From the NCBI RefSeq assembly GCF_001618425.1, contig NZ_BDCU01000008.1, positions 124,001 through 188,000 of the forward strand: DNA of 64,000 nt, read 5' to 3'. Within the stretch, counting starts at the first letter, position 1, and the number at the start of each line of letters is the position of its first letter. Below, piece by piece: positions 1-64,000 of this stretch. The notes beneath the pieces were generated by a model that searched no databases, was not told the DNA's origin, and saw only the letters and a program-made list of their open reading frames with translations. The stretch is from Nocardia fusca NBRC 14340 (GTDB taxonomy: Bacteria; Actinomycetota; Actinomycetes; Mycobacteriales; Mycobacteriaceae). A program made the position numbers and the translations under genes.

Positions 1-117
1 GTTGATGTGGAGTGCTTGCGATCCCCGGTGACGACGGTCGCGGCGCGGGGAGTCCGACGACTCGGCAACGCGATCTACACCGCGAGCGGTGACCGCTCGG
101 ACGACGGCACAACTTCC

Positions 118-714
118 TCAGTCCCGAGACTCTGCTCGAAGCCGATCGACCGCGGTGACGAAGTCCGGGTGCGCCGACACGATCAACTGCTCGGTCGAAT
201 CGGTCAACCAGACATCCGCGAAGTAATCGGACCGCATCCAGGCGACCACGCCGACAGCCAGCGCGATGGGGAAGCATCCGGGCACGGCGGCGAACCCCAG
301 GGGCACATAGAGCTGCTCGACCCCGAAAAGGACCGCGGCTACCAGCGCCCCGATCGTCACTACGACGGCCGACAGCATCAGCAGCGCAATCCGCTGGAAC
401 CGACGGACCTCGGCCAGGCAGTATTCACAGGCCGGGCATTCGAATCGGAGGCGGGCCTGTACCCCGTAGTTCTCCTGAGGTTTCCAGGGCAGCCTGATCG
501 ATCCGAGGAAAACCCGCATAGTCGGAATCTCCGACCCCGGCTGTCCCATGGAATTCACTACGAAAGGCCGACTCTCGATGGATGGCAGGCCGTGTTCACT
601 GCACACATCGGGTAGGGACTCGGCGAGTTTCAGTTCGAGCGGTGCGGTGGAGAGAATCGGGACACGGTCCGGGTCCGATTCCGTATCGAAGAGCACTTTC
701 TTCCGCCCGGTCAC
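118..714 (-). CDS. Two-TM membrane protein with Cys cluster, unknown function
   Basis: 198-residue protein of no family I recognise. The N-terminal half is soluble and carries C38 and H41 and then a CPACEYC cluster (C93, C96, C99), which together could bind a metal. Two hydrophobic segments follow at about 109-130 and 136-160, and a short polar tail. Its GTG start overlaps the stop of the upstream gene (GTGA), so it is probably translationally coupled and is the last gene of a four-gene operon whose first genes look like type VII secretion substrates. A role at the membrane in that operon is inferred only from position. The 117 bases downstream to the window edge show no gene. Confidence 0.75.
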   Translation of the reverse strand: MTGRKKVLFDTESDPDRVPILSTAPLELKLAESLPDVCSEHGLPSIESRPFVVNSMGQPGSEIPTMRVFLGSIRLPWKPQENYGVQARLRFECPACEYCLAEVRRFQRIALLMLSAVVVTIGALVAAVLFGVEQLYVPLGFAAVPGCFPIALAVGVVAWMRSDYFADVWLTDSTEQLIVSAHPDFVTAVDRLRAESRD

Positions 715-1244
715 CGCATCCAGCCGTTCTGCCAGCGATCACGGAAGTAGAGGTCGTCCTCATCTGGTTCATCGGGGGTGACGACCTCGTCGCGATAGGA
801 CCTGCGTCCCCCCGGCCGTGCGCTTCCCACTGGGGACGCGGGCGGTTGCGGCGCTACCTGTGGTGGTTGCGGCGCTACCTGTGGTGGTTGCGGCGCTACC
901 TGTGACGGCTCGGCCGACGGTACCGGGCCGGACCACGTCGACGGCTGATCGCGGAGCTGGTCGAGCTGTCGTTGTCCCTGGGCCGCGAGCCGCTGCCGTT
1001 CCTCCTCGGGCATCTCCGCGAACTGCTGCATCGCCGCGGGCATGGTCTGATCGAGAACCACGTTGAATGCGTCGCTGTGCATCAACTCCCGGGCGCTGGC
1101 CCGGCCGTCGAGGATGGCACGGATCTGGTCTTTCAGCCGCGGGTCGGTGGTACCCGCCATGATGACCTCGAGCGCCTTCGAGAGTTGACGCGAAACCCCG
1201 ATATCACCACGCGCGAGGTCGTGCACCGGCTCTGGTGAACTCAC
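711..1244 (-). CDS. Proline-rich protein of a T7SS-type operon
   Basis: 177-residue soluble protein. Residues 1-95 are predicted mostly helical; residues ~100-145 are Pro/Gln/Ala-rich and contain a heptapeptide VAPQPPQ repeated about three times; the tail is acidic, then basic. No membrane segment or signal peptide is seen. The GTG start lies one base after the stop of the upstream gene, and its stop overlaps the next start, so it sits inside a tightly coupled operon. Proline-rich linkers of this sort occur in proteins of ESX-associated loci, but the family is not identified and the function is unknown. Confidence 0.75.
   Translation of the reverse strand: MSSPEPVHDLARGDIGVSRQLSKALEVIMAGTTDPRLKDQIRAILDGRASARELMHSDAFNVVLDQTMPAAMQQFAEMPEEERQRLAAQGQRQLDQLRDQPSTWSGPVPSAEPSQVAPQPPQVAPQPPQVAPQPPASPVGSARPGGRRSYRDEVVTPDEPDEDDLYFRDRWQNGWMR
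844..906. repeat. 21-bp tandem repeat, three copies
   Basis: Three near-identical 21-bp units at 844, 865 and 886 lie inside the proline-rich gene. Because the period is a multiple of three they encode repeated VAPQPPQ heptapeptides, and copy number could change without a frameshift. Confidence 0.9.
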
Positions 1245-1245
1245 T

Positions 1246-1971
1246 TCAGGCCCCCGGATGGTCGTAGGAGTTCTGCGGCAGTGTGGGCAGATCGCCGGAT
1301 TGGATCGTGCCCAGGCCCGCGTAGATGAGCCCGGCCGTCCCTTCCAGGCCGATATAGAGGGCGGACAGTTTCGAGACCATCATGTTGAATTCCGCGATCG
1401 CCCTGAGAGTGGTCAGGGTAGCGGCCGCGACCAGCGCCGCAGTAGCGACGACCCCGACGCCGGTGGCCGCGGAAACCTTGACCGCAGCCCATTCGATGAT
1501 CGCGATCGCGCCGATATCCAGGAGCGTCTGTACCGAATCGCCGATCGTCTTCGCGCCGTAGTACGCGGCGTTCGCATAGTTCTTGATCTCGTCGGCAACA
1601 GCGTTCAAGGCATCGACCTGAGCCGTGACCGCGGTCGCCAACTCGGCGAAGTACGTCTGCGCGTTCGACGCCGCGTTGCCGTCCCAGGTCGGGTCGACCG
1701 CCTCGGCCGCTTTCTCCACCTCGGCGGCGAAGCCGGTGTTGTATGCCGCGAGATTCTCGACAGCCACGCCCGCTCGCTGCAGCGCTTCCCAATCGCCGGC
1801 GATCTTCTGCGAGAACCATTCCACCGGGTCCACGCCGACAACGTTCTTGAGCCAGGTACACGCCCAGTACGTCGGTGAGATCTCGTTGGAGGTCACGAGA
1901 AACTCGAACTTGTCGTTCATCGGATCTTCGAGCGCGGGCTCGGCCAGTTTCTCGACAGGTGCGCCGGCCAT
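1246..1971 (-). CDS. Type VII secretion target-like protein (WXG-type)
   Basis: 241 residues from an ATG that overlaps the upstream stop (TGATG); a GTG one codon earlier is an alternative. The central part (about residues 60-140) is helical and alanine-rich, with a WDGNAA motif at the turn position where WXG100-type proteins carry W-x-G. The C-terminal part has long hydrophobic helices (about 150-200) that could span or insert into a membrane. Length and architecture resemble larger ESX/T7SS substrates rather than the ~100-residue EsxA class. It follows an EspC-like gene, the usual position of a secreted partner. No ESX ATPase or channel gene is in this window, so export would depend on a system encoded elsewhere. 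Confidence 0.7.
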   Translation of the reverse strand: MAGAPVEKLAEPALEDPMNDKFEFLVTSNEISPTYWACTWLKNVVGVDPVEWFSQKIAGDWEALQRAGVAVENLAAYNTGFAAEVEKAAEAVDPTWDGNAASNAQTYFAELATAVTAQVDALNAVADEIKNYANAAYYGAKTIGDSVQTLLDIGAIAIIEWAAVKVSAATGVGVVATAALVAAATLTTLRAIAEFNMMVSKLSALYIGLEGTAGLIYAGLGTIQSGDLPTLPQNSYDHPGA

Positions 1972-2297
1972 CACTTACCGGCCTCGTAGGTGCGATCCAA
2001 TGCCGCGGCATTCGCGCGATCCGTGGTGCGGTACATCTGAGCCACCGCGGCCAGTTCGGTCGCGGCGGCCGCGGACAGCCGTCCCAGCGTTTCGTAGTTC
2101 GGCTTCAATTTCGCGTGGGCCTCGCTGACGGCGCTCAGTCCGAGACGGATCAGTCCGCCGTCGCCCCATACCGTGTTGTCCACCACCAGCCATTTGTCGA
2201 TATAGGCCGTGGCGCCGGCGTTCTCGTCCGCCAGTTTCTGCAGGCTCGCCGAGAATTTGTCTACTTCGCCCGGATCGACATCGAGTTCTTCCGGCAT
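1971..2297 (-). CDS. EspC-like (DUF2580-type) T7SS-associated protein
   Basis: 108-residue, all-helical, small acidic protein without a signal peptide. The opening ELDVDPGEVDKFSASLQKLA resembles the 'V-D-P-x-x-L..A' start of EspC/DUF2580 proteins, and the C-terminal half (YETLGRLSAAAATELAAV... then MYRTTD) matches the helical end of that family, with a Y-x-x-x-D pattern reminiscent of the T7SS export signal. The open frame extends further upstream but only through the tRNA gene; the ATG at 2297 is the sensible start. First gene of the four-gene operon; the 190 bases up to the tRNA presumably hold its promoter. Confidence 0.7.
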   Translation of the reverse strand: MPEELDVDPGEVDKFSASLQKLADENAGATAYIDKWLVVDNTVWGDGGLIRLGLSAVSEAHAKLKPNYETLGRLSAAAATELAAVAQMYRTTDRANAAALDRTYEAGK

Positions 2298-2487
2298 CCG
2301 GCCCCTCCCTCCAGCGGCGCTCCCACACCGCACTCTGCAATTGGAGAAAACCATTACACAGCCCGGACGGGGGGACAACCGGCTCGCTCGGCGGCCGCAC
2401 CGCGCAGTCCCGCGCTCCTGTGCTGAGCGGGCCCGTTGCGACGGCAGGCCGAAGCCGAACGCCGGAGACAGATCGATCTGCCGATTC

Positions 2488-2575
2488 TGGCGGAGACGGA
2501 GGGATTTGAACCCCCGGTCGCTCTCACGACTCTCGCTTTCAAGGCGAGTGCATTCGGCCGCTCTGCCACGTCTCC
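2488..2575 (-). tRNA. tRNA-Ser (anticodon UGA)
   Basis: On the minus strand the acceptor stem pairs GGAGACG with CGTCTCC, the anticodon arm is CTCGC / loop CTTGAAA / GCGAG giving anticodon UGA, a long variable arm typical of class II tRNA follows, and the T-arm contains GGTTCAAATCC. The 3' CCA is encoded (2488-2490). Length is 88 nt including CCA. It reads UCA/UCN serine codons. Confidence 0.97.
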
Positions 2576-2651
2576 AGGGCCTCGATGGTAACCGATGTGA
2601 CCCGGAGCGGCCCAAAGCCGACCACCGGTCACCCGGTGGCCGACCGCGCGG

Positions 2652-3836
2652 TCACCGGGGCACGGCGAGCAGGTCGCGGGTGATACCGGAGAGGTCGGCG
2701 CAACCGGAAAGTCCCATGGCGGAATCGAAATCGGCGAGCAGCAGGCGCAGTGCGTGGCGCACCCCCGCGCTGCCGGCGATACCGAGGGCATACGCCCAGG
2801 GCCGGCCGTAACCCACCGCTTTGGCGCCGAGAGCGAGGGCGACCAGCACATCCGAGCCGGAGCGGACACCGGAGTCGAACAGCACATCGGCCCGGTCCCC
2901 CACCGCGCCGACCACCGCACCGAGTGCGTCGAGCGCGGCGATCGAATTATCGATCTGCCGGCCACCGTGGTTGCTCACCCAGACCGCGTCCGCGCCGGCG
3001 TCCACCACCAGCCGGGCATCGTCGGGATGGAGCACACCCTTCACCGCGATCGGCAGATCGGTCCATTCCCGCAGCTTGGCCAGGTCGGCGGGACGTAGCG
3101 TGTGGTTGCCGAACAGGCCGACCCAGGTGAGGATCGCCAACCGCAGCGCGTCCTCGCTCTCCTCCGGCGGCGTGGACAGCTTCGCCCGGAAAACCGGGTC
3201 GGACAGATAGTTGGCGATACCTTTGCCCAGCAGGAAGGGCAGGTGCCCCAGTTCGAGATCCCGCGGCCGCCAGCCCAGCGAGGGGGTGTCCACGGTGACC
3301 ACGATCGCCTTCGCACCGGCCCGTTGCGCGCGCTCCACGAACGAGCGCGCCAGCTCGTCGTCGGCGGGCCAGTACAGCTGATACCACCAGTCGCCGGCGA
3401 CCGCACCCACCTCCTCGATGGTCGCGGAGGACGCGGTGGACAGGACAGTACCGACACCCAGTTCCTTCGCGGCCTGCGCCACCACCACCTCGCCCTTTTC
3501 GTGCAGCAGTTCCAGCACCCCGACCGGCGAGGTGAGCACCGGGGCGGCGAGTTTGGTGCCGAGTACCTCGACCGCGGTGTCGCGCGCGCCCGGGCCACTG
3601 GTCCCGCAGAGCATGCGCGGCACGATCCGGTACCGATCGAACGCGGAGGTGTTGGCCACGGCCGTACGTTCGGTGGAGGCGCTACCGGCCACATAGGCGT
3701 AGGCGCGTGCGTCGAGCAACTCCCGGGCCCGGTCGGCGAATCCGTCCGCGGTCATCGGCAGTTCCGGGACCGTCCCGCCCATTCCCTGGAGGTAGATCTC
3801 GTTCTGGAAGTCGATGAAGCTGCTCACGGCGCTCAC
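2652..3836 (-). CDS. L-lactate 2-monooxygenase (FMN-dependent)
   Basis: 394 residues, the same length as the Mycobacterium smegmatis enzyme, and of the FMN-dependent alpha-hydroxy-acid oxidase family. Family members oxidise L-lactate; the monooxygenase branch releases acetate, CO2 and water. Visible signatures are the FMN/substrate motif SNHGGRQID with catalytic His at 290 and Arg at 293, a lysine at 266 (IAVKGVL), and the phosphate-binding region DSGVRSGSDV. The segment around 195-235 (LGHLPFLLGKGIANYLSD) matches the longer loop of lactate monooxygenases rather than glycolate oxidases. It is transcribed on its own, divergent from the quinone oxidoreductase gene. The distinction from lactate oxidase rests on overall similarity and is not certain. 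Confidence 0.88.
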   Translation of the reverse strand: MSAVSSFIDFQNEIYLQGMGGTVPELPMTADGFADRARELLDARAYAYVAGSASTERTAVANTSAFDRYRIVPRMLCGTSGPGARDTAVEVLGTKLAAPVLTSPVGVLELLHEKGEVVVAQAAKELGVGTVLSTASSATIEEVGAVAGDWWYQLYWPADDELARSFVERAQRAGAKAIVVTVDTPSLGWRPRDLELGHLPFLLGKGIANYLSDPVFRAKLSTPPEESEDALRLAILTWVGLFGNHTLRPADLAKLREWTDLPIAVKGVLHPDDARLVVDAGADAVWVSNHGGRQIDNSIAALDALGAVVGAVGDRADVLFDSGVRSGSDVLVALALGAKAVGYGRPWAYALGIAGSAGVRHALRLLLADFDSAMGLSGCADLSGITRDLLAVPR

Positions 3837-3889
3837 GGTAGCCGTGTCCGGCCAGTCGCGGGCACCCTCTCGGCAATTTCTGATGCAGT

Positions 3890-4921
3890 ATGGGTCCCGT
3901 GCGTGCGATCAACTTGAACGGATTCGGCGGCCCCGAGGTGATGGAGTGGTCCGACGCCCCGGACCCGGTACCCGGGCACGGCGAGGTACTGATCGACGTG
4001 GCGGCGGCCGGGGTCAACCGGGCCGATCTGCTGCAGCGGCGCGGCCTTTACGCGCCCCCGCCGGGCACCACCGCCGTGCCCGGACTCGAATGCTCGGGGG
4101 TGATCGCGGCCGTCGGCGAGGGGGTCCGGGACTGGTCGGCCGGCGACCGGGTGTGCGCGCTGCTGTCCGGCGGCGGGTACGCCGAGAAAGTGGTGGTCCC
4201 GGCCGGCCAGGTGCTACCGGTGCCGGACGGCCTGGATCTGGCGGCGGCCGCGGCACTGCCCGAGGTCGCGGCGACGGTCTGGTCGAATCTGGTGCTGACC
4301 GCCGGCCTGCACTCCGGGCAGTTGCTGCTGATCCACGGCGGTGGCAGCGGGATCGGCACCCACGCCATCCAGGTGGCGGACCGGCTGGGCGCCCGAGTCG
4401 CGGTGACGGCCGGGTCGGCGGCGAAGCTGGCGCGCTGCGCGGAACTGGGCGCGAGCGTGCTCATCAACTACCGGGAACACGATTTCGTCGATCTGATCCG
4501 GGCCGAGCACGGACTGGGCGGACCGGGCGCGGACATCATCCTCGACAACATGGGCGCCGCCTACCTCGGGCGCAATGTGGCGGCGCTGGCCCTGGACGGG
4601 CAGGTGCTGGTGATCGGTATGCAGGGCGGGGTGAACGCCGAACTGAATCTGGGCGAACTCATGGCCAAACGCGGGACGGTGCGCGCGACCAAACTGCGCG
4701 ACCGCCCGGCCACCGGCCGCGGCAGCAAGGCCGACATCATCGCCGAGGTACGGGCCCATGTCTGGCCGCTGCTGGAGACAGGCGCGGTCGTGCCGGTGGT
4801 CCACGCCGAGGTCCCGGTGGCCGAGGCGGCCCGGGCGCACGAACTACTCGACGACCACGACACGTTCGGCAAGGTGATCCTGCGGATCGGCAACGACGGA
4901 TCGAGTCGGCCGGGCCGATAG
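3890..4921 (+). CDS. Zinc-free quinone oxidoreductase (MDR family, PIG3/Rv3777-like)
   Basis: 343-residue NADPH:quinone oxidoreductase of the medium-chain dehydrogenase family. The N-terminal GroES-like domain (about 1-120) contains GVNRADLLQRRGLY and GLECSGVI, signatures of the PIG3/TP53I3 branch, and lacks zinc ligands. The Rossmann domain begins near 140 with IHGGGSGIGTHAIQ, the NADPH-binding motif. The gene order (this gene, then the opposed aminotransferase-like gene, then bpa) matches Rv3777-Rv3778c-Rv3780 of M. tuberculosis. The substrate is unknown. Its 3' end runs directly into a degenerate copy of the dispersed repeat. Confidence 0.88.
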   Translation: MGPVRAINLNGFGGPEVMEWSDAPDPVPGHGEVLIDVAAAGVNRADLLQRRGLYAPPPGTTAVPGLECSGVIAAVGEGVRDWSAGDRVCALLSGGGYAEKVVVPAGQVLPVPDGLDLAAAAALPEVAATVWSNLVLTAGLHSGQLLLIHGGGSGIGTHAIQVADRLGARVAVTAGSAAKLARCAELGASVLINYREHDFVDLIRAEHGLGGPGADIILDNMGAAYLGRNVAALALDGQVLVIGMQGGVNAELNLGELMAKRGTVRATKLRDRPATGRGSKADIIAEVRAHVWPLLETGAVVPVVHAEVPVAEAARAHELLDDHDTFGKVILRIGNDGSSRPGR

Positions 4922-4965
4922 ACGGAAGCGCAGCCCGACCACGGCAGGCCTGCGCTCGTGCCCGA
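4919..4965 (+). repeat. Degenerate copy (D) of the ~60-bp dispersed repeat
   Basis: The intergenic sequence after the quinone oxidoreductase stop reads GGAAGCGCAGCCCGACCACG... then ...GCGCTCGTGCCC, recognisably related to the repeat copies at 8853, 14533 and 15629 but with substitutions and a single-base insertion. It is the weakest of the four. Confidence 0.5.
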
Positions 4966-4988
4966 GGGAAGCGAGCGCGACCGGCCGG

Positions 4989-6191
4989 TCAGCCGAGCGC
5001 GGCCAGGGCCCGGCCGAGCTGATCGATCTCCCGGCGAGTCGTGTACGGCGCGAGACCTATGGTCACCGCGCCGCCCTCGTCGTTCACACCCAGTGCGTCC
5101 AGTAACCGGCTGCCGCCGTGCGAGCCCGCCAGCACAGTGATGCGCTTGTCCGCCAGTTCGGCGGCGATCTTCTCCGCCTGCATACCGTCGATGGTGAAAC
5201 TGACCGTCGGGATCCGGGTGGAGGCCCGGCCGATCACGGTGAGCCCGCCGATCTTCTCCAGGGTGCTCATCAAATGGTCGAACAGCTGGTCGTGGTAGTC
5301 CTGCAGCGAGGAGATCGACAGTTCCAGCCGTTCCCGGCGGGTGCCGCGGGCCCGTTCGTCCAGGCCGGCCAGATAGTCGATCGAGGTGGTGAGACCGGCC
5401 AGCAGCGCGTACTGGTGCCCGCCGACCTCGAGCCGCTCGGGGCCCTTGGCGTAGGGGTTCAACGCCATGGACGGGATCCGGTCCAAAAATGCCGGATCCC
5501 GGAAGACGAGCGCACCGACCTGCGGCCCGCCCCAGCTCGGCGCGCTCAACGCGACCACATCGGCGTTCAGGTCCTCGATATCGAGCAGCGCGTACGGTGC
5601 GGCGCCGACCGCGTCCGCGACCAGCAGGCCACCCACCTCGTGCACTCGTTCGGCCGCGACCCGCACCGAGGGCGCCGAGCCCACGATCGGTGAGGCGGCC
5701 GTGAGCGCGACCAGCCGCGCGGTGGGCCCGATGAGCTCCTCGAACTGCCAGGCCGGCATCTCGCAGGTCTCGATCTCCACCTCGGCCCAGCGCACATGGG
5801 CGCCGTAGCGGTTGGCGATCCGCAGCCACGGCGCCACGTTCGCCTCGTCGTCCAGCCGGGACAGCACGATCCCGGTACCCAGGCCCAGCCGGGAACTCAG
5901 GGATTCGGCGAGCCAGGCCAGCAGGACGGCGCGGTCCGGTCCCAGCACGACCCCGCTGGGATCCGCGCCGACCAGATCCGCGACGGCCACCCGGGCGCCG
6001 TGCAGCATATCGGCGCTGCGTTTGGCGGCACTGTGACGGCCGAGGTGGGAGAACGACGACGAGCGGAAACCGATGGACACCGCGCGCGAGACAGAATCCG
6101 GAACAAGCATGCCCGCCTGCGGAGCCAGGTTGATCCAGCCGTCGGCCAGGGAGGGGATCAGTCCCCGGACCCGCGCGACGTCGTAAGTCAT
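4989..6191 (-). CDS. Cysteine desulfurase-like class V aminotransferase, PLP lysine absent
   Basis: 400 residues from the ATG at 6191 (frame is open far upstream, but that part is an antisense shadow of bpa and wzm). It aligns with class V aminotransferase/cysteine desulfurase-like proteins and by position with Rv3778c. The strand ending in VADAVG supplies the Asp (D193) that normally contacts the pyridine nitrogen. Where SufS/IscS-type enzymes have S-x-H-K, this protein reads SAPSWGGPQ (216-224): the Schiff-base lysine position is Ser219 and the preceding His is Pro218. The rest of the fold, including a C-terminal small domain with GLAPYTTRREID, appears intact. It may be a non-catalytic or altered-chemistry homologue. 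It diverges from bpa. Confidence 0.8.
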   Translation of the reverse strand: MTYDVARVRGLIPSLADGWINLAPQAGMLVPDSVSRAVSIGFRSSSFSHLGRHSAAKRSADMLHGARVAVADLVGADPSGVVLGPDRAVLLAWLAESLSSRLGLGTGIVLSRLDDEANVAPWLRIANRYGAHVRWAEVEIETCEMPAWQFEELIGPTARLVALTAASPIVGSAPSVRVAAERVHEVGGLLVADAVGAAPYALLDIEDLNADVVALSAPSWGGPQVGALVFRDPAFLDRIPSMALNPYAKGPERLEVGGHQYALLAGLTTSIDYLAGLDERARGTRRERLELSISSLQDYHDQLFDHLMSTLEKIGGLTVIGRASTRIPTVSFTIDGMQAEKIAAELADKRITVLAGSHGGSRLLDALGVNDEGGAVTIGLAPYTTRREIDQLGRALAALG

Positions 6192-6293
6192 GCAGGTCAC
6201 TTTAAGGCAGGGCACATATTCCGGTAACCCTGGTACAGGGTCCACAACCCGCGTCACCACCACCGGCTTTAGCGCGTTCGGCACGGACACGAC

Positions 6294-6896
6294 ATGATGG
6301 GGACCATGACGCAATCGGATGACGCATCGGATCCCGTTGTCGTGATCGGTCCCGAGGGCCGTCCGCTGGTGCTGCCCGCGGGCGCCGGGGCGAGCGCGTC
6401 CTACCCCGGCCGGGAGGCGCCCGAGCAGGAGGGCGCCGAGCGCGACGCCTCCGAATCGCTGGCCGATATGGTCGAGCAACCGGCCAAGGTCATGCGGATC
6501 GGCACCATGATCAAACAGCTGCTCGAGGAGGTGCGGGCGGCTCCGCTCGACGACGCCAGCCGGACCCGGCTGGCCGAGATCCACAAATCCTCCATCCGCG
6601 AGCTGGAGCAGGGCCTGGCGCCGGAGCTGCGCGAGGAGCTGGAACGGCTGGCCCTGCCGTTCAGCGCGGACGCCGTCCCCTCCGACGCGGAACTGCGTAT
6701 CGCCCAGGCGCAGCTGGTGGGCTGGCTGGAAGGTCTGTTCCACGGTATCCAGACGGCTCTGTTCGCCCAGCAGATGGCCGCGCGGGCCCAGCTCGAGCAG
6801 ATGCGCCAGGGCGCCCTGCCTCCGGGTATCCATACCGCCGAGGGCCGCGGCGCGCAGCCGGGCCAGTCCATCGGAGGCACCGGGCAATACCTCTGA
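6294..6896 (+). CDS. bpa: Bacterial proteasome activator Bpa
   Basis: 201 residues, orthologous to Rv3780. Bpa forms dodecameric rings that dock on the 20S proteasome without ATP and admit unfolded proteins. The conserved helical core covers about residues 55-165 (LADMVEQPAKVMRIG... through AQMAARAQLEQMRQGALPPG), and the protein ends in GQYL, the C-terminal motif that inserts into proteasome alpha-subunit pockets. The first ~50 residues are variable and acidic. Three ATGs (6294, 6297, 6306) are possible starts; a GGGG precedes the third by three bases, so the N-terminus is uncertain. The proteasome genes are not in the window. The galactan exporter genes follow after 48 bases. Confidence 0.93.
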   Translation: MMGTMTQSDDASDPVVVIGPEGRPLVLPAGAGASASYPGREAPEQEGAERDASESLADMVEQPAKVMRIGTMIKQLLEEVRAAPLDDASRTRLAEIHKSSIRELEQGLAPELREELERLALPFSADAVPSDAELRIAQAQLVGWLEGLFHGIQTALFAQQMAARAQLEQMRQGALPPGIHTAEGRGAQPGQSIGGTGQYL

Positions 6897-6944
6897 ACGC
6901 GGTGGTATATAGCCGGCCGGTACCGCGACTCGCCGACCGAGGTA

Positions 6945-7970
6945 GTGTCGTGCACCGTGCCTGCAGCTTCCGCTCGCTCCGACCTGGTAAACCCTGTCGA
7001 TCCGGAGAGCACCGACGAGAGCCCGGTGCGCCCCGACCACGACCCCGCCGCAGATGAGAAGCCCGTGAGTTCCGAGCAGACCCCGGTCGTCGGCGCCGAT
7101 ACCGCCGTCTCCGATATCACCGAGGTGACCGCCGCGGATCCGATCGAGTCGGATTCGCAGTCCTGGTCCCGGGCCTGGCGCGATATCCGCGACGGGTTCC
7201 GGCAGCGCGAACTGTGGCTCTCGCTGGGCTGGCAGGACATCAAACAGCGCTACCGGCGGTCGGTGCTGGGTCCGTTCTGGATCACCATCGCCACCGGCGT
7301 GCAGGCCACCGCCATCGGCATCCTGTACGCCGCGCTGCTCGGTCAGCCGCTGACCGAGTATCTGCCCTATGTGGCGGTCGGCCTGATCGTGTGGAATGTC
7401 ATCAACGCCTCGATCCTCGAGGGCGCGGAAGTGTTCGTCGCCAACGAGGGCTTGATCAAACAGCTGCCGTCGGCGCTGAGCGTGCACGTGTACCGGCTGG
7501 TGTGGCGGCAGATGCTGTTCTTCGCGCACAACCTGCTGATCTACTTCGTGGTGCTGGCTCTGTTCGGTGTCTGGCGCGAGCTGCACTGGACCGTGGTCTT
7601 CGCGATACCGGCCCTGGTGCTGCTGTTCCTCAACGCGATGTGGGTCTCGGTGCTGTTCGGTATCTTCAGCACCCGCTACCGCGATATCGCGCCGATCCTG
7701 GGCAGCATGACACTGATGCTGTTCGTGCTGACGCCGGTGATGTGGAACACCAAGAGCCTGCACGAGCAGGGCGGCCAGGTCGCGGAACGGGCCCGGCTGG
7801 CCGAAGTGGTGCCCACCTACCACTATCTGGAGATCGTGCGCGCACCGCTGCTCGGCGACGACCAGAAGCTCTACCACTGGGCGATCGTCGGCGCCATCAC
7901 CGTGGTGGGCTGGATCGCGGCTGCTTTGGCAATGCGCCGGTACCGTTCGCGCGTGCCCTACTGGGTTTAG
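6945..7970 (+). CDS. wzm: ABC transporter permease Wzm (galactan export)
   Basis: 341-residue ABC-2 type membrane subunit corresponding to Rv3783. The first ~65 residues are acidic, disordered and Nocardia-specific; two in-frame GTG starts lie at 6945 and 6957, so part of this may not be translated. The conserved region starts near SWSRAWRDIRDGFRQRELW and includes the amphipathic-helix signature QDIKQRYRRSVLGPFWIT, followed by about six membrane segments. In mycobacteria Wzm and Wzt move decaprenyl-linked galactan across the plasma membrane. It lies 13 bases upstream of wzt. Confidence 0.92.
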   Translation: MSCTVPAASARSDLVNPVDPESTDESPVRPDHDPAADEKPVSSEQTPVVGADTAVSDITEVTAADPIESDSQSWSRAWRDIRDGFRQRELWLSLGWQDIKQRYRRSVLGPFWITIATGVQATAIGILYAALLGQPLTEYLPYVAVGLIVWNVINASILEGAEVFVANEGLIKQLPSALSVHVYRLVWRQMLFFAHNLLIYFVVLALFGVWRELHWTVVFAIPALVLLFLNAMWVSVLFGIFSTRYRDIAPILGSMTLMLFVLTPVMWNTKSLHEQGGQVAERARLAEVVPTYHYLEIVRAPLLGDDQKLYHWAIVGAITVVGWIAAALAMRRYRSRVPYWV

Positions 7971-7983
7971 GAGTCAGGCGATC

Positions 7984-8856
7984 ATGAGTGATCACGTGAG
8001 TATCGAAACCCGCAACGCGTGGGTGGAGTTCCCGATCTTCGACGCGAAATCCCGGTCGCTGAAAAAAGCGTTCCTGGGTAAGGCGGGCGGTTCGATCGGC
8101 CGCAACCAGTCCGATGTCGTGGTGGTCGAGGCACTGCGCGATATCAACTTGTCGCTGAAAGAAGGCGATCGGGTGGGCCTGGTCGGCCACAACGGCGCGG
8201 GCAAGTCCACGCTGCTGCGGCTGCTGTCCGGGATTTACGAGCCTTCGCGCGGTAGCGCGCGGATCCGCGGGCGGGTCGCGCCGGTGTTCGATCTGGGCGT
8301 CGGGATGGACCCGGAGATCTCCGGCTACGAGAACATCATCATCCGCGGTCTGTTCCTGGGACAGACCCGCAAACAGATGATGGCAAAGATCGACGAGATC
8401 GCCGATTTCACCGAGCTCGGCGAATATCTGTCCATGCCGCTGCGCACCTATTCGACCGGTATGCGGGTGCGCCTGGCGATGGGCGTGGTGACCTCGATCG
8501 ACCCGGAGATTCTGCTGCTCGACGAGGGGATCGGCGCGGTCGACGCGGAGTTCATGAAGAAGGCGCGGATCCGGTTGCAGGAGTTGGTCTCCCGTTCCGG
8601 CATCCTGGTGTTCGCCAGCCATTCCAACGAGTTCCTGGCCCAGCTCTGCGATACCGCATTGTGGATCGATCACGGCCAGGTCCGGTTACAGGGCGGGATC
8701 GAGGAGGTCGTGCGGGCCTACGAGGGCCCGGACGCGGGTAACCATGTGGCGGCGGTCCTGCGGGAGATCGAGGCCGAGAAGTCCGATCGTGCCGACGACG
8801 AACCAGCACCGCAGTCGGCCGACGGCGAACGAGAACTGGAGAACAACACAGCATGA
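7984..8856 (+). CDS. wzt: ABC transporter ATPase Wzt (galactan export)
   Basis: 290-residue nucleotide-binding subunit corresponding to Rv3781. Visible motifs are Walker A GHNGAGKST, the signature region YSTGMRVRLAMG and Walker B ILLLDEGIGAVD followed by the switch His in FASHSN. The N-terminus (SIETRNAWVEFPIFDAKSRSLKK) is typical of polysaccharide-exporter ATPases. The C-terminal ~35 residues are acidic and lack the carbohydrate-binding domain of some O-antigen Wzt proteins. Its TGA overlaps the ATG of glfT1 (ATGA), so polymer synthesis and export are translationally coupled. Confidence 0.94.
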   Translation: MSDHVSIETRNAWVEFPIFDAKSRSLKKAFLGKAGGSIGRNQSDVVVVEALRDINLSLKEGDRVGLVGHNGAGKSTLLRLLSGIYEPSRGSARIRGRVAPVFDLGVGMDPEISGYENIIIRGLFLGQTRKQMMAKIDEIADFTELGEYLSMPLRTYSTGMRVRLAMGVVTSIDPEILLLDEGIGAVDAEFMKKARIRLQELVSRSGILVFASHSNEFLAQLCDTALWIDHGQVRLQGGIEEVVRAYEGPDAGNHVAAVLREIEAEKSDRADDEPAPQSADGERELENNTA

Positions 8857-8915
8857 GCGAGTCAGGCCCGGAGGCGGAAGCGGAGCGTGACCACGCAGAG
8901 CCCTCGCCGGTGCCC
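8853..8915 (+). repeat. Dispersed ~60-bp repeat, copy A (in glfT1 N-terminus)
   Basis: This 63-bp segment closely matches copies B (14533) and C (15629) on the same strand, with only scattered substitutions. Here it is translated as the first 21 residues of GlfT1, and three more degenerate units follow up to about 9130. Confidence 0.85.
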
Positions 8916-10103
8916 GAAGACAGCGCGAGCGAGCCGGGCTCCGGGGCGGAAGCAAAGCGTGACCCGGCAGCGCCCGCGCCCGGCGGGCCCGGCAGCAGCG
9001 AGTCGGCTCCGGAGGCGAAAGACGAGCGCGACGAGGTAGCGCCCGCGCCGGTATCCGGCGAGCCGGTATCGGAAGCGCAGGAAAAGCGCGATCGCGCGGA
9101 GGCCGCGCCCGTCGTCGGTGGGCGCGGCGCCGGCGGCCCCCGGCGTTCGGCTCCGAATCCCGCGCGGGAGCACGACGCGGCCGCCGCGGTGCTGCCGGAG
9201 GTCGAGTACGGACCGGACGCCAAGATCGTCGCCGTAGTGGTCACGCACAAGCGCCGCGATCTGCTCGCCGAGTCGCTGAAAGCGGTCGCCACGCAATCGC
9301 GCGCCGTCGACCACCTGATCGTGATCGACAACGGCAACGAAGCCGAAGTGGCCGAACTGGTGGCGGATCAGCCCATCGAGACCACTTATCTGGGCTCGGC
9401 ACACAATCTGGGCGGAGCGGGCGGTTTCGCGCTGGGCATGCTGCACGCGTTGAGCCTGGGCGCCGACTGGGTCTGGCTGGCCGACGACGACGGCCGGCCC
9501 GAGGGCCCCGAGGTACTGGCGACCCTGTTCGACTGCGCGCGGCGCCACGAACTGGTGGAGGTCTCGCCGGTCGTCTGCGATATCGACGAACCGGACCGGC
9601 TGGCGTTCCCGCTGCGCCGCGGCGTGGTGTGGCGACGGTTGCGATCCGAACTGGGTGGCGAGGACTTCCTGCCCGGCATCGCTTCGCTGTTCAACGGCGC
9701 CCTGATCTCCGCGCAGGCGGTGGATGTGATCGGCGTACCGGATCTGCGGCTGTTCGTGCGCGGCGACGAGGTCGAGGTGCACCGGCGGCTGGTCCGCTCC
9801 GGATTACCCTTCGGAACCTGTTTGCAAACCGCGTATCTGCACCCCAACGGCGCGGCCGAGTTCAAGCCGATTCTCGGTGGCCGGATGCACACCCAGTACC
9901 CGGACGATCCGGTGAAGCGGTATTTCACCTACCGCAACCGGGGCTATCTCATGTCTCAGCCGGGTATGCGAAAGCTGCTGCCCCAGGAATGGATTCGGTT
10001 CTCCTGGTTCTTCCTGGTGACCCGCCGCGACCCGGCCGGGTTGCGTGAGTGGTTCCATCTGCGCAGCCTCGGCCGCAACGAGCAGTTCCAGAAACCGGAC
10101 TAG
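8853..10103 (+). CDS. glfT1: Galactofuranosyltransferase GlfT1 with long repeat-derived N-terminus
   Basis: 416 residues, about 110 longer than M. tuberculosis GlfT1 (Rv3782). GlfT1 adds the first galactofuranose residues to the rhamnosyl linker on decaprenyl pyrophosphate. The GT2 domain starts near residue 122 (DAKIVAVVVTHKRRDLL) and has the UDP-sugar/metal motif WLADDDGRPEG and the later RGDEVEVHRRL segment. Residues 1-115 are an acidic, Ala/Pro/Glu/Arg-rich stretch made of about four degenerate ~20-residue units beginning like SESGPEAEAERDHAEPSP; the DNA of the first unit is a copy of a dispersed repeat. The ATG overlapping the wzt stop supports translation of the extension. Confidence 0.92.
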   Translation: MSESGPEAEAERDHAEPSPVPEDSASEPGSGAEAKRDPAAPAPGGPGSSESAPEAKDERDEVAPAPVSGEPVSEAQEKRDRAEAAPVVGGRGAGGPRRSAPNPAREHDAAAAVLPEVEYGPDAKIVAVVVTHKRRDLLAESLKAVATQSRAVDHLIVIDNGNEAEVAELVADQPIETTYLGSAHNLGGAGGFALGMLHALSLGADWVWLADDDGRPEGPEVLATLFDCARRHELVEVSPVVCDIDEPDRLAFPLRRGVVWRRLRSELGGEDFLPGIASLFNGALISAQAVDVIGVPDLRLFVRGDEVEVHRRLVRSGLPFGTCLQTAYLHPNGAAEFKPILGGRMHTQYPDDPVKRYFTYRNRGYLMSQPGMRKLLPQEWIRFSWFFLVTRRDPAGLREWFHLRSLGRNEQFQKPD

Positions 10104-10228
10104 TCCGCCGGCACCCAGGACTCCCGAATCGGCCACCTGCCGGGCAACCAGGATTGACGGCGGATGCGAGAGATTCCTCCCGACCAGGTAAGTTCGGCTG
10201 GCAATCTGCATGATTCGGGAGGAGATCG

Positions 10229-10921
10229 ATGAGTTACCCCGGCGGTCAGCCGCCACAGGGCCAGCCCGCACCCGGCCAGTTCCCGCCGCCGCAACAGCAG
10301 TTCGCGCCGCCGGCACCGAACCAGGGTGGGCAGCCACAGTATCCAGGGGGGCCACAGGGCGGTCCGCAGCCGTGGGGTGCCCCGCCGCCCGGGCAGCCGC
10401 CGCAGGGCTACGGTCAGCCGCCCGCCCAGCCGCAGTACGCCAGCGGCCCGTACGCGCAGCCGGCCGGGCAGCCCCCGGCCCAGTTCGGTCCGGGCGGGCA
10501 GCCCGGGCCCTACGGCCAGCCGCCCCAGGCGGCGCCCAACGACCCGCCGGGGATCACGGTGGACTGCTCCTACACCCCGATGGCGTTCATCCTCGCGATC
10601 ACCAAACCCAAGATCACGGTGAACGGGCAGCGGGTGCCGAACACCCGGTGGGGCGCCAACCACATTCCGGTCGGCCCGGGCCAGTACCACGTGCGGGTCA
10701 CGACGCCCTGGCTGTTCGATATGGGTCCGGCCGATGTGGCGGTGCCGGTGCAGCCCGGACAGGCGGTCCGGTACTACTACCGGACACCGGCGCTCATCTT
10801 CCTCAACGGAGCGATCGGACCGGTTCCGCAAAAGACCCCCGGCATGGTGGTCATGTACGTGATCTGGGCGTTCGTCGCCCTGATCTTCCTGCTGAACATC
10901 CTGGTGATCGCCACGATGTGA
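10229..10921 (+). CDS. Pro/Gln/Gly-rich single-TM protein, unknown function
   Basis: 230 residues starting at an ATG behind a strong GGGAGGAG. Residues 1-108 are low-complexity Pro/Gln/Gly/Ala/Tyr sequence. A compact, predicted beta-rich domain follows (about 110-195, with ITVDCSYTPMAF, IPVGPGQYHVRV and VQPGQAVRYYYR), and a single membrane segment lies at about 206-228, ending the protein. A cytoplasmic proline-rich domain with a C-terminal anchor, or the reverse, is possible. I do not recognise a named family. It stands alone between glfT1 and an SDR gene. Confidence 0.8.
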   Translation: MSYPGGQPPQGQPAPGQFPPPQQQFAPPAPNQGGQPQYPGGPQGGPQPWGAPPPGQPPQGYGQPPAQPQYASGPYAQPAGQPPAQFGPGGQPGPYGQPPQAAPNDPPGITVDCSYTPMAFILAITKPKITVNGQRVPNTRWGANHIPVGPGQYHVRVTTPWLFDMGPADVAVPVQPGQAVRYYYRTPALIFLNGAIGPVPQKTPGMVVMYVIWAFVALIFLLNILVIATM

Positions 10922-11054
10922 GCGACGGTCGGCGCGGCAGGGTCTGCGGGCCCTGCCGCGCGGTCCCTGGGCAAGCACGGACCTGTTGCCTACGCTCGAA
11001 GCGCAGCGCCGAACGCACGGCGGTCGGCGCCCGCGACCAACAGGAGGGCAGGCA

Positions 11055-11906
11055 ATGACAGCTACCGGAGACAAACCGCTGAGCGGCCGGACGATGATCA
11101 TGTCCGGCGGCAGCCGCGGGATCGGGCTGGAGATCGCCAAACGGGCGGCCGCCGACGGTGCGAACATCACGCTGATCGCCAAAACCGATCAGCCTCATCC
11201 CAAACTGCCGGGCACGATCCACACCGCCGCCGCGGAACTGGAGGCGGCGGGGGCGACCGTACTGCCGTTCGTCGGCGATGTGCGGATCGACGAATCGGTC
11301 GCCGAGGCGGTCCGGCTGACCACCGAGCGTTTCGGCGGTATCGATATCGTGGTCAACAATGCCTCCGCCATCGATCTGTCCCCCACCGATTCGCTGGCGA
11401 TGAAGAAGTACGACCTCATGCAGGACATCAACTGCCGCGGCACTTTCCTGCTGTCCAAGCTGTGCATACCGGCGCTGCGCGACTCCGCCGCCGCCGGCCG
11501 CAATCCGCATATCCTCACGCTGTCGCCGCCACTGAACCTGGACCCCAAATGGGCCGGTTCCTCCTTGGGCTACACCATCGCCAAGTACGGGATGTCGCTG
11601 ACCACGCTGGGGCTGGCCGAGGAACTGAAATCCGACGGTGTCGGCGTCAATTCACTCTGGCCGCGCACCACGATCGCGACCGCGGCGGTACGCAATCTGC
11701 TCGGTGGTGAAGAGATGGTCCGTACCTCGCGGACGCCGGATATCTACGCCGACGCCGCCTACCTGGTACTCACCTCACCGGCCACCGAGACGACCGGCAA
11801 TTTCTTCATCGACGACGAGGTGCTCGCCACCCACGGCATCACCGACCTGGACAAGTACCGGGTGACCCCGGGCGACGAACCCCTCACCACCGACCTGTTC
11901 CTCTGA
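11055..11906 (+). CDS. Short-chain dehydrogenase (HSDL2-like SDR)
   Basis: 283 residues from the ATG at 11055, which has GGAGG nine bases upstream; the frame is open further upstream but without support. Classical SDR features are the NAD(P)-binding GGSRGIG near residue 16, NNAS, and the catalytic Y-x-x-x-K in YTIAKYGMS. The long insertion after beta-2 (AKTDQPHPKLPGTIHTAAAE) and SPPLNL before the active site are typical of the HSDL2 branch, whose members are often described only as NAD(P)-dependent oxidoreductases. Substrate unknown. It converges on the glfT2-like gene. Confidence 0.88.
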   Translation: MTATGDKPLSGRTMIMSGGSRGIGLEIAKRAAADGANITLIAKTDQPHPKLPGTIHTAAAELEAAGATVLPFVGDVRIDESVAEAVRLTTERFGGIDIVVNNASAIDLSPTDSLAMKKYDLMQDINCRGTFLLSKLCIPALRDSAAAGRNPHILTLSPPLNLDPKWAGSSLGYTIAKYGMSLTTLGLAEELKSDGVGVNSLWPRTTIATAAVRNLLGGEEMVRTSRTPDIYADAAYLVLTSPATETTGNFFIDDEVLATHGITDLDKYRVTPGDEPLTTDLFL

Positions 11907-11912
11907 CGGCCA

Positions 11913-11942
11913 CGGGCCACGCCGCGGCTACGGCGTGGCCCG
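11913..11942. terminator. Hairpin between convergent genes
   Basis: A perfect 11-bp stem (CGGGCCACGCC with GGCGTGGCCCG) around a 7-base loop sits between the SDR and glfT2-like stops. It has no U-run, but its place suggests a bidirectional terminator. Confidence 0.7.
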
Positions 11943-11963
11943 TCGGGGCAGAACGCGTCCGGG

Positions 11964-13868
11964 TCAGTTCCGGTCGGAGTCGATCCCGTACAGCCGCTCC
12001 CAGTTCTCCCGGCTGGTGAGTTCGGCGTGCGCGGCGCGGTAGCGCTGCTGCAGGTCCGGCAGTTCTTTGTACAGCCGGCGCAGTACCCGCACCGTGCGCA
12101 GCAGCAGGGCGCGCGCGGTCGCCTTGTCGCGCTTGCGGACCCGGACCCCGGACTGGGAGGCATCGGTGACCACAACGTGGTCGAACAGCGATACATGCCA
12201 CCAGTGCGCGTCTTCGCGGGTGACCCCGACCAGCCCGTACTGGACCTTGCCGGTCCACTGCTGGATCGCGCGTTTGATCAGCACCGCCAGCAGCCGGCTG
12301 GGTTCGCCGCCGGCCCGCCGCACCCGGATCTCGGAGGAGTCCACCGGCGGCGTCGCCGCGGGGTGTTTCACGGTCTCGGTGTAGTCGGCGCGACTGGTCC
12401 GGGCCCGTTTCAGCGGCTCGATGCCGCCGTCCCGCAGGATCGACGGTCCCGACAGGAAGTCCTCGATGCCCTGCAGGGTGGTGTGCGCGAGCCCGTACTG
12501 CATCGCGACCAGGTATTCGGAGATGTTCCGGAAGAGCTGCCGGGTAACCGTGCCCGGGTTCAGGTCCGCGTGCATCGCGCTGACGATCAGCGAGTTGCGG
12601 GTGCTGAAGTACCGCGCCCAGTCGTCGAAGTCCTTCCAGTAGAAGTCCGCGTGCCAGACCGCCGCGTTGGGCAGCGTGACCGTGACGAACCCGTGTTCGC
12701 GGGCGCGGACCCCGTATTCGACATCGTCCCACTGGAAGAAGATCGGCAGCGGCAGCCCGATCTTCTTCACCACCTCGGCCGGGATGAGACAGGTCCACCA
12801 GGCGTTGTATCCGGCGTCGACACGGCGTTCCTGGTTTTTCTTCAGCATGCTGGTGTTGCGCAGCGCCTTGGGCACCTTCTGGCCGTGCATGAGCCGGTGC
12901 AGGTGCACGTCCTCGGCCCCGACGTTCAGGTAGTCGGGGTTGAGCAGGAACAGCATCTGCGCGCCGACCAGCGTCGGTTCCACGGTGAGATTGGCGAAGG
13001 CCTGCAACCGCAGCACGGTCTCGGGTTCGCAGAGGATATCGTCGTCCATGAGGATGACGTCGGCGTGTTCGTTGGCCGCGGACACCTCGTACAGTCCGCG
13101 GGTGAAACCGCCCGCCCCGCCCAGATTGGGCTGGCGGATGTAGCGCAGTTTGTCCCCGAACATGGATCGCGTGGCCTGGTACAGCGGCCGGTTCTCCACC
13201 AGATCGGTGCCCTGGTCCACCACGTACACCGCATCGAGCGAACCGAGAACGGTCTGGTCGGAGGCCAGCGCGGCGATGGTCTCGGCGCAGTCCTGGGCGC
13301 GGTTGAAGGTGCAGATGGCGATGGCGACCGGGCGTACGGTCTCGGGCGCGGTCGCGGTCCAGGTGAGCTCGGAGATCTCCAGGTCGCCACCGACTGCTTC
13401 GAACTCCAGCCACAGGGCCCCGCCGTCGACGAACTGATCCAGCGGCGCGGTCAGGGTCAGCGGGCCGCTGGCGGTGACCTCGGCGGTGCCGACGATCCGG
13501 CGGTGCCCGGCGATATCGGAGGCCACGATCCGCACCCTGGCGTGCTTGCCGACCTGCAGGATCATCGTGGCCTGCACCTCGGTGACCACGGTCCAGCGCT
13601 GCCAGTAGCTGGCGGCGAAACGGCCGAAGTAGGTGTTGGTGTGCGCGGTCGAGCCCTTGTCCAGGCGCAGGCTCATCCGGTCGCGGGTGGCACGGCCCTT
13701 GACCACCGCGTACAGCTCGTCGCTGATCTTCGCCGAGGGCCCGGTGAAGATGCCCCGGGCGAGCACCAGTCTGCGCGGAGCCCGGTGGTGTTCGGCGCGC
13801 AGCGACTCCGGCGCGACCGCAGCGTGATCGTTCGTCTCGGTAACGGCCTGCATAGCCGACTGGTCCAT
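11964..13868 (-). CDS. GlfT2-type galactofuranosyltransferase paralogue
   Basis: 634 residues, similar throughout to GlfT2 but clearly different from the true glfT2 at the right window edge. Domains: an N-terminal beta-rich region (about 30-175) containing SYWQRW, a GT2 catalytic domain beginning at VAIAICTFNRAQD (~181), metal motif MDDDI (D275-277), the acceptor-activating QWDDVEYG (D381/D382), a histidine in AVWH (H406), and a helical C-terminus ending ...RENWERLYGIDSD, similar to GlfT2. All catalytic residues are present, so it should be active. GlfT2 polymerises alternating beta-1,5/1,6 galactofuranose; this paralogue may add a different linkage or branch. It follows the gtrA gene by 75 bases on the same strand. 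Confidence 0.85.
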   Translation of the reverse strand: MDQSAMQAVTETNDHAAVAPESLRAEHHRAPRRLVLARGIFTGPSAKISDELYAVVKGRATRDRMSLRLDKGSTAHTNTYFGRFAASYWQRWTVVTEVQATMILQVGKHARVRIVASDIAGHRRIVGTAEVTASGPLTLTAPLDQFVDGGALWLEFEAVGGDLEISELTWTATAPETVRPVAIAICTFNRAQDCAETIAALASDQTVLGSLDAVYVVDQGTDLVENRPLYQATRSMFGDKLRYIRQPNLGGAGGFTRGLYEVSAANEHADVILMDDDILCEPETVLRLQAFANLTVEPTLVGAQMLFLLNPDYLNVGAEDVHLHRLMHGQKVPKALRNTSMLKKNQERRVDAGYNAWWTCLIPAEVVKKIGLPLPIFFQWDDVEYGVRAREHGFVTVTLPNAAVWHADFYWKDFDDWARYFSTRNSLIVSAMHADLNPGTVTRQLFRNISEYLVAMQYGLAHTTLQGIEDFLSGPSILRDGGIEPLKRARTSRADYTETVKHPAATPPVDSSEIRVRRAGGEPSRLLAVLIKRAIQQWTGKVQYGLVGVTREDAHWWHVSLFDHVVVTDASQSGVRVRKRDKATARALLLRTVRVLRRLYKELPDLQQRYRAAHAELTSRENWERLYGIDSDRN

Positions 13869-13943
13869 GAAGTCCTCGAAATCCTCATTGTGCCGACGGG
13901 ACAGACATGTCCCTGAATACGGTTCGCGGCGGGCCCGAGGATA

Positions 13944-14486
13944 TCAATCAGCCACGCCGGTCGCCCGGTTGGTCGTTTCCCGATCGGGTTCCCCGGTAAA
14001 CACGAACTTGTCATAAGCCCAATACCGGAACACCACGGCAACGATCTGACCGACCAATGTTCCAGAGATATTGTCCGCCAGCGGAGTGGCCAGATCCAGG
14101 ATGTACCTGGAAAAACCCAGGCAACCCAATTGCAGTCCGATCGCGATCACATTGATCACCGCGTACAGCAGGTACTCCCGGGCCGGGCTGCCGGACTGCT
14201 TGTGCGAGAAGGTCCACCACTTGTTGCCGAAGTAGGTGACCACCGTGGCCACCGCGATGGCGATGATCTTGGCGGGCAGCGGGACGTCGTGCATGAGACC
14301 CTCGCCACCCCCGGCGCCCAGATCGAACACCAGCAGGTTGTAGGTCCCCGCATCGACCAGGAAGCCGACCACACCGACGACCAGGAACGCCGCACTCTGC
14401 CGCAGTCCGGTCCGCAGGCGTTCGGCGAGCGAACGGGGGGCCGGCGCGTCGGCGGCGACAGCGGCCGTTGACTCACCAGATGACAC
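13944..14486 (-). CDS. GtrA-family membrane protein
   Basis: 180 residues from the GTG at 14486; the frame continues upstream only through the dispersed repeat. After a ~35-residue tail there are four membrane segments beginning with LRQSAAFLVVGVVGFLVDAG, the classic GtrA opening, then KIIAIAVATVVTYFGNKWWTF and two more. GtrA proteins are proposed flippases or organisers for polyprenyl-phosphate sugars. It is divergent from a GtrB-like GT2 and is followed by the GlfT2 paralogue, so it probably works with one or both. Confidence 0.88.
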   Translation of the reverse strand: MSSGESTAAVAADAPAPRSLAERLRTGLRQSAAFLVVGVVGFLVDAGTYNLLVFDLGAGGGEGLMHDVPLPAKIIAIAVATVVTYFGNKWWTFSHKQSGSPAREYLLYAVINVIAIGLQLGCLGFSRYILDLATPLADNISGTLVGQIVAVVFRYWAYDKFVFTGEPDRETTNRATGVAD

Positions 14487-14532
14487 GCGCCGACGGTACC
14501 GCAGTGACCTGAGCCATCCTCTCCGGCACGGC

Positions 14533-14595
14533 ATGAGCGGGTCAGGCCCGGAGGCGGAAGCGCAGCGTAACCACGCAGGGCCCTCGCTCATGCCC
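14533..14595 (+). repeat. Dispersed ~60-bp repeat, copy B (intergenic)
   Basis: A 63-bp copy in the divergent region between gtrA and the GT2 gene, oriented as copies A and C. It contains a potential in-frame ATG but here is not obviously part of a gene. Confidence 0.85.
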
Positions 14596-14659
14596 CATGA
14601 TCACAGACCCGGTACTCTCCCCGTGTTCCCATATCCGTCGATTTCGAGGATTTGACCAG

Positions 14660-15727
14660 GTGGAATCCACCGAAATGCGTATTGCCGCCGTCGTTCCGTG
14701 TCACAACGAAGAAGCATCGGTGGCCAAGGTCGTCACCGATCTGAAGGCCGCGGTCCCCGGAATTGTCGTGTATGTGTACGACAATCTCAGCACCGACGCC
14801 ACCGCCGAGAAGGCCCGGGCCGCCGGGGCGATCGTGCGCGCGGAGCGGGCCAAGGGCAAGGGCAATGTGGTACGCCGCGCTTTCGCCGATATCGAAGCAG
14901 ATATCTATCTCATGATCGACGGCGACGACACCTACGAGGCGTCCGCGGCGCCGGCGATGATCGAAACGCTGCTGTCGGGCCCGTACGACCATGTCCTCGG
15001 CGTCCGGAAACAGGACGAGAGCGGATCGGCCTACCGGGCGGGCCACGAGACCGGGAACAAAGTCCTCAACGGTGTGGTGGGCAAGGTTTTCGGCGAGAAC
15101 GTCGAGGATATGCTCAGCGGCTTCCGAGTCTTCTCCCGGCGCTTCGTGAAGAGTTTCCCCGCCGTCTCCCGGGAATTCGAGATCGAAACCGAACTCACCG
15201 TGCATTCACTGCACCTGCGGGTTCCGCAGACCGCGGTACCGGTGGGATTCCGGGACCGCCCGGCCGGCAGTGAGAGCAAACTGCGTACCTACCACGACGG
15301 TTTCAAGATCCTGGCCCTCATCGTCGGATTGGCCCGGCACGAGCGCCCGGTCGCATTCTACGGCCTGCTCGGTACCGTGAGCTGGCTCATCTCGGTGGTG
15401 CTGACCGTCCCGATCATCATCGAGTACTACGACACCCACACCGTGCCCCGCTTCCCGACCCTGTTCCTGGCCTGCACTCTGCTGCTGGTCGGTTTCCTGG
15501 CCTGGACCGCCGGTTTGATCCTGGACGGTATCCGCCGGTCCCGGCACGAGGCGGCACGACTGATCTATCTCCGCTACGAGGCCCCCGGCGCGGCCGTCGC
15601 GGCCACCACCGGCGCCGACCACGGCAGCAGCGAGTCAGGCCCGGAGGCGGTAGCGAAGCGTGACCACGCAGGGCCCTCGCTCATGCCCGGACAGCGCAGC
15701 GACCAGGTGGCCGGGGACATCCGTTGA
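14660..15727 (+). CDS. GtrB/DPM1-like family 2 glycosyltransferase
   Basis: 355 residues; GTG at 14660 is chosen because GAGGA lies nine bases upstream, with ATG 14675 as alternative. The catalytic GT2 domain (6-220) has VVPCHNEE, the D-x-D region MIDGDDTYE and MLSGFRVFSRRF, and two C-terminal membrane segments follow near 245-265 and 280-300. This is the architecture of polyprenyl-phosphate sugar synthases such as GtrB. The last ~25 residues (SSESGPEAVAKRDHAGPSLM) come from a dispersed repeat copy. The stop overlaps the TTG start of the downstream DUF2142 gene. It is divergent from gtrA. The sugar is unknown. Confidence 0.87.
   Translation: MESTEMRIAAVVPCHNEEASVAKVVTDLKAAVPGIVVYVYDNLSTDATAEKARAAGAIVRAERAKGKGNVVRRAFADIEADIYLMIDGDDTYEASAAPAMIETLLSGPYDHVLGVRKQDESGSAYRAGHETGNKVLNGVVGKVFGENVEDMLSGFRVFSRRFVKSFPAVSREFEIETELTVHSLHLRVPQTAVPVGFRDRPAGSESKLRTYHDGFKILALIVGLARHERPVAFYGLLGTVSWLISVVLTVPIIIEYYDTHTVPRFPTLFLACTLLLVGFLAWTAGLILDGIRRSRHEAARLIYLRYEAPGAAVAATTGADHGSSESGPEAVAKRDHAGPSLMPGQRSDQVAGDIR
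15629..15688 (+). repeat. Dispersed ~60-bp repeat, copy C (in GT2 3' end)
   Basis: Sixty bases nearly identical to copies A and B. They are translated as the C-terminal tail of the GT2 enzyme in the same reading frame as copy A in GlfT1. Confidence 0.85.
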
Positions 15728-17244
15728 CCGCCGAGACCGCGACCCGCCCTGCCGGAGATCAGCAGGCCGCGGGTCGTTCCGTCCTGGCCGGTTCCCGGCG
15801 CGCCGGGGATGCCCTGCTGCGCCGGATGGGCCCGGCGACCGTCGCGTTCATCCTGCTGGCCGGGATCTTCGGGCTCGTGTTCACGGTGATGAGCCCGCCG
15901 TTCTGGGGTCACGACGAAGTCACCCAGTTCGGGCGCGCCTACCAGGTGGCCCACGGCGGCCTGGGCCCCACCCGGATCGACGACGACCGCGGCGTCGCCT
16001 ACGGCGGCGAGGTACCGGCGGCGATCGAAGCGCTGATGGGCTACGCGCTCGACGACTACACCCACAACCCGGGCGAACCGTATCCCGATGTGGCCGATCC
16101 CGCCGCCTACCAGCGGCTCGGCGATGCCCCGGTCACCGACGAACGCAAGATCATCTGGTTCACCAACACCGCCGCCTACTCCGCGGTCCCCTACGTGCCC
16201 AATGCGATCGGTATCGGATTCGCCGAACTGATCGACGCCGACGCCGGCACCATGGTGCGCCTCACCCGGTTGTCGGGGCTGGCCGCCTACCTGCTCGTGG
16301 TCGGCTTCGCCCTGTGGGCGCTGCGGGCGCACCGCATCCAGTGGCTGGCCTTCACCGTGGCCGTACTGCCCATCGCGGTGTTCCAGGCCGGGACGGTCAC
16401 CGCCGACACCCTCACCAACGCGCTGGCCGTCCTGGTGTCGGCGCTCCTGGTGAAAGGCCTGTTCCTCGGGGACCGGCTGGGCCGGGTGGAGACAGTCGCG
16501 GCGCTGGGTACCGCGATCGCGCTGCCGCTGTGCAAACCCACCTATGTGCTGCTCGCCATGCTGGTGGTGCTGATTCCGGCCGAGCGGATGGGCCTGACCG
16601 GTTGGCGCCGGTGGCTCACCTGGGCGTGCGCGGCGATCGGCGCGATCGGGTTCGCGGTGTGGATGAAGATCGCCGCGCCCACCGGCGAGGGCACCAGCCT
16701 CATGCGGCCCCCGCACCAGTGGTACACGGTGGACACCGGCGAACAGCTGATCGGCATCATCACCGACCCGTTCGGATTCCTGCGGACCTTCTGGGAGAGC
16801 ATTCTGCGGCGCGACCAGGAGTGGTTCACCGAATTCTTCGGGGAACTCGGTTTCGCCTATATCGAGGTGCCGGCCACCGCGATCGTGGCCTGCCTACTGG
16901 CCTTCGCGGTGAGCGTGGGGATGGCGGAACGCTTCGACCGCCCGGATTTCCGGCGCACGCTGGTGGTGGCGCTGACCATGGCGGCCGGTGTGGCGATGAT
17001 CTACGTCACCCTCTACATGTCCTTCACCCCGGTGGGCTACTACATCATCGACGGTGTCCAGGGCCGATACTTCGTTCCGCTGGCCATCGTGTCGTTCGCG
17101 GTACTGCTGCGCTGGATGCCCTTCCGCCTCCGTGGACCCGGCGACCGCGAACCCGGCCGCTACGCCGCGGTGACCGTCGTCGTCGCCGCGCTGATCGCCC
17201 TGATCGCCTCGGTGGCGAAGTACCACATCTACGTCTGGGCCTGA
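15724..17244 (+). CDS. DUF2142 polytopic membrane protein (probable GT-C enzyme)
   Basis: 506 residues with about ten to twelve membrane segments. After a first segment near 38-58, the extracytoplasmic loop starts SPPFWGHDEVTQFGRAYQ, the DUF2142 signature with acidic residues placed as in GT-C enzymes, and near the C-terminus has VQGRYFVPL, also diagnostic. DUF2142 proteins are thought to be polyprenyl-phosphate-sugar-dependent glycosyltransferases acting outside the membrane. It starts with TTG overlapping the stop of the GT2 gene (TTGA), so the two are coupled. With GtrA next door it forms a plausible donor-synthesis / flipping / transfer trio. Confidence 0.86.
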   Translation: MTAETATRPAGDQQAAGRSVLAGSRRAGDALLRRMGPATVAFILLAGIFGLVFTVMSPPFWGHDEVTQFGRAYQVAHGGLGPTRIDDDRGVAYGGEVPAAIEALMGYALDDYTHNPGEPYPDVADPAAYQRLGDAPVTDERKIIWFTNTAAYSAVPYVPNAIGIGFAELIDADAGTMVRLTRLSGLAAYLLVVGFALWALRAHRIQWLAFTVAVLPIAVFQAGTVTADTLTNALAVLVSALLVKGLFLGDRLGRVETVAALGTAIALPLCKPTYVLLAMLVVLIPAERMGLTGWRRWLTWACAAIGAIGFAVWMKIAAPTGEGTSLMRPPHQWYTVDTGEQLIGIITDPFGFLRTFWESILRRDQEWFTEFFGELGFAYIEVPATAIVACLLAFAVSVGMAERFDRPDFRRTLVVALTMAAGVAMIYVTLYMSFTPVGYYIIDGVQGRYFVPLAIVSFAVLLRWMPFRLRGPGDREPGRYAAVTVVVAALIALIASVAKYHIYVWA

Positions 17245-17268
17245 CAGCGACCGGAATCGCACCGGATA

Positions 17269-17299
17269 CGCCCGGTCCGCACTACGGCCGGGCCGGGCG
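17269..17299. terminator. GC-rich hairpin between convergent genes
   Basis: CGCCCGG pairs with CCGGGCG across the gap between the DUF2142 and rmlB stops; alternative pairings exist and there is no U-run. Confidence 0.4.
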
Positions 17300-17302
17300 T
17301 TG

Positions 17303-18616
<1,314 letters not shown>

Positions 18617-19336
18617 ATGCTCGTCAGGAGTTTGACCACGATGTCGACGCTGCTCATCGCCGCACTCGGCATCGCATCCGGCAGTGCCCACGCCGCGCCC
18701 ACCGACCTGCCGGCGCCGGTCGGCTTCACCGCAGAGGTTGTGGACGGGCGTTCCGTCGTCACCACCGATTCGGGGTCCATGGTGGTCGAGGACGGTACTT
18801 TCAAGATCAAAGCCGCCGATGGCACGGTGGTGGCCGGCACGCCGCTGACATTCCGGCTCGACGATTTCGAGTTCCCCATCGCGGCGGAGATCTCCGGCCA
18901 CACCGCGACGCTCACCCCGCAACTCGACCCGGACCGGGCGGTGTACCGACCGGCCGCGCTGCCCCATCAGGAAACAGCGCCCTGGAAGACCCCTTATGAC
19001 CGTGAGGTCGCCGCCTTCACCCGGCTCAAGGACACCATCGCCACCGGGGCGGCGATCGGTACCGCGGTCGGCGGGCTGGGCGGCGCCGCAGTCGGCTGTG
19101 TGCTCGGCGGCATCGCCGGCGCGACCGTGGCCGCGGCGACCATCGTCGGGCTCTTCGGTCCGTTCGTGCCGGCCGCGGTGGTCGGCTGCCTCGGCGGCAT
19201 CGTCGCGATCGGCGCCCTGGGCACGGTGGCCGGCCAACTCTTCGTCACCGCCCCGGTGATCATCGGAGCGGTGATCCAGTACGTCACCACCATCAACGAA
19301 CCGTTCCCGCCCCACGGATCGGGCCCGGCCCAGTAG
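18617..19336 (+). CDS. Secreted protein with Gly-rich hydrophobic C-terminus
   Basis: 239 residues from the ATG at 18617, supported by GAGGTG. A Sec signal peptide (about 1-31, cleavage near SAHAA) is followed by a beta-rich domain (35-130) beginning PVGFTAEVVDGRSVVTTD, and then two long Gly/Ala-rich hydrophobic segments (about 140-215), GTAVGGLGGAAVGCVLGG and GPFVPAAVVGCLGG, with two cysteines. Such glycine-zipper segments occur in membrane-inserting or outer-membrane proteins. Similar proteins are common in Nocardia, but the function is unknown. Confidence 0.8.
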   Translation: MLVRSLTTMSTLLIAALGIASGSAHAAPTDLPAPVGFTAEVVDGRSVVTTDSGSMVVEDGTFKIKAADGTVVAGTPLTFRLDDFEFPIAAEISGHTATLTPQLDPDRAVYRPAALPHQETAPWKTPYDREVAAFTRLKDTIATGAAIGTAVGGLGGAAVGCVLGGIAGATVAAATIVGLFGPFVPAAVVGCLGGIVAIGALGTVAGQLFVTAPVIIGAVIQYVTTINEPFPPHGSGPAQ

Positions 19337-19408
19337 GCCACGGCGGATCTCCGGCCGTCTTGCCCACCGGCGAAATATTCGCGGGTGGGCACGACGTTCG
19401 GTCCTGTC

Positions 19409-20230
19409 ATGAAGATCGGCGTCAATACCTTCCTGACCGATGAGGGCATCAGCGGGACCGTGCTCGGGCCGGCACTCGAGGAACGCGGTTTCGAATCGCT
19501 GTTCCTCGCCGAGCACTCGCATATCCCGGCGAGCCGGGAGTCCCCCTATCCCGGCGGCGGCGACCTCCCGCGGGTCTACTACCGCACCTTCGATCCCTTC
19601 GTCGTACTCGGCGCGATCGCGGCGGTCACCGACCGGCTCGTCCTGGGTACCGGGGTCACGCTGCTGATCCAGCGCGATGTCATCCACACCGCCAAGGAGG
19701 TCGCCACCCTCGACCACATCTCCGGCGGCCGTGCGGTCTTCGGCGTGGGTGTCGGCTGGAACCGCGAGGAGATGGCCGACCACGGCACCGATCCGCGCAC
19801 CCGCGGCGCCCTGCTGGACGAACAACTCGAGGCGATCATCCGGATCTGGACCGAGGACCTCGCCGAGTACCACGGGAAATTCGTCGATTTCGATCCGATC
19901 TACGCCTGGCCGAAACCCCACCGGCAACCCCATCCACCCGTTTTCATCGGGGGCGGCGAGGCGGCGGCGCGGCGCGCGCTCCGGCACGGCGTGGGCTGGA
20001 TACCCAACGGCGTCTCCGATGCCGGCGCGGTACCGGCCCAGCTCGCGGAGTTCACGGCAAGCGGTCTGCCGGTGACGGTGACCCCGGCCCCGGCGGACCC
20101 GGCGGTTCTGGACGCCTATGCCGAAGCCGGAGTGGAACGGGTGACCTTGAAGCTGGAAACGCAACCGGAAGCGGACTCCCTGCGCGATCTGGACGAACTC
20201 GCGAAAATGGTGGAGCGGTACCGGGACTGA
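19409..20230 (+). CDS. LLM-class F420-dependent oxidoreductase
   Basis: 273 residues starting at MKIGVNTFLTDEGI. It is a luciferase-like TIM-barrel protein of the TIGR03619 type, with FLAEHSHIP, TGVTLLIQRDVIHTAKEVA and GVGVGWNREEMADHG, which in this group contact F420. A GTG 24 bases upstream is an alternative start. Substrate unknown. Its stop lies four bases from the stop of the opposed papain-like gene. Confidence 0.88.
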   Translation: MKIGVNTFLTDEGISGTVLGPALEERGFESLFLAEHSHIPASRESPYPGGGDLPRVYYRTFDPFVVLGAIAAVTDRLVLGTGVTLLIQRDVIHTAKEVATLDHISGGRAVFGVGVGWNREEMADHGTDPRTRGALLDEQLEAIIRIWTEDLAEYHGKFVDFDPIYAWPKPHRQPHPPVFIGGGEAAARRALRHGVGWIPNGVSDAGAVPAQLAEFTASGLPVTVTPAPADPAVLDAYAEAGVERVTLKLETQPEADSLRDLDELAKMVERYRD

Positions 20231-20234
20231 ACGA

Positions 20235-22187
20235 TCAGGCGGGCAACCGGTCGGCGCCCCAGCTGCGGTGGACGTAACCCACCACCCGGTCCAGCTCCTC
20301 CCGGTCCACCGAGGCCAGTTCGCCGGGCTCCAGCGGATCGAAATGGAAGATGTAGAGGCGCGAGGCGAACTGTTCGAACGGCAGCGATGCCTCGCCGAAC
20401 CGTTCGCCGTGCCCGGCGGTGCCGACCACCACGCCGTCTCCCCAGTCCTGCCCGCTGTCGTTGTTCGGATTGTAGAAATAGACCCGCATCCGTTCCTGTG
20501 GGTCCAGTGCCACCCGCAGCACCGTGATCGCGTGCCAGCCGACGAATCGGGCAGCGCTGTCGGTCACCGCGACCCCGGCCGGCTGCGGGTGGATCAGCGG
20601 CTGGTTGCCGTTGTGGAACGGGTGGTAGCTCGCATAGAAATGCCGTAGGAACTCGTCGAGATCGGTCAGGTTACCGGTCGCCACGTCGACATTGATCCGG
20701 AAACCGCGCCCGGACCACCAGCCGTGGAATTCCGGGTTGATCCAGCGGTGCGGGTCGCCCTCCCGATCCACACAGCGCCGCCCCATCTCCGCGTAGATCC
20801 GGTCCAGATGGGGCACAACCAGCAGCGATACGGGGTCCAGGTCCACCGGCAGCTCGGTGGCGAGCCCGGCGGCACTATCGCGCGAGGAGATCGGCTCACC
20901 CTCGAAATGCATGACGATCTCGTCGTCGCGCGCGGCCCAGGCCAGTGTCTGCAGCAGGTAGTCGGGGTCGTTGTAGGCCCACATGGACAACGCCCGCGCG
21001 GACTGACAGGTCGGATTGTCGCCCTGGCCGATACCGAGCGGCAGCCCGAGCACCGACAACATGCCCGCCAGCAACCGGACGCGGGGGGCCGGGTCGGGTC
21101 CGAAGGCCTGGGTCAGCCGCTGCCGCGAATGCGCCGACAGTTGCAGCGCCAGCTGCCGCCACAGGGCGGGGGCGACCGGGGGCTGGTACAGGATGCCGCG
21201 TTCCAGCATCAGTGCCAGCCCGTAGATACACTGCGCCGTCTCGACGTGCACGGCCTCGTCGATCAGTTGTCGCACCAGTTCGTGGTAGCAGAGCAGGCAT
21301 TCGCGCCCGGTACTGGACAAACCCAGCGCCTCGCCCAGCAGGTACTCGCCCTTGCTCAGCAGGAAGCGCAGCAGCACGGCGTGGTACGGCGACACCAGGC
21401 CCGTATCGTGCATCGAGCGCGCGAAACCCGCTGTCTCGTACTGCAACGCGCTGTCGTCCATGGTCTCCAGCCGGGTGCGGTACACCTCGACACCGGGGTC
21501 CTCACGGCAGGAGTCGGTGGTGCCGTACAGGCTGCTGATCAGCCGGTCCGCGCCCAGCCCGCCGGCGCCCAGATCGATATCCGGATTACTGCGTGCCACC
21601 GCGATCTGGGTGATCATCCGTTTCACCGAGTCGACCTGGATCGGGCGCTGCCGCAGGATCCGCCAGATCTCGTCGACCAGATTCTCCAGAACCTTCTCGT
21701 AGCCCACCTCCTCCACCAGGTGGCGCAGCAACTCCCGCGGCACCTGGGCCATCCGGCCCTGCTGGGTCCGCTCGGCTTCGGACGGAGGTGTGAACAGCAG
21801 CGACAGGTTGATGGCGAGCACCTGCGACACGTGGTGGTGGGCCTGCTCCGCGGAGATCTGCGGATGCACGTACGCGCCCTTGGCGACCTCCAGCAACCGT
21901 AGATCGCTCACCGTCTCGAGGACGACGGTGTCCGGGTTGGTGCTGCGCAGCGAGCCGCTGCTCAGCGACGGGATGAGGATCTGCGGGCGCGCCCAGTCGG
22001 TGCCGAGGAACAGTCCGGCGGTATCCAGCCGCGCCGCACGCGACCGCACCGCGGCGCAGCCTCCGGGCAGCAGCAGTACTCGGCGCAGCGCGCCGAATAC
22101 TCGCGACAGCTTGACCTGCTTACCGAAATCACCGGCATCCGCAAGTGCCTGGGTGGCGTCGTCCAATCGGGCCAGATGCCTGTCCAT
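20235..22187 (-). CDS. Large protein with predicted papain-like Cys/His/Asn domain
   Basis: 650 residues from the ATG at 22187, preceded by GGTGGGGAG; a TTG ten codons upstream is less likely. No signal peptide or membrane segment is seen. Residues 1-380 are mostly helical and unlike families I know. The C-terminal region shows an ordered papain-like pattern: GQGDNPTCQSARALS gives Gln388 and Cys394, six residues apart as in papain; FVGWHAITVLR gives His552; and YFYNPNNDSGQDWGDG gives Asn573/575 in a context like the papain N-S-W-G-x-x-W-G segment. This predicts a cysteine protease, amidase or transglutaminase-like enzyme, by my own reading rather than a database match. It lies 69 bases downstream of an ATP-grasp gene. 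Confidence 0.75.
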   Translation of the reverse strand: MDRHLARLDDATQALADAGDFGKQVKLSRVFGALRRVLLLPGGCAAVRSRAARLDTAGLFLGTDWARPQILIPSLSSGSLRSTNPDTVVLETVSDLRLLEVAKGAYVHPQISAEQAHHHVSQVLAINLSLLFTPPSEAERTQQGRMAQVPRELLRHLVEEVGYEKVLENLVDEIWRILRQRPIQVDSVKRMITQIAVARSNPDIDLGAGGLGADRLISSLYGTTDSCREDPGVEVYRTRLETMDDSALQYETAGFARSMHDTGLVSPYHAVLLRFLLSKGEYLLGEALGLSSTGRECLLCYHELVRQLIDEAVHVETAQCIYGLALMLERGILYQPPVAPALWRQLALQLSAHSRQRLTQAFGPDPAPRVRLLAGMLSVLGLPLGIGQGDNPTCQSARALSMWAYNDPDYLLQTLAWAARDDEIVMHFEGEPISSRDSAAGLATELPVDLDPVSLLVVPHLDRIYAEMGRRCVDREGDPHRWINPEFHGWWSGRGFRINVDVATGNLTDLDEFLRHFYASYHPFHNGNQPLIHPQPAGVAVTDSAARFVGWHAITVLRVALDPQERMRVYFYNPNNDSGQDWGDGVVVGTAGHGERFGEASLPFEQFASRLYIFHFDPLEPGELASVDREELDRVVGYVHRSWGADRLPA

Positions 22188-22256
22188 GGACTCCCCACCG
22201 CTGCTGAGTGGACTCAATCGCCGAACCTCCCCGACGAACCCGTTGCCGACAACGGA

Positions 22257-23504
22257 TCAAATATAGAAATCGAGCTCTTCCTGCCTTTTCAACAGGTCCC
22301 GGAGAGTGTACGGGTCCTCCCCGAAGAAGTACAGAAGACCCCAATGGTTTCCGAAAGCCGTACGTTTCATCACTTTTTCGGTCAGCGGAGCGGTGAGCTC
22401 GTGGGAATCGAAATATTCGTGATCTTCGGTCTCCTCCGGGACCGACAATCGGCTGACCACCCGGCGGCGCGGATATACCCCGAATGTGCCCGCATGACCT
22501 TTGGCGTCGACCACCTCCTCCGGGAAGAATGACGTTATCTCCTCTTCCGTCGTCTTGGGGTCGAATGCGAGCACCAGCCCGTGGTATGCGTTGAATCCGT
22601 ACGCCCGCTCCAGCAACTCGAACACCTTGAATCCCGGCGGCCGGTAGGCGACCTCACCGAAATACATCTCGCCGTCACTGGTCACGAAATACTCGGGATG
22701 GACGAATCCGAATTCGATATCGAACGTCTTGATGAGCCGTTCCACCTGGCGAGTTATCTCCGGCCGGTACTTCTCCAATTCCGGGGTCGCCGGGACGAAA
22801 ACAGAGTAGCCGAGTGTCACATATTCCGAAATATTGAGAAAGCGGATCCTACCGTCGTGGATCCATGCCTCGACCGCGAATTCCCAGCCGTCGAGATGGG
22901 ACTCCATCAGTACCGGGAATTCGTCGTCGGGGATGGTCTCGATCTCGTCAGGTGTACGGATGACCCGGTGACCGAGGCAGCCGGCCTTGTCGAACGCCTT
23001 GATATGGATGGGGTCGTTGGGGTCGCCGTCGAGTTTCATCAATGTCTGGTTGACCCGTTTCAGGAAACGGATCACGTCGTCGCGCTCGTGGGCTTCCTCG
23101 AATATTCCGACCCTGATACCGCCGAGCTGTGCGCGCCGTTTCATCAGAGCTTTGTCCCGCAACAGCATGGCCTGGCCGAAGAGCCGCGGGTTGTCCATCA
23201 GTACCGAATTTATGGCCCCCGCCCATTCGACGGTTTCCTCGAAGATCGGGATGGCGACGTCGACACCCATGTCACGCAACGTCTCGGCGATTTCCACCGA
23301 ACGTTCGTTCAGTCTTTCGAAATTCCAGGGGATATATGGTATCCCGTGCTCGGCACAGTATCCCTCCGCCCATTCCGGGGCCACCACCACGTAACGCCTG
23401 TCGAAACGATCTATTGCCTCGACCGCATTGAGACTCCACCCCAAAAGCGCTACATACCCCTTGTCCGGGTTTCGTTTTCTCGCGTCCACAGCCGGAACCG
23501 ACAA
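22257..23504 (-). CDS. ATP-grasp superfamily ligase
   Basis: About 415 residues. A TTG at 23504 is chosen because AGGGGAG precedes it; GTG at 23534 or 23489 are alternatives. The N-terminal pre-ATP-grasp domain starts YVALLGWSLNAVEAIDRFD. The ATP-grasp core has LLRDKALMKRRAQLGGI, the adenine-binding region FPVLMESHLDGWEF and the metal-binding end HPEYFVTSDGEMYFGEVAYRPPG, an E-x-x-x-R variant of E-x-N-x-R. Such enzymes form amide or thioester bonds through acyl-phosphates, often on amino acids or peptides. The DNA is visibly richer in A/T than the neighbours. It is upstream of, and probably co-transcribed with, the papain-like gene. Confidence 0.85.
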   Translation of the reverse strand: MSVPAVDARKRNPDKGYVALLGWSLNAVEAIDRFDRRYVVVAPEWAEGYCAEHGIPYIPWNFERLNERSVEIAETLRDMGVDVAIPIFEETVEWAGAINSVLMDNPRLFGQAMLLRDKALMKRRAQLGGIRVGIFEEAHERDDVIRFLKRVNQTLMKLDGDPNDPIHIKAFDKAGCLGHRVIRTPDEIETIPDDEFPVLMESHLDGWEFAVEAWIHDGRIRFLNISEYVTLGYSVFVPATPELEKYRPEITRQVERLIKTFDIEFGFVHPEYFVTSDGEMYFGEVAYRPPGFKVFELLERAYGFNAYHGLVLAFDPKTTEEEITSFFPEEVVDAKGHAGTFGVYPRRRVVSRLSVPEETEDHEYFDSHELTAPLTEKVMKRTAFGNHWGLLYFFGEDPYTLRDLLKRQEELDFYI

Positions 23505-23848
23505 AGCCTCTCCCCTCTCAATCCTATTTCGCACCTATCAGATCTCGAGGGCGCAATATCACGGCCGTACACGGAAAACCGCACCGGCACGGAATTCGGG
23601 CGGATACTCGACCGAATCCTCAACAAAAATATCGAGACGGATCTGGATCGGACCCCTGTATCGCCCTCATTCTCGGTGAGTACCCAGGAAAGCGCGCCAC
23701 CAAACGGCGCCGGGGCGCAGCGGGCCGGCCCACCGCGCGGTGGCGGCGCGCTCGCCCCCGGGACCGGCCCCGGCCCGCCGCACTCGACGGCGCGGCGAAG
23801 TACCGCCGCACGCAGCCGCACTCACCCGGGCTGGCACACTGACCGAAC
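23505..23848. other. Divergent intergenic region (ATP-grasp / rmlA)
   Basis: 344 bases between divergent genes. The part nearest the ATP-grasp gene (about 23530-23680) is A/T-richer than the window and contains AACAAAAATATCG, a plausible promoter region for that pair. The part nearest rmlA (23690-23830) is very GC-rich. I found no convincing small precursor-peptide gene on either strand. Confidence 0.5.
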
Positions 23849-24721
23849 ATGCGCGGAATCATTCTGGCGGGCGGCACCGGGTCGCGTTTGCATCCGATCA
23901 CGCGCGGGGTGAGCAAACAGCTGGTCCCGGTCTACGACAAACCGATGGTCTACTACCCGCTGTCCACTCTCATGCTGGCCGGGATCCGGGACATACTGGT
24001 GATCACCACGCCCGAGGACGCCGAATCCTTCCAGCGCCTACTGGGTGACGGCTCCCAGTTCGGGATCGCGATCGACTACGTCGTGCAGCCGGTGCCCGAC
24101 GGCCTGGCCCGGGCGTTCGTACTGGGCGCCGACCATATCGGCGGCGATCCGGCCGCACTGGTACTGGGCGACAACATCTTCCACGGACCCGGCCTCGGCA
24201 CCAGCCTGAACCGGTTCGCCGAGCTCGACGGCGGCGCCATCTTCGCCTACCGGGTATCCGACCCGACCGCTTACGGCGTGGTCGAATTCGCCGACGGCAA
24301 GGCGATTTCCATCGAGGAGAAACCCAAGCTGCCGCGGTCCAACTATGCCGTGCCGGGACTGTATTTCTACGACAACGACGTGGTGGAGATCGCGCGCGGG
24401 CTGCGCCCCTCCGGCCGCGGCGAATACGAGATCAGCGATATCAACCGGGCTTATCTGGAGGCGGGCAAGCTCCGTGTCGACGTGCTGGCCCGCGGTACCG
24501 CCTGGCTGGACACCGGCACCTTCGACTCACTGCTGGACGCGGCCAACTATGTCCGCACCATCGAGGAGCGGCAGGGCCTGAAGATCGGAGTACCCGAGGA
24601 GGTCGCCTGGCGAATGGGTTATATCGACGACGAGCAACTGTGCCTGCTCGCCGACCCGCTCACCCGTTCCGGTTACGGTAAGTACCTGCTCGATCTGCTC
24701 GAGCACGGACGAAGTTGGTGA
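23849..24721 (+). CDS. rmlA: Glucose-1-phosphate thymidylyltransferase RmlA
   Basis: 290 residues. The nucleotide-binding signature [18 protein letters not shown] opens the protein, followed by [20 protein letters not shown] and VLGDNIFHG. It makes dTDP-glucose, the first step of dTDP-L-rhamnose synthesis. Length and motifs match the long RmlA group. rmlC follows after eight bases, so the two form an operon. Confidence 0.96.
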
Positions 24722-24729
24722 GTGGGTAG

Positions 24730-25284
24730 ATGCGGATCAGTGAGATGTCGGTCCCCGGCGCCTGGGTTTTCACACCGAGAATCCACGGTGACGACCGGGG
24801 CGCCTTCGCCGAGACCTTCCGGGCCTCGGAGTTCGAGAAGGCCACCGGCCGGGCCTTCGATCTGCTGCAGGTCAACACCTCGGTTTCGGCCGCCGGCGTC
24901 CTGCGTGGCATCCACTACACCGACGATCCCCCCGGTCAGGCCAAATACGTGACCTGCGGACGCGGCGCCTTCCTCGACGTCGTCGTCGATCTGCGGCCCG
25001 GCTCCCCCACCTTCGGCCGCTGGGACAGTGTGGTGCTCGACGATGTGAAGCGCCGGTCGGTGTTCCTGTCCGAAGGGCTCGGGCACGCGGTGCTGTCATT
25101 ACAGGACGAGTCGGTCCTCACCTATCTGTGCTCACTCGAGTACAGCCCCGAGCACGACCACGATCTGGACGCCTTCGATCCGGACCTGGCCATCGACTGG
25201 CCGGAGACCGGCCGGGACGGGCGGCGGCTCACCTTTCTGCGCTCCCCGAAGGATGCCGCGGCGCCCCGGTTGCGGGACCGCTGA
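24730..25284 (+). CDS. rmlC: dTDP-4-dehydrorhamnose 3,5-epimerase RmlC
   Basis: 184-residue cupin that epimerises dTDP-4-keto-6-deoxyglucose at C3 and C5. It has the catalytic-histidine segment GVLRGIHYTDDPPGQAKYV, PGSPTFGRWDSV and the active-site SEGLGHAVLSLQD. It ends shortly after DAAAPRLRDR and lacks roughly the last twenty residues of the M. tuberculosis protein, a region outside the active site. It is the second gene of rmlA-rmlC. Confidence 0.94.
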   Translation: MRISEMSVPGAWVFTPRIHGDDRGAFAETFRASEFEKATGRAFDLLQVNTSVSAAGVLRGIHYTDDPPGQAKYVTCGRGAFLDVVVDLRPGSPTFGRWDSVVLDDVKRRSVFLSEGLGHAVLSLQDESVLTYLCSLEYSPEHDHDLDAFDPDLAIDWPETGRDGRRLTFLRSPKDAAAPRLRDR

Positions 25285-25400
25285 AATACACGGGTCGCGC
25301 CACAGCCGATCGGCCCCGCCCGCAGTCGGGTCATGCGGCCGTCCGATATCAGTGATGTGCCCTACTGCCGGCCTCCGGCGCTATCACGGGGGGTGCGGAG

Positions 25401-26042
25401 TTATTTGCGCGACCCGCGACGGAAACGCCAGAACTGCACCGCCCGCACATCTTCGGACAGCTGGTTCACCGGTTCGGCCACCTCGGACAGCACCTGGAAC
25501 AGGTCGTCGGCGAGGTCGCTGATGTGCTCCACCCGGGTTGCCAGCCGGGAGGCGTTCACCAGGAACTCCAGGAAGAGACGGACCGCGGCGGCGATCGTCA
25601 GCGCGAAAGGCAGCGCCAGCAGGGCCGCAAGTACTCCGAGCAACGCCGAGATCCGCCAGGCCAGCACGGTGCACACCACCGGCACGGTCACCGCGAAGAC
25701 CAGTCCGAGCAGGTAGACCAGCGGTAGCAACGTCCTGGTGGCGGGCCGGCGGAACTGCACGTCCAGGAGCCCGCGGACCGCGTCGGCGCCCCAGTGCCGG
25801 ACCGCCCGAGCACCGGCTTCGGGACGGGCTTCGTCCTCGGCGGCGGCAGCGTCGGCGAAGCGTCGCGCGGCTTCAGCGCGCCAACTGAGCTTCCGCCGGA
25901 TTCGCCGACCAGGCGAATCCGCAGTATCGTCCTCCTCCGGCGGTCTCACTCCTGCGCCGGCTGTGGGAGGAACCGCCGGCTCAGGTGCTCCGGCCGCCGC
26001 CGGACCGGTTCTCGGGGATTCGTCCGCTGCCTCGCTGGCCAT
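25401..26042 (-). CDS. DUF4282-type membrane protein
   Basis: 213 residues from the ATG at 26042, preceded by GGAAGGA. The first ~100 residues are Ala/Pro/Glu/Arg-rich and probably disordered. Two membrane segments follow near 115-137 and 142-167, joined by a short turn, then a helical tail with RLATRVEHISDLADDL. The arrangement fits DUF4282 proteins, whose function is unknown. It converges with rmlC and diverges from the next gene. Confidence 0.7.
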   Translation of the reverse strand: MASEAADESPRTGPAAAGAPEPAVPPTAGAGVRPPEEDDTADSPGRRIRRKLSWRAEAARRFADAAAAEDEARPEAGARAVRHWGADAVRGLLDVQFRRPATRTLLPLVYLLGLVFAVTVPVVCTVLAWRISALLGVLAALLALPFALTIAAAVRLFLEFLVNASRLATRVEHISDLADDLFQVLSEVAEPVNQLSEDVRAVQFWRFRRGSRK

Positions 26043-26234
26043 AACGGAATCCTTCCCGGATTGCGTGCGCGAAGCCAACCAGGATCCCGATGATCGTCCT
26101 GTACCAGTTGATATCGACTGCTGCCACAAATGAGAGGAAGCCGACAGTCGAAAAAAATCGCTGGAACGGCGTAACGCCCCGGGCACCCGGCACCGATACG
26201 ACCCATGAAAGCCGGAGCTTATCTATACCGGGGA

Positions 26235-26732
26235 ATGGAGATGACAGTGCGTACGACGTTTCCGACTTCCGTCTCGGCGGCCGCCAAGTCCGCTGCCGCG
26301 CGGGATTACGCCCAGCGTGGCTGGACTGTCGCCGAAACGACCAACGGCCTGTGCCTGATCACCGACGCAGACCTTTCCGCCGTCGAGGTCACCGGGGAGT
26401 TGGCCGCGTCGGTCCGGCGGTATCTGCGAGCGAACAATCTGACCGGTCCGGTGATCGAGATTCCGGGCGCCGAGCGCCGGGAGATCCATCTGGTCACCGG
26501 GATGCGCAAGGCCGAACGTGCTGTCGAGGCGCTGCGGGCCGCCGGTGCGGTCGTGCACACCGACGGCGACGGCATCCCGCTGCCGCCCACCCACCTCTCG
26601 GCCGGTTCGGCCAGCTGGGGCGTGGACCCGGAGGAAGCCCGCTGGATCCCGCCGGTGGTCGCGATCGGCGCCGCCGTCCGTTCCGTGCGTGCCCGCCGGC
26701 CGCAGCGGCTGGCCAGCGTCGCCTGCGCCTGA
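26235..26732 (+). CDS. Small protein resembling a primase-polymerase N-terminal domain
   Basis: About 165 residues. Possible starts are ATG 26235, ATG 26241 or GTG 26247; GGAG at 26237-26240 best fits the GTG. The opening AAARDYAQRGWTVAE, the middle GLCLITDADL and the later GDGIPLPPTHLSAGSASWGV follow the order of the bifunctional primase-polymerase N-terminal domain (A-x-x-Y-A-x-x-G-W, then a strand ending in acidic residues, then the P-L-P-P-S motif). The catalytic acidic set is incomplete and the helicase part is missing, so it may be a degenerate derivative. Function is uncertain. Confidence 0.65.
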   Translation: MEMTVRTTFPTSVSAAAKSAAARDYAQRGWTVAETTNGLCLITDADLSAVEVTGELAASVRRYLRANNLTGPVIEIPGAERREIHLVTGMRKAERAVEALRAAGAVVHTDGDGIPLPPTHLSAGSASWGVDPEEARWIPPVVAIGAAVRSVRARRPQRLASVACA

Positions 26733-26789
26733 GGCGCCGGCCGCGCCGCGGCCTCGGTAGCACCCGACGACAAGAGAAACCGAAAGCAG

Positions 26790-26822
26790 TGAGCCCCGGA
26801 AGTCTCCGACGACCGGGGCTCA
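26790..26822. terminator. Hairpin between convergent genes
   Basis: TGAGCCCCGG pairs perfectly with CCGGGGCTCA around a 13-base loop. It lies between the primase-like and GtrA genes and could serve both. Confidence 0.7.
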
Positions 26823-26840
26823 TCGCTGTGTGCGGAGGAA

Positions 26841-27425
26841 CTAGCGGATACGGAAGATGACCAGGCGCTGGACCACGAAGTTGATCACCGTGGCCGTGCC
26901 CTGCGCGATCACGTAGGCCAGCGGGACGCGCCACCACAGTCCCTCGTCGAAGGCGTGGTAGCAGACCCAGTTGATACCCACCTGGACGCAGAAGGTCAGC
27001 GCGTACAGGATCACCACCGCGATGAAACGGGCCCGGCTCGGGGCCGCGTTGAAGGTCCACCGGCGGTTGATCAGATAAGCGGTCGTGGTGCCGGCGATGA
27101 AACCGATCGCCTTGGCCGGGTTGACCGGCAGCCCCACCACCTCGAGCAGCAGCACGTACAGCCCGAAGTCGACCACGGCCGACAGCGCCCCGGTGATGGC
27201 GAACCGCACCAGCTGGGTCACCAGACCGATCTGTGCGCTCCCGGATCCGGCATCGTCCGGCTCGCTGACGGCGACGGCCGGCTCCTCGGCCGCGACGGAA
27301 ACATCCCCGGTGCCGCCCGGCGTCACCCGGGGGCTCCGGCTCACTGCGTTGCTTTCAGGGCCCACCGACGGAAATGTACTTGTCCAGCGGCGCCCGCGGG
27401 CCCGCGGGTGCAGTCGACCGTTCAT
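26841..27425 (-). CDS. GtrA-family protein, Rv3789-like
   Basis: 194 residues from the ATG at 27425; the first ~70 are variable, so a later GTG may be the true start. Four membrane segments begin with QLVRFAITGALSAVVDFGLY and include KAIGFIAGTTTAYLINRRWTF, then two more ending in NFVVQRLVIFRIR. It sits divergent from dprE1, as Rv3789 sits beside dprE1 in M. tuberculosis. Rv3789 has been discussed as a flippase for decaprenyl-phosphoryl-arabinose or as an anchor for arabinosyltransferases; the exact role is unsettled. Confidence 0.85.
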   Translation of the reverse strand: MNGRLHPRARGRRWTSTFPSVGPESNAVSRSPRVTPGGTGDVSVAAEEPAVAVSEPDDAGSGSAQIGLVTQLVRFAITGALSAVVDFGLYVLLLEVVGLPVNPAKAIGFIAGTTTAYLINRRWTFNAAPSRARFIAVVILYALTFCVQVGINWVCYHAFDEGLWWRVPLAYVIAQGTATVINFVVQRLVIFRIR

Positions 27426-27540
27426 AGACCGGCGACCATCGAGCACTTACAGTGCCGTCAACCTACCCAAGCTGCTCGACGTGCAGGCCCCACACACCTT
27501 CCGCCTACTCCGGATGGTCCACCTTTATGGTGGGGCCCGC

Positions 27541-27640
27541 CCCCGGTTCTGGAGCGACAGAGCGAAGGAGCGCAGCGACTGAGCGGCGGAGTGAAGAACC
27601 GGGGTCACAGGGCCCCGACCCGCGGCGCCGAAGGCGCCGC
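27541..27640. repeat. Inverted repeat plus hairpin upstream of dprE1
   Basis: CCCCGGTTCT (27541-27550) is perfectly complementary to AGAACCGGGG (27595-27604); the intervening 44 bases are built of recurring GAGCG-type words. A second hairpin follows, GCGGCGCC / GAA / GGCGCCGC at 27622-27640, about 30 bases before the dprE1 start. It may be a mobile repetitive element or a leader structure. Confidence 0.7.
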
Positions 27641-27670
27641 AATCGAACACAGCCTGTAGCCTCTATGCCG

Positions 27671-29146
27671 ATGTCCACGAAAGTTCCGACCTCGACTCAG
27701 GCGTCCGGTACCGAGACCCCGCCGGCCGGCGATCCAGTTAGCGCCGGTACGGGGTTCACGCTACCCACGCGAACCCGGACGCTCACCGGGTGGGCCCGTA
27801 CGGCGGCCACCACCGCCGAAGTGCTCTCGACGAGCGATCCCGAACTCATCGCCCGCGCGGTCGCCGTGGTCGCCGAGGACAACGACGGCAAACCAGAGCA
27901 TCTGCGGCGCGGTGTGATCGCCCGCGGGCTCGGCCGCTCCTACGGCGACAACGCGCAGAACGCGGGCGGGCTGGTCATCGATATGACCGCCCTGAACAAG
28001 ATCCACCGCATCGACCAGGACACCCGGCTGGTGGATGTGGACGGCGGTGTCACGCTCGACCAGCTCATGAAGGCCGCGCTCCCGTTCGGTCTGTGGGTTC
28101 CGGTCCTACCGGGCACCCGGCAGGTCACCGTCGGCGGCGCCATCGGCTCCGATATCCACGGTAAGAACCATCACAGCGCGGGCAGCTTCGGCAACCATGT
28201 ACGGTCCATCCAGCTGCTCACCGCGGACGGCGAAGTGCAGACCATCGGCCCCAAGAAGAACGCCAAACTGTTCTGGGCCACCATCGGCGGCTGCGGTCTC
28301 ACCGGCATCATCCTGCGTGCCACCATCGAGATGACACCGACCGAGACCGCGTACTTCATCGCCGACGGCGATGTGACCTCCGGCCTCGACGAAACCATCG
28401 CGTTCCACAGCGACGGCTCCGAGGACAACTACGAGTACAGTTCGGCCTGGTTCGACGCGCTCAGCCCGATGCCCAAACTGGGCCGGGCCGTGATCTCGCG
28501 GGGCTCGCTGGCCAAGCTGGACCAGCTGCCGAAGAAACTGCGCAAGAACCCGCTGGGCTTCACCGGGAAGACGTTCCTGACCTTCCCCGATGTGTTCCCC
28601 AACGGCCTGCTCAACAACAAGACGTTCACCCTCGCCACCGAGATCTGGTACCGCAAGGGCGCCACCTACCGGCAGAAGCCGCAGAATCTGACGGCCTTCT
28701 ACCACCCCCTCGATATGCTCGGCGAATGGAACCGGGCCTACGGCTCGCGGGGCTTCCTGCAGTACCAGTTCGTGGTGCCGCCGGAGGCGGTCGAGGAGTT
28801 CAAGCAGATCCTCATCGATATCCAGGCGAGCGGGCACTATTCGTTCCTGAACGTGTTCAAGTACTTCGGCGAGGGCAACCAGGCGCCGCTGAGTTTCCCC
28901 ATGCCGGGCTGGAACGTCTGCCTGGACTTCCCGATCGCGCCCGGTCTCAACGACTTCGTCACCGAACTGGACCGGCGGGTACTGGAATTCGGCGGACGGC
29001 TCTACACCGGTAAGGACTCGCGCACGACCGCCGAGAACTTCCATCAGATGTATCCCCGGATCGACGAGTGGATCAAGGTCCGCCGCAGCGTCGACCCCAC
29101 AGGCGTTTTCATGTCCGATATGGCGAGAAGGCTGGAGCTTCAGTGA
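27671..29146 (+). CDS. dprE1: Decaprenylphosphoryl-beta-D-ribose 2-oxidase DprE1
   Basis: 491 residues from ATG 27671 (ATG 27665 also possible); the upstream open frame is not supported. It is a VAO-type FAD enzyme that oxidises decaprenyl-phosphoryl-ribose to the 2-keto form, with DprE2 completing epimerisation to the arabinose donor. The FAD domain has [14 protein letters not shown] and [31 protein letters not shown] carries Cys417, equivalent to Cys387 of the M. tuberculosis enzyme, the residue modified by benzothiazinones. [16 protein letters not shown] holds Lys448, matching catalytic Lys418. The stop overlaps the GTG of dprE2. Confidence 0.96.
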
Positions 29147-29922
29147 TCAACGCGGTAGGCAATCCGCAGTCCATTCTGCTGTTCGGCGGGACCTCGGAAA
29201 TCGGCCTCGCGATCGTTGCGGAATACCTGAAGAAGGGGCCGGCCCGGGTGATCCTGGCCACCCTGCCGAGTGATCCGCTGCGTGATACCGCGGTGGCGCA
29301 GACCAAGGCCGCGGGTGCGAGCCAGGTCGATGTGATCGATTTCGACGCGCTCGACACCGACAGCCATCCGAAGGTTGTCGACCAGGCCTTCGCCGAGGGG
29401 GATGTCGATGTCGCGATCGTCGCGTTCGGGCTGCTCGGCAATGCCGAGGAATTGTGGCAGGACCAGCGCAAAGCGGTGCAGATCGCGCAGATCAACTACA
29501 CCGCCGCGGTCTCGGTCGGCGTGCTGACCGGCGAGAAGATGAAGGCGCAGGGCTTCGGCCGGATCATCGCCATGTCCTCGGCGGCCGGCGAGCGGGTGCG
29601 CCGCTCCAACTTCGTCTACGGCTCCACCAAGGCCGGGCTGGACGGGTTCTATCTGGGCCTCGGTGAGGCGCTGCGCCCGCACGGCCCCCGGGTGCTGGTG
29701 ATCCGGCCCGGTCAGGTGCGCACCACCACCACGATCGAGCACTGGAAGGCCACGGGCGCCAAAGAGGCGCCGTTCACGGTCGACAAGGAAGAGGTCGCCG
29801 CGCTGGCGGTGGACGCCTCGGAGAAGGGCAAGGAGCTCATCTGGGCGCCGGGCGCATTCCGGTACGTGATGATGATCCTGCGTCATATCCCGCGGTCGAT
29901 CTTCCGCAGGCTCCCGGTCTAG
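29143..29922 (+). CDS. dprE2: Decaprenylphosphoryl-2-keto-ribose reductase DprE2
   Basis: 259-residue SDR that reduces the DprE1 product to decaprenyl-phosphoryl-arabinose. It has [11 protein letters not shown] near the N-terminus, the active-site serine in [12 protein letters not shown] and Y-x-x-x-K in [11 protein letters not shown]. The GTG at 29143 overlaps the dprE1 stop (GTGA), as expected for obligate partners. The C-terminal [14 protein letters not shown] is a basic amphipathic end found in orthologues. Confidence 0.95.
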
Positions 29923-29989
29923 CTCCGCTCGAGCCGGCCTGCCCGTATCAGCGGGCAGCGCCGGTGGCAGGCTCACTCGCACAATGTTC

Positions 29990-30028
29990 GAGGGCCGTCA
30001 CGCACCGATCCGGTGTGTGACGGCCCTC
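29990..30028. terminator. Strong hairpin after dprE2
   Basis: GAGGGCCGTCAC and GTGACGGCCCTC pair perfectly over 12 bp; the loop itself can fold (CACCG/CGGTG). It lies between the convergent dprE2 and the small gene at 30081. Confidence 0.8.
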
Positions 30029-30080
30029 GTCGTATTCGGTACTTCCGGCGGGCCACCGCGTGTGGTGGCCGCTACCGCTG

Positions 30081-30242
30081 TCATACGCGTGTCATTCGCT
30101 GGCCCAGCTCGCGGCGCAGCACCTCCTGGGACGGCAGGCGTCCGAGGACGCGCAGTACCGACGGTCGTAGTTCCTTTTGCTCCTCATCGGTGAGCAAGCC
30201 GACGAGATCGCGCAGTTCCATATCGTCGAAGGCCGAAGTCAT
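30081..30242 (-). CDS. Small acidic/basic protein, unknown function
   Basis: 53 residues from ATG 30242; an in-frame ATG at 30278 would add 12 residues. The sequence MELRDLVGLLTDEEQKELRP followed by SVLRVLGRLPSQEVLRREL is helical and non-random for its length, and the upstream 30290-30340 stretch is A/T-rich and promoter-like. No family recognised. It is downstream of the emb gene on the same strand but 120 bases away. Confidence 0.5.
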   Translation of the reverse strand: MTSAFDDMELRDLVGLLTDEEQKELRPSVLRVLGRLPSQEVLRRELGQRMTRV

Positions 30243-30364
30243 GCGAACAAGCCTACGGGCCGTGCTGCCGTTCGTCATCCGTTCGGCAATTCCCTCACAT
30301 GGAAATAAACCGATATGTGAGCCATAGCACTTGATAGACGAGTTTCGATGTAGCGCAACCTCGT

Positions 30365-33300
30365 TCAACTCACTTTGATCGGATCGTCGGTGCTCATACC
30401 GCCTCGATCCGCCTCGGTGACGGTCGTTTCGGCCGGTACGGCGTCGGGCCGGTACGGGGTGAAACGCTCCAGCGAACCCCAGTCCCGCGCCCAGTCGTCG
30501 GACAGATAGGTCGCCACCGAATCGGCTTCCAGCAGTAGCTCGGTCCAGCCGAGGGGGCCGCCACCGATATGGTCCTGCCACGCGTTGGACGCGTCGGAAC
30601 CGACGCGGTCGGGCAGGATCCGCCAGCGCGGCACCTCCGCGATACCGTGGCTGTGGTCGAACGGCCGCTGGCAGCCGAAGGCCAGCCCGACATGCCAGTC
30701 CAGCAGCACCGGGTCGGTGTGCCCCACAACGGAATCCAGCGTGGCCAGCCGCGGCAGCCGCGGCGGCGTGATCGCCAGCCACTGCCGCGCGGTGATGTCG
30801 TTGTCGGCGGCCACCAGACGGACCGCGTTCGTCTCCCGGGGCAACCGGTCCAGGGGTACGCGCAGATTACGCCAGGACGGATTGGGGCCGATATCCAGCG
30901 GTGCCACCGACCCGAGCACCGTCATGGTGCCGTCGGCACTGCGCGTCCCGTACTCCACCGTGAGATCTTGGCCGTAGGTGAGCACACCGTCGGCGTCCAC
31001 CGATCGGATCCGGCCCGCGGCGGTCAGGGCGAGCACCCGGTAGGCCGGATCGGCCCGCATCTCGTCGGTGAGATCCAGGCGGTACCAGCCGGTGGTGAGC
31101 TTCGCCTGCTGCTGGTCGCCGGTCCGGTAGCTGCCGAGCACCGGGGTCCGGGCCGGGTCGAGACCGAAGGGCAGCGCCACCGTGGAACCGTTGATACCGG
31201 CCTGCACGGACGTACCGCCGCCCGTCCCGGCGCCGGTGGTGTCGGTGGTCTTGTTCTCGGTATCGGATTCGACGGAATTCGCACCGCCGGATGTGGTTTC
31301 CTCGGCGTCCGCGGTCAGATCCTCGGCCACCCCGTCCGGGGTGAATCCGACGGTCTGCGCCTCGGGGTCGGTGGAGATCAGGCCGTCGGCGGGGTTGCCC
31401 TCGTACGGGAGCAGCAGCGAATCGGCGGTATTCGTCTCCACCAGCACATCGTCGGCCAGCCCGCACGGTTCACCGGCCAGCGCACGGACATTCGATTTGG
31501 CGACGGAGTAGGCCGGGTACTGCCCGACGGCCGCCTTGGTCAGCGACGCGATCTCGAAGAGCACCAGCAATGCCGCGGCCACCGTGAGCGGCGCCGACGC
31601 GTACCGGGCCGACCGTGACGGCAGCCCGCCGCGGTAGGGCGCGCGATAGTGCAGCCACAACGCCACCAGCAACGCGAGCACGGCAAGGCCGAGGAACAGG
31701 GTGGACAAACCCTTACCGGCGATCAGCGGCGCCTTGTCCCACCACGGCACACCGTAACTGGACACGTACCACCAGCCGTTGGAGCCGGTGAACGTGATCG
31801 CCAGCAGGAACAGCACGGCGGCGGCGAACAGCGCGCGATTGCGCGGCGCCCGGATACCGTTGGTGCCCACCGCGACAGCGGCCAGCGCGGCCAGCGAACC
31901 CGCCAGGCCCGCGTAGACGCCGAAGTGATGGGTCCATTTGGTGGGTGTGAACATCATCAGCAGCAGCGACGCGAACACGATGCCCAGGATCCGCACCGAC
32001 GGGCCGCGCGAGGTCCCGGGGATCCGGCCCTTGCGCAGCACCTGCAGTACGCAGACCAGCAGGCAGAGCAGCATGAGCAGGACCCCGAACCGCCGCGCCA
32101 GCGAACCGTCCGGGGAGAGCATGAGCAGCGAATCCCAGCGGGTGCGTTCGTCGAACCAGGCCACATTCGGGCCGACCGCGGTACGGACGCGGGTGGCCTC
32201 CAGCACCGTGGACAGGGTCTGATCGGCGAAGATCACCACCAGCACCAGGGTTCCGGCGGCCAGGCCCGGCGCGATGAGGCTCGCGTACCGCCACAGCGCC
32301 TGCGCCCGGGAGGCGCCGCCCCGGGCACGCGCGATGATGATCTGGAGTACCGGCCGGGAACCGGCGATCAGCGCGGCGATGCAGATGAGCCCGGTGGGTC
32401 CGGCGGCCAGCGAGAAGGCCGCGATGAGTACCGCGATCGCGGCGGGGAGCAGCCGCGCGGTGGCGATCGCGCGTTCGATCGAACACCAGGTGAGCAGCGC
32501 ACCGGCGGCGATCAACGGTTCCGGGCGCAGACCGTTGTCGTAGGGCAGCCAGAATGCCAGGAACACCAGGCCCGCGGTCCACAGAGCGATCTGATCGCCC
32601 CGTACCCGCGCGCCCAGCCGGGGCAGCACCTCCCGGCTGATCACCAGCCAGCACACGATCCCGGCCAGCAGCGTGGGCAGCCGCATCCACGGGCTCGACT
32701 CCGAGACCCGCGTCATCCAGGCCAGCACCTCGTAGGACCAGCCGAACGGCGCTTCCGGCACCCCGAACCAGCGGTAGTAGTTCGCCAGATAGCCGGCTTT
32801 GTCCGAGACGCGGGCCATGTTCAGGATGTAGCCGTCGTCGGAGGTGTTGGCCCCGATGATGTGCCAGCCGACGAGTACACCGAGCACCGCGCCGTCGGCG
32901 AGCCGGAAGCGCCACCAGTGCGCAGGGAGGAAACGGCGGGCGCGCCGGCCGTCGGTGATGTCGAGCAGATGCAACGCGATCAGGGCGAGCACCGTGAACA
33001 CCACCGCGCCGACGATCGCGGCCAGCTTGAGCGGCGTCGGAGACGAGGTGAAACGCGAGTCGATATCGGCGTGCAACCGGATACCGTCGAGCTGCCCCTG
33101 CGACAGGTCGGTGAACACTCCGACCAGCTGCGGACGGATATCCCGGTCCACCTGAGCGCGGAACGGTGTTCCGTCGGCCCGGACGGTTCCGGTCAGTTCC
33201 GCGGTGGTCACGGCGGCCGACGAGGTGACGGTGAGGGCCTGGCAGCCGCCCAGTTCGGCGCGCTCGGCGGACAGCAGCGGTACATCGCGCAGCACCACCG

Positions 33301-33658
33301 ACAGGGTGTCGCCGGTCACCGTGACCCGTAGCCCGCGCGCCGACGACTGGCCCGAAGCGTCGGGCACCGTCTCCACCACCGTGCCCTCGGCGGTGTTCAG
33401 CACCGGACACGGCACGGTGAGGTCCAGCCGCAGCGGCTGGTAACTCACCAGCGGCGCCTCGACGCTCGCGGCGCCGGCCTGCGGCCAGTCCAGGGCGGTG
33501 CGGTCCTGACGCAAGGGCAGCAGCGGCGCCGCGACGGCCAGTACGAACCCGAGTAGCCCGGATACCAGAGCCAGCAGGCGGATACGGTTCAACGCTCGAG
33601 GAGATCGGTCCGGTCGCACGGGGCTCGACTCTAATAGGCGCTGCTGAGCGAAGCTCAC
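30365..33658 (-). CDS. Arabinosyltransferase, Emb family (copy adjacent to aftA)
   Basis: 1097-residue GT-C enzyme of the EmbA/B/C family, which adds arabinofuranose from decaprenyl-phosphoryl-arabinose to the arabinan of the wall or lipoarabinomannan. An N-terminal TM (about 27-49), a periplasmic beta domain (50-205) and a cluster of ~12 more TM segments (to ~760) precede a large C-terminal carbohydrate-binding region. The catalytic loop GANTSDDGYILNMARVSD has D274/D275. Met281 occupies the EmbB Met306 position tied to ethambutol resistance. The GTG start at 33658 is uncertain; GTG 33619 is possible. By position after aftA it corresponds to embC; A/B/C identity cannot be settled by eye. Confidence 0.92.
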   Translation of the reverse strand: MSFAQQRLLESSPVRPDRSPRALNRIRLLALVSGLLGFVLAVAAPLLPLRQDRTALDWPQAGAASVEAPLVSYQPLRLDLTVPCPVLNTAEGTVVETVPDASGQSSARGLRVTVTGDTLSVVLRDVPLLSAERAELGGCQALTVTSSAAVTTAELTGTVRADGTPFRAQVDRDIRPQLVGVFTDLSQGQLDGIRLHADIDSRFTSSPTPLKLAAIVGAVVFTVLALIALHLLDITDGRRARRFLPAHWWRFRLADGAVLGVLVGWHIIGANTSDDGYILNMARVSDKAGYLANYYRWFGVPEAPFGWSYEVLAWMTRVSESSPWMRLPTLLAGIVCWLVISREVLPRLGARVRGDQIALWTAGLVFLAFWLPYDNGLRPEPLIAAGALLTWCSIERAIATARLLPAAIAVLIAAFSLAAGPTGLICIAALIAGSRPVLQIIIARARGGASRAQALWRYASLIAPGLAAGTLVLVVIFADQTLSTVLEATRVRTAVGPNVAWFDERTRWDSLLMLSPDGSLARRFGVLLMLLCLLVCVLQVLRKGRIPGTSRGPSVRILGIVFASLLLMMFTPTKWTHHFGVYAGLAGSLAALAAVAVGTNGIRAPRNRALFAAAVLFLLAITFTGSNGWWYVSSYGVPWWDKAPLIAGKGLSTLFLGLAVLALLVALWLHYRAPYRGGLPSRSARYASAPLTVAAALLVLFEIASLTKAAVGQYPAYSVAKSNVRALAGEPCGLADDVLVETNTADSLLLPYEGNPADGLISTDPEAQTVGFTPDGVAEDLTADAEETTSGGANSVESDTENKTTDTTGAGTGGGTSVQAGINGSTVALPFGLDPARTPVLGSYRTGDQQQAKLTTGWYRLDLTDEMRADPAYRVLALTAAGRIRSVDADGVLTYGQDLTVEYGTRSADGTMTVLGSVAPLDIGPNPSWRNLRVPLDRLPRETNAVRLVAADNDITARQWLAITPPRLPRLATLDSVVGHTDPVLLDWHVGLAFGCQRPFDHSHGIAEVPRWRILPDRVGSDASNAWQDHIGGGPLGWTELLLEADSVATYLSDDWARDWGSLERFTPYRPDAVPAETTVTEADRGGMSTDDPIKVS

Positions 33659-33734
33659 CCGCAGACCGCGCGGCCGGTCCGGCGGCGGAAGTGTGCCCGG
33701 CCGGACGCAGCCGCCATCGGGTGGCCGGCGGCGC

Positions 33735-35735
33735 TCAGCGGTTCACGACGACCAGGGTGAACGGGCCGATATCGGTCACGGTGAAACGCGGGTCGGCGAA
33801 CAATTTCGCGGGGAACGCGACGGTGTAGCGACGGACGTTCGGGTCGTTAGGGTACACATCGGCGGCCAGTCGCAGGGTGTACTCGTCGCCACTGCGGCGG
33901 AACAGGAACGCGTCGGGCGCGCGCCACGGCGCCCCGGCCAGCGCGTCGAGAAGTTCGTCCGGTGTGTCCTTTTCGCTCCACTGCTCGATCGCCGCGGACC
34001 GATCCGCGTAATCGGCCAGTGGATTGGCGTAGTGCGAGGTCATGCCCTGGAAACCGAAGTACGGGTAGTAGGCGAGGAAGGTGGTGTCGCCGGTGAGCAC
34101 CACCGTTTCCGAGGGTTCGCGGCCGGTCTGAGCTCGCAGTGCGTCGTCGATGTTGTGGTAGTGCCGGACCGCCGACGGGTGGCGCTGGTCGGCCCGCCGG
34201 CCGTCCCCGTCGGTATCGGTGTAGGCGGTGGTGATCTCGGGGGCCAGGACATGGGGAATGTCCTGGCAGTAGGCGAGCGCGCCCACCGTCGCCACCACGA
34301 TGGCCACCCAGCGGAACCGCGCCGGTTCGTTGAGCGCCTGGTATACCGCCCGCGCCCCCTCCACGAAACCGAACCCGCCCGCGGCCGCCAGCAGGACCAG
34401 CAGCACCGGTTCCAGCCGGAACGACAGCAGCGTCGACCCGGCCGCGGTGGCCAGCATCGACAGCAGCGACCACAGGTACACCGCGAGTACGCCGAGACCG
34501 AGCGACTGGGCGCGGCGCGAGGAGCTCGCGCGCATCACCAGCCAGATGGTTCCGATCAGGCACAGCGCGCCGAGCAGCGAGAAATGCGCCATGGGCAACG
34601 GCAGTTCGGCCCCGGCCTCGGGCAGGTAGTGGAACGCGCCACCGGACTGCAATTTCGGCCGATCCAGCATCCGGACCAGGAACGGCAAGAACACCGGAAG
34701 CGCGATCAGCGCGGCGATCACACCCATCACGATCAGCCGCAGCAGCGGGGCGCCGACAGCCCGTCCGGCGCTACCGACCGGCGCATGCGACTCCCCGGTG
34801 TGGGCCGCCACCCGGCGCGGCGTCCGGGCCACGTAGCGCAACCGCAGGCCGAGTCCCGCCGCGACCACCGCCATGAGCACGACGGTGAACACCGCGAAGG
34901 CGAAGTACAGGGTGTAGCAGGCGGCCGCGAGCCCCAGGAACAGCCCGGTGCCCAGCACCGCGCCCCAGCCGCCCGCGGTGCGCTCCTCCCCCGCGTCCGC
35001 GGTCCGGCCGGTGATCTCGGCGGGGCGGTACAGCGCGCCCCAGGCCATCACCAGCACCGGCGCCAGCAGGATCGCGATCACCGCGCCGTAGGCCTCCGGC
35101 GCGGCATAGGTGACGGCCACGGCCGTCACCGCGCTGGTGACCCCCACCGCCCAATCCGCGCGGATCAGCTGGGTCCACAGCACCAGCGACACCACCGCGG
35201 CCACCGCGATCGACCCGATCGCGTACGGCTTGAACACCTCCCAGCCGTCCATACCCAGCACATTCGCCACCCGGCCGCCGACCCAGAACCAGCCGGCCGG
35301 ATAGAACGGCGGCAGATCGGCGTAGGTCATATCGCGCAACGCGGCGCTGTCGGTGAGCCGGGTCAGGTACTCGGTCCGGAACTCCTGGTCCACCGAGATA
35401 CCGAACAGATACAGCTTGGTGGCCGCCAGCGGCATCCCCAGCGTGACGGTGACGAACGCCGAGATACCGGCCCAGGACAGCAGTTTCGCCAGCCGCCGCG
35501 AACGCCGCAGCCGCAGCAGGGCGATCGAACCCGCGATGAGCGCCGCGGCGCCCACCTGACCGACAGTGGTCAGCGCCCGCACCACATTGGAGGAGTTGAA
35601 GGCGGGCCACTGCACCAGGGAGAACGCGACCAGCCCGGCGGCGACCACCACCACCGCGACCACCGTCGCGAGCACCGCTTCGCCGACTCCGGCCCCGACC
35701 TGACGCACCAACCGCGCGCCGCGACTCGTCGTCAT
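33735..35735 (-). CDS. aftA: Galactan 5-O-arabinofuranosyltransferase AftA
   Basis: 666 residues from ATG 35735, with GGAGG eleven bases upstream; an earlier in-frame ATG at 35765 is possible. AftA primes arabinan by adding the first arabinofuranose to galactan, using decaprenyl-phosphoryl-arabinose, outside the membrane. About eleven TM segments occupy the first ~440 residues. The first loop has LTDSAALRDMTYADLPPFYP and AGWFWVGGRV, typical of the family. The C-terminal ~200 residues are a soluble domain ending DIGPFTLVVVNR. emb follows after 76 bases, the conserved aftA-emb order. Confidence 0.93.
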   Translation of the reverse strand: MTTSRGARLVRQVGAGVGEAVLATVVAVVVVAAGLVAFSLVQWPAFNSSNVVRALTTVGQVGAAALIAGSIALLRLRRSRRLAKLLSWAGISAFVTVTLGMPLAATKLYLFGISVDQEFRTEYLTRLTDSAALRDMTYADLPPFYPAGWFWVGGRVANVLGMDGWEVFKPYAIGSIAVAAVVSLVLWTQLIRADWAVGVTSAVTAVAVTYAAPEAYGAVIAILLAPVLVMAWGALYRPAEITGRTADAGEERTAGGWGAVLGTGLFLGLAAACYTLYFAFAVFTVVLMAVVAAGLGLRLRYVARTPRRVAAHTGESHAPVGSAGRAVGAPLLRLIVMGVIAALIALPVFLPFLVRMLDRPKLQSGGAFHYLPEAGAELPLPMAHFSLLGALCLIGTIWLVMRASSSRRAQSLGLGVLAVYLWSLLSMLATAAGSTLLSFRLEPVLLVLLAAAGGFGFVEGARAVYQALNEPARFRWVAIVVATVGALAYCQDIPHVLAPEITTAYTDTDGDGRRADQRHPSAVRHYHNIDDALRAQTGREPSETVVLTGDTTFLAYYPYFGFQGMTSHYANPLADYADRSAAIEQWSEKDTPDELLDALAGAPWRAPDAFLFRRSGDEYTLRLAADVYPNDPNVRRYTVAFPAKLFADPRFTVTDIGPFTLVVVNR

Positions 35736-35866
35736 CGGCGTACTTACCTCCGGCTCCCGATCCACCTACTGGGCGTCGGTCAGCCTAGTGCAGGGGTACC
35801 GAGAACCGGCGCCCCGAGCATCTCGACGGACAGTGTCCCGGAAACCACAACACTGCCGACCCACAG

Positions 35867-36109
35867 TCACCGCTCGTAAGCATGCTTTGCCGCGGCGTGC
35901 GCAGCCTCGGCTCCCTCGATATCCCAATCCTTTGCCAATTCGAAGTAGTACCTGAGCGCGGCGGCGCGGTTGAGTCGCTGCTCGTCGCGAGCCAGGCGCT
36001 GGTTGTACTGACGCAGTGCTTCGGCGACCACCTCCGTTGCGGTCGAATGCCCACCGAGCGTCTTCGCCGATTCCAGTTCCGCTTCGTCGATCTCGATGTG
36101 GACGAACAC
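35867..36109 (-). CDS. VapB-family antitoxin-like protein, no toxin partner
   Basis: 80 residues. The first ~35, MFVHIEIDEAELESAKTLGG then STATEVVAEALRQ, are the VapB-type ribbon-helix-helix pattern: a DNA-binding strand followed by A-x-x-L-x-G-x-x-T-x-x-E-x-V. The C-terminal half would normally wrap around a VapC toxin. The 130 bases downstream contain no PIN-domain frame, so it is an orphan. It lies between emb and aftA, interrupting a locus usually uninterrupted. Role unknown; it may regulate its own or neighbouring genes. Confidence 0.8.
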   Translation of the reverse strand: MFVHIEIDEAELESAKTLGGHSTATEVVAEALRQYNQRLARDEQRLNRAAALRYYFELAKDWDIEGAEAAHAAAKHAYER

Positions 36110-36187
36110 CCTTACGACCTCCTTGACAAGATGCGGCGACCGACACCGGAATTGTGCTTCCGATGCCGGTCGCCGTGGTCGTTCAGG

Positions 36188-39100
36188 TCAGAAAACCCGC
36201 AGCTTGCCCGGATCCCACAACCCGTTGCGGGTCTCGGTCCCCGTCGCCAGCTGCGCCGGTACCGCGTCGTAGTACTGGTCGTAGCGTTCCAGCGTGCCCC
36301 AGTCCCGGCCCCAGTCGTTCTTCAGATAGGTGGGGATCGTGGTCGACTTCGCCAGCATCTGGGAGAACCCGAGCGGACCACCGAACTCCTGGGCCTGCCA
36401 GGTGTTGGTGGAGCTCACCGCGAGCGGGCGGTCCGGCAGGATGCGGAACTTCGGCACCTCGGCGACTCCGTTCACGTGCCGGAACGGGCGCTGGCACGGG
36501 AACTGCAGGCCGACCGCCCAGTCGAGCAGGACCGGCTGCTGCGAACCGAGGTAGTCGTTGGCGGATTCCAGTTTCGGCACCCGCGGCGGGGTGAATGCCA
36601 GCCATTGGTCGCCGATGAGGATCGGATCGTTGGCGACGACCCGGACCGCGTCGGCCTCGGGAGCGATCTCGTCCAGCGGCACCCGCAGGTTGCGCCAGGA
36701 CGGGAAGGGGCCGATATCGCGGGGCAGGTAGGTGCCGAGGTGGCTGACCGAACCGTCCGGCTGCCGTTTGCCGTAATCGACGGTCAGCGACTGGCCGTAC
36801 TGCATGGCACCGGTGTCGTCGTAGGACAGGATGCGCCCGGCCGCGGTGATGACCACCAGCGGATGGTCGGGCGAACGTTCCGGCAGTTCGTACCAGCTCG
36901 ACGAGACGAACGCGGGCTGCTGCACACCCTCCTGGTAGCTGCCCAGGATGGGGGTGGTGGCCGGGTCCAGGCCGAAGGGCAGGGCCACGGTGCTGCCGTT
37001 CACACCCTGCGCGCCCTGACCGCCGCCGGTGCCGGCGTTCTGGCCCTCGGCGAACGCGGCGCCCACCGATTGACTGGAGGTGTTGCCGGTACCAGGTTTC
37101 ACCTCGACCGCGTCGGCGGACAGATCATCGGGGACACCGTTGGGAGAGAAACCGACCGGGTCGACACCGGCGAGCGGGTCGTTCGGGTTCGTGGGCGGGT
37201 GCGCGGGATCGATGATCGGGTTCAGCCGCCCCGCGTTCGCGTTCGATTCGACCAGCACATCGTTGGCCAGACCACAGCTCTGCCCGGTCAGCGCGTCGAT
37301 ATTGCCGCGGGCCAGCGAATAACCCGGGTACTGCGAGTACGCGCCCTTGGCCAGGGACAGCACCTCGAACAGCACCATGGCCGCGGCCACGAGTGTGAGC
37401 GGGATCGCCGCGAACTTGCGGACCCGGCGGCCCCGGGCGGTGCGCGTGGAATTCGGTGGTTTGGCGTAACCCTCACGCAGGGTGTGCCAGCCGACGAGCA
37501 ACAGGGCCGCGGCGAACAGCACCAGCATCACGGTGTTGGAGGAGAGACCGGCCAGCACCACCCGCTTGTCGAACCAGGGCACCCCGTAACTGGAGACGTA
37601 CCAGTAGCCGTTGATCCCGGAGAAGGCCAGCGCCAGGGTGAACAGCAACCCGGCCAGGAAGATCGCCCGGTTCTTGCGCGCCCGCAGCGCCGAGGCCGAG
37701 ACCGCGACGGCCGTCACCGCGGCCAGCGAACCCGCGATACCGGCGTAGGCGCCGAAGTGGTGGGTCCACTTGGTCGGGTTGAACATCATGAAGAAGATCG
37801 TCCCGAACACCACACCCATCAATCGCCAGGTCGGCGCGGCGGCGACACCGGGCACCCGGCGCCGGCGCAGCAGCACCAGCATGGTGGTGAACAGGCACAG
37901 CAGCATGACGAGGAAGGCGAAGCGGCGCGACAGCGACCCGTCGACGGTCTCGACGAACAGGTAGTAGTACCGCAGGTAGTCCTCGTACCAGGCCAGGTTG
38001 GGTCCGGCCAGCTGCCGGACCCGGTTCGCCTCCTGGATACCGGCGAAGGTCTGGTCGCCGTAGACCACGGTGAGCACCAGGAATCCGGCGGCGGCCAGCG
38101 GCGCCAGCAGCGCGACCGTGCCGTGTTCCCGATGCCGGCGCACGATGATGCGGGTGACAGGCCGGATACCGGCCAGCAACGCGGCCACACACATCAGGCC
38201 GGTCGGCGCGGCGGCGAGCGTGAACGCCGCGACCACCACCGCCACCGCGGCCGGCAGCAACCGGGCGGTCGCGATCGCGCGCTCGATGGAAACCCAGGTG
38301 AGCAGTGCGCCGAGGGCGACGATGGGCTCCGACCGCAGACCGTTGTCGTAGGGCAGCCAGAACGCCAGGAAGACCAGGCCGCCGGTCCACAGCGGGACAC
38401 TGCCGAACCAGGCGCGTCCCCGCGCGCCGCGCAGGCCGTTGCCCAGCCGCGGCACCACCTCGCGGCTGATCACCATCCAGCACAGGATTCCGCACGCCAA
38501 CGCGGGCAGGCGGACCCACGGGCTGGCCGTGGAGACCTCTGCGAACAGCTGGATCACGTAGTAGTACCAGCCGAACGGCGCCTCGGGTACGCCGTACCAG
38601 CGGAAGTAGTTGGCCATATAGCCCGCGTCCGGCGCCACTCGGACCATGCTCAGGATGTAGCCGTCGTCGGAGGTGTTGGCGCCCAGGAAATGCCAGATCA
38701 GCAGCGTGCCGACGACGCCGCCGTCGGCGAGGGTCGGCTTGAGCCAGTGCGCCGGCAGGAACCGCCGGTGGCCGCGCCCATCACTGGTGTCCAGTCGCGC
38801 CAAGGCCACCAGCGACAGCACCGTGCACAGCACCGCGGCCACGATCGCGGCGAGTTTGATCCAGGTGGGGCTGGAGCCGAACCGGGTGTCGATCGTGGAC
38901 TCCAGGCTCAGCCCGGCCGGTATACCGCCGGTCATATCGGTGAACACACCGACCATCTGCGGACGCAGATCACCGACCAGCCGGCCCTCGTTGGGCTCGC
39001 CGGTCTCGGTGGTGAGCCCGACGAAGGCCGCGCTGGTGGCTTCGATGTCGGAACGGATGGTGATGGCCGAGCAGTTGGCCATATCCGCCCGGTCGGCACT

Positions 39101-39505
39101 CGCCACGACCGCGTTACGGTCCACCACGTCCACCGAGGTCTCCGAGACCCGGACGAACAGTGCCTCCAGCGCCGCGCGGTCACCCTGCGGGGGTGCGGTG
39201 GCCAGCAGCATGCCGCCCTGCGGGGGCAGCTGGTTCACCGCCGCGCACGGGATGGTCGCGGTGAGGTCGATCGGCACCTGCGACATGAGCGGCGCCTGCA
39301 CATTGGCCAGACTGTCGTGCTGCGGCCAGCTCAGCGTCGCCGTGGTCTGGGTGACGGGCAGAAAGGGCGTGGCGATCGCGAACAGCGCCCCCAGCACACC
39401 GGTGATGATCGCGACGAGACGCGCGATCCGGAAATCCTTCGGCGCGACCTTCGGCTCCGGCTCCGGTGGCGTCTTCGTCAGTACTGCGGTGGCGACTTCT
39501 GGCAC
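36188..39505 (-). CDS. Arabinosyltransferase, Emb family (second copy)
   Basis: 1105 residues from GTG 39505. Same architecture as the copy at 30365: N-terminal TM, periplasmic beta domain, catalytic loop GANTSDDGYILSMVRVAP with D280/D281, about 12 further TM segments, and a C-terminal carbohydrate-binding domain. Met287 again matches EmbB Met306. The two copies differ widely in the N-terminal domain and the Gly/Asn-rich linker near 800-830, so they are old paralogues rather than a recent duplication. Probably an EmbA/EmbB-type subunit that pairs with another Emb; which one is unclear. It is divergent from the cyclophilin gene. Confidence 0.92.
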   Translation of the reverse strand: MPEVATAVLTKTPPEPEPKVAPKDFRIARLVAIITGVLGALFAIATPFLPVTQTTATLSWPQHDSLANVQAPLMSQVPIDLTATIPCAAVNQLPPQGGMLLATAPPQGDRAALEALFVRVSETSVDVVDRNAVVASADRADMANCSAITIRSDIEATSAAFVGLTTETGEPNEGRLVGDLRPQMVGVFTDMTGGIPAGLSLESTIDTRFGSSPTWIKLAAIVAAVLCTVLSLVALARLDTSDGRGHRRFLPAHWLKPTLADGGVVGTLLIWHFLGANTSDDGYILSMVRVAPDAGYMANYFRWYGVPEAPFGWYYYVIQLFAEVSTASPWVRLPALACGILCWMVISREVVPRLGNGLRGARGRAWFGSVPLWTGGLVFLAFWLPYDNGLRSEPIVALGALLTWVSIERAIATARLLPAAVAVVVAAFTLAAAPTGLMCVAALLAGIRPVTRIIVRRHREHGTVALLAPLAAAGFLVLTVVYGDQTFAGIQEANRVRQLAGPNLAWYEDYLRYYYLFVETVDGSLSRRFAFLVMLLCLFTTMLVLLRRRRVPGVAAAPTWRLMGVVFGTIFFMMFNPTKWTHHFGAYAGIAGSLAAVTAVAVSASALRARKNRAIFLAGLLFTLALAFSGINGYWYVSSYGVPWFDKRVVLAGLSSNTVMLVLFAAALLLVGWHTLREGYAKPPNSTRTARGRRVRKFAAIPLTLVAAAMVLFEVLSLAKGAYSQYPGYSLARGNIDALTGQSCGLANDVLVESNANAGRLNPIIDPAHPPTNPNDPLAGVDPVGFSPNGVPDDLSADAVEVKPGTGNTSSQSVGAAFAEGQNAGTGGGQGAQGVNGSTVALPFGLDPATTPILGSYQEGVQQPAFVSSSWYELPERSPDHPLVVITAAGRILSYDDTGAMQYGQSLTVDYGKRQPDGSVSHLGTYLPRDIGPFPSWRNLRVPLDEIAPEADAVRVVANDPILIGDQWLAFTPPRVPKLESANDYLGSQQPVLLDWAVGLQFPCQRPFRHVNGVAEVPKFRILPDRPLAVSSTNTWQAQEFGGPLGFSQMLAKSTTIPTYLKNDWGRDWGTLERYDQYYDAVPAQLATGTETRNGLWDPGKLRVF

Positions 39506-39698
39506 GCTGGCATGCTACTTGGGCGCGGCGCGCGGGGCCCGGTGGTGCCCCGGCGCGTATCCGATCCGAACGGAAACACACCCGGTATCCGGGGTATATA
39601 AACCACCCGAATGGGGTAAAGACGGGCGGCTGGCACAATCTGCCGGGAAACACCCCCTTAAGCGCGGGGTCTAGCGGCGGTAATGGAAAGGTAGGGGC
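39506..39698. promoter_or_regulatory. Divergent control region (emb / ppiB)
   Basis: 193 bases between divergent starts. An A/T island GGGGTATATAAACC near 39591-39604 stands out in GC-rich DNA and could provide a -10-like element for either direction. No start site can be assigned from sequence alone. Confidence 0.4.
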
Positions 39699-40199
39699 AT
39701 GACCAAGGTGAATCTCGAGACGAACTACGGAACCATCGGCCTCCAGCTGGACGAGGCGAAGGCGCCGGACACCGTCCGTAACTTCGTCGAATACGTCAAG
39801 TCGGGACATTACGACGGCACGATCTTCCATCGCGTTATCCCGGGCTTCATGATCCAGGGCGGTGGTTTCGACGGCCAGATGCAGCAGAAGCCCACGCAGG
39901 CGCCCATCCAGAACGAGGCGGCCAACGGCCTGAAGAACAACAAGTACACGGTCGCCATGGCGCGCACCAACGATCCGCACTCGGCGACCGCGCAGTTCTT
40001 CATCAACGTCGCCGACAACGACTTCCTCAACCACACCCAGCCGGCGGGCCAGGGCTGGGGCTACGCCGTCTTCGGCGAGGTCACCGACGGCACCGACGTG
40101 GTCGACAAGATCGCCGGCGTGTCCACCTCGTCGCAGGGCATGCACCAGGACGTCCCGGTGGAGAACGTGGTCATCGAATCCGCGGCGATCACCGGCTGA
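39699..40199 (+). CDS. ppiB: Peptidyl-prolyl cis-trans isomerase (cyclophilin)
   Basis: 166-residue single-domain cyclophilin, cytoplasmic, without a signal peptide. It shows the active-site signatures [14 protein letters not shown] and [19 protein letters not shown]; the expected catalytic Arg, Phe and Gln are present. Cyclophilins speed proline isomerisation during protein folding. It is alone, behind AGGTAGGGGC, and followed by a hairpin. Confidence 0.93.
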
Positions 40200-40221
40200 T
40201 CAGGATCGGTACGTGACGGGT

Positions 40222-40246
40222 CGGGTTGTTCCACCGGGACAACCCG
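40222..40246. terminator. Hairpin between ppiB and accD4
   Basis: CGGGTTGT pairs with ACAACCCG around a 9-base loop, in the gap between convergent genes. Confidence 0.65.
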
Positions 40247-40258
40247 AACCGCGAGCGG

Positions 40259-41803
40259 CTACAGCGGCAGCAGGTGATGTTTACGCGGGTTACGGATCAC
40301 GGTTTTGTCCCGCAGCAGATGTAGCGCCCGCCGTAGTTCCAGCCGGGTCTGCGCCGGTTCGATCACCGCGTCGATGAATCCGCGTTCGGCCGCCACCCAC
40401 GGCGTGGCCATGGTGGCGTTGTAGAAGTCGATCATCTGCTGGCGTACGGCCGCCTTCTGCTCCTCGGGCGCGGCCGCGATCTGCGCCGCTCCGATGAGGC
40501 TGACCGCACTCTCCGCACCCATCACCGCGATCCGGGCGGTGGGCCAGGCCAGGTTGATATCGGCGCCCAGCTGCTTGGAGCCCATCACCGCGTAGCCGCC
40601 GCCGTAGGACTTGCGGACCACCACGGTCACCTTCGGTACGGTCGCCTCCACGAAGGCGAACAGGAACCGGCCGCCGCGTTTGATCACGCCGACCTTCTCC
40701 TGTTCCACGCCGGGCAGGAAGCCCGGGGTGTCGACCACGAAGATCAGCGGGATCTCATAGGCGTCGCAGAGCCGGACGAAATGGGAGGCCTTGTCCGAGG
40801 CCCGGGCGTCGAGGGCGCCCGCGTAGACCATCGGCTGATTGGCCACCACACCGACGCTGCGGCCGTCCACCCGGGCGAATCCGGTGATGATGTTGCGACC
40901 GGCTTCGGCACCGTATTCGTGGAAGTGGCCGTCGTCGAAGATACGCAGCAGCACCTCGTGCATGTCGTAACCGGAATTATCCGAATCCGGCACGAGCGAG
41001 TTCAGTTCCCGGTCCGAATCGGTGATCTCCGGTTCGAGGCCGGGGTTGACGATCGGCGGCTTCTCCTGGCAGCTGGTCGGCATGTACGACAGGTATTCCC
41101 GGACCCATTCGAAAGCCGCCCGCTCGTCCTTGGCGACATGATGGATATTGCCGTACTGGGCCTGGCTGTGCGCCCCGCCCAGCTCTTCCAGGCTCACGTC
41201 CTCACCGGTGACCTCACGGATCACCTTGGGACCGGTGACGAACATATAGGCCGCCTCGGTGGCGACCACGACATCGGTGTTGATCGGCGAGTACACCGCG
41301 CCACCGGCACATTTGCCGAGGATCAGCGAAATGGTCGGCACCATTCCCGACAGCAGCTCCTGCCGGGTCGCCAGCTCGGCGTACCAGGCCAGCGAGGACA
41401 CCGCCTCCTGCACCCGGGCACCGCCGGAGTCGTTGATACCGACCAGCGGGCAACCCACCTTGGCCGCGTACTCCATCACCGCGGCCACCTTGCGGCCGAA
41501 CATCTCGCCGACCGAACCGCCGTACACGGTCTGGTCGTGGGAGAACACCGCGACCGGGCGGCCGTCGACCAGTCCGTGGCCGGTGACCACACCGTCGCCG
41601 TAGAGCGCGTCCGGATCACCCGGGCGCCGGACCAGAGCACCGATCTCCACGAACGAACCCGGATCGAGCAGCATCTTGATCCGGTCACGAGCGCTGGGGA
41701 TCCCCTTGCGCGCCCGTTTCGCGACAGCGGCCTCCCCCGCCGGTTCCTGCGCCAGCTCCAGCCGCTTACGCAGATCGGCGAGTTTCTCGGCAGTCGTGCT
41801 CAC
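40259..41803 (-). CDS. accD4: Acyl-CoA carboxylase beta subunit AccD4
   Basis: 514-residue carboxyltransferase. It has the N-terminal crotonase-like half with [12 protein letters not shown] and [14 protein letters not shown], and the C-terminal half with [15 protein letters not shown] and [11 protein letters not shown], the two oxyanion-hole regions. AccD4 works with AccA3 and AccD5 to carboxylate a long-chain acyl-CoA, giving the alpha-branch unit for Pks13. Its GTG overlaps the pks13 stop by one base (TAGTG), so they are coupled; the gene is assigned as accD4 partly from this context. Confidence 0.93.
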
Positions 41804-44800
41804 TAGCTCCCTTTCCCGGCCCCGCTCGAGGTGATCCGGTCGAGTTTAGCGGTCAGGTCCGTACCGATTCGGCCGATCCTCGGTTCATCGATGATCTGGA
41901 GGTGGTCACCGGGGATGTGCACGATCTCCAGGTTGGGCAGGTATTCGTCCCAGCCGCCATTGGGCCGGCGCTCGGCGTAGCGGGGTTCGAGCTCGATAGC
42001 GCCGTCGTGGTAGCGGTCGGCCAGATAGAGCACCACATCGCCCTCGTAGTGCGTCGGCTGGACCCGCTGCAGTGCGCGGTTCTCGATCCACGAGGTCTTC
42101 TGGTGTTCGAGCACTCCGCCCGGGATCTTGGCCCCGGTCATCTTGATCAGGTCGGTGATCATCTTGAACTGCTCCTGCTCGGAGGAGTCGGCCAGTTCCC
42201 GGAGCTGGTCGTCGTCGAGCTCACCGGTGATATTGAAGGTCTTCTTGGCGAACGCCTGGTAGCGCCGCATGCGCTCCAACCGCTCCTGCGGGCTGTTGTC
42301 CTCCGGCTCGGCGGGGATGGCGAGGTCGATGAGGCCCACCAGACGCACATCGGCGCCCTCGGCACGCAGGATCTGCGCGACCGCCATCGCCAGGACCGCG
42401 CCCAGCGACCAGCCGTAGAGAACATAGGGTCCCTCGCCCTGCAGCTTGCGGAGTTCGGGTACGTACTCCCGGGCCCGTTCCTCGATCGCACCGTCGACCC
42501 GCTCGAACCCGTACATCGGCGTCCCTTCGGGCAGCCGCTTCAGCAAGGGCTCATAGACCAGGGTGTTCCCGCCGGCGGGATGGAAGACGAACACCGGTAC
42601 CGCATCGGAGTTCTCGCCCCGCGCCCGGATGGGGCGGACGAAGCCGTCGACATCGGCACCGCTGTCCTGCAGGGTGCGCACCACATCGGCGAGCTGTTCG
42701 ATGGTCTCCGAATCCAGCACATCGTCGACGGTGACCTCCGCGCCGACCCGCTCGGTGAGCCGGGCAGCGAGCTTCTCGGCGGTGTCCTCGTCCAGGATCG
42801 GCAGGGTGTTGAAGATCCCCCCGGCCGATTCGCCGGTGATGGTGGCCCAGGCCGCGTAGGTGAGGCGCTCGGCAGCGTCACGTGGCGGAACGTTGTCCTG
42901 GTCCGACCCTGCGGCTCCGCCCCCGAACAGCGCGGCGCCCGCGGCCGGTTCGGCTTTCGGCGCGGCGGGGGTCGCCGGGGCAGCCGGTTCCGGTTCGCTC
43001 GCTGCCGGCGTGTCCGTAGCGGTGCCCGCCCCCTGGTTCAGCGCGGCGACCGGGTCCTGTCCGGCCTCCATCGCGGCCTTGGCGGCGTTCACGAAATCGT
43101 CGTCCACGCTCAGTGCGCCCGATTCCCCGCTGGCCTGCTGGTCGGCCATCGCCTGAACCTCGTCGCGGTGCTCGATCGCGTAGCGGAGCACCTTGCCGAC
43201 CTCGTGCAGGCTGGCGTCACGAACCGCGGAGACCTGCAGCTGCGGGATATCGAATTCGTATTCGACGCGATTCTTGATCCGCATGGCCATCAGCGAGTCC
43301 AGCCCGAGTTCCATGAGCGGGATCTCCATCGGCAGATCCTCGACCGCGTAACCCATGGATTCGGCGACGATCAGCGCCAGCCGCTCCTCGACCGTCTGGC
43401 CGCTGTCCGGGTTCCAGCGATCGCCGAAACCGGCGGTGTCGACAACCTCTACCTCGGATTCGACGACCGCGGCCGGGCTCGTGGCCGGTTCGGCGGGCAC
43501 CGGCAGCGCGGCACCGGAGGTGACGACCGCGTCGAACAGCAGCCGGAACTGCGCACCGTCGCGGGCGTGCACCTGGATGGACGCGCCACCCGGATGCGGG
43601 GTCAGCGTCGTGACGAGCGTGCCGCTGGCGGGGAGCGGCGCGTGCGCGATACTGGCGCCCGGGTTCACGTCCGCGAGTACCTGCGCCGCGGCCGAACGCA
43701 CCAGCGTGGGCAGATCGTCGACCGATGCGGCCTGGACCTCCCAGACGTGCCGGCCGTCCGGCAGAGCGACCGACGCGCCCGGTACCCGGGCGTTCCCACC
43801 GGCCGAGAAACCGCTCATCTTGGGCCAGTACGGTTTCCGCATGAACGCGGTGCGCGGGATATCGGCGTACGGTCCGGCCGGTACCAGTGAGCCCAGGTCC
43901 ACGGCATGGCCGTGCACGTACAACTGCGCCAGCGCGGCGATGACACCGGCCGATTCGTCTTCCTTGCGCTTGAGCGTCGGAATCAGCTGCGCGTCGGGGA
44001 GCCCGGCGGCGAAGGTGGTGCCCAGCACCTGCATCAGCGCCACCGAGTTCGGTGCCAGCTCCAGGAACGTGGTGATCCCGGAATCGACCGCGAGTCGCAC
44101 CGCGTTGGTGAAGTACACACTGTGCCGCATGTTCTTCACCCAGTAGTCCTCGGTGTGCACCGGGTCATGGCCGGGCGCGTAGTACTGCTCCTTGTCGACC
44201 GTGGAGTACAGGCCGACCTTCGGCTTCGTGGGCTCGATCCCGGCCAGTTCGGCGGCCAGTTCGCCCAGCAGCGGGTCCATCTGGGAGGTATGCCCGGCGC
44301 CCTTGGTCTGTAGGACGCGGGCGAACTTACCGGCTTCCTCCACCCGGCCGACGATCGCCGAGACCTGGTCGACCGGGCCACCGATCACCGTATTGGTCGG
44401 TGCGGCGTACACCGCGACCTCGACATCGGGGAATTCCGGCAGCAGCGCGGCGACCTCGTCGGCACTCATCTCGACCAGGGCCATATTGCGCACATCGGCG
44501 TCGGAGAGCATCTGCTCGCCCTCGCCCATCAAACGCGACCGTGCGCAGATGACGCGCACCGCGTCCTCCAGCGCCAACCCGCCGGAGATGTAGGCGCCGG
44601 CCACCTCGCCCATGGAGTGCCCGACCACGGCGGCGGGTTCCGCGCCGTGCGCACGCAGCAGCGCGGCCAGACCGAGCTGGATGGTGAAGATGCCGACCTG
44701 GGAGGTGCCCACGTCATAGTCCTGGCCGTCGTCGAGGATCATCTCGCGCACCGAGTACCCGGCCTCGTCCTGCACGAGTTCGTCGACCTCATCGACGGTG

Positions 44801-47028
44801 CGCCGGAAGATCGCGTTCTCCTGGTAGAGCTGTTTGCCCATCTTGCGGTGCTGGGCGCCGAACCCGGCCATCACCCACATGGGTCCCTGCGCGGCGGGGG
44901 CATCGGCGGTGAAAACGCCCGGGCCCGGTTTACCGGCGGCGATCGCCCGCAGTCCGGCCACGGCCTCGGCGTGATCGGAGGCCAGTACCACGCCGCGCGA
45001 ACGCCAGTGACTGCGCCGGGCCAGCGACCGGGCCACATCCACGAGCGGAGTCCGCTGTCCCACTTCGGTTTCCAGCCAGTCGGCCAGGTCCGCGGCGGCG
45101 CGACGGCGGCGCGACGGCAGATAGGCGGAGACGGCCAGGATCACCGGCAACGGCTCGGTGCGGTCGGCCGACCATTCGGGCTCGGGAGCCGCGTCGGCGG
45201 CGACCGCCTCGGCCTCGGCGACCACATCGGTGCTCGCCACATCCAGCGTGTCACTGTCCGCGTCCGGTACGAAGGGCTCGGAGACCTCGACCGGCGCGGC
45301 GGGCACGTACTCCTGCACCACCACGTGCGCGTTGGTTCCGCCGAAACCGAAGCCGGAGATACCGACCGTGGCGGTACCGCTGTAGCGCGGGAACGGGGTC
45401 GGCTCGTCGACGACCTTCAGCCGGGCCTGCTCGAACGGGATGTAGGGGTTCGGGCCCGCGTAGTTGATGGTGGCGGGCAGCACATCGTGCTGGAACGCCA
45501 TGATGACCTTGGCCAGGCTCGCCGCGCCCGCGCCGGATTCCAGATGGCCGAAATTGGTTTTCGCCGAACCCAGCAGCACGGGTGCGTCGGCGGCGCGACC
45601 GGCACCGACCACCTGGCCCAGTGCCTGGGCCTCGAGCGGGTCGCCGACCAGGGTGCCGGTGCCGTGGGCCTCGATGTAGTCGACGGTGGAGGGCACGATA
45701 CCGGCATCACGGTAGGCGCGGCGCAGTACATCGGCCTGGGCGTCGGGATTCGGCGCGAGAAGCCCGTTGGACCGGCCGTCGCTGTTCACCGCGGAACCCT
45801 TGACCACCGCGAGGATGTTGTCGTTGTCGCGTTCGGCGTCGGCGAGCCGTTTGAGCACTACCAGCCCGGCGCCCTCGGAGCGGACCATCCCGTCCGCGTC
45901 GGAAGAGAACGCCTTGATCCGACCGTCCTTCGCCACCGCGCCGATCTTGTCGAAACCGAGCGTGGTCATCGGCATGAGCAGCATGTTCACCCCGCCGGCC
46001 AGCGCGACATCGGCGTCACCGGCGCGCAGCGCCTGCACGGCCTGGTGCACCGCGACCAAGGTCGAGGAGCAGGCGGTATCCACCGCGAGCGAAGGACCGC
46101 GGAAATCGTAGAAGTAGGAAACGCGGTTGGCGATGATGCTGCTGGCACTGCCGGTGATCTTGTAGCCCTCCGCCGAAGCGGGGACATTCGGATCGGTCTC
46201 CCCCAGACTCATCGCGGCGACCAACTGGAAGTCGGTGGTGGATGTACCGATATACACACCGACCGACTCACCGCGCAGGTCACTGGCCGGGATCCGGGCG
46301 TGCTCGAGTGCCTCCCAGGTGAGTTCCATGATGAGCCGCTGCTGCGGGTCGATCCGCTCGACCTCGACCGGCGACATGGCGAAGAACTCGGCGTCGAATC
46401 CGGTGACGACGTCCTGGTCCAGATAGCCGCCGCGGGTATTGCCCTCGGCCACGGCCTGCGCCAACTGCGGTTCGCTCAGGAACTCCGCCCACCTTCCCTC
46501 GGGCAGATCGCGAATGGCGTCACCGCCGTTGATCAGGAACTCCCAGGTCGACTCCGGGGTGTCGCCCGCGCCGGGCAGCCGGGTCGACAGTCCCACGATG
46601 GCGATATCGTGCGCGTCTCCCGGTGCGTACCCGGCGGTGTAGAACTGGTCGTCGGTGGCCTCGGCGGTGGTCTCCGGCGGACCGTTGACGATGACATCGG
46701 CCAGCGAGGCAATGGTCGGATGCTGGTAGACCACGGTCGGGTTCAACACCACACCGGTGAGTTCCTCGATCTCGCCACCCAACGCGAGCGCGTCCCGGGA
46801 AGCCAGCCCGAACTCCTCCATCGGGCGGTCCACCGTGATCTTGTCGATCGACTGCCCGGTGGCCTCGGCGACCCAGCGCCGCAGCCATTCCTGCAGTTCG
46901 GCGACCGAGAGTTCGGTGCCCGGCGTGGTAACGCCTGCCGAGGGCGTATCGCCGGTCCCGGCGGCGCGGCCCTCCTCGGTGGAAAGGTTCTCGGTCGTCT
47001 CCGGCGACATGCCCTCGTTCTCAGCCAT
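41803..47028 (-). CDS. pks13: Polyketide synthase Pks13 (mycolic acid condensase)
   Basis: 1741 residues with the Pks13 order: N-terminal acyl carrier domain with phosphopantetheine Ser77 (FGLASRDAL); ketosynthase with Cys320 (VDTACSST), His455 (EAHGTGT) and His495 (NFGHLES); acyltransferase with Ser805 (VGHSMGE); second carrier domain with Ser1245 (LGLDSLMAM); and thioesterase with Ser1541 (YGWSLGAV). It condenses the meromycoloyl and carboxyacyl chains and transfers the product to trehalose. Residues ~1385-1455 look like a degenerate helical carrier-type domain without the serine, between the second carrier domain and the thioesterase. Operon fadD32-pks13-accD4. Confidence 0.97.
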
Positions 47029-47135
47029 CAGTCCTCAAGCTACCTGTCTTTACGCGGTGCCCGGCAGGAGCCTTGCACCGCTGTGGTGGATGGGCGCTTC
47101 GCTCACTCGAGGCCGCGACCCGACTCGTTGTCGGC

Positions 47136-49046
47136 CTAATCCTCGGGCGCGTCCGGGAACGCCTGCTGGGTGTAACCGCCGCGCAGGGTGCCCTCGACAT
47201 AGGCGGCCTTGCAGGCCCGCCGGGCGATCTTGCCGCTGGATGTACGCGGGATGGAACCCGCCGGTACCAGAAGCAGGTCCCGCACCGTCACGCCGTGTCG
47301 CTGGGAAACCGCGGCACGTACCGCGTCTGCGATCGGCAGCGGATCCGCCTTACCGGCGCCCGGACCGCGCTCGGCCACGATCACCAGCTGCTCGGAGGCG
47401 TCGTCGGCGTCGAACTTCAGACCCGAATGGCTGCCCTGTGCGAACACCTCGGCCGGCAGTTGGTTGGCCGGTACCGAGAACGCCGCGACGAACCCGGGCC
47501 GCAGCGCACCGTTGGCCTCCTGCGCGGAGAACTCCAGGTCCTGCGGGTAGTGGTTACGTCCATCGACGATCACCAGGTCCTTGACCCGGCCGGTGATGTA
47601 GAGCTCGCCGTCGAAGTACACGCCGTAATCGCCGGTCCGCATCCAGTGCGCGTCGGGCGTGGTGCCCGCGGCGTGGCTGCCCTCGGCCAGCGGGGTGACG
47701 ATCTTGTTCTGGAAGGTCGCCGCGGTCTCGGCCGCCCGGCCCCAGTACCCGATACCCATATTGTTGCCGTGCAGCCAGATCTCGCCCACGTGGCCATCCG
47801 GCTGCTCCCGGGCGTCACCCTCCACCGACTCCGGATCGACGATCACCGCCCACTGGGATCTCGCCACATAGCCGCAGCTCACCTGCGCGATCGCGTTCTC
47901 GGTGCCCGGCTCGACGCGCACCATGCGCCCGGCATTGAGCTCGGCACGGTCCACATAGGTGACCTTGGCCTCGTCCTCGGCTTTGGTCGCCGAGACGAAC
48001 AGGGTGGCCTCGGCCATGCCGTAGCACGGTTTGATGGCCGTCTTCGGCAGCCCGTAGGGCGCGAACGCGTCGTTGAACTTCTTCATCGACGAGGTGGTCA
48101 CCGGTTCGCTGCCGTTGATCAGGCCGATCACATTGGACAGGTCCAGCGATTCACCGTTCTTGGGCAGACCGCGCACGGCCGCGTGCTCGAAGGCGAAGTT
48201 CGGGGCGGCGGCGAAGGTGCCCGCACCGTCGGAGGCGGCGGCCAGTTCCTTGATCCACCGGTACGGCCGCCGCACGAACGACGCCGGCGACATGATCGTG
48301 ATGAACTTGCCGCCCACGGCCGGCAGGATTACCGTCAGCAGACCCATATCGTGGAACAGCGGCAGCCAGGTGACGCCACGGGAGTTCCAGTCGAGGTTGA
48401 TGGCGTCCACCATCTGCAGCAGGTTGGTGCCCACGGCGCGGTGGGTGATCTCCACGCCGGCGGGGGTCCGGGTGGAACCCGAGGTGTACTGCAGGTAGGC
48501 GATATCGTCCACCGCGATATCCGGGCGCGCCCAGCTGTCACCGACACTGTCGGGAATCGCGTCCACGGCGATGATGCGCGGCCGCTGCGCTGCGGGCAGC
48601 CCCCGGAAGAACTGGCGCACGCCGGCCGCCGCCGAACTGGCGGTGAGAATGGCCGACGGTTTGCAGTCACCCAGTACCGCGTGTAGCCGGTCGGTATGAC
48701 CCGGTTCGTCCGGATCGAACAGCGGCACCGCGATCGTGCCCGCATAGATGGCGGCAAAGAATGAGATCACATAGTCGAGTCCCTGCGGCGCGAGGACCGC
48801 CACTCGGTCACCGGGAGTGGTGACCTGCTGCAGGCGACCGGCCACCGCGCGCAGCCGGACCCCGAACTGTTGCCACGTCAGCTCGTGTACCTCGCCATCG
48901 CGCTCGCGCGAGTAGTCGATGTAGCGGTACGCCAAGGTGTTCGCGTCGTTACGGGTGTGCTTCTCGACGTGGTCGACCAGGGTGCGATCATCGGGAATGG
49001 TGATGTTCCCGTTCTCGTCCAGGTAGTCGTCGAAAGTCTCGTCCAT
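47136..49046 (-). CDS. fadD32: Long-chain fatty-acid AMP ligase FadD32
   Basis: 636 residues from ATG 49046, which has GGAGGAGAAGG just upstream; an earlier in-frame start is unlikely. It activates meromycolic acid as the acyl-adenylate and loads it on the Pks13 N-terminal carrier domain. The adenylate-forming signature is [17 protein letters not shown], with later [16 protein letters not shown] and the hinge region [20 protein letters not shown]. The FAAL-type insertion before the C-terminal domain is present. pks13 begins 107 bases downstream. Confidence 0.96.
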
Positions 49047-49233
49047 TCCTTCTCCTCCGAGGCGCACGCGGCAACGGCACGATTGCCGTTATTTACTGTG
49101 TGGCCCCGACTCGCTTTCGCCGCGGGTGCTCTCCATTCGAGAACCGACCCTGCGGGTTCTGGGTGCGGTCTGCGCGGTGACCGCTATCGGCTAGATGTTC
49201 TCAAACCAGAGACATGTTACAGAGACGAGCTTC

Positions 49234-50253
49234 TCACTCCTCCCGGAGCAAGGGAATCACCGGCGCGAACGCGTCCATCTGGGTGGGGAAAATTCCCACG
49301 TAGGACATGCCGGTGAGCTGCCGCACACGGCGCATCTGGTCGGCGATCTCCTCGAACGTGCCGATCGCCACATACGGCGAGCTCAAGATCTCCTCGACCG
49401 AGAGCTCGACATCGACTTCCAGGTCCGGATGCAACCCGCGCTCGATGGCCGACAACGCCATCTCGGCGGTCTTCTCCCGGTCGTCGGTGATGACGATGGC
49501 CGTGATCGCCCAGTTCAGCTCGATCTGCTCGAACCGGTCCCCGGCGGCCTCCTTGATCAGGTTCACCTTCTCGATGGTCTTGTCGAGGGTGATCCCCGAG
49601 AGCAGACCTTTACCGTTCGATGTGGTGACCGGAACGATCGAGATGATGTCGGCGTGCTTCGCGGCGAGTTTCAGCATCCGGGGACCGCCGCCTCCGGTAC
49701 ACAGCGGCGGCCGCGGGCCCTGCCGCGGCCGTGGGGTCCCCTTGACACCGTGCACCTGGTAGTACTTGCCCTCGAAGGTGCATTCCTGACCACGCAGCAG
49801 CGTATCGAGAATGGTCAGTGTTTCGTCGAGCTTGGCCAGTCGCACCCCGGGCCGGTCGTAGTCCAGCCCGGCGGCCTCGAACTCGTCGGCCTTCCAGCCG
49901 GCCCCGATGCCCACCTCGAGCCGGCCCTTCGACAGCACATCGATGGTGGCCAGATCCTTGGCCAGCACCACGGGGTGCCGAAAACCGTTGGCCAACACCG
50001 AGGTACCGAGGCGGATCCGGTCGGTGGCCTGGGTGAGCGCACCCAGGGCCGCGATCGGGCCGATCTGGTCACCGAGATGATCGGGCACCACGAAGGTGTC
50101 GTAGCCGTACTCCTCGGCCTGCTGCGCCGTCTGGATGAACTTGCGGGCGCCGCCCTCCTGCTTGTTTCCCTCACCCGCGGCCGCGAAGCGGAACTTACGC
50201 AGCGGGGTGCCCAGCGCGCTCAACTCATCCACCGGTGCGGCGGCTTCTGTCAT
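49234..50253 (-). CDS. LLM-class F420-dependent oxidoreductase (TIGR03621-like)
   Basis: 339-residue luciferase-like enzyme. RKFRFAAAGEGNKQEG near the N-terminus and GYDTFVVPDHLGDQIGPIAALG, TSVLANGFRHPVVLAKDLAT and VGIGAGWKADEFEAAG are F420-pocket segments of this group. It sits between fadD32 and the cutinase gene, which are neighbours in M. tuberculosis, so it is an insertion in the conserved order. Substrate unknown; a link to mycolate metabolism is only positional. Confidence 0.88.
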   Translation of the reverse strand: MTEAAAPVDELSALGTPLRKFRFAAAGEGNKQEGGARKFIQTAQQAEEYGYDTFVVPDHLGDQIGPIAALGALTQATDRIRLGTSVLANGFRHPVVLAKDLATIDVLSKGRLEVGIGAGWKADEFEAAGLDYDRPGVRLAKLDETLTILDTLLRGQECTFEGKYYQVHGVKGTPRPRQGPRPPLCTGGGGPRMLKLAAKHADIISIVPVTTSNGKGLLSGITLDKTIEKVNLIKEAAGDRFEQIELNWAITAIVITDDREKTAEMALSAIERGLHPDLEVDVELSVEEILSSPYVAIGTFEEIADQMRRVRQLTGMSYVGIFPTQMDAFAPVIPLLREE

Positions 50254-50422
50254 GAACTCATGCTCCTGGATATCGGAAGTCTGCGCATCCCGTGCCGGCG
50301 CAGGGCCCGGGATGCGCGATCACCAGCGCACTTTACAGCCTGCCAGGCAGCGGGGAACACGCTGACTGCGGTGAATTGTCACAAGACGGCCGCAACGGCG
50401 TCGTCTGCCCCGTATCCGCGGA

Positions 50423-51415
50423 TCACGAGTGCGGCGGAGACGGCGCGCCGCCGACCAGACCGACCGCCCAGTCGGCCGCCCACTGGGTGGCGGTCGTACC
50501 GTCCGGGTCCACCACGAAGTTGTGGTAGAGGCTGTGTACCGGGTTGCCCACGGCCTGCGCGAGGGTCCCGAGACTGCCGAGAATATTCGCCGGACTCAGC
50601 GCGTTGCGGGGCGCGTCGCAGATCAGGTCACCGGGCGCGCAGATCGTGTACACCCGGTCGGCCAATTCACCGAAACCCTCCTTGCGGACGCCGGTCATGG
50701 TGATCCCGGGAACGGTCAACCCGGCCAGCGCCACCTCCGCGCCCACCCCGGGCGGTGGAGTGCCGACCTGGATCGGCTGACCGTCACCGGTCTCACCGGA
50801 CCGCCGCCCGTCGGCGATCAGGGCGACCCCGAGCACCCGGTCGGCGGGAACCGGACCGTTGCCTTTGCCGATCTGTTCGGCGATATCGCCGACGATCACC
50901 GCGCCCTGCGAGAACCCGGCCAGCACATAGGTGGTGAGCGGGCACTCCTGGTGGCGCTGGGTCAGGAAATCGAAGGTCCGCCGGCTGCCCTCGGTGCGAC
51001 TGGCGTTGTAGGAGGCCTGACCGTCCGGCGGAATAGCGATCGGATTGGAGAACTGCGCGATGTAGGGGACGGTGTAGACGTCGACCCGGCCCGCCGGGAA
51101 CTGTTCCCGGACCGGATTGCTCACATTGAGCATCAGCGAGGCCGGGTTGGCCGTCGGGTTGTACGGGTCGTCGGTGCTGTTGGACTCCCAGGTGCCCGGC
51201 ACCGAGATCATCTGCACATCCGGGCAACTCGCGGGCTGACTGGTCGGCTCCCCGGGCCCCGGCTCGGGACCCGGGCCCGGCCCGGGTTCCCGCAGGCAGC
51301 CGGCCAGCAGATACCAGAGCAGGATCACGATGACGAGCCCGACGACTCCCACCGCGAGCAATGTCAGACAACCCTTCGGCCGGGACCGACGGGACCCGGT
51401 ACGTCCTCTACTCAT
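50423..51415 (-). CDS. Cutinase-family lipase, Rv3802c-like
   Basis: 330 residues with an N-terminal membrane anchor (about 17-39) and a Pro/Gly linker, then an alpha/beta-hydrolase domain. The triad is Ser169 (GFSQGA), Asp263 (CAPGDLICD) and His294 (NPVHSLYHNF), with the same spacing as Ser175/Asp268/His299 of Rv3802c, a phospholipase/thioesterase essential in mycobacteria that affects envelope lipids. Cysteine pairs suggest disulfides outside the cell. A DUF732-type lipoprotein gene ends six bases upstream, so the two form an operon. Confidence 0.9.
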   Translation of the reverse strand: MSRGRTGSRRSRPKGCLTLLAVGVVGLVIVILLWYLLAGCLREPGPGPGPEPGPGEPTSQPASCPDVQMISVPGTWESNSTDDPYNPTANPASLMLNVSNPVREQFPAGRVDVYTVPYIAQFSNPIAIPPDGQASYNASRTEGSRRTFDFLTQRHQECPLTTYVLAGFSQGAVIVGDIAEQIGKGNGPVPADRVLGVALIADGRRSGETGDGQPIQVGTPPPGVGAEVALAGLTVPGITMTGVRKEGFGELADRVYTICAPGDLICDAPRNALSPANILGSLGTLAQAVGNPVHSLYHNFVVDPDGTTATQWAADWAVGLVGGAPSPPHS

Positions 51416-51421
51416 CGGCTA

Positions 51422-51967
51422 TCACTGGCAGTAGTGCGCTTTGGCGGTGCTGATGTAGATCTGACCCGCCTGCTCCACCGGCATCTTCGCGGGATCGAAC
51501 GACGGATCCGAACCGGCCATCGCGTTCACGAACGTCGCCATATCGGCATCGGAGGTCCCGGCGGCCACACCCTGGCAGACGTAGTTGCCGATACTCAGCG
51601 CGATATCCGGGGAGGACGGGGTGACACCCTGCTTGGCCAGCTCGTCGACGAAGGTCTGCTCCTTCGCGCCGAGATGCCCGGTATCGGTTTCCTGCGGCGG
51701 TACCGGGGCGGGACGCTCCGGCTCCTCGGCCGGAGCCTCGGGTTCGGCCGGCTGCTCGGGCGCGGGCGTCTCGCCCTCCGGCGCCGGCGCCGGGGCCTGG
51801 CTCTCGCTCGAGGGCGCGGGAGCCGCACTCGCGGACGTGGTGCCGGCCGAAGTCGACAGCGTCGGGGTCCCGGTCGCGGTCGAGTCGTCGTTGCCGCAGC
51901 CGGCGAGCAATCCGGCGGCCGCCACGGCCGCCACCACTCCGAGCAGTGTGCCTCGGGTCCGATACAT
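51422..51967 (-). CDS. DUF732-type secreted lipoprotein
   Basis: 181 residues from ATG 51967 (ATG 51976 possible). A lipoprotein signal with lipobox LLAGC puts the acylated Cys near residue 23. A Thr/Ser/Ala/Pro/Glu linker follows to about 90, and a small helical domain (about 95-181) with FVDELAKQGVT, IGNYVCQGVAAG and a C-terminal HYCQ gives one likely disulfide, the DUF732 pattern. Function unknown. It precedes the cutinase gene by six bases and probably acts at the outer face of the membrane. Confidence 0.85.
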   Translation of the reverse strand: MYRTRGTLLGVVAAVAAAGLLAGCGNDDSTATGTPTLSTSAGTTSASAAPAPSSESQAPAPAPEGETPAPEQPAEPEAPAEEPERPAPVPPQETDTGHLGAKEQTFVDELAKQGVTPSSPDIALSIGNYVCQGVAAGTSDADMATFVNAMAGSDPSFDPAKMPVEQAGQIYISTAKAHYCQ

Positions 51968-52284
51968 ACATTCCATCCTGTGTTCCGGCGCACGGATGCG
52001 CGGGTTCACGGCCGCTCGAGTCGGGGCCGCCGAACCACTGGGTTGACGGTCGGGTGTGCGTCCCGGCCCGGCGGGTTGGCCCGGGCCGCGACCCCCGAGG
52101 GTAGTACTAGACCCGGAATCCCCGCTGGACTGGCCGGGCGAGCAGGTTCCGATCGACCCGCTTCGGGCGAGCGGATCGTGCGGTGAGCGGGTGGATCGGT
52201 AATGGTGGAAAGCCATGGGACGAGGTGGAGGTCAGAAAACTCGCCCGGGTGGTAGCGGCTCACTTGCGCTGGCGGGGGTGAGCT

Positions 52285-52379
52285 CACCAGCGAAAGCCGG
52301 AGGGTGAGCTCACTCACGAAGGCTGGGGCGTAGACCCACTCACGAAGGCCGAGGCGTCGACCCACTCACGAAGGTGCTG
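52285..52379. repeat. 26-bp tandem direct repeat, four copies
   Basis: Copies begin at 52285, 52311, 52337 and 52363. The two central ones share CACTCACGAAGGC and ...GACC; the outer two are more diverged or truncated. There is no spacer between copies, so it is not a CRISPR array. Confidence 0.8.
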
Positions 52380-52408
52380 TGTTTTTTGGCGCCGCCTGCG
52401 GCGGCGCG

Positions 52409-52505
52409 GGGTTGAGGCCCCCTGGGTCTCGCCGTTTCGGCCTCGAGACTCGAGCCTTCGGCTCATGCGCTTTCGAGGCCGAAACGGCGAGACGGGCCTC
52501 AACCC
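52409..52505. repeat. Long inverted repeat
   Basis: A perfect 21-bp inverted repeat (52426-52446 with 52473-52493), extended outwards by a further 12 bp (GGGTTGAGGCCC with GGGCCTCAACCC) after a 5-base bulge on the left. The loop contains a small hairpin GAGCC/TTC/GGCTC. Confidence 0.9.
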
Positions 52506-52521
52506 TTTGGAGGTGTCTCGT

Positions 52522-52549
52522 AAAACTCGACGCATACGGGTTGCGTCGA
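52522..52549 (-). terminator. Probable intrinsic terminator of the LGFP mycolyltransferase
   Basis: Read on the minus strand, TCGACGCA pairs with TGCGTCGA around a 7-base loop and is followed by GTTTTA, so it has a short U-run. It is about 120 bases downstream of the stop codon. Confidence 0.65.
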
Positions 52550-52669
52550 CATTCGATGTCCGGGTCGGCAGGCGGGTGCGCGCGCGAGTAGCAAACCGCT
52601 GCCGCGCTCTGGGCCGCAGTAGGCCGCGCCCCATGTATGGGGTGATGCGTATCACTGCGCACCTACCGG

Positions 52670-54529
52670 TCAACCGTGCACTTCGGTCCGGTTGTCCCGG
52701 ACAGTGATGAAGCCTCGTTGGAAGTTCTGCTGGAGCCCGCCCGGGATCGCGAACTCGTCGCTGATGGGGAAACCGATCCGCCCGGCCTCGTAACCTGCGT
52801 CACGCCAGGCATCCATGATGGGTCCGTCGCGGACCGCCCACGCGCCGGACATAGGGCTCCAGTAGATGCTGCCGCCCTCGAAGCGGGTGAATTGGCCGAG
52901 GTCTTTCAGCGGGGCCTGGGCGGCGGCCGGGAAGCCGAGCCGGCTGTTCTCGAAGCCGAGTTCGGCGTACTTGGCCAGGATCATCCCTTCGACGCGATGT
53001 ACGCCGGTGGCGGGACTGAAGTAGAAGGGCCCGCCTTCGAAGGACTGGACCGCGCCGTCGCGGTTCGGCGTCTGCACTTCGGGGCCGACCGGATAGCGCG
53101 CCGGGCCGCCCTCGAAGCCCTGCCTGCCCCATTCCTCGAGGATCGCTCCGCGCACCACCTGCGCGCCCGTTTCGGGGGTCCAGTAGAGCGAGCCGTGCTG
53201 GAACGGCTGGAAGCGGCCGCGGCCGTCCGGTAAAGGCTGTTCGGCACCGGTCGGCAGACCGAGGCCGCCACGGGGCCCGGCCGCCGCCTGGTAGCCCCCG
53301 CCGATCCGGCCGGCCACCGGATGCGCCCCGGTGTCCGGGGAGTAGAAAACGCGGCCGTGGCGGAAATCCTGAGCCAGCCCGCCGGGCACTTGATATTCGC
53401 CGGTGAGGCAGTCGCCGAGCCAGCCGTTGCCGCCGGCGACCGCGCCGATGGCGCCCGCCACCGCGCATTCGGGCTTGCCGGCCGGCACCTCGAGCGCGCC
53501 GGCGGCCTGCGGCCACGACTGCCGCATTTCGAAATCCCAGTACGGCCAGGTGTGGGTGCCCGCGGCGCGGTAGTTCACGGTCGCGGGGATTCCCAGCTCG
53601 CCGAGTTTGTCCACGAAGTTCTGTGAGGTCAGCAGAGCCAGTGTCTCCAGGCCCATCCCGAACATATTCGTGCTCACCCCCGGGATTTCGCTGCCCTCGT
53701 CGTGTTTGCCGGAGGCACCGGTCCCGCTGGAGATGTAGAGCGATTTACCTTTCAGCCGATCGGCGAGCAGCAGCGGATCGTGTTCTTCCCACTGCGGGCT
53801 TCCGGGCGGTCCCCACATGGCCCCGGAGTCGAAGCCACCCGCGTCGGCCATTGCCAGCCGAATAGCCTGTGGCATACCGAGGCTGGTGGTCGTGAGAAAA
53901 CCCGAATAGGAGGCGGCGTATTTCACGAACTCCGGATTGCGCGCGGCCAGGAACATTGCGGCCGTTCCACCCATGGACAGTCCGGCGATTCCCCTGGTCG
54001 AGGTGGCGCGCCACTGACTCTCCAGCAGCGGGGGGAGTTCCTTGGTGAGAAAGGTCTCCCATTTGTAGTTCTTACCGTTGTCCGGTTGCAGCCAGTCGGA
54101 GTAGAAACTCGATCGGCCGCCGACCGGTAGCACCACGGTCGTGTTCTTGTCGGCGTAGAAATCCACCGCCCCGGCGTCCTTTATCCAGCCGTTCTCGTCG
54201 TCGGCGGCACGCAGGCCGTCGAGCATGTACAGCACCGGGAACTTCGCGTCCGGCTGAGTATTCCAGTCCCGGGCGAGCAGCAGACGCACCTGGATCGGGA
54301 CGCCCATGGCGGGCGAGTCGACCCAGACGGCCACATCACGGTCGGTGTGCCAGACCACATTCCGGATCGTGGCGGGGGACGCGGCAGCGGTCGGCTGGGC
54401 GAGGGCGGGGGCCTGCGCCGCGGCGAAGGGCAGCACCAGCGCGGCGGCCCAGGCCGTCAGCTGCCGCCGGGCGCGTCCGCGGGACCGGCCGACCGTCGTC
54501 CCCCGGTGTGCGCGTGTCATCCCTGCCAC
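52670..54529 (-). CDS. Antigen-85-type mycolyltransferase with C-terminal LGFP repeats
   Basis: 619 residues. A signal peptide (about 1-45) with Arg-rich start precedes an alpha/beta-hydrolase domain (50-350) with nucleophile GLSMGGTAAMF and histidine in GTHTWPYW. Five LGFP-type repeats of ~50 residues follow (about 365-615), with motifs such as GGPARYPVG, NSRLGFPAA and AGRIGFPIS; LGFP repeats bind the wall. The fusion resembles the corynebacterial PS1/Cop1 protein. It would transfer mycolate between trehalose mycolates and arabinogalactan. ATG 54520 or GTG 54529 are both possible starts. Confidence 0.92.
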   Translation of the reverse strand: MAGMTRAHRGTTVGRSRGRARRQLTAWAAALVLPFAAAQAPALAQPTAAASPATIRNVVWHTDRDVAVWVDSPAMGVPIQVRLLLARDWNTQPDAKFPVLYMLDGLRAADDENGWIKDAGAVDFYADKNTTVVLPVGGRSSFYSDWLQPDNGKNYKWETFLTKELPPLLESQWRATSTRGIAGLSMGGTAAMFLAARNPEFVKYAASYSGFLTTTSLGMPQAIRLAMADAGGFDSGAMWGPPGSPQWEEHDPLLLADRLKGKSLYISSGTGASGKHDEGSEIPGVSTNMFGMGLETLALLTSQNFVDKLGELGIPATVNYRAAGTHTWPYWDFEMRQSWPQAAGALEVPAGKPECAVAGAIGAVAGGNGWLGDCLTGEYQVPGGLAQDFRHGRVFYSPDTGAHPVAGRIGGGYQAAAGPRGGLGLPTGAEQPLPDGRGRFQPFQHGSLYWTPETGAQVVRGAILEEWGRQGFEGGPARYPVGPEVQTPNRDGAVQSFEGGPFYFSPATGVHRVEGMILAKYAELGFENSRLGFPAAAQAPLKDLGQFTRFEGGSIYWSPMSGAWAVRDGPIMDAWRDAGYEAGRIGFPISDEFAIPGGLQQNFQRGFITVRDNRTEVHG

Positions 54530-54615
54530 TCACTGTTTGTACCGCCGTGGCGTGCGGATACGCGGTAGGACGCGCGGACAGCAAACCAGTTCGTCACCGC
54601 CGTGCGGTCCCACGA

Positions 54616-54658
54616 CAACGGCGCCACCTGCTTCGATGCGAAGCGGGTGGCGCCGTTG
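54616..54658. terminator. Strong hairpin after mycolyltransferase gene
   Basis: CAACGGCGCCACC pairs perfectly with GGTGGCGCCGTTG (13 bp); the loop folds again (GCTTC/GAAGC). It lies 45 bases beyond the stop of the minus-strand gene at 54703. Confidence 0.8.
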
Positions 54659-54702
54659 GGGAGAACTATCGGTTCAGCGGCAACCGAATGGCGTGCCTTC
54701 GA

Positions 54703-55722
54703 TCACCAGCCGTTGGTGGAATCCAGGAACATCTTCCGCGAGGCGAAGAGCTGGCCCTCCCAGTACTTCCAGGAGTGGGTGCCCACGTTCGGGAAGTCGA
54801 AGTGGGCGTTGATGCCCAGCGTCTTCAGGCGGGCCTGGAAGGCACGGGTGTTCACCAGCGACAGCGCTTCCAGCGCCATGGCGTTACCGGTGTTGAACGC
54901 GCCGATCGCACCGGCCGGCTTGTCGTACGGGCCGGGCAGGCCGCTGGCCGCCGAGATGTACATGGGCAGACCACGCAGCTGCGGGGCGAACACGAACGGA
55001 TCCATCCGCAGCCACTGCGGGCTCCACGGCGCGGCCATCGAGTCGACGTTGAACTTGCCGGCGTCCAGCATGGCGATACGGATGGCCTCACGCATACCCG
55101 GCGCCGAGATGTTCAGGTAGCCGGAGTAGGCGGCGGCCGAGCGGAACTGGTCGCGATGGTAGGCGGCCAGGGCCAGGGCGGCGCTACCACCCATGGACAG
55201 ACCCGCGATCGCGTTGTTGGTCCGCGAGACGCCGTGGCCCTCGAGGAAGGCGGGGAGTTCCCGGGTCAGGAAGGTCTCCCACTTGTAGGTGAACTTCTGC
55301 CCGTTGGTGTTGCTGGGCGAGTACCAGTCGGTGTAGAAGCTCGACTGGCCGCCGACCGGCATGATCAGGGAGATGTTGTCGTTGCCGAACTGCTGCAGCG
55401 CGTTGGTCTCGAACGACCAGGCGTTGCGGTCGTCGCGGGCGCGCAGGCCGTCGAGCAGATAGAGCCCGGCGTTGCCGCCGCGCGCCGCCCACTGGACCTG
55501 GACCTTGATCGGGCCCATGCTGGAGGGAACCAGCAGTTCTTCGAAGGCGCCGCGCTTCACCGGTGCCGCGGGCGAAGCCAGCGCGGTCGGGGCCGCGATA
55601 CCTGCCGCGACGGGTAGCGCGAGCACTGCCGCACCGATAGCCAGAATCCGGTTACGCCAGCCGCGGGGTGCCCGCGACCGCCCGGTACTTCTCTTCGGGC
55701 CGGCTGCCCTGCCGAAACGCAT
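54703..55722 (-). CDS. Antigen-85-type mycolyltransferase (1)
   Basis: 339 residues with a signal peptide (to about residue 50, after ALASPAA) and a single Ag85 domain. It has LYLLDGLRARDD, the Trp/Tyr segment SSFYTDWYSP, the nucleophile GLSMGGSAALALAAY, the acidic-residue region near MALEALSLVNTR, and the histidine in GTHSWKYWEGQL. It is expected to transfer mycolic acids between trehalose monomycolate molecules or onto arabinan, outside the membrane. It is a monocistronic unit, with its own terminator downstream and a long leader upstream. Confidence 0.92.
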   Translation of the reverse strand: MRFGRAAGPKRSTGRSRAPRGWRNRILAIGAAVLALPVAAGIAAPTALASPAAPVKRGAFEELLVPSSMGPIKVQVQWAARGGNAGLYLLDGLRARDDRNAWSFETNALQQFGNDNISLIMPVGGQSSFYTDWYSPSNTNGQKFTYKWETFLTRELPAFLEGHGVSRTNNAIAGLSMGGSAALALAAYHRDQFRSAAAYSGYLNISAPGMREAIRIAMLDAGKFNVDSMAAPWSPQWLRMDPFVFAPQLRGLPMYISAASGLPGPYDKPAGAIGAFNTGNAMALEALSLVNTRAFQARLKTLGINAHFDFPNVGTHSWKYWEGQLFASRKMFLDSTNGW

Positions 55723-56161
55723 GAATTCTGCTCTCTTTCTGCTGTTGTGGCGTTGTCGCTACCGCTGTGCGGACAACACCCCGTTTCTCCTCGGCGGCGC
55801 CGGCGGCCGGGTCCCGACCTACCACTGGGCCGACAGCGCTACAACGATCTGGTCACAGATGTGCTCGCTGGACTTTATTCGACCCCATCGAGCCGAGCAA
55901 GGCCGTGCTGATCGGATGGCCGAAATCCGCCGCGAGAACCGCTGTGATCGCCCCGTGACGATACCTTGCCGGCGCGTTGATGTCTCGGCGGGCCGGGATA
56001 TTCCGCTGTTATCGAAATCGCGCTCCGCCCTGGCTTGTGTAACGGAATACCAACCGAGGACGAATTCCTATCGACAGCAGTGTGCCCGCCCGGAACGTTT
56101 CGTTCCGGGCGGGCACACTGCATCGGCACGGAGGCCCCGCGAATAGGACCCCCAACTGCCG
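55723..56161. other. Intergenic region between two mycolyltransferase genes
   Basis: 439 bases. The right end holds a perfect hairpin (56077-56121) terminating the upstream gene. The rest, with relatively A/T-rich patches near 55860-55900 and 56020-56070, presumably holds the promoter of the gene at 54703. No gene seen. Confidence 0.6.
56077..56121. terminator. Perfect 21-bp hairpin with TTT loop
   Basis: 56077-56097 is exactly complementary to 56101-56121, leaving a 3-base loop. It lies 41 bases after the stop of the minus-strand gene at 56162 and has no clear U-run. Confidence 0.85.
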
Positions 56162-57247
56162 TTATCCGATATTCGCCGACAAATCCGGAAGCATCCGATA
56201 CACCTCGGCCTCCCAGTAGGTCCAGGAGTGAATACCGGTCTCCGGGAACGAGTAGGTGACATTGTTCGCGCCGAGCGACATCATCCGCAGCTGGAACGCG
56301 CGGGTGTTGGCCAACGCGAGGGCCTCGAGCCCCATACCGTTGATCGTGTTGCCGGTGAAGCCGTCGGCGGACCCGGGCAGCGCGCTGCCGGCGGAAATCC
56401 ACAGCCGGGTGTTGTGGTCGCGCAGCAGCGGCGCGAAGACGAACGGGTCCATCCGCAGCCATTGCGGACCCCAGGGCGGCGCCATGGAATCCACGTTGTA
56501 GCCGCCGGCGTCGATCATGGCGGTTCTGATGGCCTCGCGCATACCGGGCGCGGAGACGTTGAGGTAGCCGGAGTAGGACCCGGCGAAGCTGAACTGATCG
56601 GGGTGGTAGGCGGCCAGGGCGAGGGCGCCGCTACCGCCCATGGACAATCCGAAGACGCCGTTGCGGTTCGGGTTGAAGCCGAGCCGGTCGCGCAGGGCCC
56701 AGCGCAGATGCTGGTTGATGAAGGTCTCCCAGGCGTAGCGGTAGCTCTTGCCCGGACCCTCGGAGATGACGTTGAAAGCCCCGGAGCCGGAGGACGAACC
56801 CGTCGGCGGGAGCCCGAGGAAGGAACTGGCCGCGTTCCAATCCGCGTAGAAGCTGGACATACCGCCGACCGGCATGACGACGTTGATATTCCAGTCGGTC
56901 AGCGCATTGGCGACATTGGTGTCGTTCTCCCAGCCGCTGTGCGTTTCGGGGGCACGCATACCGTCGAGGGCGTAGACCACTCGACTGGTATTGCCGTCCT
57001 TGGCCCGGAAGACCCGCGACCTGATCGGGCCCATCTCGGGTGAGTCGACCCAGAAATCGAAGCCGGCCGGATTGGGGGCCGCCTCGACCCGGGGAGCCAC
57101 ATCGGACAGAGCCACCGCGAGGGGGGCCAGCAGCGCCACCGCCACACCCATCGCCCATCGCTGTACCCACCGCCGGGTACGCACCGAACCGGGTCTGCGC
57201 GCACTTCGCATTCGACTAGACCTTTCGCCTGGACAGCCGGACAGCAA
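56162..57247 (-). CDS. Antigen-85-type mycolyltransferase (2)
   Basis: 361 residues. The signal peptide ends near residue 56 (VEAAPNP). The mature Ag85 domain begins GFDFWVDSPEMGPIRSRVF and has VYALDGMRAPE, SSFYADWNAAS, nucleophile GLSMGGSGALALAAY and histidine GIHSWTYWEAEVY. It differs from copy 1 mainly in a Gly/Ser-containing insertion near residues 150-165. Activity should be that of a mycolyltransferase; the preferred acceptor is unknown. Confidence 0.92.
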   Translation of the reverse strand: MLSGCPGERSSRMRSARRPGSVRTRRWVQRWAMGVAVALLAPLAVALSDVAPRVEAAPNPAGFDFWVDSPEMGPIRSRVFRAKDGNTSRVVYALDGMRAPETHSGWENDTNVANALTDWNINVVMPVGGMSSFYADWNAASSFLGLPPTGSSSGSGAFNVISEGPGKSYRYAWETFINQHLRWALRDRLGFNPNRNGVFGLSMGGSGALALAAYHPDQFSFAGSYSGYLNVSAPGMREAIRTAMIDAGGYNVDSMAPPWGPQWLRMDPFVFAPLLRDHNTRLWISAGSALPGSADGFTGNTINGMGLEALALANTRAFQLRMMSLGANNVTYSFPETGIHSWTYWEAEVYRMLPDLSANIG

Positions 57248-57498
57248 GTACCTAGCTACATTACCGGCCCCGTCTCGGATACATAGACCACAGCGCCCAT
57301 CGGGAGACGGAAGCCGTTATCTGGATACATGTTCCTGGTACATCAATCGGCTATACCCGCGTTCATGTTGCCAAATAGTGGCGTAGGTCACAGTCGTCCA
57401 CGAGGTGGCGTACACATCCGTTGCCGAACCAGCCGGCAATACCCCTTGGCAACAATTGCGCAAAGACGCCGGCCAGAGGGTGCCGGCCGCGGCCCCGG

Positions 57499-58587
57499 TC
57501 AGCCGATGTTCGCCGACATATCCGGGATCATCCGGTAGACCTCGGTCGCCCAGTACTGCCAGTTGTGCACGCCGACGGCGGGGAAGTCGTAGGTGGCGTT
57601 GGTCGCCCCCAGCGACATCATCCGCACCTGGAACGCCCGGGTGTTGGCCAGCGCGAGGGCCTCCAGACCCATCGCGTTGAGCGTGTCGAAGCTCAGACCG
57701 TCGGTCGCGGCCGGGAGACCGCTGCCGGCGGAAATCCACAGCCGGGTGTTGTGCTGGCGCAGTTGCGGGGCGAACACGAACGGATCCATCCGCAGCCACT
57801 GCGGGCTCCACGGCGGCGCCATGGCGTCGATATTGAAGCCGCCGGCGTCCAGCATGGCCACGCGCAACGCCTCCCGCATACCGGGCGCGGACACGTTCAG
57901 ATATCCGGAATAGGAACCCGCGTAGCGGAACTGATCGGGATGATAGGCGGCCAGGGCCAGGGCCGCGCTGCCGCCCATGGACAGCCCGAACACGCCGTTG
58001 CCGTTGGGGTTGAAGCCGAGCCGGTCGCGCAGCGCCCAGCGCAGGTCGCGGGTGAGGAAGGTCTCCCACTTGTAGGTGGTGGTCCGCCCGACTCCAGCCG
58101 CCGAACCCGAGGCCAGTCCCGAGCCCGAATCGGCCGCCGAACCGGTGGCACCGCCGGCACTACCCGAACTACCCAGTCCGAAGAAATCGCTCGGGGCGTT
58201 CCAGTCCGCGTAGAAGCTGGACCGGCCGCCCACCGGCATGACCACGTTGATATTCCACTTGGTCAGTTCCCGGGCGACATCGGTATCGATCTCCCAGCCG
58301 CTCAGGTCGTCGCGGGCACGCATCCCGTCCAGGGCGTACACGACCCGGGCGGTGTTGCCGTCGGCGGCGCGGAATACGCGCGACTTGATCGGGCCCATCT
58401 CCGAATCGACCCAGAAATCGATACCGCTGGGATCGAACTGCGCCGACGCCGGAGCCGCCGGCCCGGTCACCGAAGCACCGAGCGGGAGCAGGGCCGCCAG
58501 GGACAGTAGCACCGTGCGCTTCAGCCGACCGCCCAGTCGCCGCCCCGGACGTGCGCTCCGGATATCACGGCCGATAACCCCTCGCAT
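57499..58587 (-). CDS. Antigen-85-type mycolyltransferase (3)
   Basis: 362 residues, close to copy 2 (GIDFWVDSEMGPIKSRVFRA; YALDGMRARDD; FGLSMGGSAALALAAYHP; VHNWQYWATEVYRM). The histidine motif is H-N-W rather than H-S-W. After SSFYADWNAPSDFFGLG there is a ~30-residue insertion made almost only of Gly, Ser and Ala, before TYKWETF, close to the substrate groove in the Ag85 fold. It is the nearest mycolyltransferase to aftB, the position of fbpA in M. tuberculosis. Confidence 0.92.
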   Translation of the reverse strand: MRGVIGRDIRSARPGRRLGGRLKRTVLLSLAALLPLGASVTGPAAPASAQFDPSGIDFWVDSEMGPIKSRVFRAADGNTARVVYALDGMRARDDLSGWEIDTDVARELTKWNINVVMPVGGRSSFYADWNAPSDFFGLGSSGSAGGATGSAADSGSGLASGSAAGVGRTTTYKWETFLTRDLRWALRDRLGFNPNGNGVFGLSMGGSAALALAAYHPDQFRYAGSYSGYLNVSAPGMREALRVAMLDAGGFNIDAMAPPWSPQWLRMDPFVFAPQLRQHNTRLWISAGSGLPAATDGLSFDTLNAMGLEALALANTRAFQVRMMSLGATNATYDFPAVGVHNWQYWATEVYRMIPDMSANIG

Positions 58588-58639
58588 GTTTTCCCGCCCT
58601 CCGTCGTGCGACCCACGGCCGCGCAGTACGACTACCGGT

Positions 58640-58661
58640 CCCCGGCCCGGACGAGCCGGGG
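58640..58661. terminator. Possible hairpin between aftB and mycolyltransferase (3)
   Basis: CCCCGGC pairs with GCCGGGG (7 bp) about 100 bases after the aftB stop. Weak evidence in such GC-rich DNA. Confidence 0.35.
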
Positions 58662-58757
58662 CCGGACGCCAGCACTGTAACCCGACCGCAGTTCACCCGC
58701 CCACCAGGATTGCGAAGACGCGGCGAACAGGCGAACTACTCTCGGGGAAACCGCAGT

Positions 58758-60710
58758 TCAGCGCACCGGCGGTATCGGATCGACGAGACCACAGCGCTGA
58801 ATCTCATATTTCGGTACCCGATCTATGCGGTACGACGCGAAATCGAAAGCGTGCAACAGATTGTGCTTGAACCGTTCGAACGTGAGCGGGCCCTTGTAGG
58901 AGAGCGTCAGCGCGTAGGTGTCCGGGCACGACATCGCCACCCGGGCCTGCCTGACCCAGTCCTCGTCCATGTACCAGGGCAGCCAGGGCTTGATGTCCAC
59001 CATGCCGGTCTCCACGATCACCCAATCCGCGTACAGGCTCTTGTCGTGCCCGATCCGCCCGTCGGTGAGCCGATCGGTGTGCGCGGCCAGCGGGAAGGCC
59101 AGTCCCATCGGATCGATGACCCGGACATCCAGGGGGACGTTCATGCTGGTCATGCCGAGGTTGAGGAAGTAGACCGTATGGCCGGCCCCACCCGGCGGGA
59201 TGGGCAGCGGCGGCGGGGCGATGTACCACATCATGAACGACGGGGAATTGAGCAGCAGACCGCCGTCCGGCGTGTTCTCGATCGCCTCCACCATGGGGCG
59301 CATCCGGGCGTAATCGAGGTAGTCCTCGGCGCGGATGGGATGATCGTGGCCGGTGTTGAGGACGTAGTAGATCCGCTCGTCCACGATCCCGGACTTGTTG
59401 ATGTGGGTGCCGGTCTTGATGGCGGTGGTACCCGACGCCAGCAGCGCCCACGCCACCGTACCCACCAGCGCGACGACCAGGACCGCGAAAGTGGGGGCCT
59501 CGCGCCGGGTCAGCGACCGCAGACCACCCTCGGGCAGCCGCACCGGCAGCACCGCGACCGGCAGCAGGAACAGGAACAGCTGCGGCAGCAGCATCCGCCC
59601 GTGCATGAAATCGCCGCCGACGCGCAGCGCGTAGATCGTGAGCAGCAGCGCGGCGCCGAGCACCAGCGCCACCACCGCCGACGGTGAATGCAACCGCTCC
59701 CGGAACTGCCGGAGCCGACCGGCCGCCGGGTCCACCGCGGTACCGGTATCCGGGCGCACGTAATGCGCCCGCGCGGCCACCAGACCCGCGACCAGCAGGA
59801 CGACCAGCGGTACGTAGAGGTAGTAGGGGCCGGCCAGATCCCACAGGTAGGTGAGACCCTGGCCCCATTTCGCCCCGCCCGCGTCCTTGGCGACCGCGGT
59901 GTTGGGGTAGGGCAGGCCGTAGTAGCCCATCCGCCAGACCTGGTAGAGCAGCGGAACCGCGCCGGCGACGGCGACCACGAGGCCCCGCAGTAGCCACGGG
60001 CGCAGCCGCGACCGCGGCATCGGCGCGAAGAAGATCAGCAGCAGCGCCAGGCCGCCCACCACGGTCATCTCGGGCCGGATCAACGGTGCCAGACCGGCCA
60101 GGAAAGCCAGGCCCAGCAGCCCGGGCACGGTCGGCTGTTCGGCCTTGCTCCACCGCACCAGCAGCAGCCACAGCAGGGCGATCCAGCAGATGACCAGGCA
60201 ATTCTCCAGACCGGAGGTCACATAGTCGCGGGCGGGCGGCACGGAGATATAGGCCAGCGCTCCGGCGGGCAGCAGCAGCGTCGACGACGCCGGGCCCCAG
60301 AGTCTACCGGTGCCGAGCATCGCGAACAGCACCGCCAGCAGCGACAGTGTCAGCGCGACACCGAGCACCACGTATTCCAGCCGGCCCTGGGTGAGCCAGC
60401 TGAAGAACCAGACGACATAGGTCCATGCCGTACTGGTGTTGGTCTCGACCCGTTCGCCCGCGTTGAAGACCGGACCGTTGCCGGCCAGCAGGTTGCGCAC
60501 GGTACGCAGCACGATCAGTCCGTCGTCGGCGATCCAGCGCCGTTCCCAGCCACCGAACGCGAACAGGGCGACGGTCACCAGGATGCCGCCCGCGAATACC
60601 GCACGCGAGACCGAACCGCCCGGCGAACGCCGCCGCTCGGTGGCGGCGCGCTCGCCGGGCTGTTCTGTTTCGGCTACCGCAATCTCGTCAGAAGAGATAG
60701 ACAGCGACAC
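58758..60710 (-). CDS. aftB: Terminal beta-(1,2)-arabinofuranosyltransferase AftB
   Basis: 650 residues, corresponding to Rv3805c. AftB caps arabinan with beta-1,2-arabinofuranose, the residues that later carry mycolates. A cytoplasmic tail (1-35), TM1 (36-56) and a first outer loop ERRWIADDGLIVLRTVRNLL with D62/D63 give the GT-C catalytic signature. About ten more TM segments run to ~440, then a periplasmic C-terminal domain (to 650). The start lies inside the ubiA gene (23-base overlap), so the two are translationally linked. Confidence 0.94.
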   Translation of the reverse strand: MSLSISSDEIAVAETEQPGERAATERRRSPGGSVSRAVFAGGILVTVALFAFGGWERRWIADDGLIVLRTVRNLLAGNGPVFNAGERVETNTSTAWTYVVWFFSWLTQGRLEYVVLGVALTLSLLAVLFAMLGTGRLWGPASSTLLLPAGALAYISVPPARDYVTSGLENCLVICWIALLWLLLVRWSKAEQPTVPGLLGLAFLAGLAPLIRPEMTVVGGLALLLIFFAPMPRSRLRPWLLRGLVVAVAGAVPLLYQVWRMGYYGLPYPNTAVAKDAGGAKWGQGLTYLWDLAGPYYLYVPLVVLLVAGLVAARAHYVRPDTGTAVDPAAGRLRQFRERLHSPSAVVALVLGAALLLTIYALRVGGDFMHGRMLLPQLFLFLLPVAVLPVRLPEGGLRSLTRREAPTFAVLVVALVGTVAWALLASGTTAIKTGTHINKSGIVDERIYYVLNTGHDHPIRAEDYLDYARMRPMVEAIENTPDGGLLLNSPSFMMWYIAPPPLPIPPGGAGHTVYFLNLGMTSMNVPLDVRVIDPMGLAFPLAAHTDRLTDGRIGHDKSLYADWVIVETGMVDIKPWLPWYMDEDWVRQARVAMSCPDTYALTLSYKGPLTFERFKHNLLHAFDFASYRIDRVPKYEIQRCGLVDPIPPVR

Positions 60711-61614
60711 CTACCGCTCCGATCCAGGCGATGGCGAGCAACTGCAGGACGCGATCGCCGAACGCGATCTCCTCGGGTTCACCGGCCTCACCACCGTCGA
60801 CATCCACGGCGTAGCGCAGGATCGCGATGGTGAACGGGATCATCGAGAGGGCGAACCATTCGGTGTCCTTGGCCGCGCCCTGTTCGAAGGCCCACAGACC
60901 GTAGAAGACCACCACCGCGGTCGCGGCCAGGCTCCAGATGAACCGTAGGTAGGTCGGGGTGTAGTACTCCAGCGATTTACGGATCTTCGCACCGGTGGAC
61001 AACGCCAGTTGTAGTTCGGCGTAGCGCTTACCGGCCGCCATGAACAGCGAACCGAACGCCATGATGAGCAGGAACCACTGGGACAGCGGGATCCCCGCGG
61101 CCACACCGCCGGCGATCGCACGCAACAGGAAGCCGGAGGACACGATGCAGATGTCCAGGACCGCCTGGTGTTTGAGACCGAAGCAGTAGGCCAGCTGCAC
61201 CCCGATGTACACGCCCATCGTGACGGCCAGCTGCCAGGACGCCAGGAACGACAGCGCCAGCGAACCGAGCAGCAGCACCGCCGACAGCGCGAAGGCGAGA
61301 TTCACCGGGACCACACCGGCGGCGATCGGACGGAACCGCTTGGTGGGATGGGCCCGGTCGGCCTCGACATCCATCGCGTCGTTGGTGAGGTAGACACCGG
61401 ACGCGGCCATGCAGAAGACGACGAAGGCGATGGCCACATTGGCGAGCACATCGAGATCTGTCACCGAACCCGCCGCCATCGGGGCGGCCAGCACGAGGAC
61501 GTTCTTCACCCACTGGCGCGGACGAGCTGCCTTGACCAGGCCACCGACCAGCGTTTTGGGGGGCCCTTTCACTTCGGCTTCGGCCAGATCGGCGCCGGTG
61601 GGCTCTTCACTCAT
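60688..61614 (-). CDS. ubiA: Decaprenyl-phosphate phosphoribosyltransferase UbiA
   Basis: 308 residues from ATG 61614; this start overlaps the PAP2 gene end by eight bases and gives MSEEPTGADL, comparable to Rv3806c. It couples PRPP to decaprenyl phosphate, the first step to the arabinose donor. It has the prenyltransferase acidic motif YLTNDAMDVEADRAHPTKR and the second region ILRYAVDVDGGEAGEPEE, with about nine TM segments. Altered forms of this enzyme are linked to ethambutol resistance in M. tuberculosis. Operon glfT2-PAP2-ubiA-aftB. Confidence 0.95.
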   Translation of the reverse strand: MSEEPTGADLAEAEVKGPPKTLVGGLVKAARPRQWVKNVLVLAAPMAAGSVTDLDVLANVAIAFVVFCMAASGVYLTNDAMDVEADRAHPTKRFRPIAAGVVPVNLAFALSAVLLLGSLALSFLASWQLAVTMGVYIGVQLAYCFGLKHQAVLDICIVSSGFLLRAIAGGVAAGIPLSQWFLLIMAFGSLFMAAGKRYAELQLALSTGAKIRKSLEYYTPTYLRFIWSLAATAVVVFYGLWAFEQGAAKDTEWFALSMIPFTIAILRYAVDVDGGEAGEPEEIAFGDRVLQLLAIAWIGAVGVAVYLF

Positions 61615-62191
61615 GGCGGGCAGCGCCTTTTCGTCTTGTGCGGTCACTGTCGAGTCTCTTTTCGGCGGCGAGCAGGGCGGCGGCGGACGCGGCACCGAGC
61701 GCGGAACCGGCGAGCACATCGGAGGGGTAATGCACCCCGAGCACGACTCTGGACAGCAACATCGGCGGTACGAGCACCGCAGGCAAGGGTAGCCCGGTCA
61801 ATTTTCCGATTAGCACCGCCGCCGCGGTTGTCGAGGTCGCGTGCGAGGAGGGGAAGCTCAGTTTGCTCGGCGTCGATACGTTGACCTGCACCGATGGCGC
61901 GTGCGGCCGGGGCCGGCGGACGATCCGCTTGATCACGATGGAGGCCGCGTGCGCCCCCACGGCGCCGACCGCCACCCCGGCCCACTGCCGGCGCCGGGGT
62001 TTGTCGACCAGCGCGCCCACCGCGGCGATACCGACCCAGCCGAGCGCGTGCTCCCCGAAATGCGACATACCGCGTGCCGCCGAGATCACCGGCGGGGTCG
62101 CGATGGCGCCCTGGACCGCTTCGAGGATCTTGACTTCCGCCGGTGACCGGCCGGTACCCGAATCCTGCAGGCTCGGGTTCATGGCGTTCAC
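61607..62191 (-). CDS. PAP2-family phosphatase, Rv3807c-like
   Basis: 194 residues from GTG 62191, overlapping the glfT2 stop (GTGA); ATG 62182 is an alternative. The three PAP2 motifs are present: KRIVRRPRPH, FPSSHATS and SRVVLGVHYPSD. Four to five TM segments. By gene order it matches Rv3807c, a proposed phosphatase for decaprenyl-phosphoryl-5-phosphoribose, the UbiA product; this role is inferred. The frame is open upstream but overlaps glfT2 and is not used. Confidence 0.92.
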   Translation of the reverse strand: MNAMNPSLQDSGTGRSPAEVKILEAVQGAIATPPVISAARGMSHFGEHALGWVGIAAVGALVDKPRRRQWAGVAVGAVGAHAASIVIKRIVRRPRPHAPSVQVNVSTPSKLSFPSSHATSTTAAAVLIGKLTGLPLPAVLVPPMLLSRVVLGVHYPSDVLAGSALGAASAAALLAAEKRLDSDRTRRKGAARHE

Positions 62192-64000
62192 CGCTGGCTC
62201 TCCTCGCTGCTGTCGATCCCGAAAACCTTCTCCCACGCGGTCGTTCCGGTGAGCTCCGCGTGCGCGGCCCGGTAGCGCTGCCGCATCTCCGGCAGACGCG
62301 CGGCGAGTTCCTTGCGTAGCCGCAGCGCTTCCCGGAGCAAGCCGTAGGCCTGGCGGGGGTCGCGCTTGCGGTACACCACTCCGCGACCGTCCGCGGTGGT
62401 GACGGTGACCCCGTCGACCTGCGAGAGCAGGAACCAGCGCGCGTCCAGCGTGGGCACGTTCAGCTGGGGCCGGTCGTGGTGCTCCTCGTGTGCCGGACGC
62501 AGATTGTGCAGCAGGCCCTTGCCGAGCCGCACGATCTTGGCGATCGGGTTGGCGGGTTCGCCCACCGCGCCCACGCCGATTCCGCTGGCCAGCGGGAGTT
62601 CGGTGGAGGAGGGCAGGATCACCGCGTCCGGATACTGTTTGCGCAGTTCGTGTACCGCGCCGAGCGCGCTCGGCAACAGTTCGAACAAGCGTTGCGGGCC
62701 GGCCAGGAAATCGCGGATCGCCAGGTTCTGGATGGCGACCGTCGAATACTCCAGGCAGAGCAGGTGTTTGAGGGTCGCCTTGACCGTGTGGGCAATCATG
62801 CTCCGGCCGTTGCCCGGCTGGTACAGGGCGGCGACGACCAGGCGATTGCGCAGATGGAAATACGCCTGCCAGTCGATCGCGTCGTCCTTGTCGCTCCATG
62901 CCATATGCCAGACCGCGGCGCCGGGCAGGGTGACCGTCGGATATCCGGCTTCCCGAGCGCGCAATCCGTATTCGACATCGTCCCATTTCAGGAACAACGG
63001 CAGCGGCTGGCCCAGTTGCTCGGCCACCTGCCGCGGAATTACGCAGGTCCACCAGCCGTTGAAATCGCCATCGATACGCCGGTGCAGCAGTTTCGAATTG
63101 TCGCGATCGCGCAGCGGGTATTTGGCGAAATCGTGGTCGTATTCGACATTCGGGGCCGCCGACCACATGAAGATGTTGCGGTCGACGACCTCACCCATCA
63201 CATGCAGATGGGAACGCTCCTGCAGGTTGAGCATCTGGCCGCCCACCAGCACCGGTGATTTCGCGAATCGGGCGAAGGCCAGCGCGCGCAGGATCGAATC
63301 CGGTTCGATCTCGATATCGTCGTCCATGTAGACGATGAATTCGGCACTGGTGGTTTTCAGCGCCTCGTACATCACCCGGCTGTACCCGCCCGACCCGCCG
63401 AGATTCGGCTGATCGTGAATGGCGAGCCGGGCGCCGAGGACGGCGGCGGCTTCTTCGAAGCCGGGCTCGTCGACGACCTTGCGGGTGCCCTGATCGGGAA
63501 TGATCACCGCGTCGATCTGCGCCAGCACCAGCGGATCGGACCCGAGCGCTTTCAATGTCGTCACGGCGTCGGTGGGGCGGTTGAACGTCGGCATCCCGAC
63601 CGCGATCCGGCCCTCCCCCGGCGCCTCGATCGGCGCGTACCAGCCCCCGGACACCAGTGTGACCGCGGTGTCGGTGGTGATGTCGAACCAGAGCCAACCG
63701 CCGTCCTCGAACGGACCGAAATCGGCCTCCATCTCGACCGACACCGTCTCCGCGCCGGAGGCCACCGCGAACTCACGGCCCTGGACGTGGATACGGGAAC
63801 CGTCGGCCTTGGAGCGGTACAGGTCGACGCGGCCGTGCCCGGCCAGCTCCAGCCGCAGCACCACCGAGTCGAGCATGCTCCAGCGCCGCCAGTAGCTGGC
63901 CGGCAGCGCGTTGAAGTAGGTGCAGAACGACACCTCGGACTCCGCGCCGATCGACAGCGAGGTCCGGGTCGTGGCGTGGGCGCGCCGCGCGTTGGTCGCC
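62188..64000 (-). CDS. glfT2: Galactofuranosyltransferase GlfT2 (5' end beyond window)
   Basis: About 603 codons in the window; the reading frame stays open to base 64000 and the N-terminal ~30 residues are missing. It is very close to M. tuberculosis GlfT2 (Rv3808c): ASYWRRWSMLDSVVLRLEL, GWLWFDITTDTAVTL, AVGMPTFNRPTDA, metal motif VYMDDDIEIEPDS, KWDDVEYGLRA and AVWHMAWSDKDDAIDWQAYF. It polymerises the galactan chain using UDP-galactofuranose. It is the first visible gene of the glfT2-PAP2-ubiA-aftB operon. Confidence 0.96.
   Translation of the reverse strand, partial: ATNARRAHATTRTSLSIGAESEVSFCTYFNALPASYWRRWSMLDSVVLRLELAGHGRVDLYRSKADGSRIHVQGREFAVASGAETVSVEMEADFGPFEDGGWLWFDITTDTAVTLVSGGWYAPIEAPGEGRIAVGMPTFNRPTDAVTTLKALGSDPLVLAQIDAVIIPDQGTRKVVDEPGFEEAAAVLGARLAIHDQPNLGGSGGYSRVMYEALKTTSAEFIVYMDDDIEIEPDSILRALAFARFAKSPVLVGGQMLNLQERSHLHVMGEVVDRNIFMWSAAPNVEYDHDFAKYPLRDRDNSKLLHRRIDGDFNGWWTCVIPRQVAEQLGQPLPLFLKWDDVEYGLRAREAGYPTVTLPGAAVWHMAWSDKDDAIDWQAYFHLRNRLVVAALYQPGNGRSMIAHTVKATLKHLLCLEYSTVAIQNLAIRDFLAGPQRLFELLPSALGAVHELRKQYPDAVILPSSTELPLASGIGVGAVGEPANPIAKIVRLGKGLLHNLRPAHEEHHDRPQLNVPTLDARWFLLSQVDGVTVTTADGRGVVYRKRDPRQAYGLLREALRLRKELAARLPEMRQRYRAAHAELTGTTAWEKVFGIDSSEESQR

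What the first reader, a model, noticed from the sequence alone, without database searches (positions are those of the whole stretch)
20235..23504. Two-gene operon: ATP-grasp ligase plus papain-like protein
The minus-strand pair lies within a dTDP-rhamnose gene region. The larger protein has Gln388, Cys394, His552 and Asn573/575 in the order and local context of papain-like enzymes (Gln-Cys spacing of six, then G-W-H-A, then N-x-N-x-x-S-G-x-x-W-G). Next to an ATP-grasp enzyme this suggests a ligation and cleavage or transfer system acting on a peptide, amino acid or cell-wall substrate. The first 390 residues of the large protein match nothing I recognise. It is the best candidate here for an undescribed system.
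Basis: partly seen in the sequence, partly recalled or inferred. Interest (0 to 1): 0.82.

Follow-up and report, generated by a model that had tools for sequence, protein, structure and literature searches.

The report
Ectoine-linked ligase and papain-fold enzyme pair
Two neighbouring genes, shared by Nocardia and many salt-adapted bacteria and seen in our tests only in genomes that also carry the gene for the salt-protecting molecule ectoine, are predicted to encode a ligase and a papain-like enzyme that likely build and cut an amide bond in a small molecule used against osmotic stress; our paper searches found no description of the pair.

Summary

The interpretation shifts. The dTDP-rhamnose setting is local: 9 of 80 loci, all Nocardia. 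Ectoine synthase (ectC) was found in every pair-bearing genome tested; most of that is expected by lineage, but in a gammaproteobacterial draw 6 of 6 pair genomes have it against 29 of 231. One distant relative has the pair in a run with a deacetylase and ectC; others adjoin a deacetylase, a mechanosensitive channel or a BCCT transporter.

Best reading: a transferable accessory module of ectoine-based osmoadaptation in which the ATP-grasp enzyme likely makes an amide-linked amino-acid derivative and the papain-like enzyme cuts or transfers it. Substrate unknown. The main rival is a general salt-habitat association (BCCT control: 5 of 6 against 53 of 231).

The parts
22257..23504 (-). ATP-grasp-like gene (415 aa as read by the finder; an in-frame GTG lies 10 codons upstream at 23534), first gene of the pair
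   Evidence: PF13535 E 3.1e-5, below cut-off; profile nearest to L-amino acid ligases 3vot (E 0.0035) and 4wd3; 79-99% identity to 27 aligned relatives
20235..22187 (-). 650-codon gene for the papain-like protein (a TTG at 22217 would add 10 residues), second gene of the pair
   Evidence: no Pfam, NCBIfam or PDB sequence match at E<=1; at least 2,726 database relatives
21123..22187 (-). N-terminal helical domain, about residues 1-355, no fold assigned
   Evidence: model; not folded or searched alone
20331..21122 (-). C-terminal papain-like domain, about residues 356-619
21024..21026 (-). Gln388, expected oxyanion-hole residue
   Evidence: 357 of 358 sequences
21006..21008 (-). Cys394, expected nucleophile
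   Evidence: 358 of 358
20532..20534 (-). His552, expected general base
   Evidence: 358 of 358
20469..20471 (-). Asn573, expected third catalytic residue
   Evidence: 358 of 358

Best explanation
The two genes form a conserved pair that has moved between bacterial phyla and was seen only in ectoine-synthase-carrying genomes among those tested, and they are predicted to act together as an amide ligase (ATP-grasp) and an amide-cleaving or amide-transferring enzyme (papain-like) on a small amino-acid compound, likely one tied to the ectoine osmotic response. Shown: the pairing, the invariant Cys-His-Asn and near-invariant Gln, the spread across phyla, the co-occurrence with ectC, and one run of genes that includes ectC. 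Predicted: the papain-like fold. Inferred: the ATP-grasp enzyme activates a carboxylate with ATP and couples it to an amine, as L-amino acid ligases do; the Cys of the partner forms an acyl-enzyme on that amide or a related one and hydrolyses it or passes it to another amine. The ligase would dominate when solute must rise and the papain-like enzyme when it must fall, by analogy with glutathionylspermidine synthetase/amidase. The substrate is unknown; N-gamma-acetyl-diaminobutyrate, diaminobutyrate and ectoine itself are the leading guesses, because the genes linked in some lineages are ectC and an HDAC-type deacetylase, a class that acts on N-acetylated amines.
For: Adjacent in 79 of 80 named loci and 25 of 25 further fetched loci L140-L164. 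Catalytic residues invariant. Papain-like fold prediction. ATP-grasp profile nearest to L-amino acid ligases, weakly. ectC over cut-off in 30 of 30 and 44 of 44 pair genomes, in 7 of 7 pair genomes of a 232-genome gammaproteobacterial draw where 30 have ectC (6 of 6 against 29 of 231 without the centre, P 2.4e-6), and in 30 of 30 of a 121-genome family draw where 105 have ectC (P 0.008 without the centre). G711: papain-like gene, HDAC-type deacetylase, ATP-grasp gene, ectC on one strand. Deacetylase next to the pair in L163 and L084; mechanosensitive channel next to it in L089, L096, L097, L162 and BCCT transporter in L162.
Confidence: 0.45

Rival explanations
1. Salt-habitat passenger: the pair serves osmotic or ionic stress in general, and ectC co-occurs only because both mark salt-adapted or osmotolerant genomes. 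The chemistry may still be ligation and cleavage.
For: BCCT osmolyte transporters are also enriched among pair genomes (6 of 7 against 54 of 232; P 0.0027 without the centre). In most loci the pair is not linked to ect genes. Mechanosensitive channel and BCCT neighbours fit any osmolyte.
Against: ectC is the sharper marker (P 2.4e-6). G711 has BCCT absent and ectC in the same run. Soil and host-associated actinomycetes carry the pair.
Confidence: 0.3
2. Two serial biosynthetic steps: the ATP-grasp enzyme joins or loads an amino acid and the papain-like protein is an acyltransferase or transpeptidase (as recalled for butirosin BtrJ and BtrH), together making an undescribed compatible solute.
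For: Stable two-gene unit without other conserved partners; many invariant polar residues besides the triad (His460, Asp462, His480, Arg558, Gln580).
Against: No carrier protein or exporter recurs beside the pair. The Pfam scan at E<=1 gave the large protein no acyltransferase family.
Confidence: 0.25
3. Protein modification cycle: the ATP-grasp enzyme adds residues to a protein and the papain-like enzyme removes them, as RimK and RimB do to a ribosomal protein.
For: RimK/RimB and the rlo operon join ATP-grasp proteins, peptidases and, for rlo, osmotic stress tolerance (PMC12239564, passages read). The nearest solved folds are proteases.
Against: No conserved third gene offers a target. Neither Pfam nor NCBIfam named a RimK model for the ATP-grasp protein at E<=1.
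Confidence: 0.12
4. Cell-wall or rhamnose-linked enzyme pair, as the genomic setting in this window suggests.
For: The pair lies between rmlB- and rmlA-like genes here and near both in 9 Nocardia loci.
Against: Homologues of these two genes were not found near the other 71 of 80 named loci; hosts span Gram-positive and Gram-negative groups.
Confidence: 0.03

Closest known systems
Glutathionylspermidine synthetase/amidase (Gsp)
   Same: An ATP-dependent amide ligase combined with a papain-fold (CHAP) amidase that reverses it (recalled; CHAP listing seen in PMC10318531)
   Different: Gsp is one fused protein; here two genes, no CHAP match, nearest fold calpain, a large extra helical domain, other hosts
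L-amino acid ligases (BL00235, RizA) of the ATP-grasp superfamily
   Same: Nearest solved relatives of the ATP-grasp profile; the E-V-x-x-R stretch aligns
   Different: Similarity is weak (E 0.0035); substrate unknown; constant papain-like partner
Calpain and staphopain (papain-like cysteine proteases)
   Same: Best structural matches of residues 356-619; Gln, Cys, His, Asn in the same order, Gln and Cys six apart (motif recalled)
   Different: No sequence match to PF00648 or any PDB chain; cytoplasmic bacterial protein by appearance; N-terminal domain unassigned
rlo operon and RimK/RimB of Pseudomonas
   Same: ATP-grasp protein with a peptidase or papain-fold relative and, for rlo, osmotic stress tolerance (PMC12239564, passages)
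   Different: Aspartic peptidase and inactive membrane transglutaminase there; a Cys-His-Asn enzyme here; no 7TM protein
Butirosin BtrJ/BtrH (recalled)
   Same: ATP-grasp ligase with a papain-like acyltransferase
   Different: Needs a carrier protein and a large cluster; no BtrH-type Pfam match here
ectABC(D) ectoine pathway
   Same: Found in the same genomes in every case tested; ectC in one run with the pair
   Different: The pair is usually unlinked to ect genes, is missing from 23 of 30 ectC genomes of the gammaproteobacterial draw, and is no step of the pathway as I know it

Membership tests
Papain-like (clan CA) cysteine enzymes | Cys, His, Asn in order with a Gln before the Cys | tested here: met
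   C, H, N in 358 of 358; Q in 357 of 358
Papain-like (clan CA) cysteine enzymes | Papain-like fold | tested here: met
Papain-like (clan CA) cysteine enzymes | Cysteine-dependent hydrolase or transferase activity | not testable with these tools
   Needs assay
Calpain family (PF00648) | Sequence match to the family model | tested here: not met
   No Pfam family at E<=1
ATP-grasp superfamily | ATP-grasp domain by profile | tested here: inconclusive
   PF13535 E 3.1e-5 but 24.1 bits against cut-off 27; NCBIfam PRK07206.1 E 1.4e-5, far below cut-off; model too poor to search
L-amino acid ligase | Clear homology to a proven ligase | tested here: inconclusive
   3vot E 0.0035, 4wd3 E 0.0053, also a phosphoribosylglycinamide synthetase 4dim E 0.0036
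L-amino acid ligase | ATP-dependent amino acid ligation | not testable with these tools
   Needs assay
Glutathionylspermidine synthetase/amidase | CHAP amidase fused to the synthetase | tested here: not met
   Two separate genes; no CHAP match
Rlo / RimBK systems | RimB-like aspartic peptidase or 7TM inactive transglutaminase with the ATP-grasp gene | tested here: not met
   Partner is a different protein with no Pfam match
Ectoine-dependent module | ectC present wherever the pair is | tested here: met
   72 of 72 named genomes tested (of 80), G340, G418, 7 of 7 gammaproteobacteria, 30 of 30 in a family draw; the sets overlap
Ectoine-dependent module | Acts on ectoine or a precursor | not testable with these tools
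   Needs metabolomics and enzyme assay

The most novel reading that the evidence does not exclude
The pair makes and recycles an undiscovered conjugate of ectoine or of its precursor diaminobutyrate: a hidden branch of ectoine metabolism shared by Nocardia, Mycolicibacter, Halomonas, Marinobacter and purple bacteria and passed between phyla as a two-gene unit.
Probability: 0.3. Interest if true: 0.85.

Novelty: new variant of a known kind. Interest (0 to 1): 0.62.

Why it matters
Ectoine is one of the best studied bacterial stress protectants and its pathway is generally treated as complete. A highly conserved enzyme pair that we met only in ectoine-synthase genomes would, if the tie is causal, mean a missing reaction or product. 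It is directly testable: delete the pair and compare salt-grown metabolomes with and without ectoine genes. It also adds a large papain-like family with an unassigned helical domain that no Pfam or NCBIfam model covers.

Tried and rejected
Rejected: rhamnose or cell-wall context (rml genes near 9 of 80 named loci). Rejected as a requirement: hydroxyectoine (ectD over cut-off in 3 of 7 gammaproteobacterial pair genomes and in 4 of the 23 ectC genomes of that draw without the pair; none in G622 and G644, below cut-off in G624 and G711). Phage cargo: no match in phage records, none confirmed among 76 pattern matches in viral contigs; one plasmid record of 72,556, a 1.8-Mb Halomonas PA16-9 replicon. 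Dropped: N-carbamoyl-glutamine amide as product, a solute named without genes in the passages of PMC7824335 that I read; I have no evidence that its producers carry the pair. Dropped: hydrocarbon degradation (Alcanivorax, Marinobacter and Rhodococcus are hosts), since Halomonas, Roseospira and Methylotuvimicrobium are hosts too.

Led nowhere: PDB sequence searches with the large protein and its profile; Foldseek; the N-terminal domain was not folded alone and got no clear assignment; the ATP-grasp model (pLDDT 62) was not searched. Neighbour clustering found no conserved third gene; the commonest families within 10 kb were an ABC-type ATPase family (25 of 81 loci) and a short-chain dehydrogenase family (11 of 81), both very large families by appearance. 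Clusters of frames overlapping the pair were set aside.

Papers: searches listed none that describes this pair (listings seen; most subscription papers are not held). Passages read: PMC7824335, PMC13307308, PMC12239564, PMC10318531, PMC5924519. PMC3268129 (Iyer 2009, amidoligases) is not held; I know it from memory and reference lists only, so it may already mention such pairs.

Limits: one search kept the best 80 of at least 589 relatives, so named hosts lean to close kin; the homologue lists show 120 of 2,726 and 120 of 2,717. ectC was tested in 72 of the 80 named genomes; not tested: L052, L054, L060, L062, L063, L071, L077, L104. In some searches only the papain-like protein was searched; its ATP-grasp neighbour was checked in the loci then fetched. 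G276, a weak hit (E 1.5e-4), was not counted as a pair genome, and ectC was not sought in it. Chance numbers for the channel, transporter and deacetylase neighbours were not computed.

Full report
What is there. By this protein the window's nearest named relatives are Nocardia rhamnosiphila, N. testacea and N. sienata (96-98% identity). On the minus strand an ATP-grasp-like gene (22257-23504) is followed after 69 nt by a 650-codon gene (20235-22187). Neither Pfam nor NCBIfam has a model that matches the large protein at E<=1, and no PDB chain does by sequence. The smaller protein matches ATP-grasp_4 below its cut-off.

The pair. The ATP-grasp gene lies directly upstream in 79 of 80 named loci (cut by the contig end in L094 and L096) and in 25 of 25 further fetched loci, L140-L164. 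In the 396-genome phylum draw the strong hits of both proteins fall in the same four genomes, one of them the window's own; in one of these, G418, the ATP-grasp gene is split between two contigs. Exceptions: L111 shows no ATP-grasp gene in its 22-kb locus, and of two copies in G634 one (L137) shows none and the other (L136) has it convergent. The ATP-grasp protein keeps 79-99% identity in 27 aligned relatives and 74-86% in the more distant loci.

Spread. At least 2,726 database proteins and 589 genome loci belong to the family. Distribution is patchy: 13 of 60 near relatives with the window's own genome counted, 30 of 121 in a family-level draw around Mycolicibacter sinensis, 7 of 232 gammaproteobacteria with the centre counted. 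Named hosts include Halomonas, Vreelandella, Chromohalobacter, Aidingimonas, Marinobacter, Marinimicrobium, Guyparkeria, Haloechinothrix, Dietzia, Saccharopolyspora and Mycolicibacter, and further out Roseospira, Roseospirillum, Caenispirillum salinarum, Methylohalobius, Methylotuvimicrobium alcaliphilum, Alcanivorax and Rhabdothermincola salaria. That many of these are salt-adapted is general knowledge, not a call. A tree of 48 of the 358 sequences needs 5 changes between three labels (Actinomycetota, Alphaproteobacteria, and the rest, nearly all Gammaproteobacteria) where 2 would do, so the gene has moved between such groups.

The ectoine tie. Ectoine synthase (PF06339, over cut-off) was found in 30 of 30 and 44 of 44 pair-bearing genomes and in none of 14 control genomes. 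Much of this is expected by lineage: 35 of 36 genomes of the window's own genus have ectC, 13 of them with the pair. The informative test is the gammaproteobacterial draw: 30 of 232 have ectC over cut-off and all 7 with the pair are among them; without the centre genome 6 of 6 against 29 of 231, P 2.4e-6. In the family draw it is 30 of 30 against 105 of 121, P 0.008 without the centre. A control for osmotic lifestyle, the BCCT transporter family, gives 6 of 7 against 54 of 232, P 0.0027 without the centre. So ectC is the sharper marker, but habitat is not excluded, and the rows are not phylogenetically independent. Hydroxylase ectD is not required: 3 of 7 pair genomes over cut-off.

Physical links. 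In G711, a distant relative (45% identity), one strand carries the papain-like gene, an HDAC-type deacetylase, the ATP-grasp gene and ectC, where the contig ends. That ectC is 90% identical over 125 residues to the ectC inside an ectABC cluster of G634; whether G711 has ectAB was not tested. HDAC-type deacetylases also follow the pair in L163 and L084; the best PDB matches of the L163 one are HDAC6 and bacterial HDAC-like amidohydrolases. Among the 80 named loci only L117 has ectC in its flanks, about 1.9 kb from the pair beside a fragment of ectB. Mechanosensitive channel genes adjoin the pair in L089, L096, L097 and L162 and lie about 0.7-9 kb away in 22 of 26 Halomonadaceae loci, probably one inherited arrangement; a BCCT transporter is directly downstream in L162. 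No third gene is conserved across the host groups.

How it may work. ATP-grasp enzymes join a carboxylate to an amine through an acyl phosphate (established knowledge). The profile's nearest PDB chains are L-amino acid ligases and a phosphoribosylglycinamide synthetase, all weak (E 0.0035-0.0053). The ligase's E-V-x-x-R stretch aligns with the invariant E-V-A-Y-R of this family, so the lack there of the usual Asn (recalled) need not mean inactivity. A papain-like Cys-His-Asn enzyme hydrolyses or transfers acyl groups. A ligase with a papain-fold amidase is known from glutathionylspermidine synthetase/amidase (recalled; CHAP listing in PMC10318531), and ligase-protease antagonism from RimK/RimB, with an osmotic phenotype for the related rlo peptidases (PMC12239564, passages). 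I therefore commit to a make-and-break pair acting on an amino-acid-type amide within ectoine osmoadaptation. The ectC and deacetylase neighbours point to N-acetyl-diaminobutyrate chemistry, but substrate, direction and regulation are all inferred.

Verdict. Neither ordinary nor an artefact: a large uncharacterised two-gene family whose parts are of known kinds, with a testable association to ectoine that we did not find in print.

Noticed in passing
L177:9041-12549 (Halomonas socia): Directly after ectABC lies an rlo-like run: a short lipoprotein-like frame (by eye, not scanned), an inactive transglutaminase with 7 TM helices (PF14400/PF14402) and an ATP-grasp protein (PF14397). rlo peptidases are tied to osmotic stress in Pseudomonas (PMC12239564).
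   Followed up: partly
L138:7289-7756 (G634): A second ectC without ectA or ectB matches in its 16-kb locus, beside a complete ectABC elsewhere in that genome. PMC5924519 calls the function of such solitary ectC genes unsettled (passages).
   Followed up: partly
L178:6688-7151 (Halomonas socia): A divergent ectC-like stretch beside a 26-residue match to ectA.
   Followed up: no
L136:5571-6617 (G634): An aliphatic amidase (NCBIfam NF009802 over cut-off) lies about 2.7 kb upstream of the divergent papain-like gene.
   Followed up: partly
L046 and L048: The Halomonas PA16-9 large gene loses similarity at its C-terminus and the N. testacea ATP-grasp gene matches in two frames; sequencing error or decay not told apart.
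   Followed up: no
window 13944-14591 and 26841-27446, minus strand: Two small predicted membrane proteins that look alike (GtrA-type by eye) flank the sugar-nucleotide region; no search was run on them.
   Followed up: no
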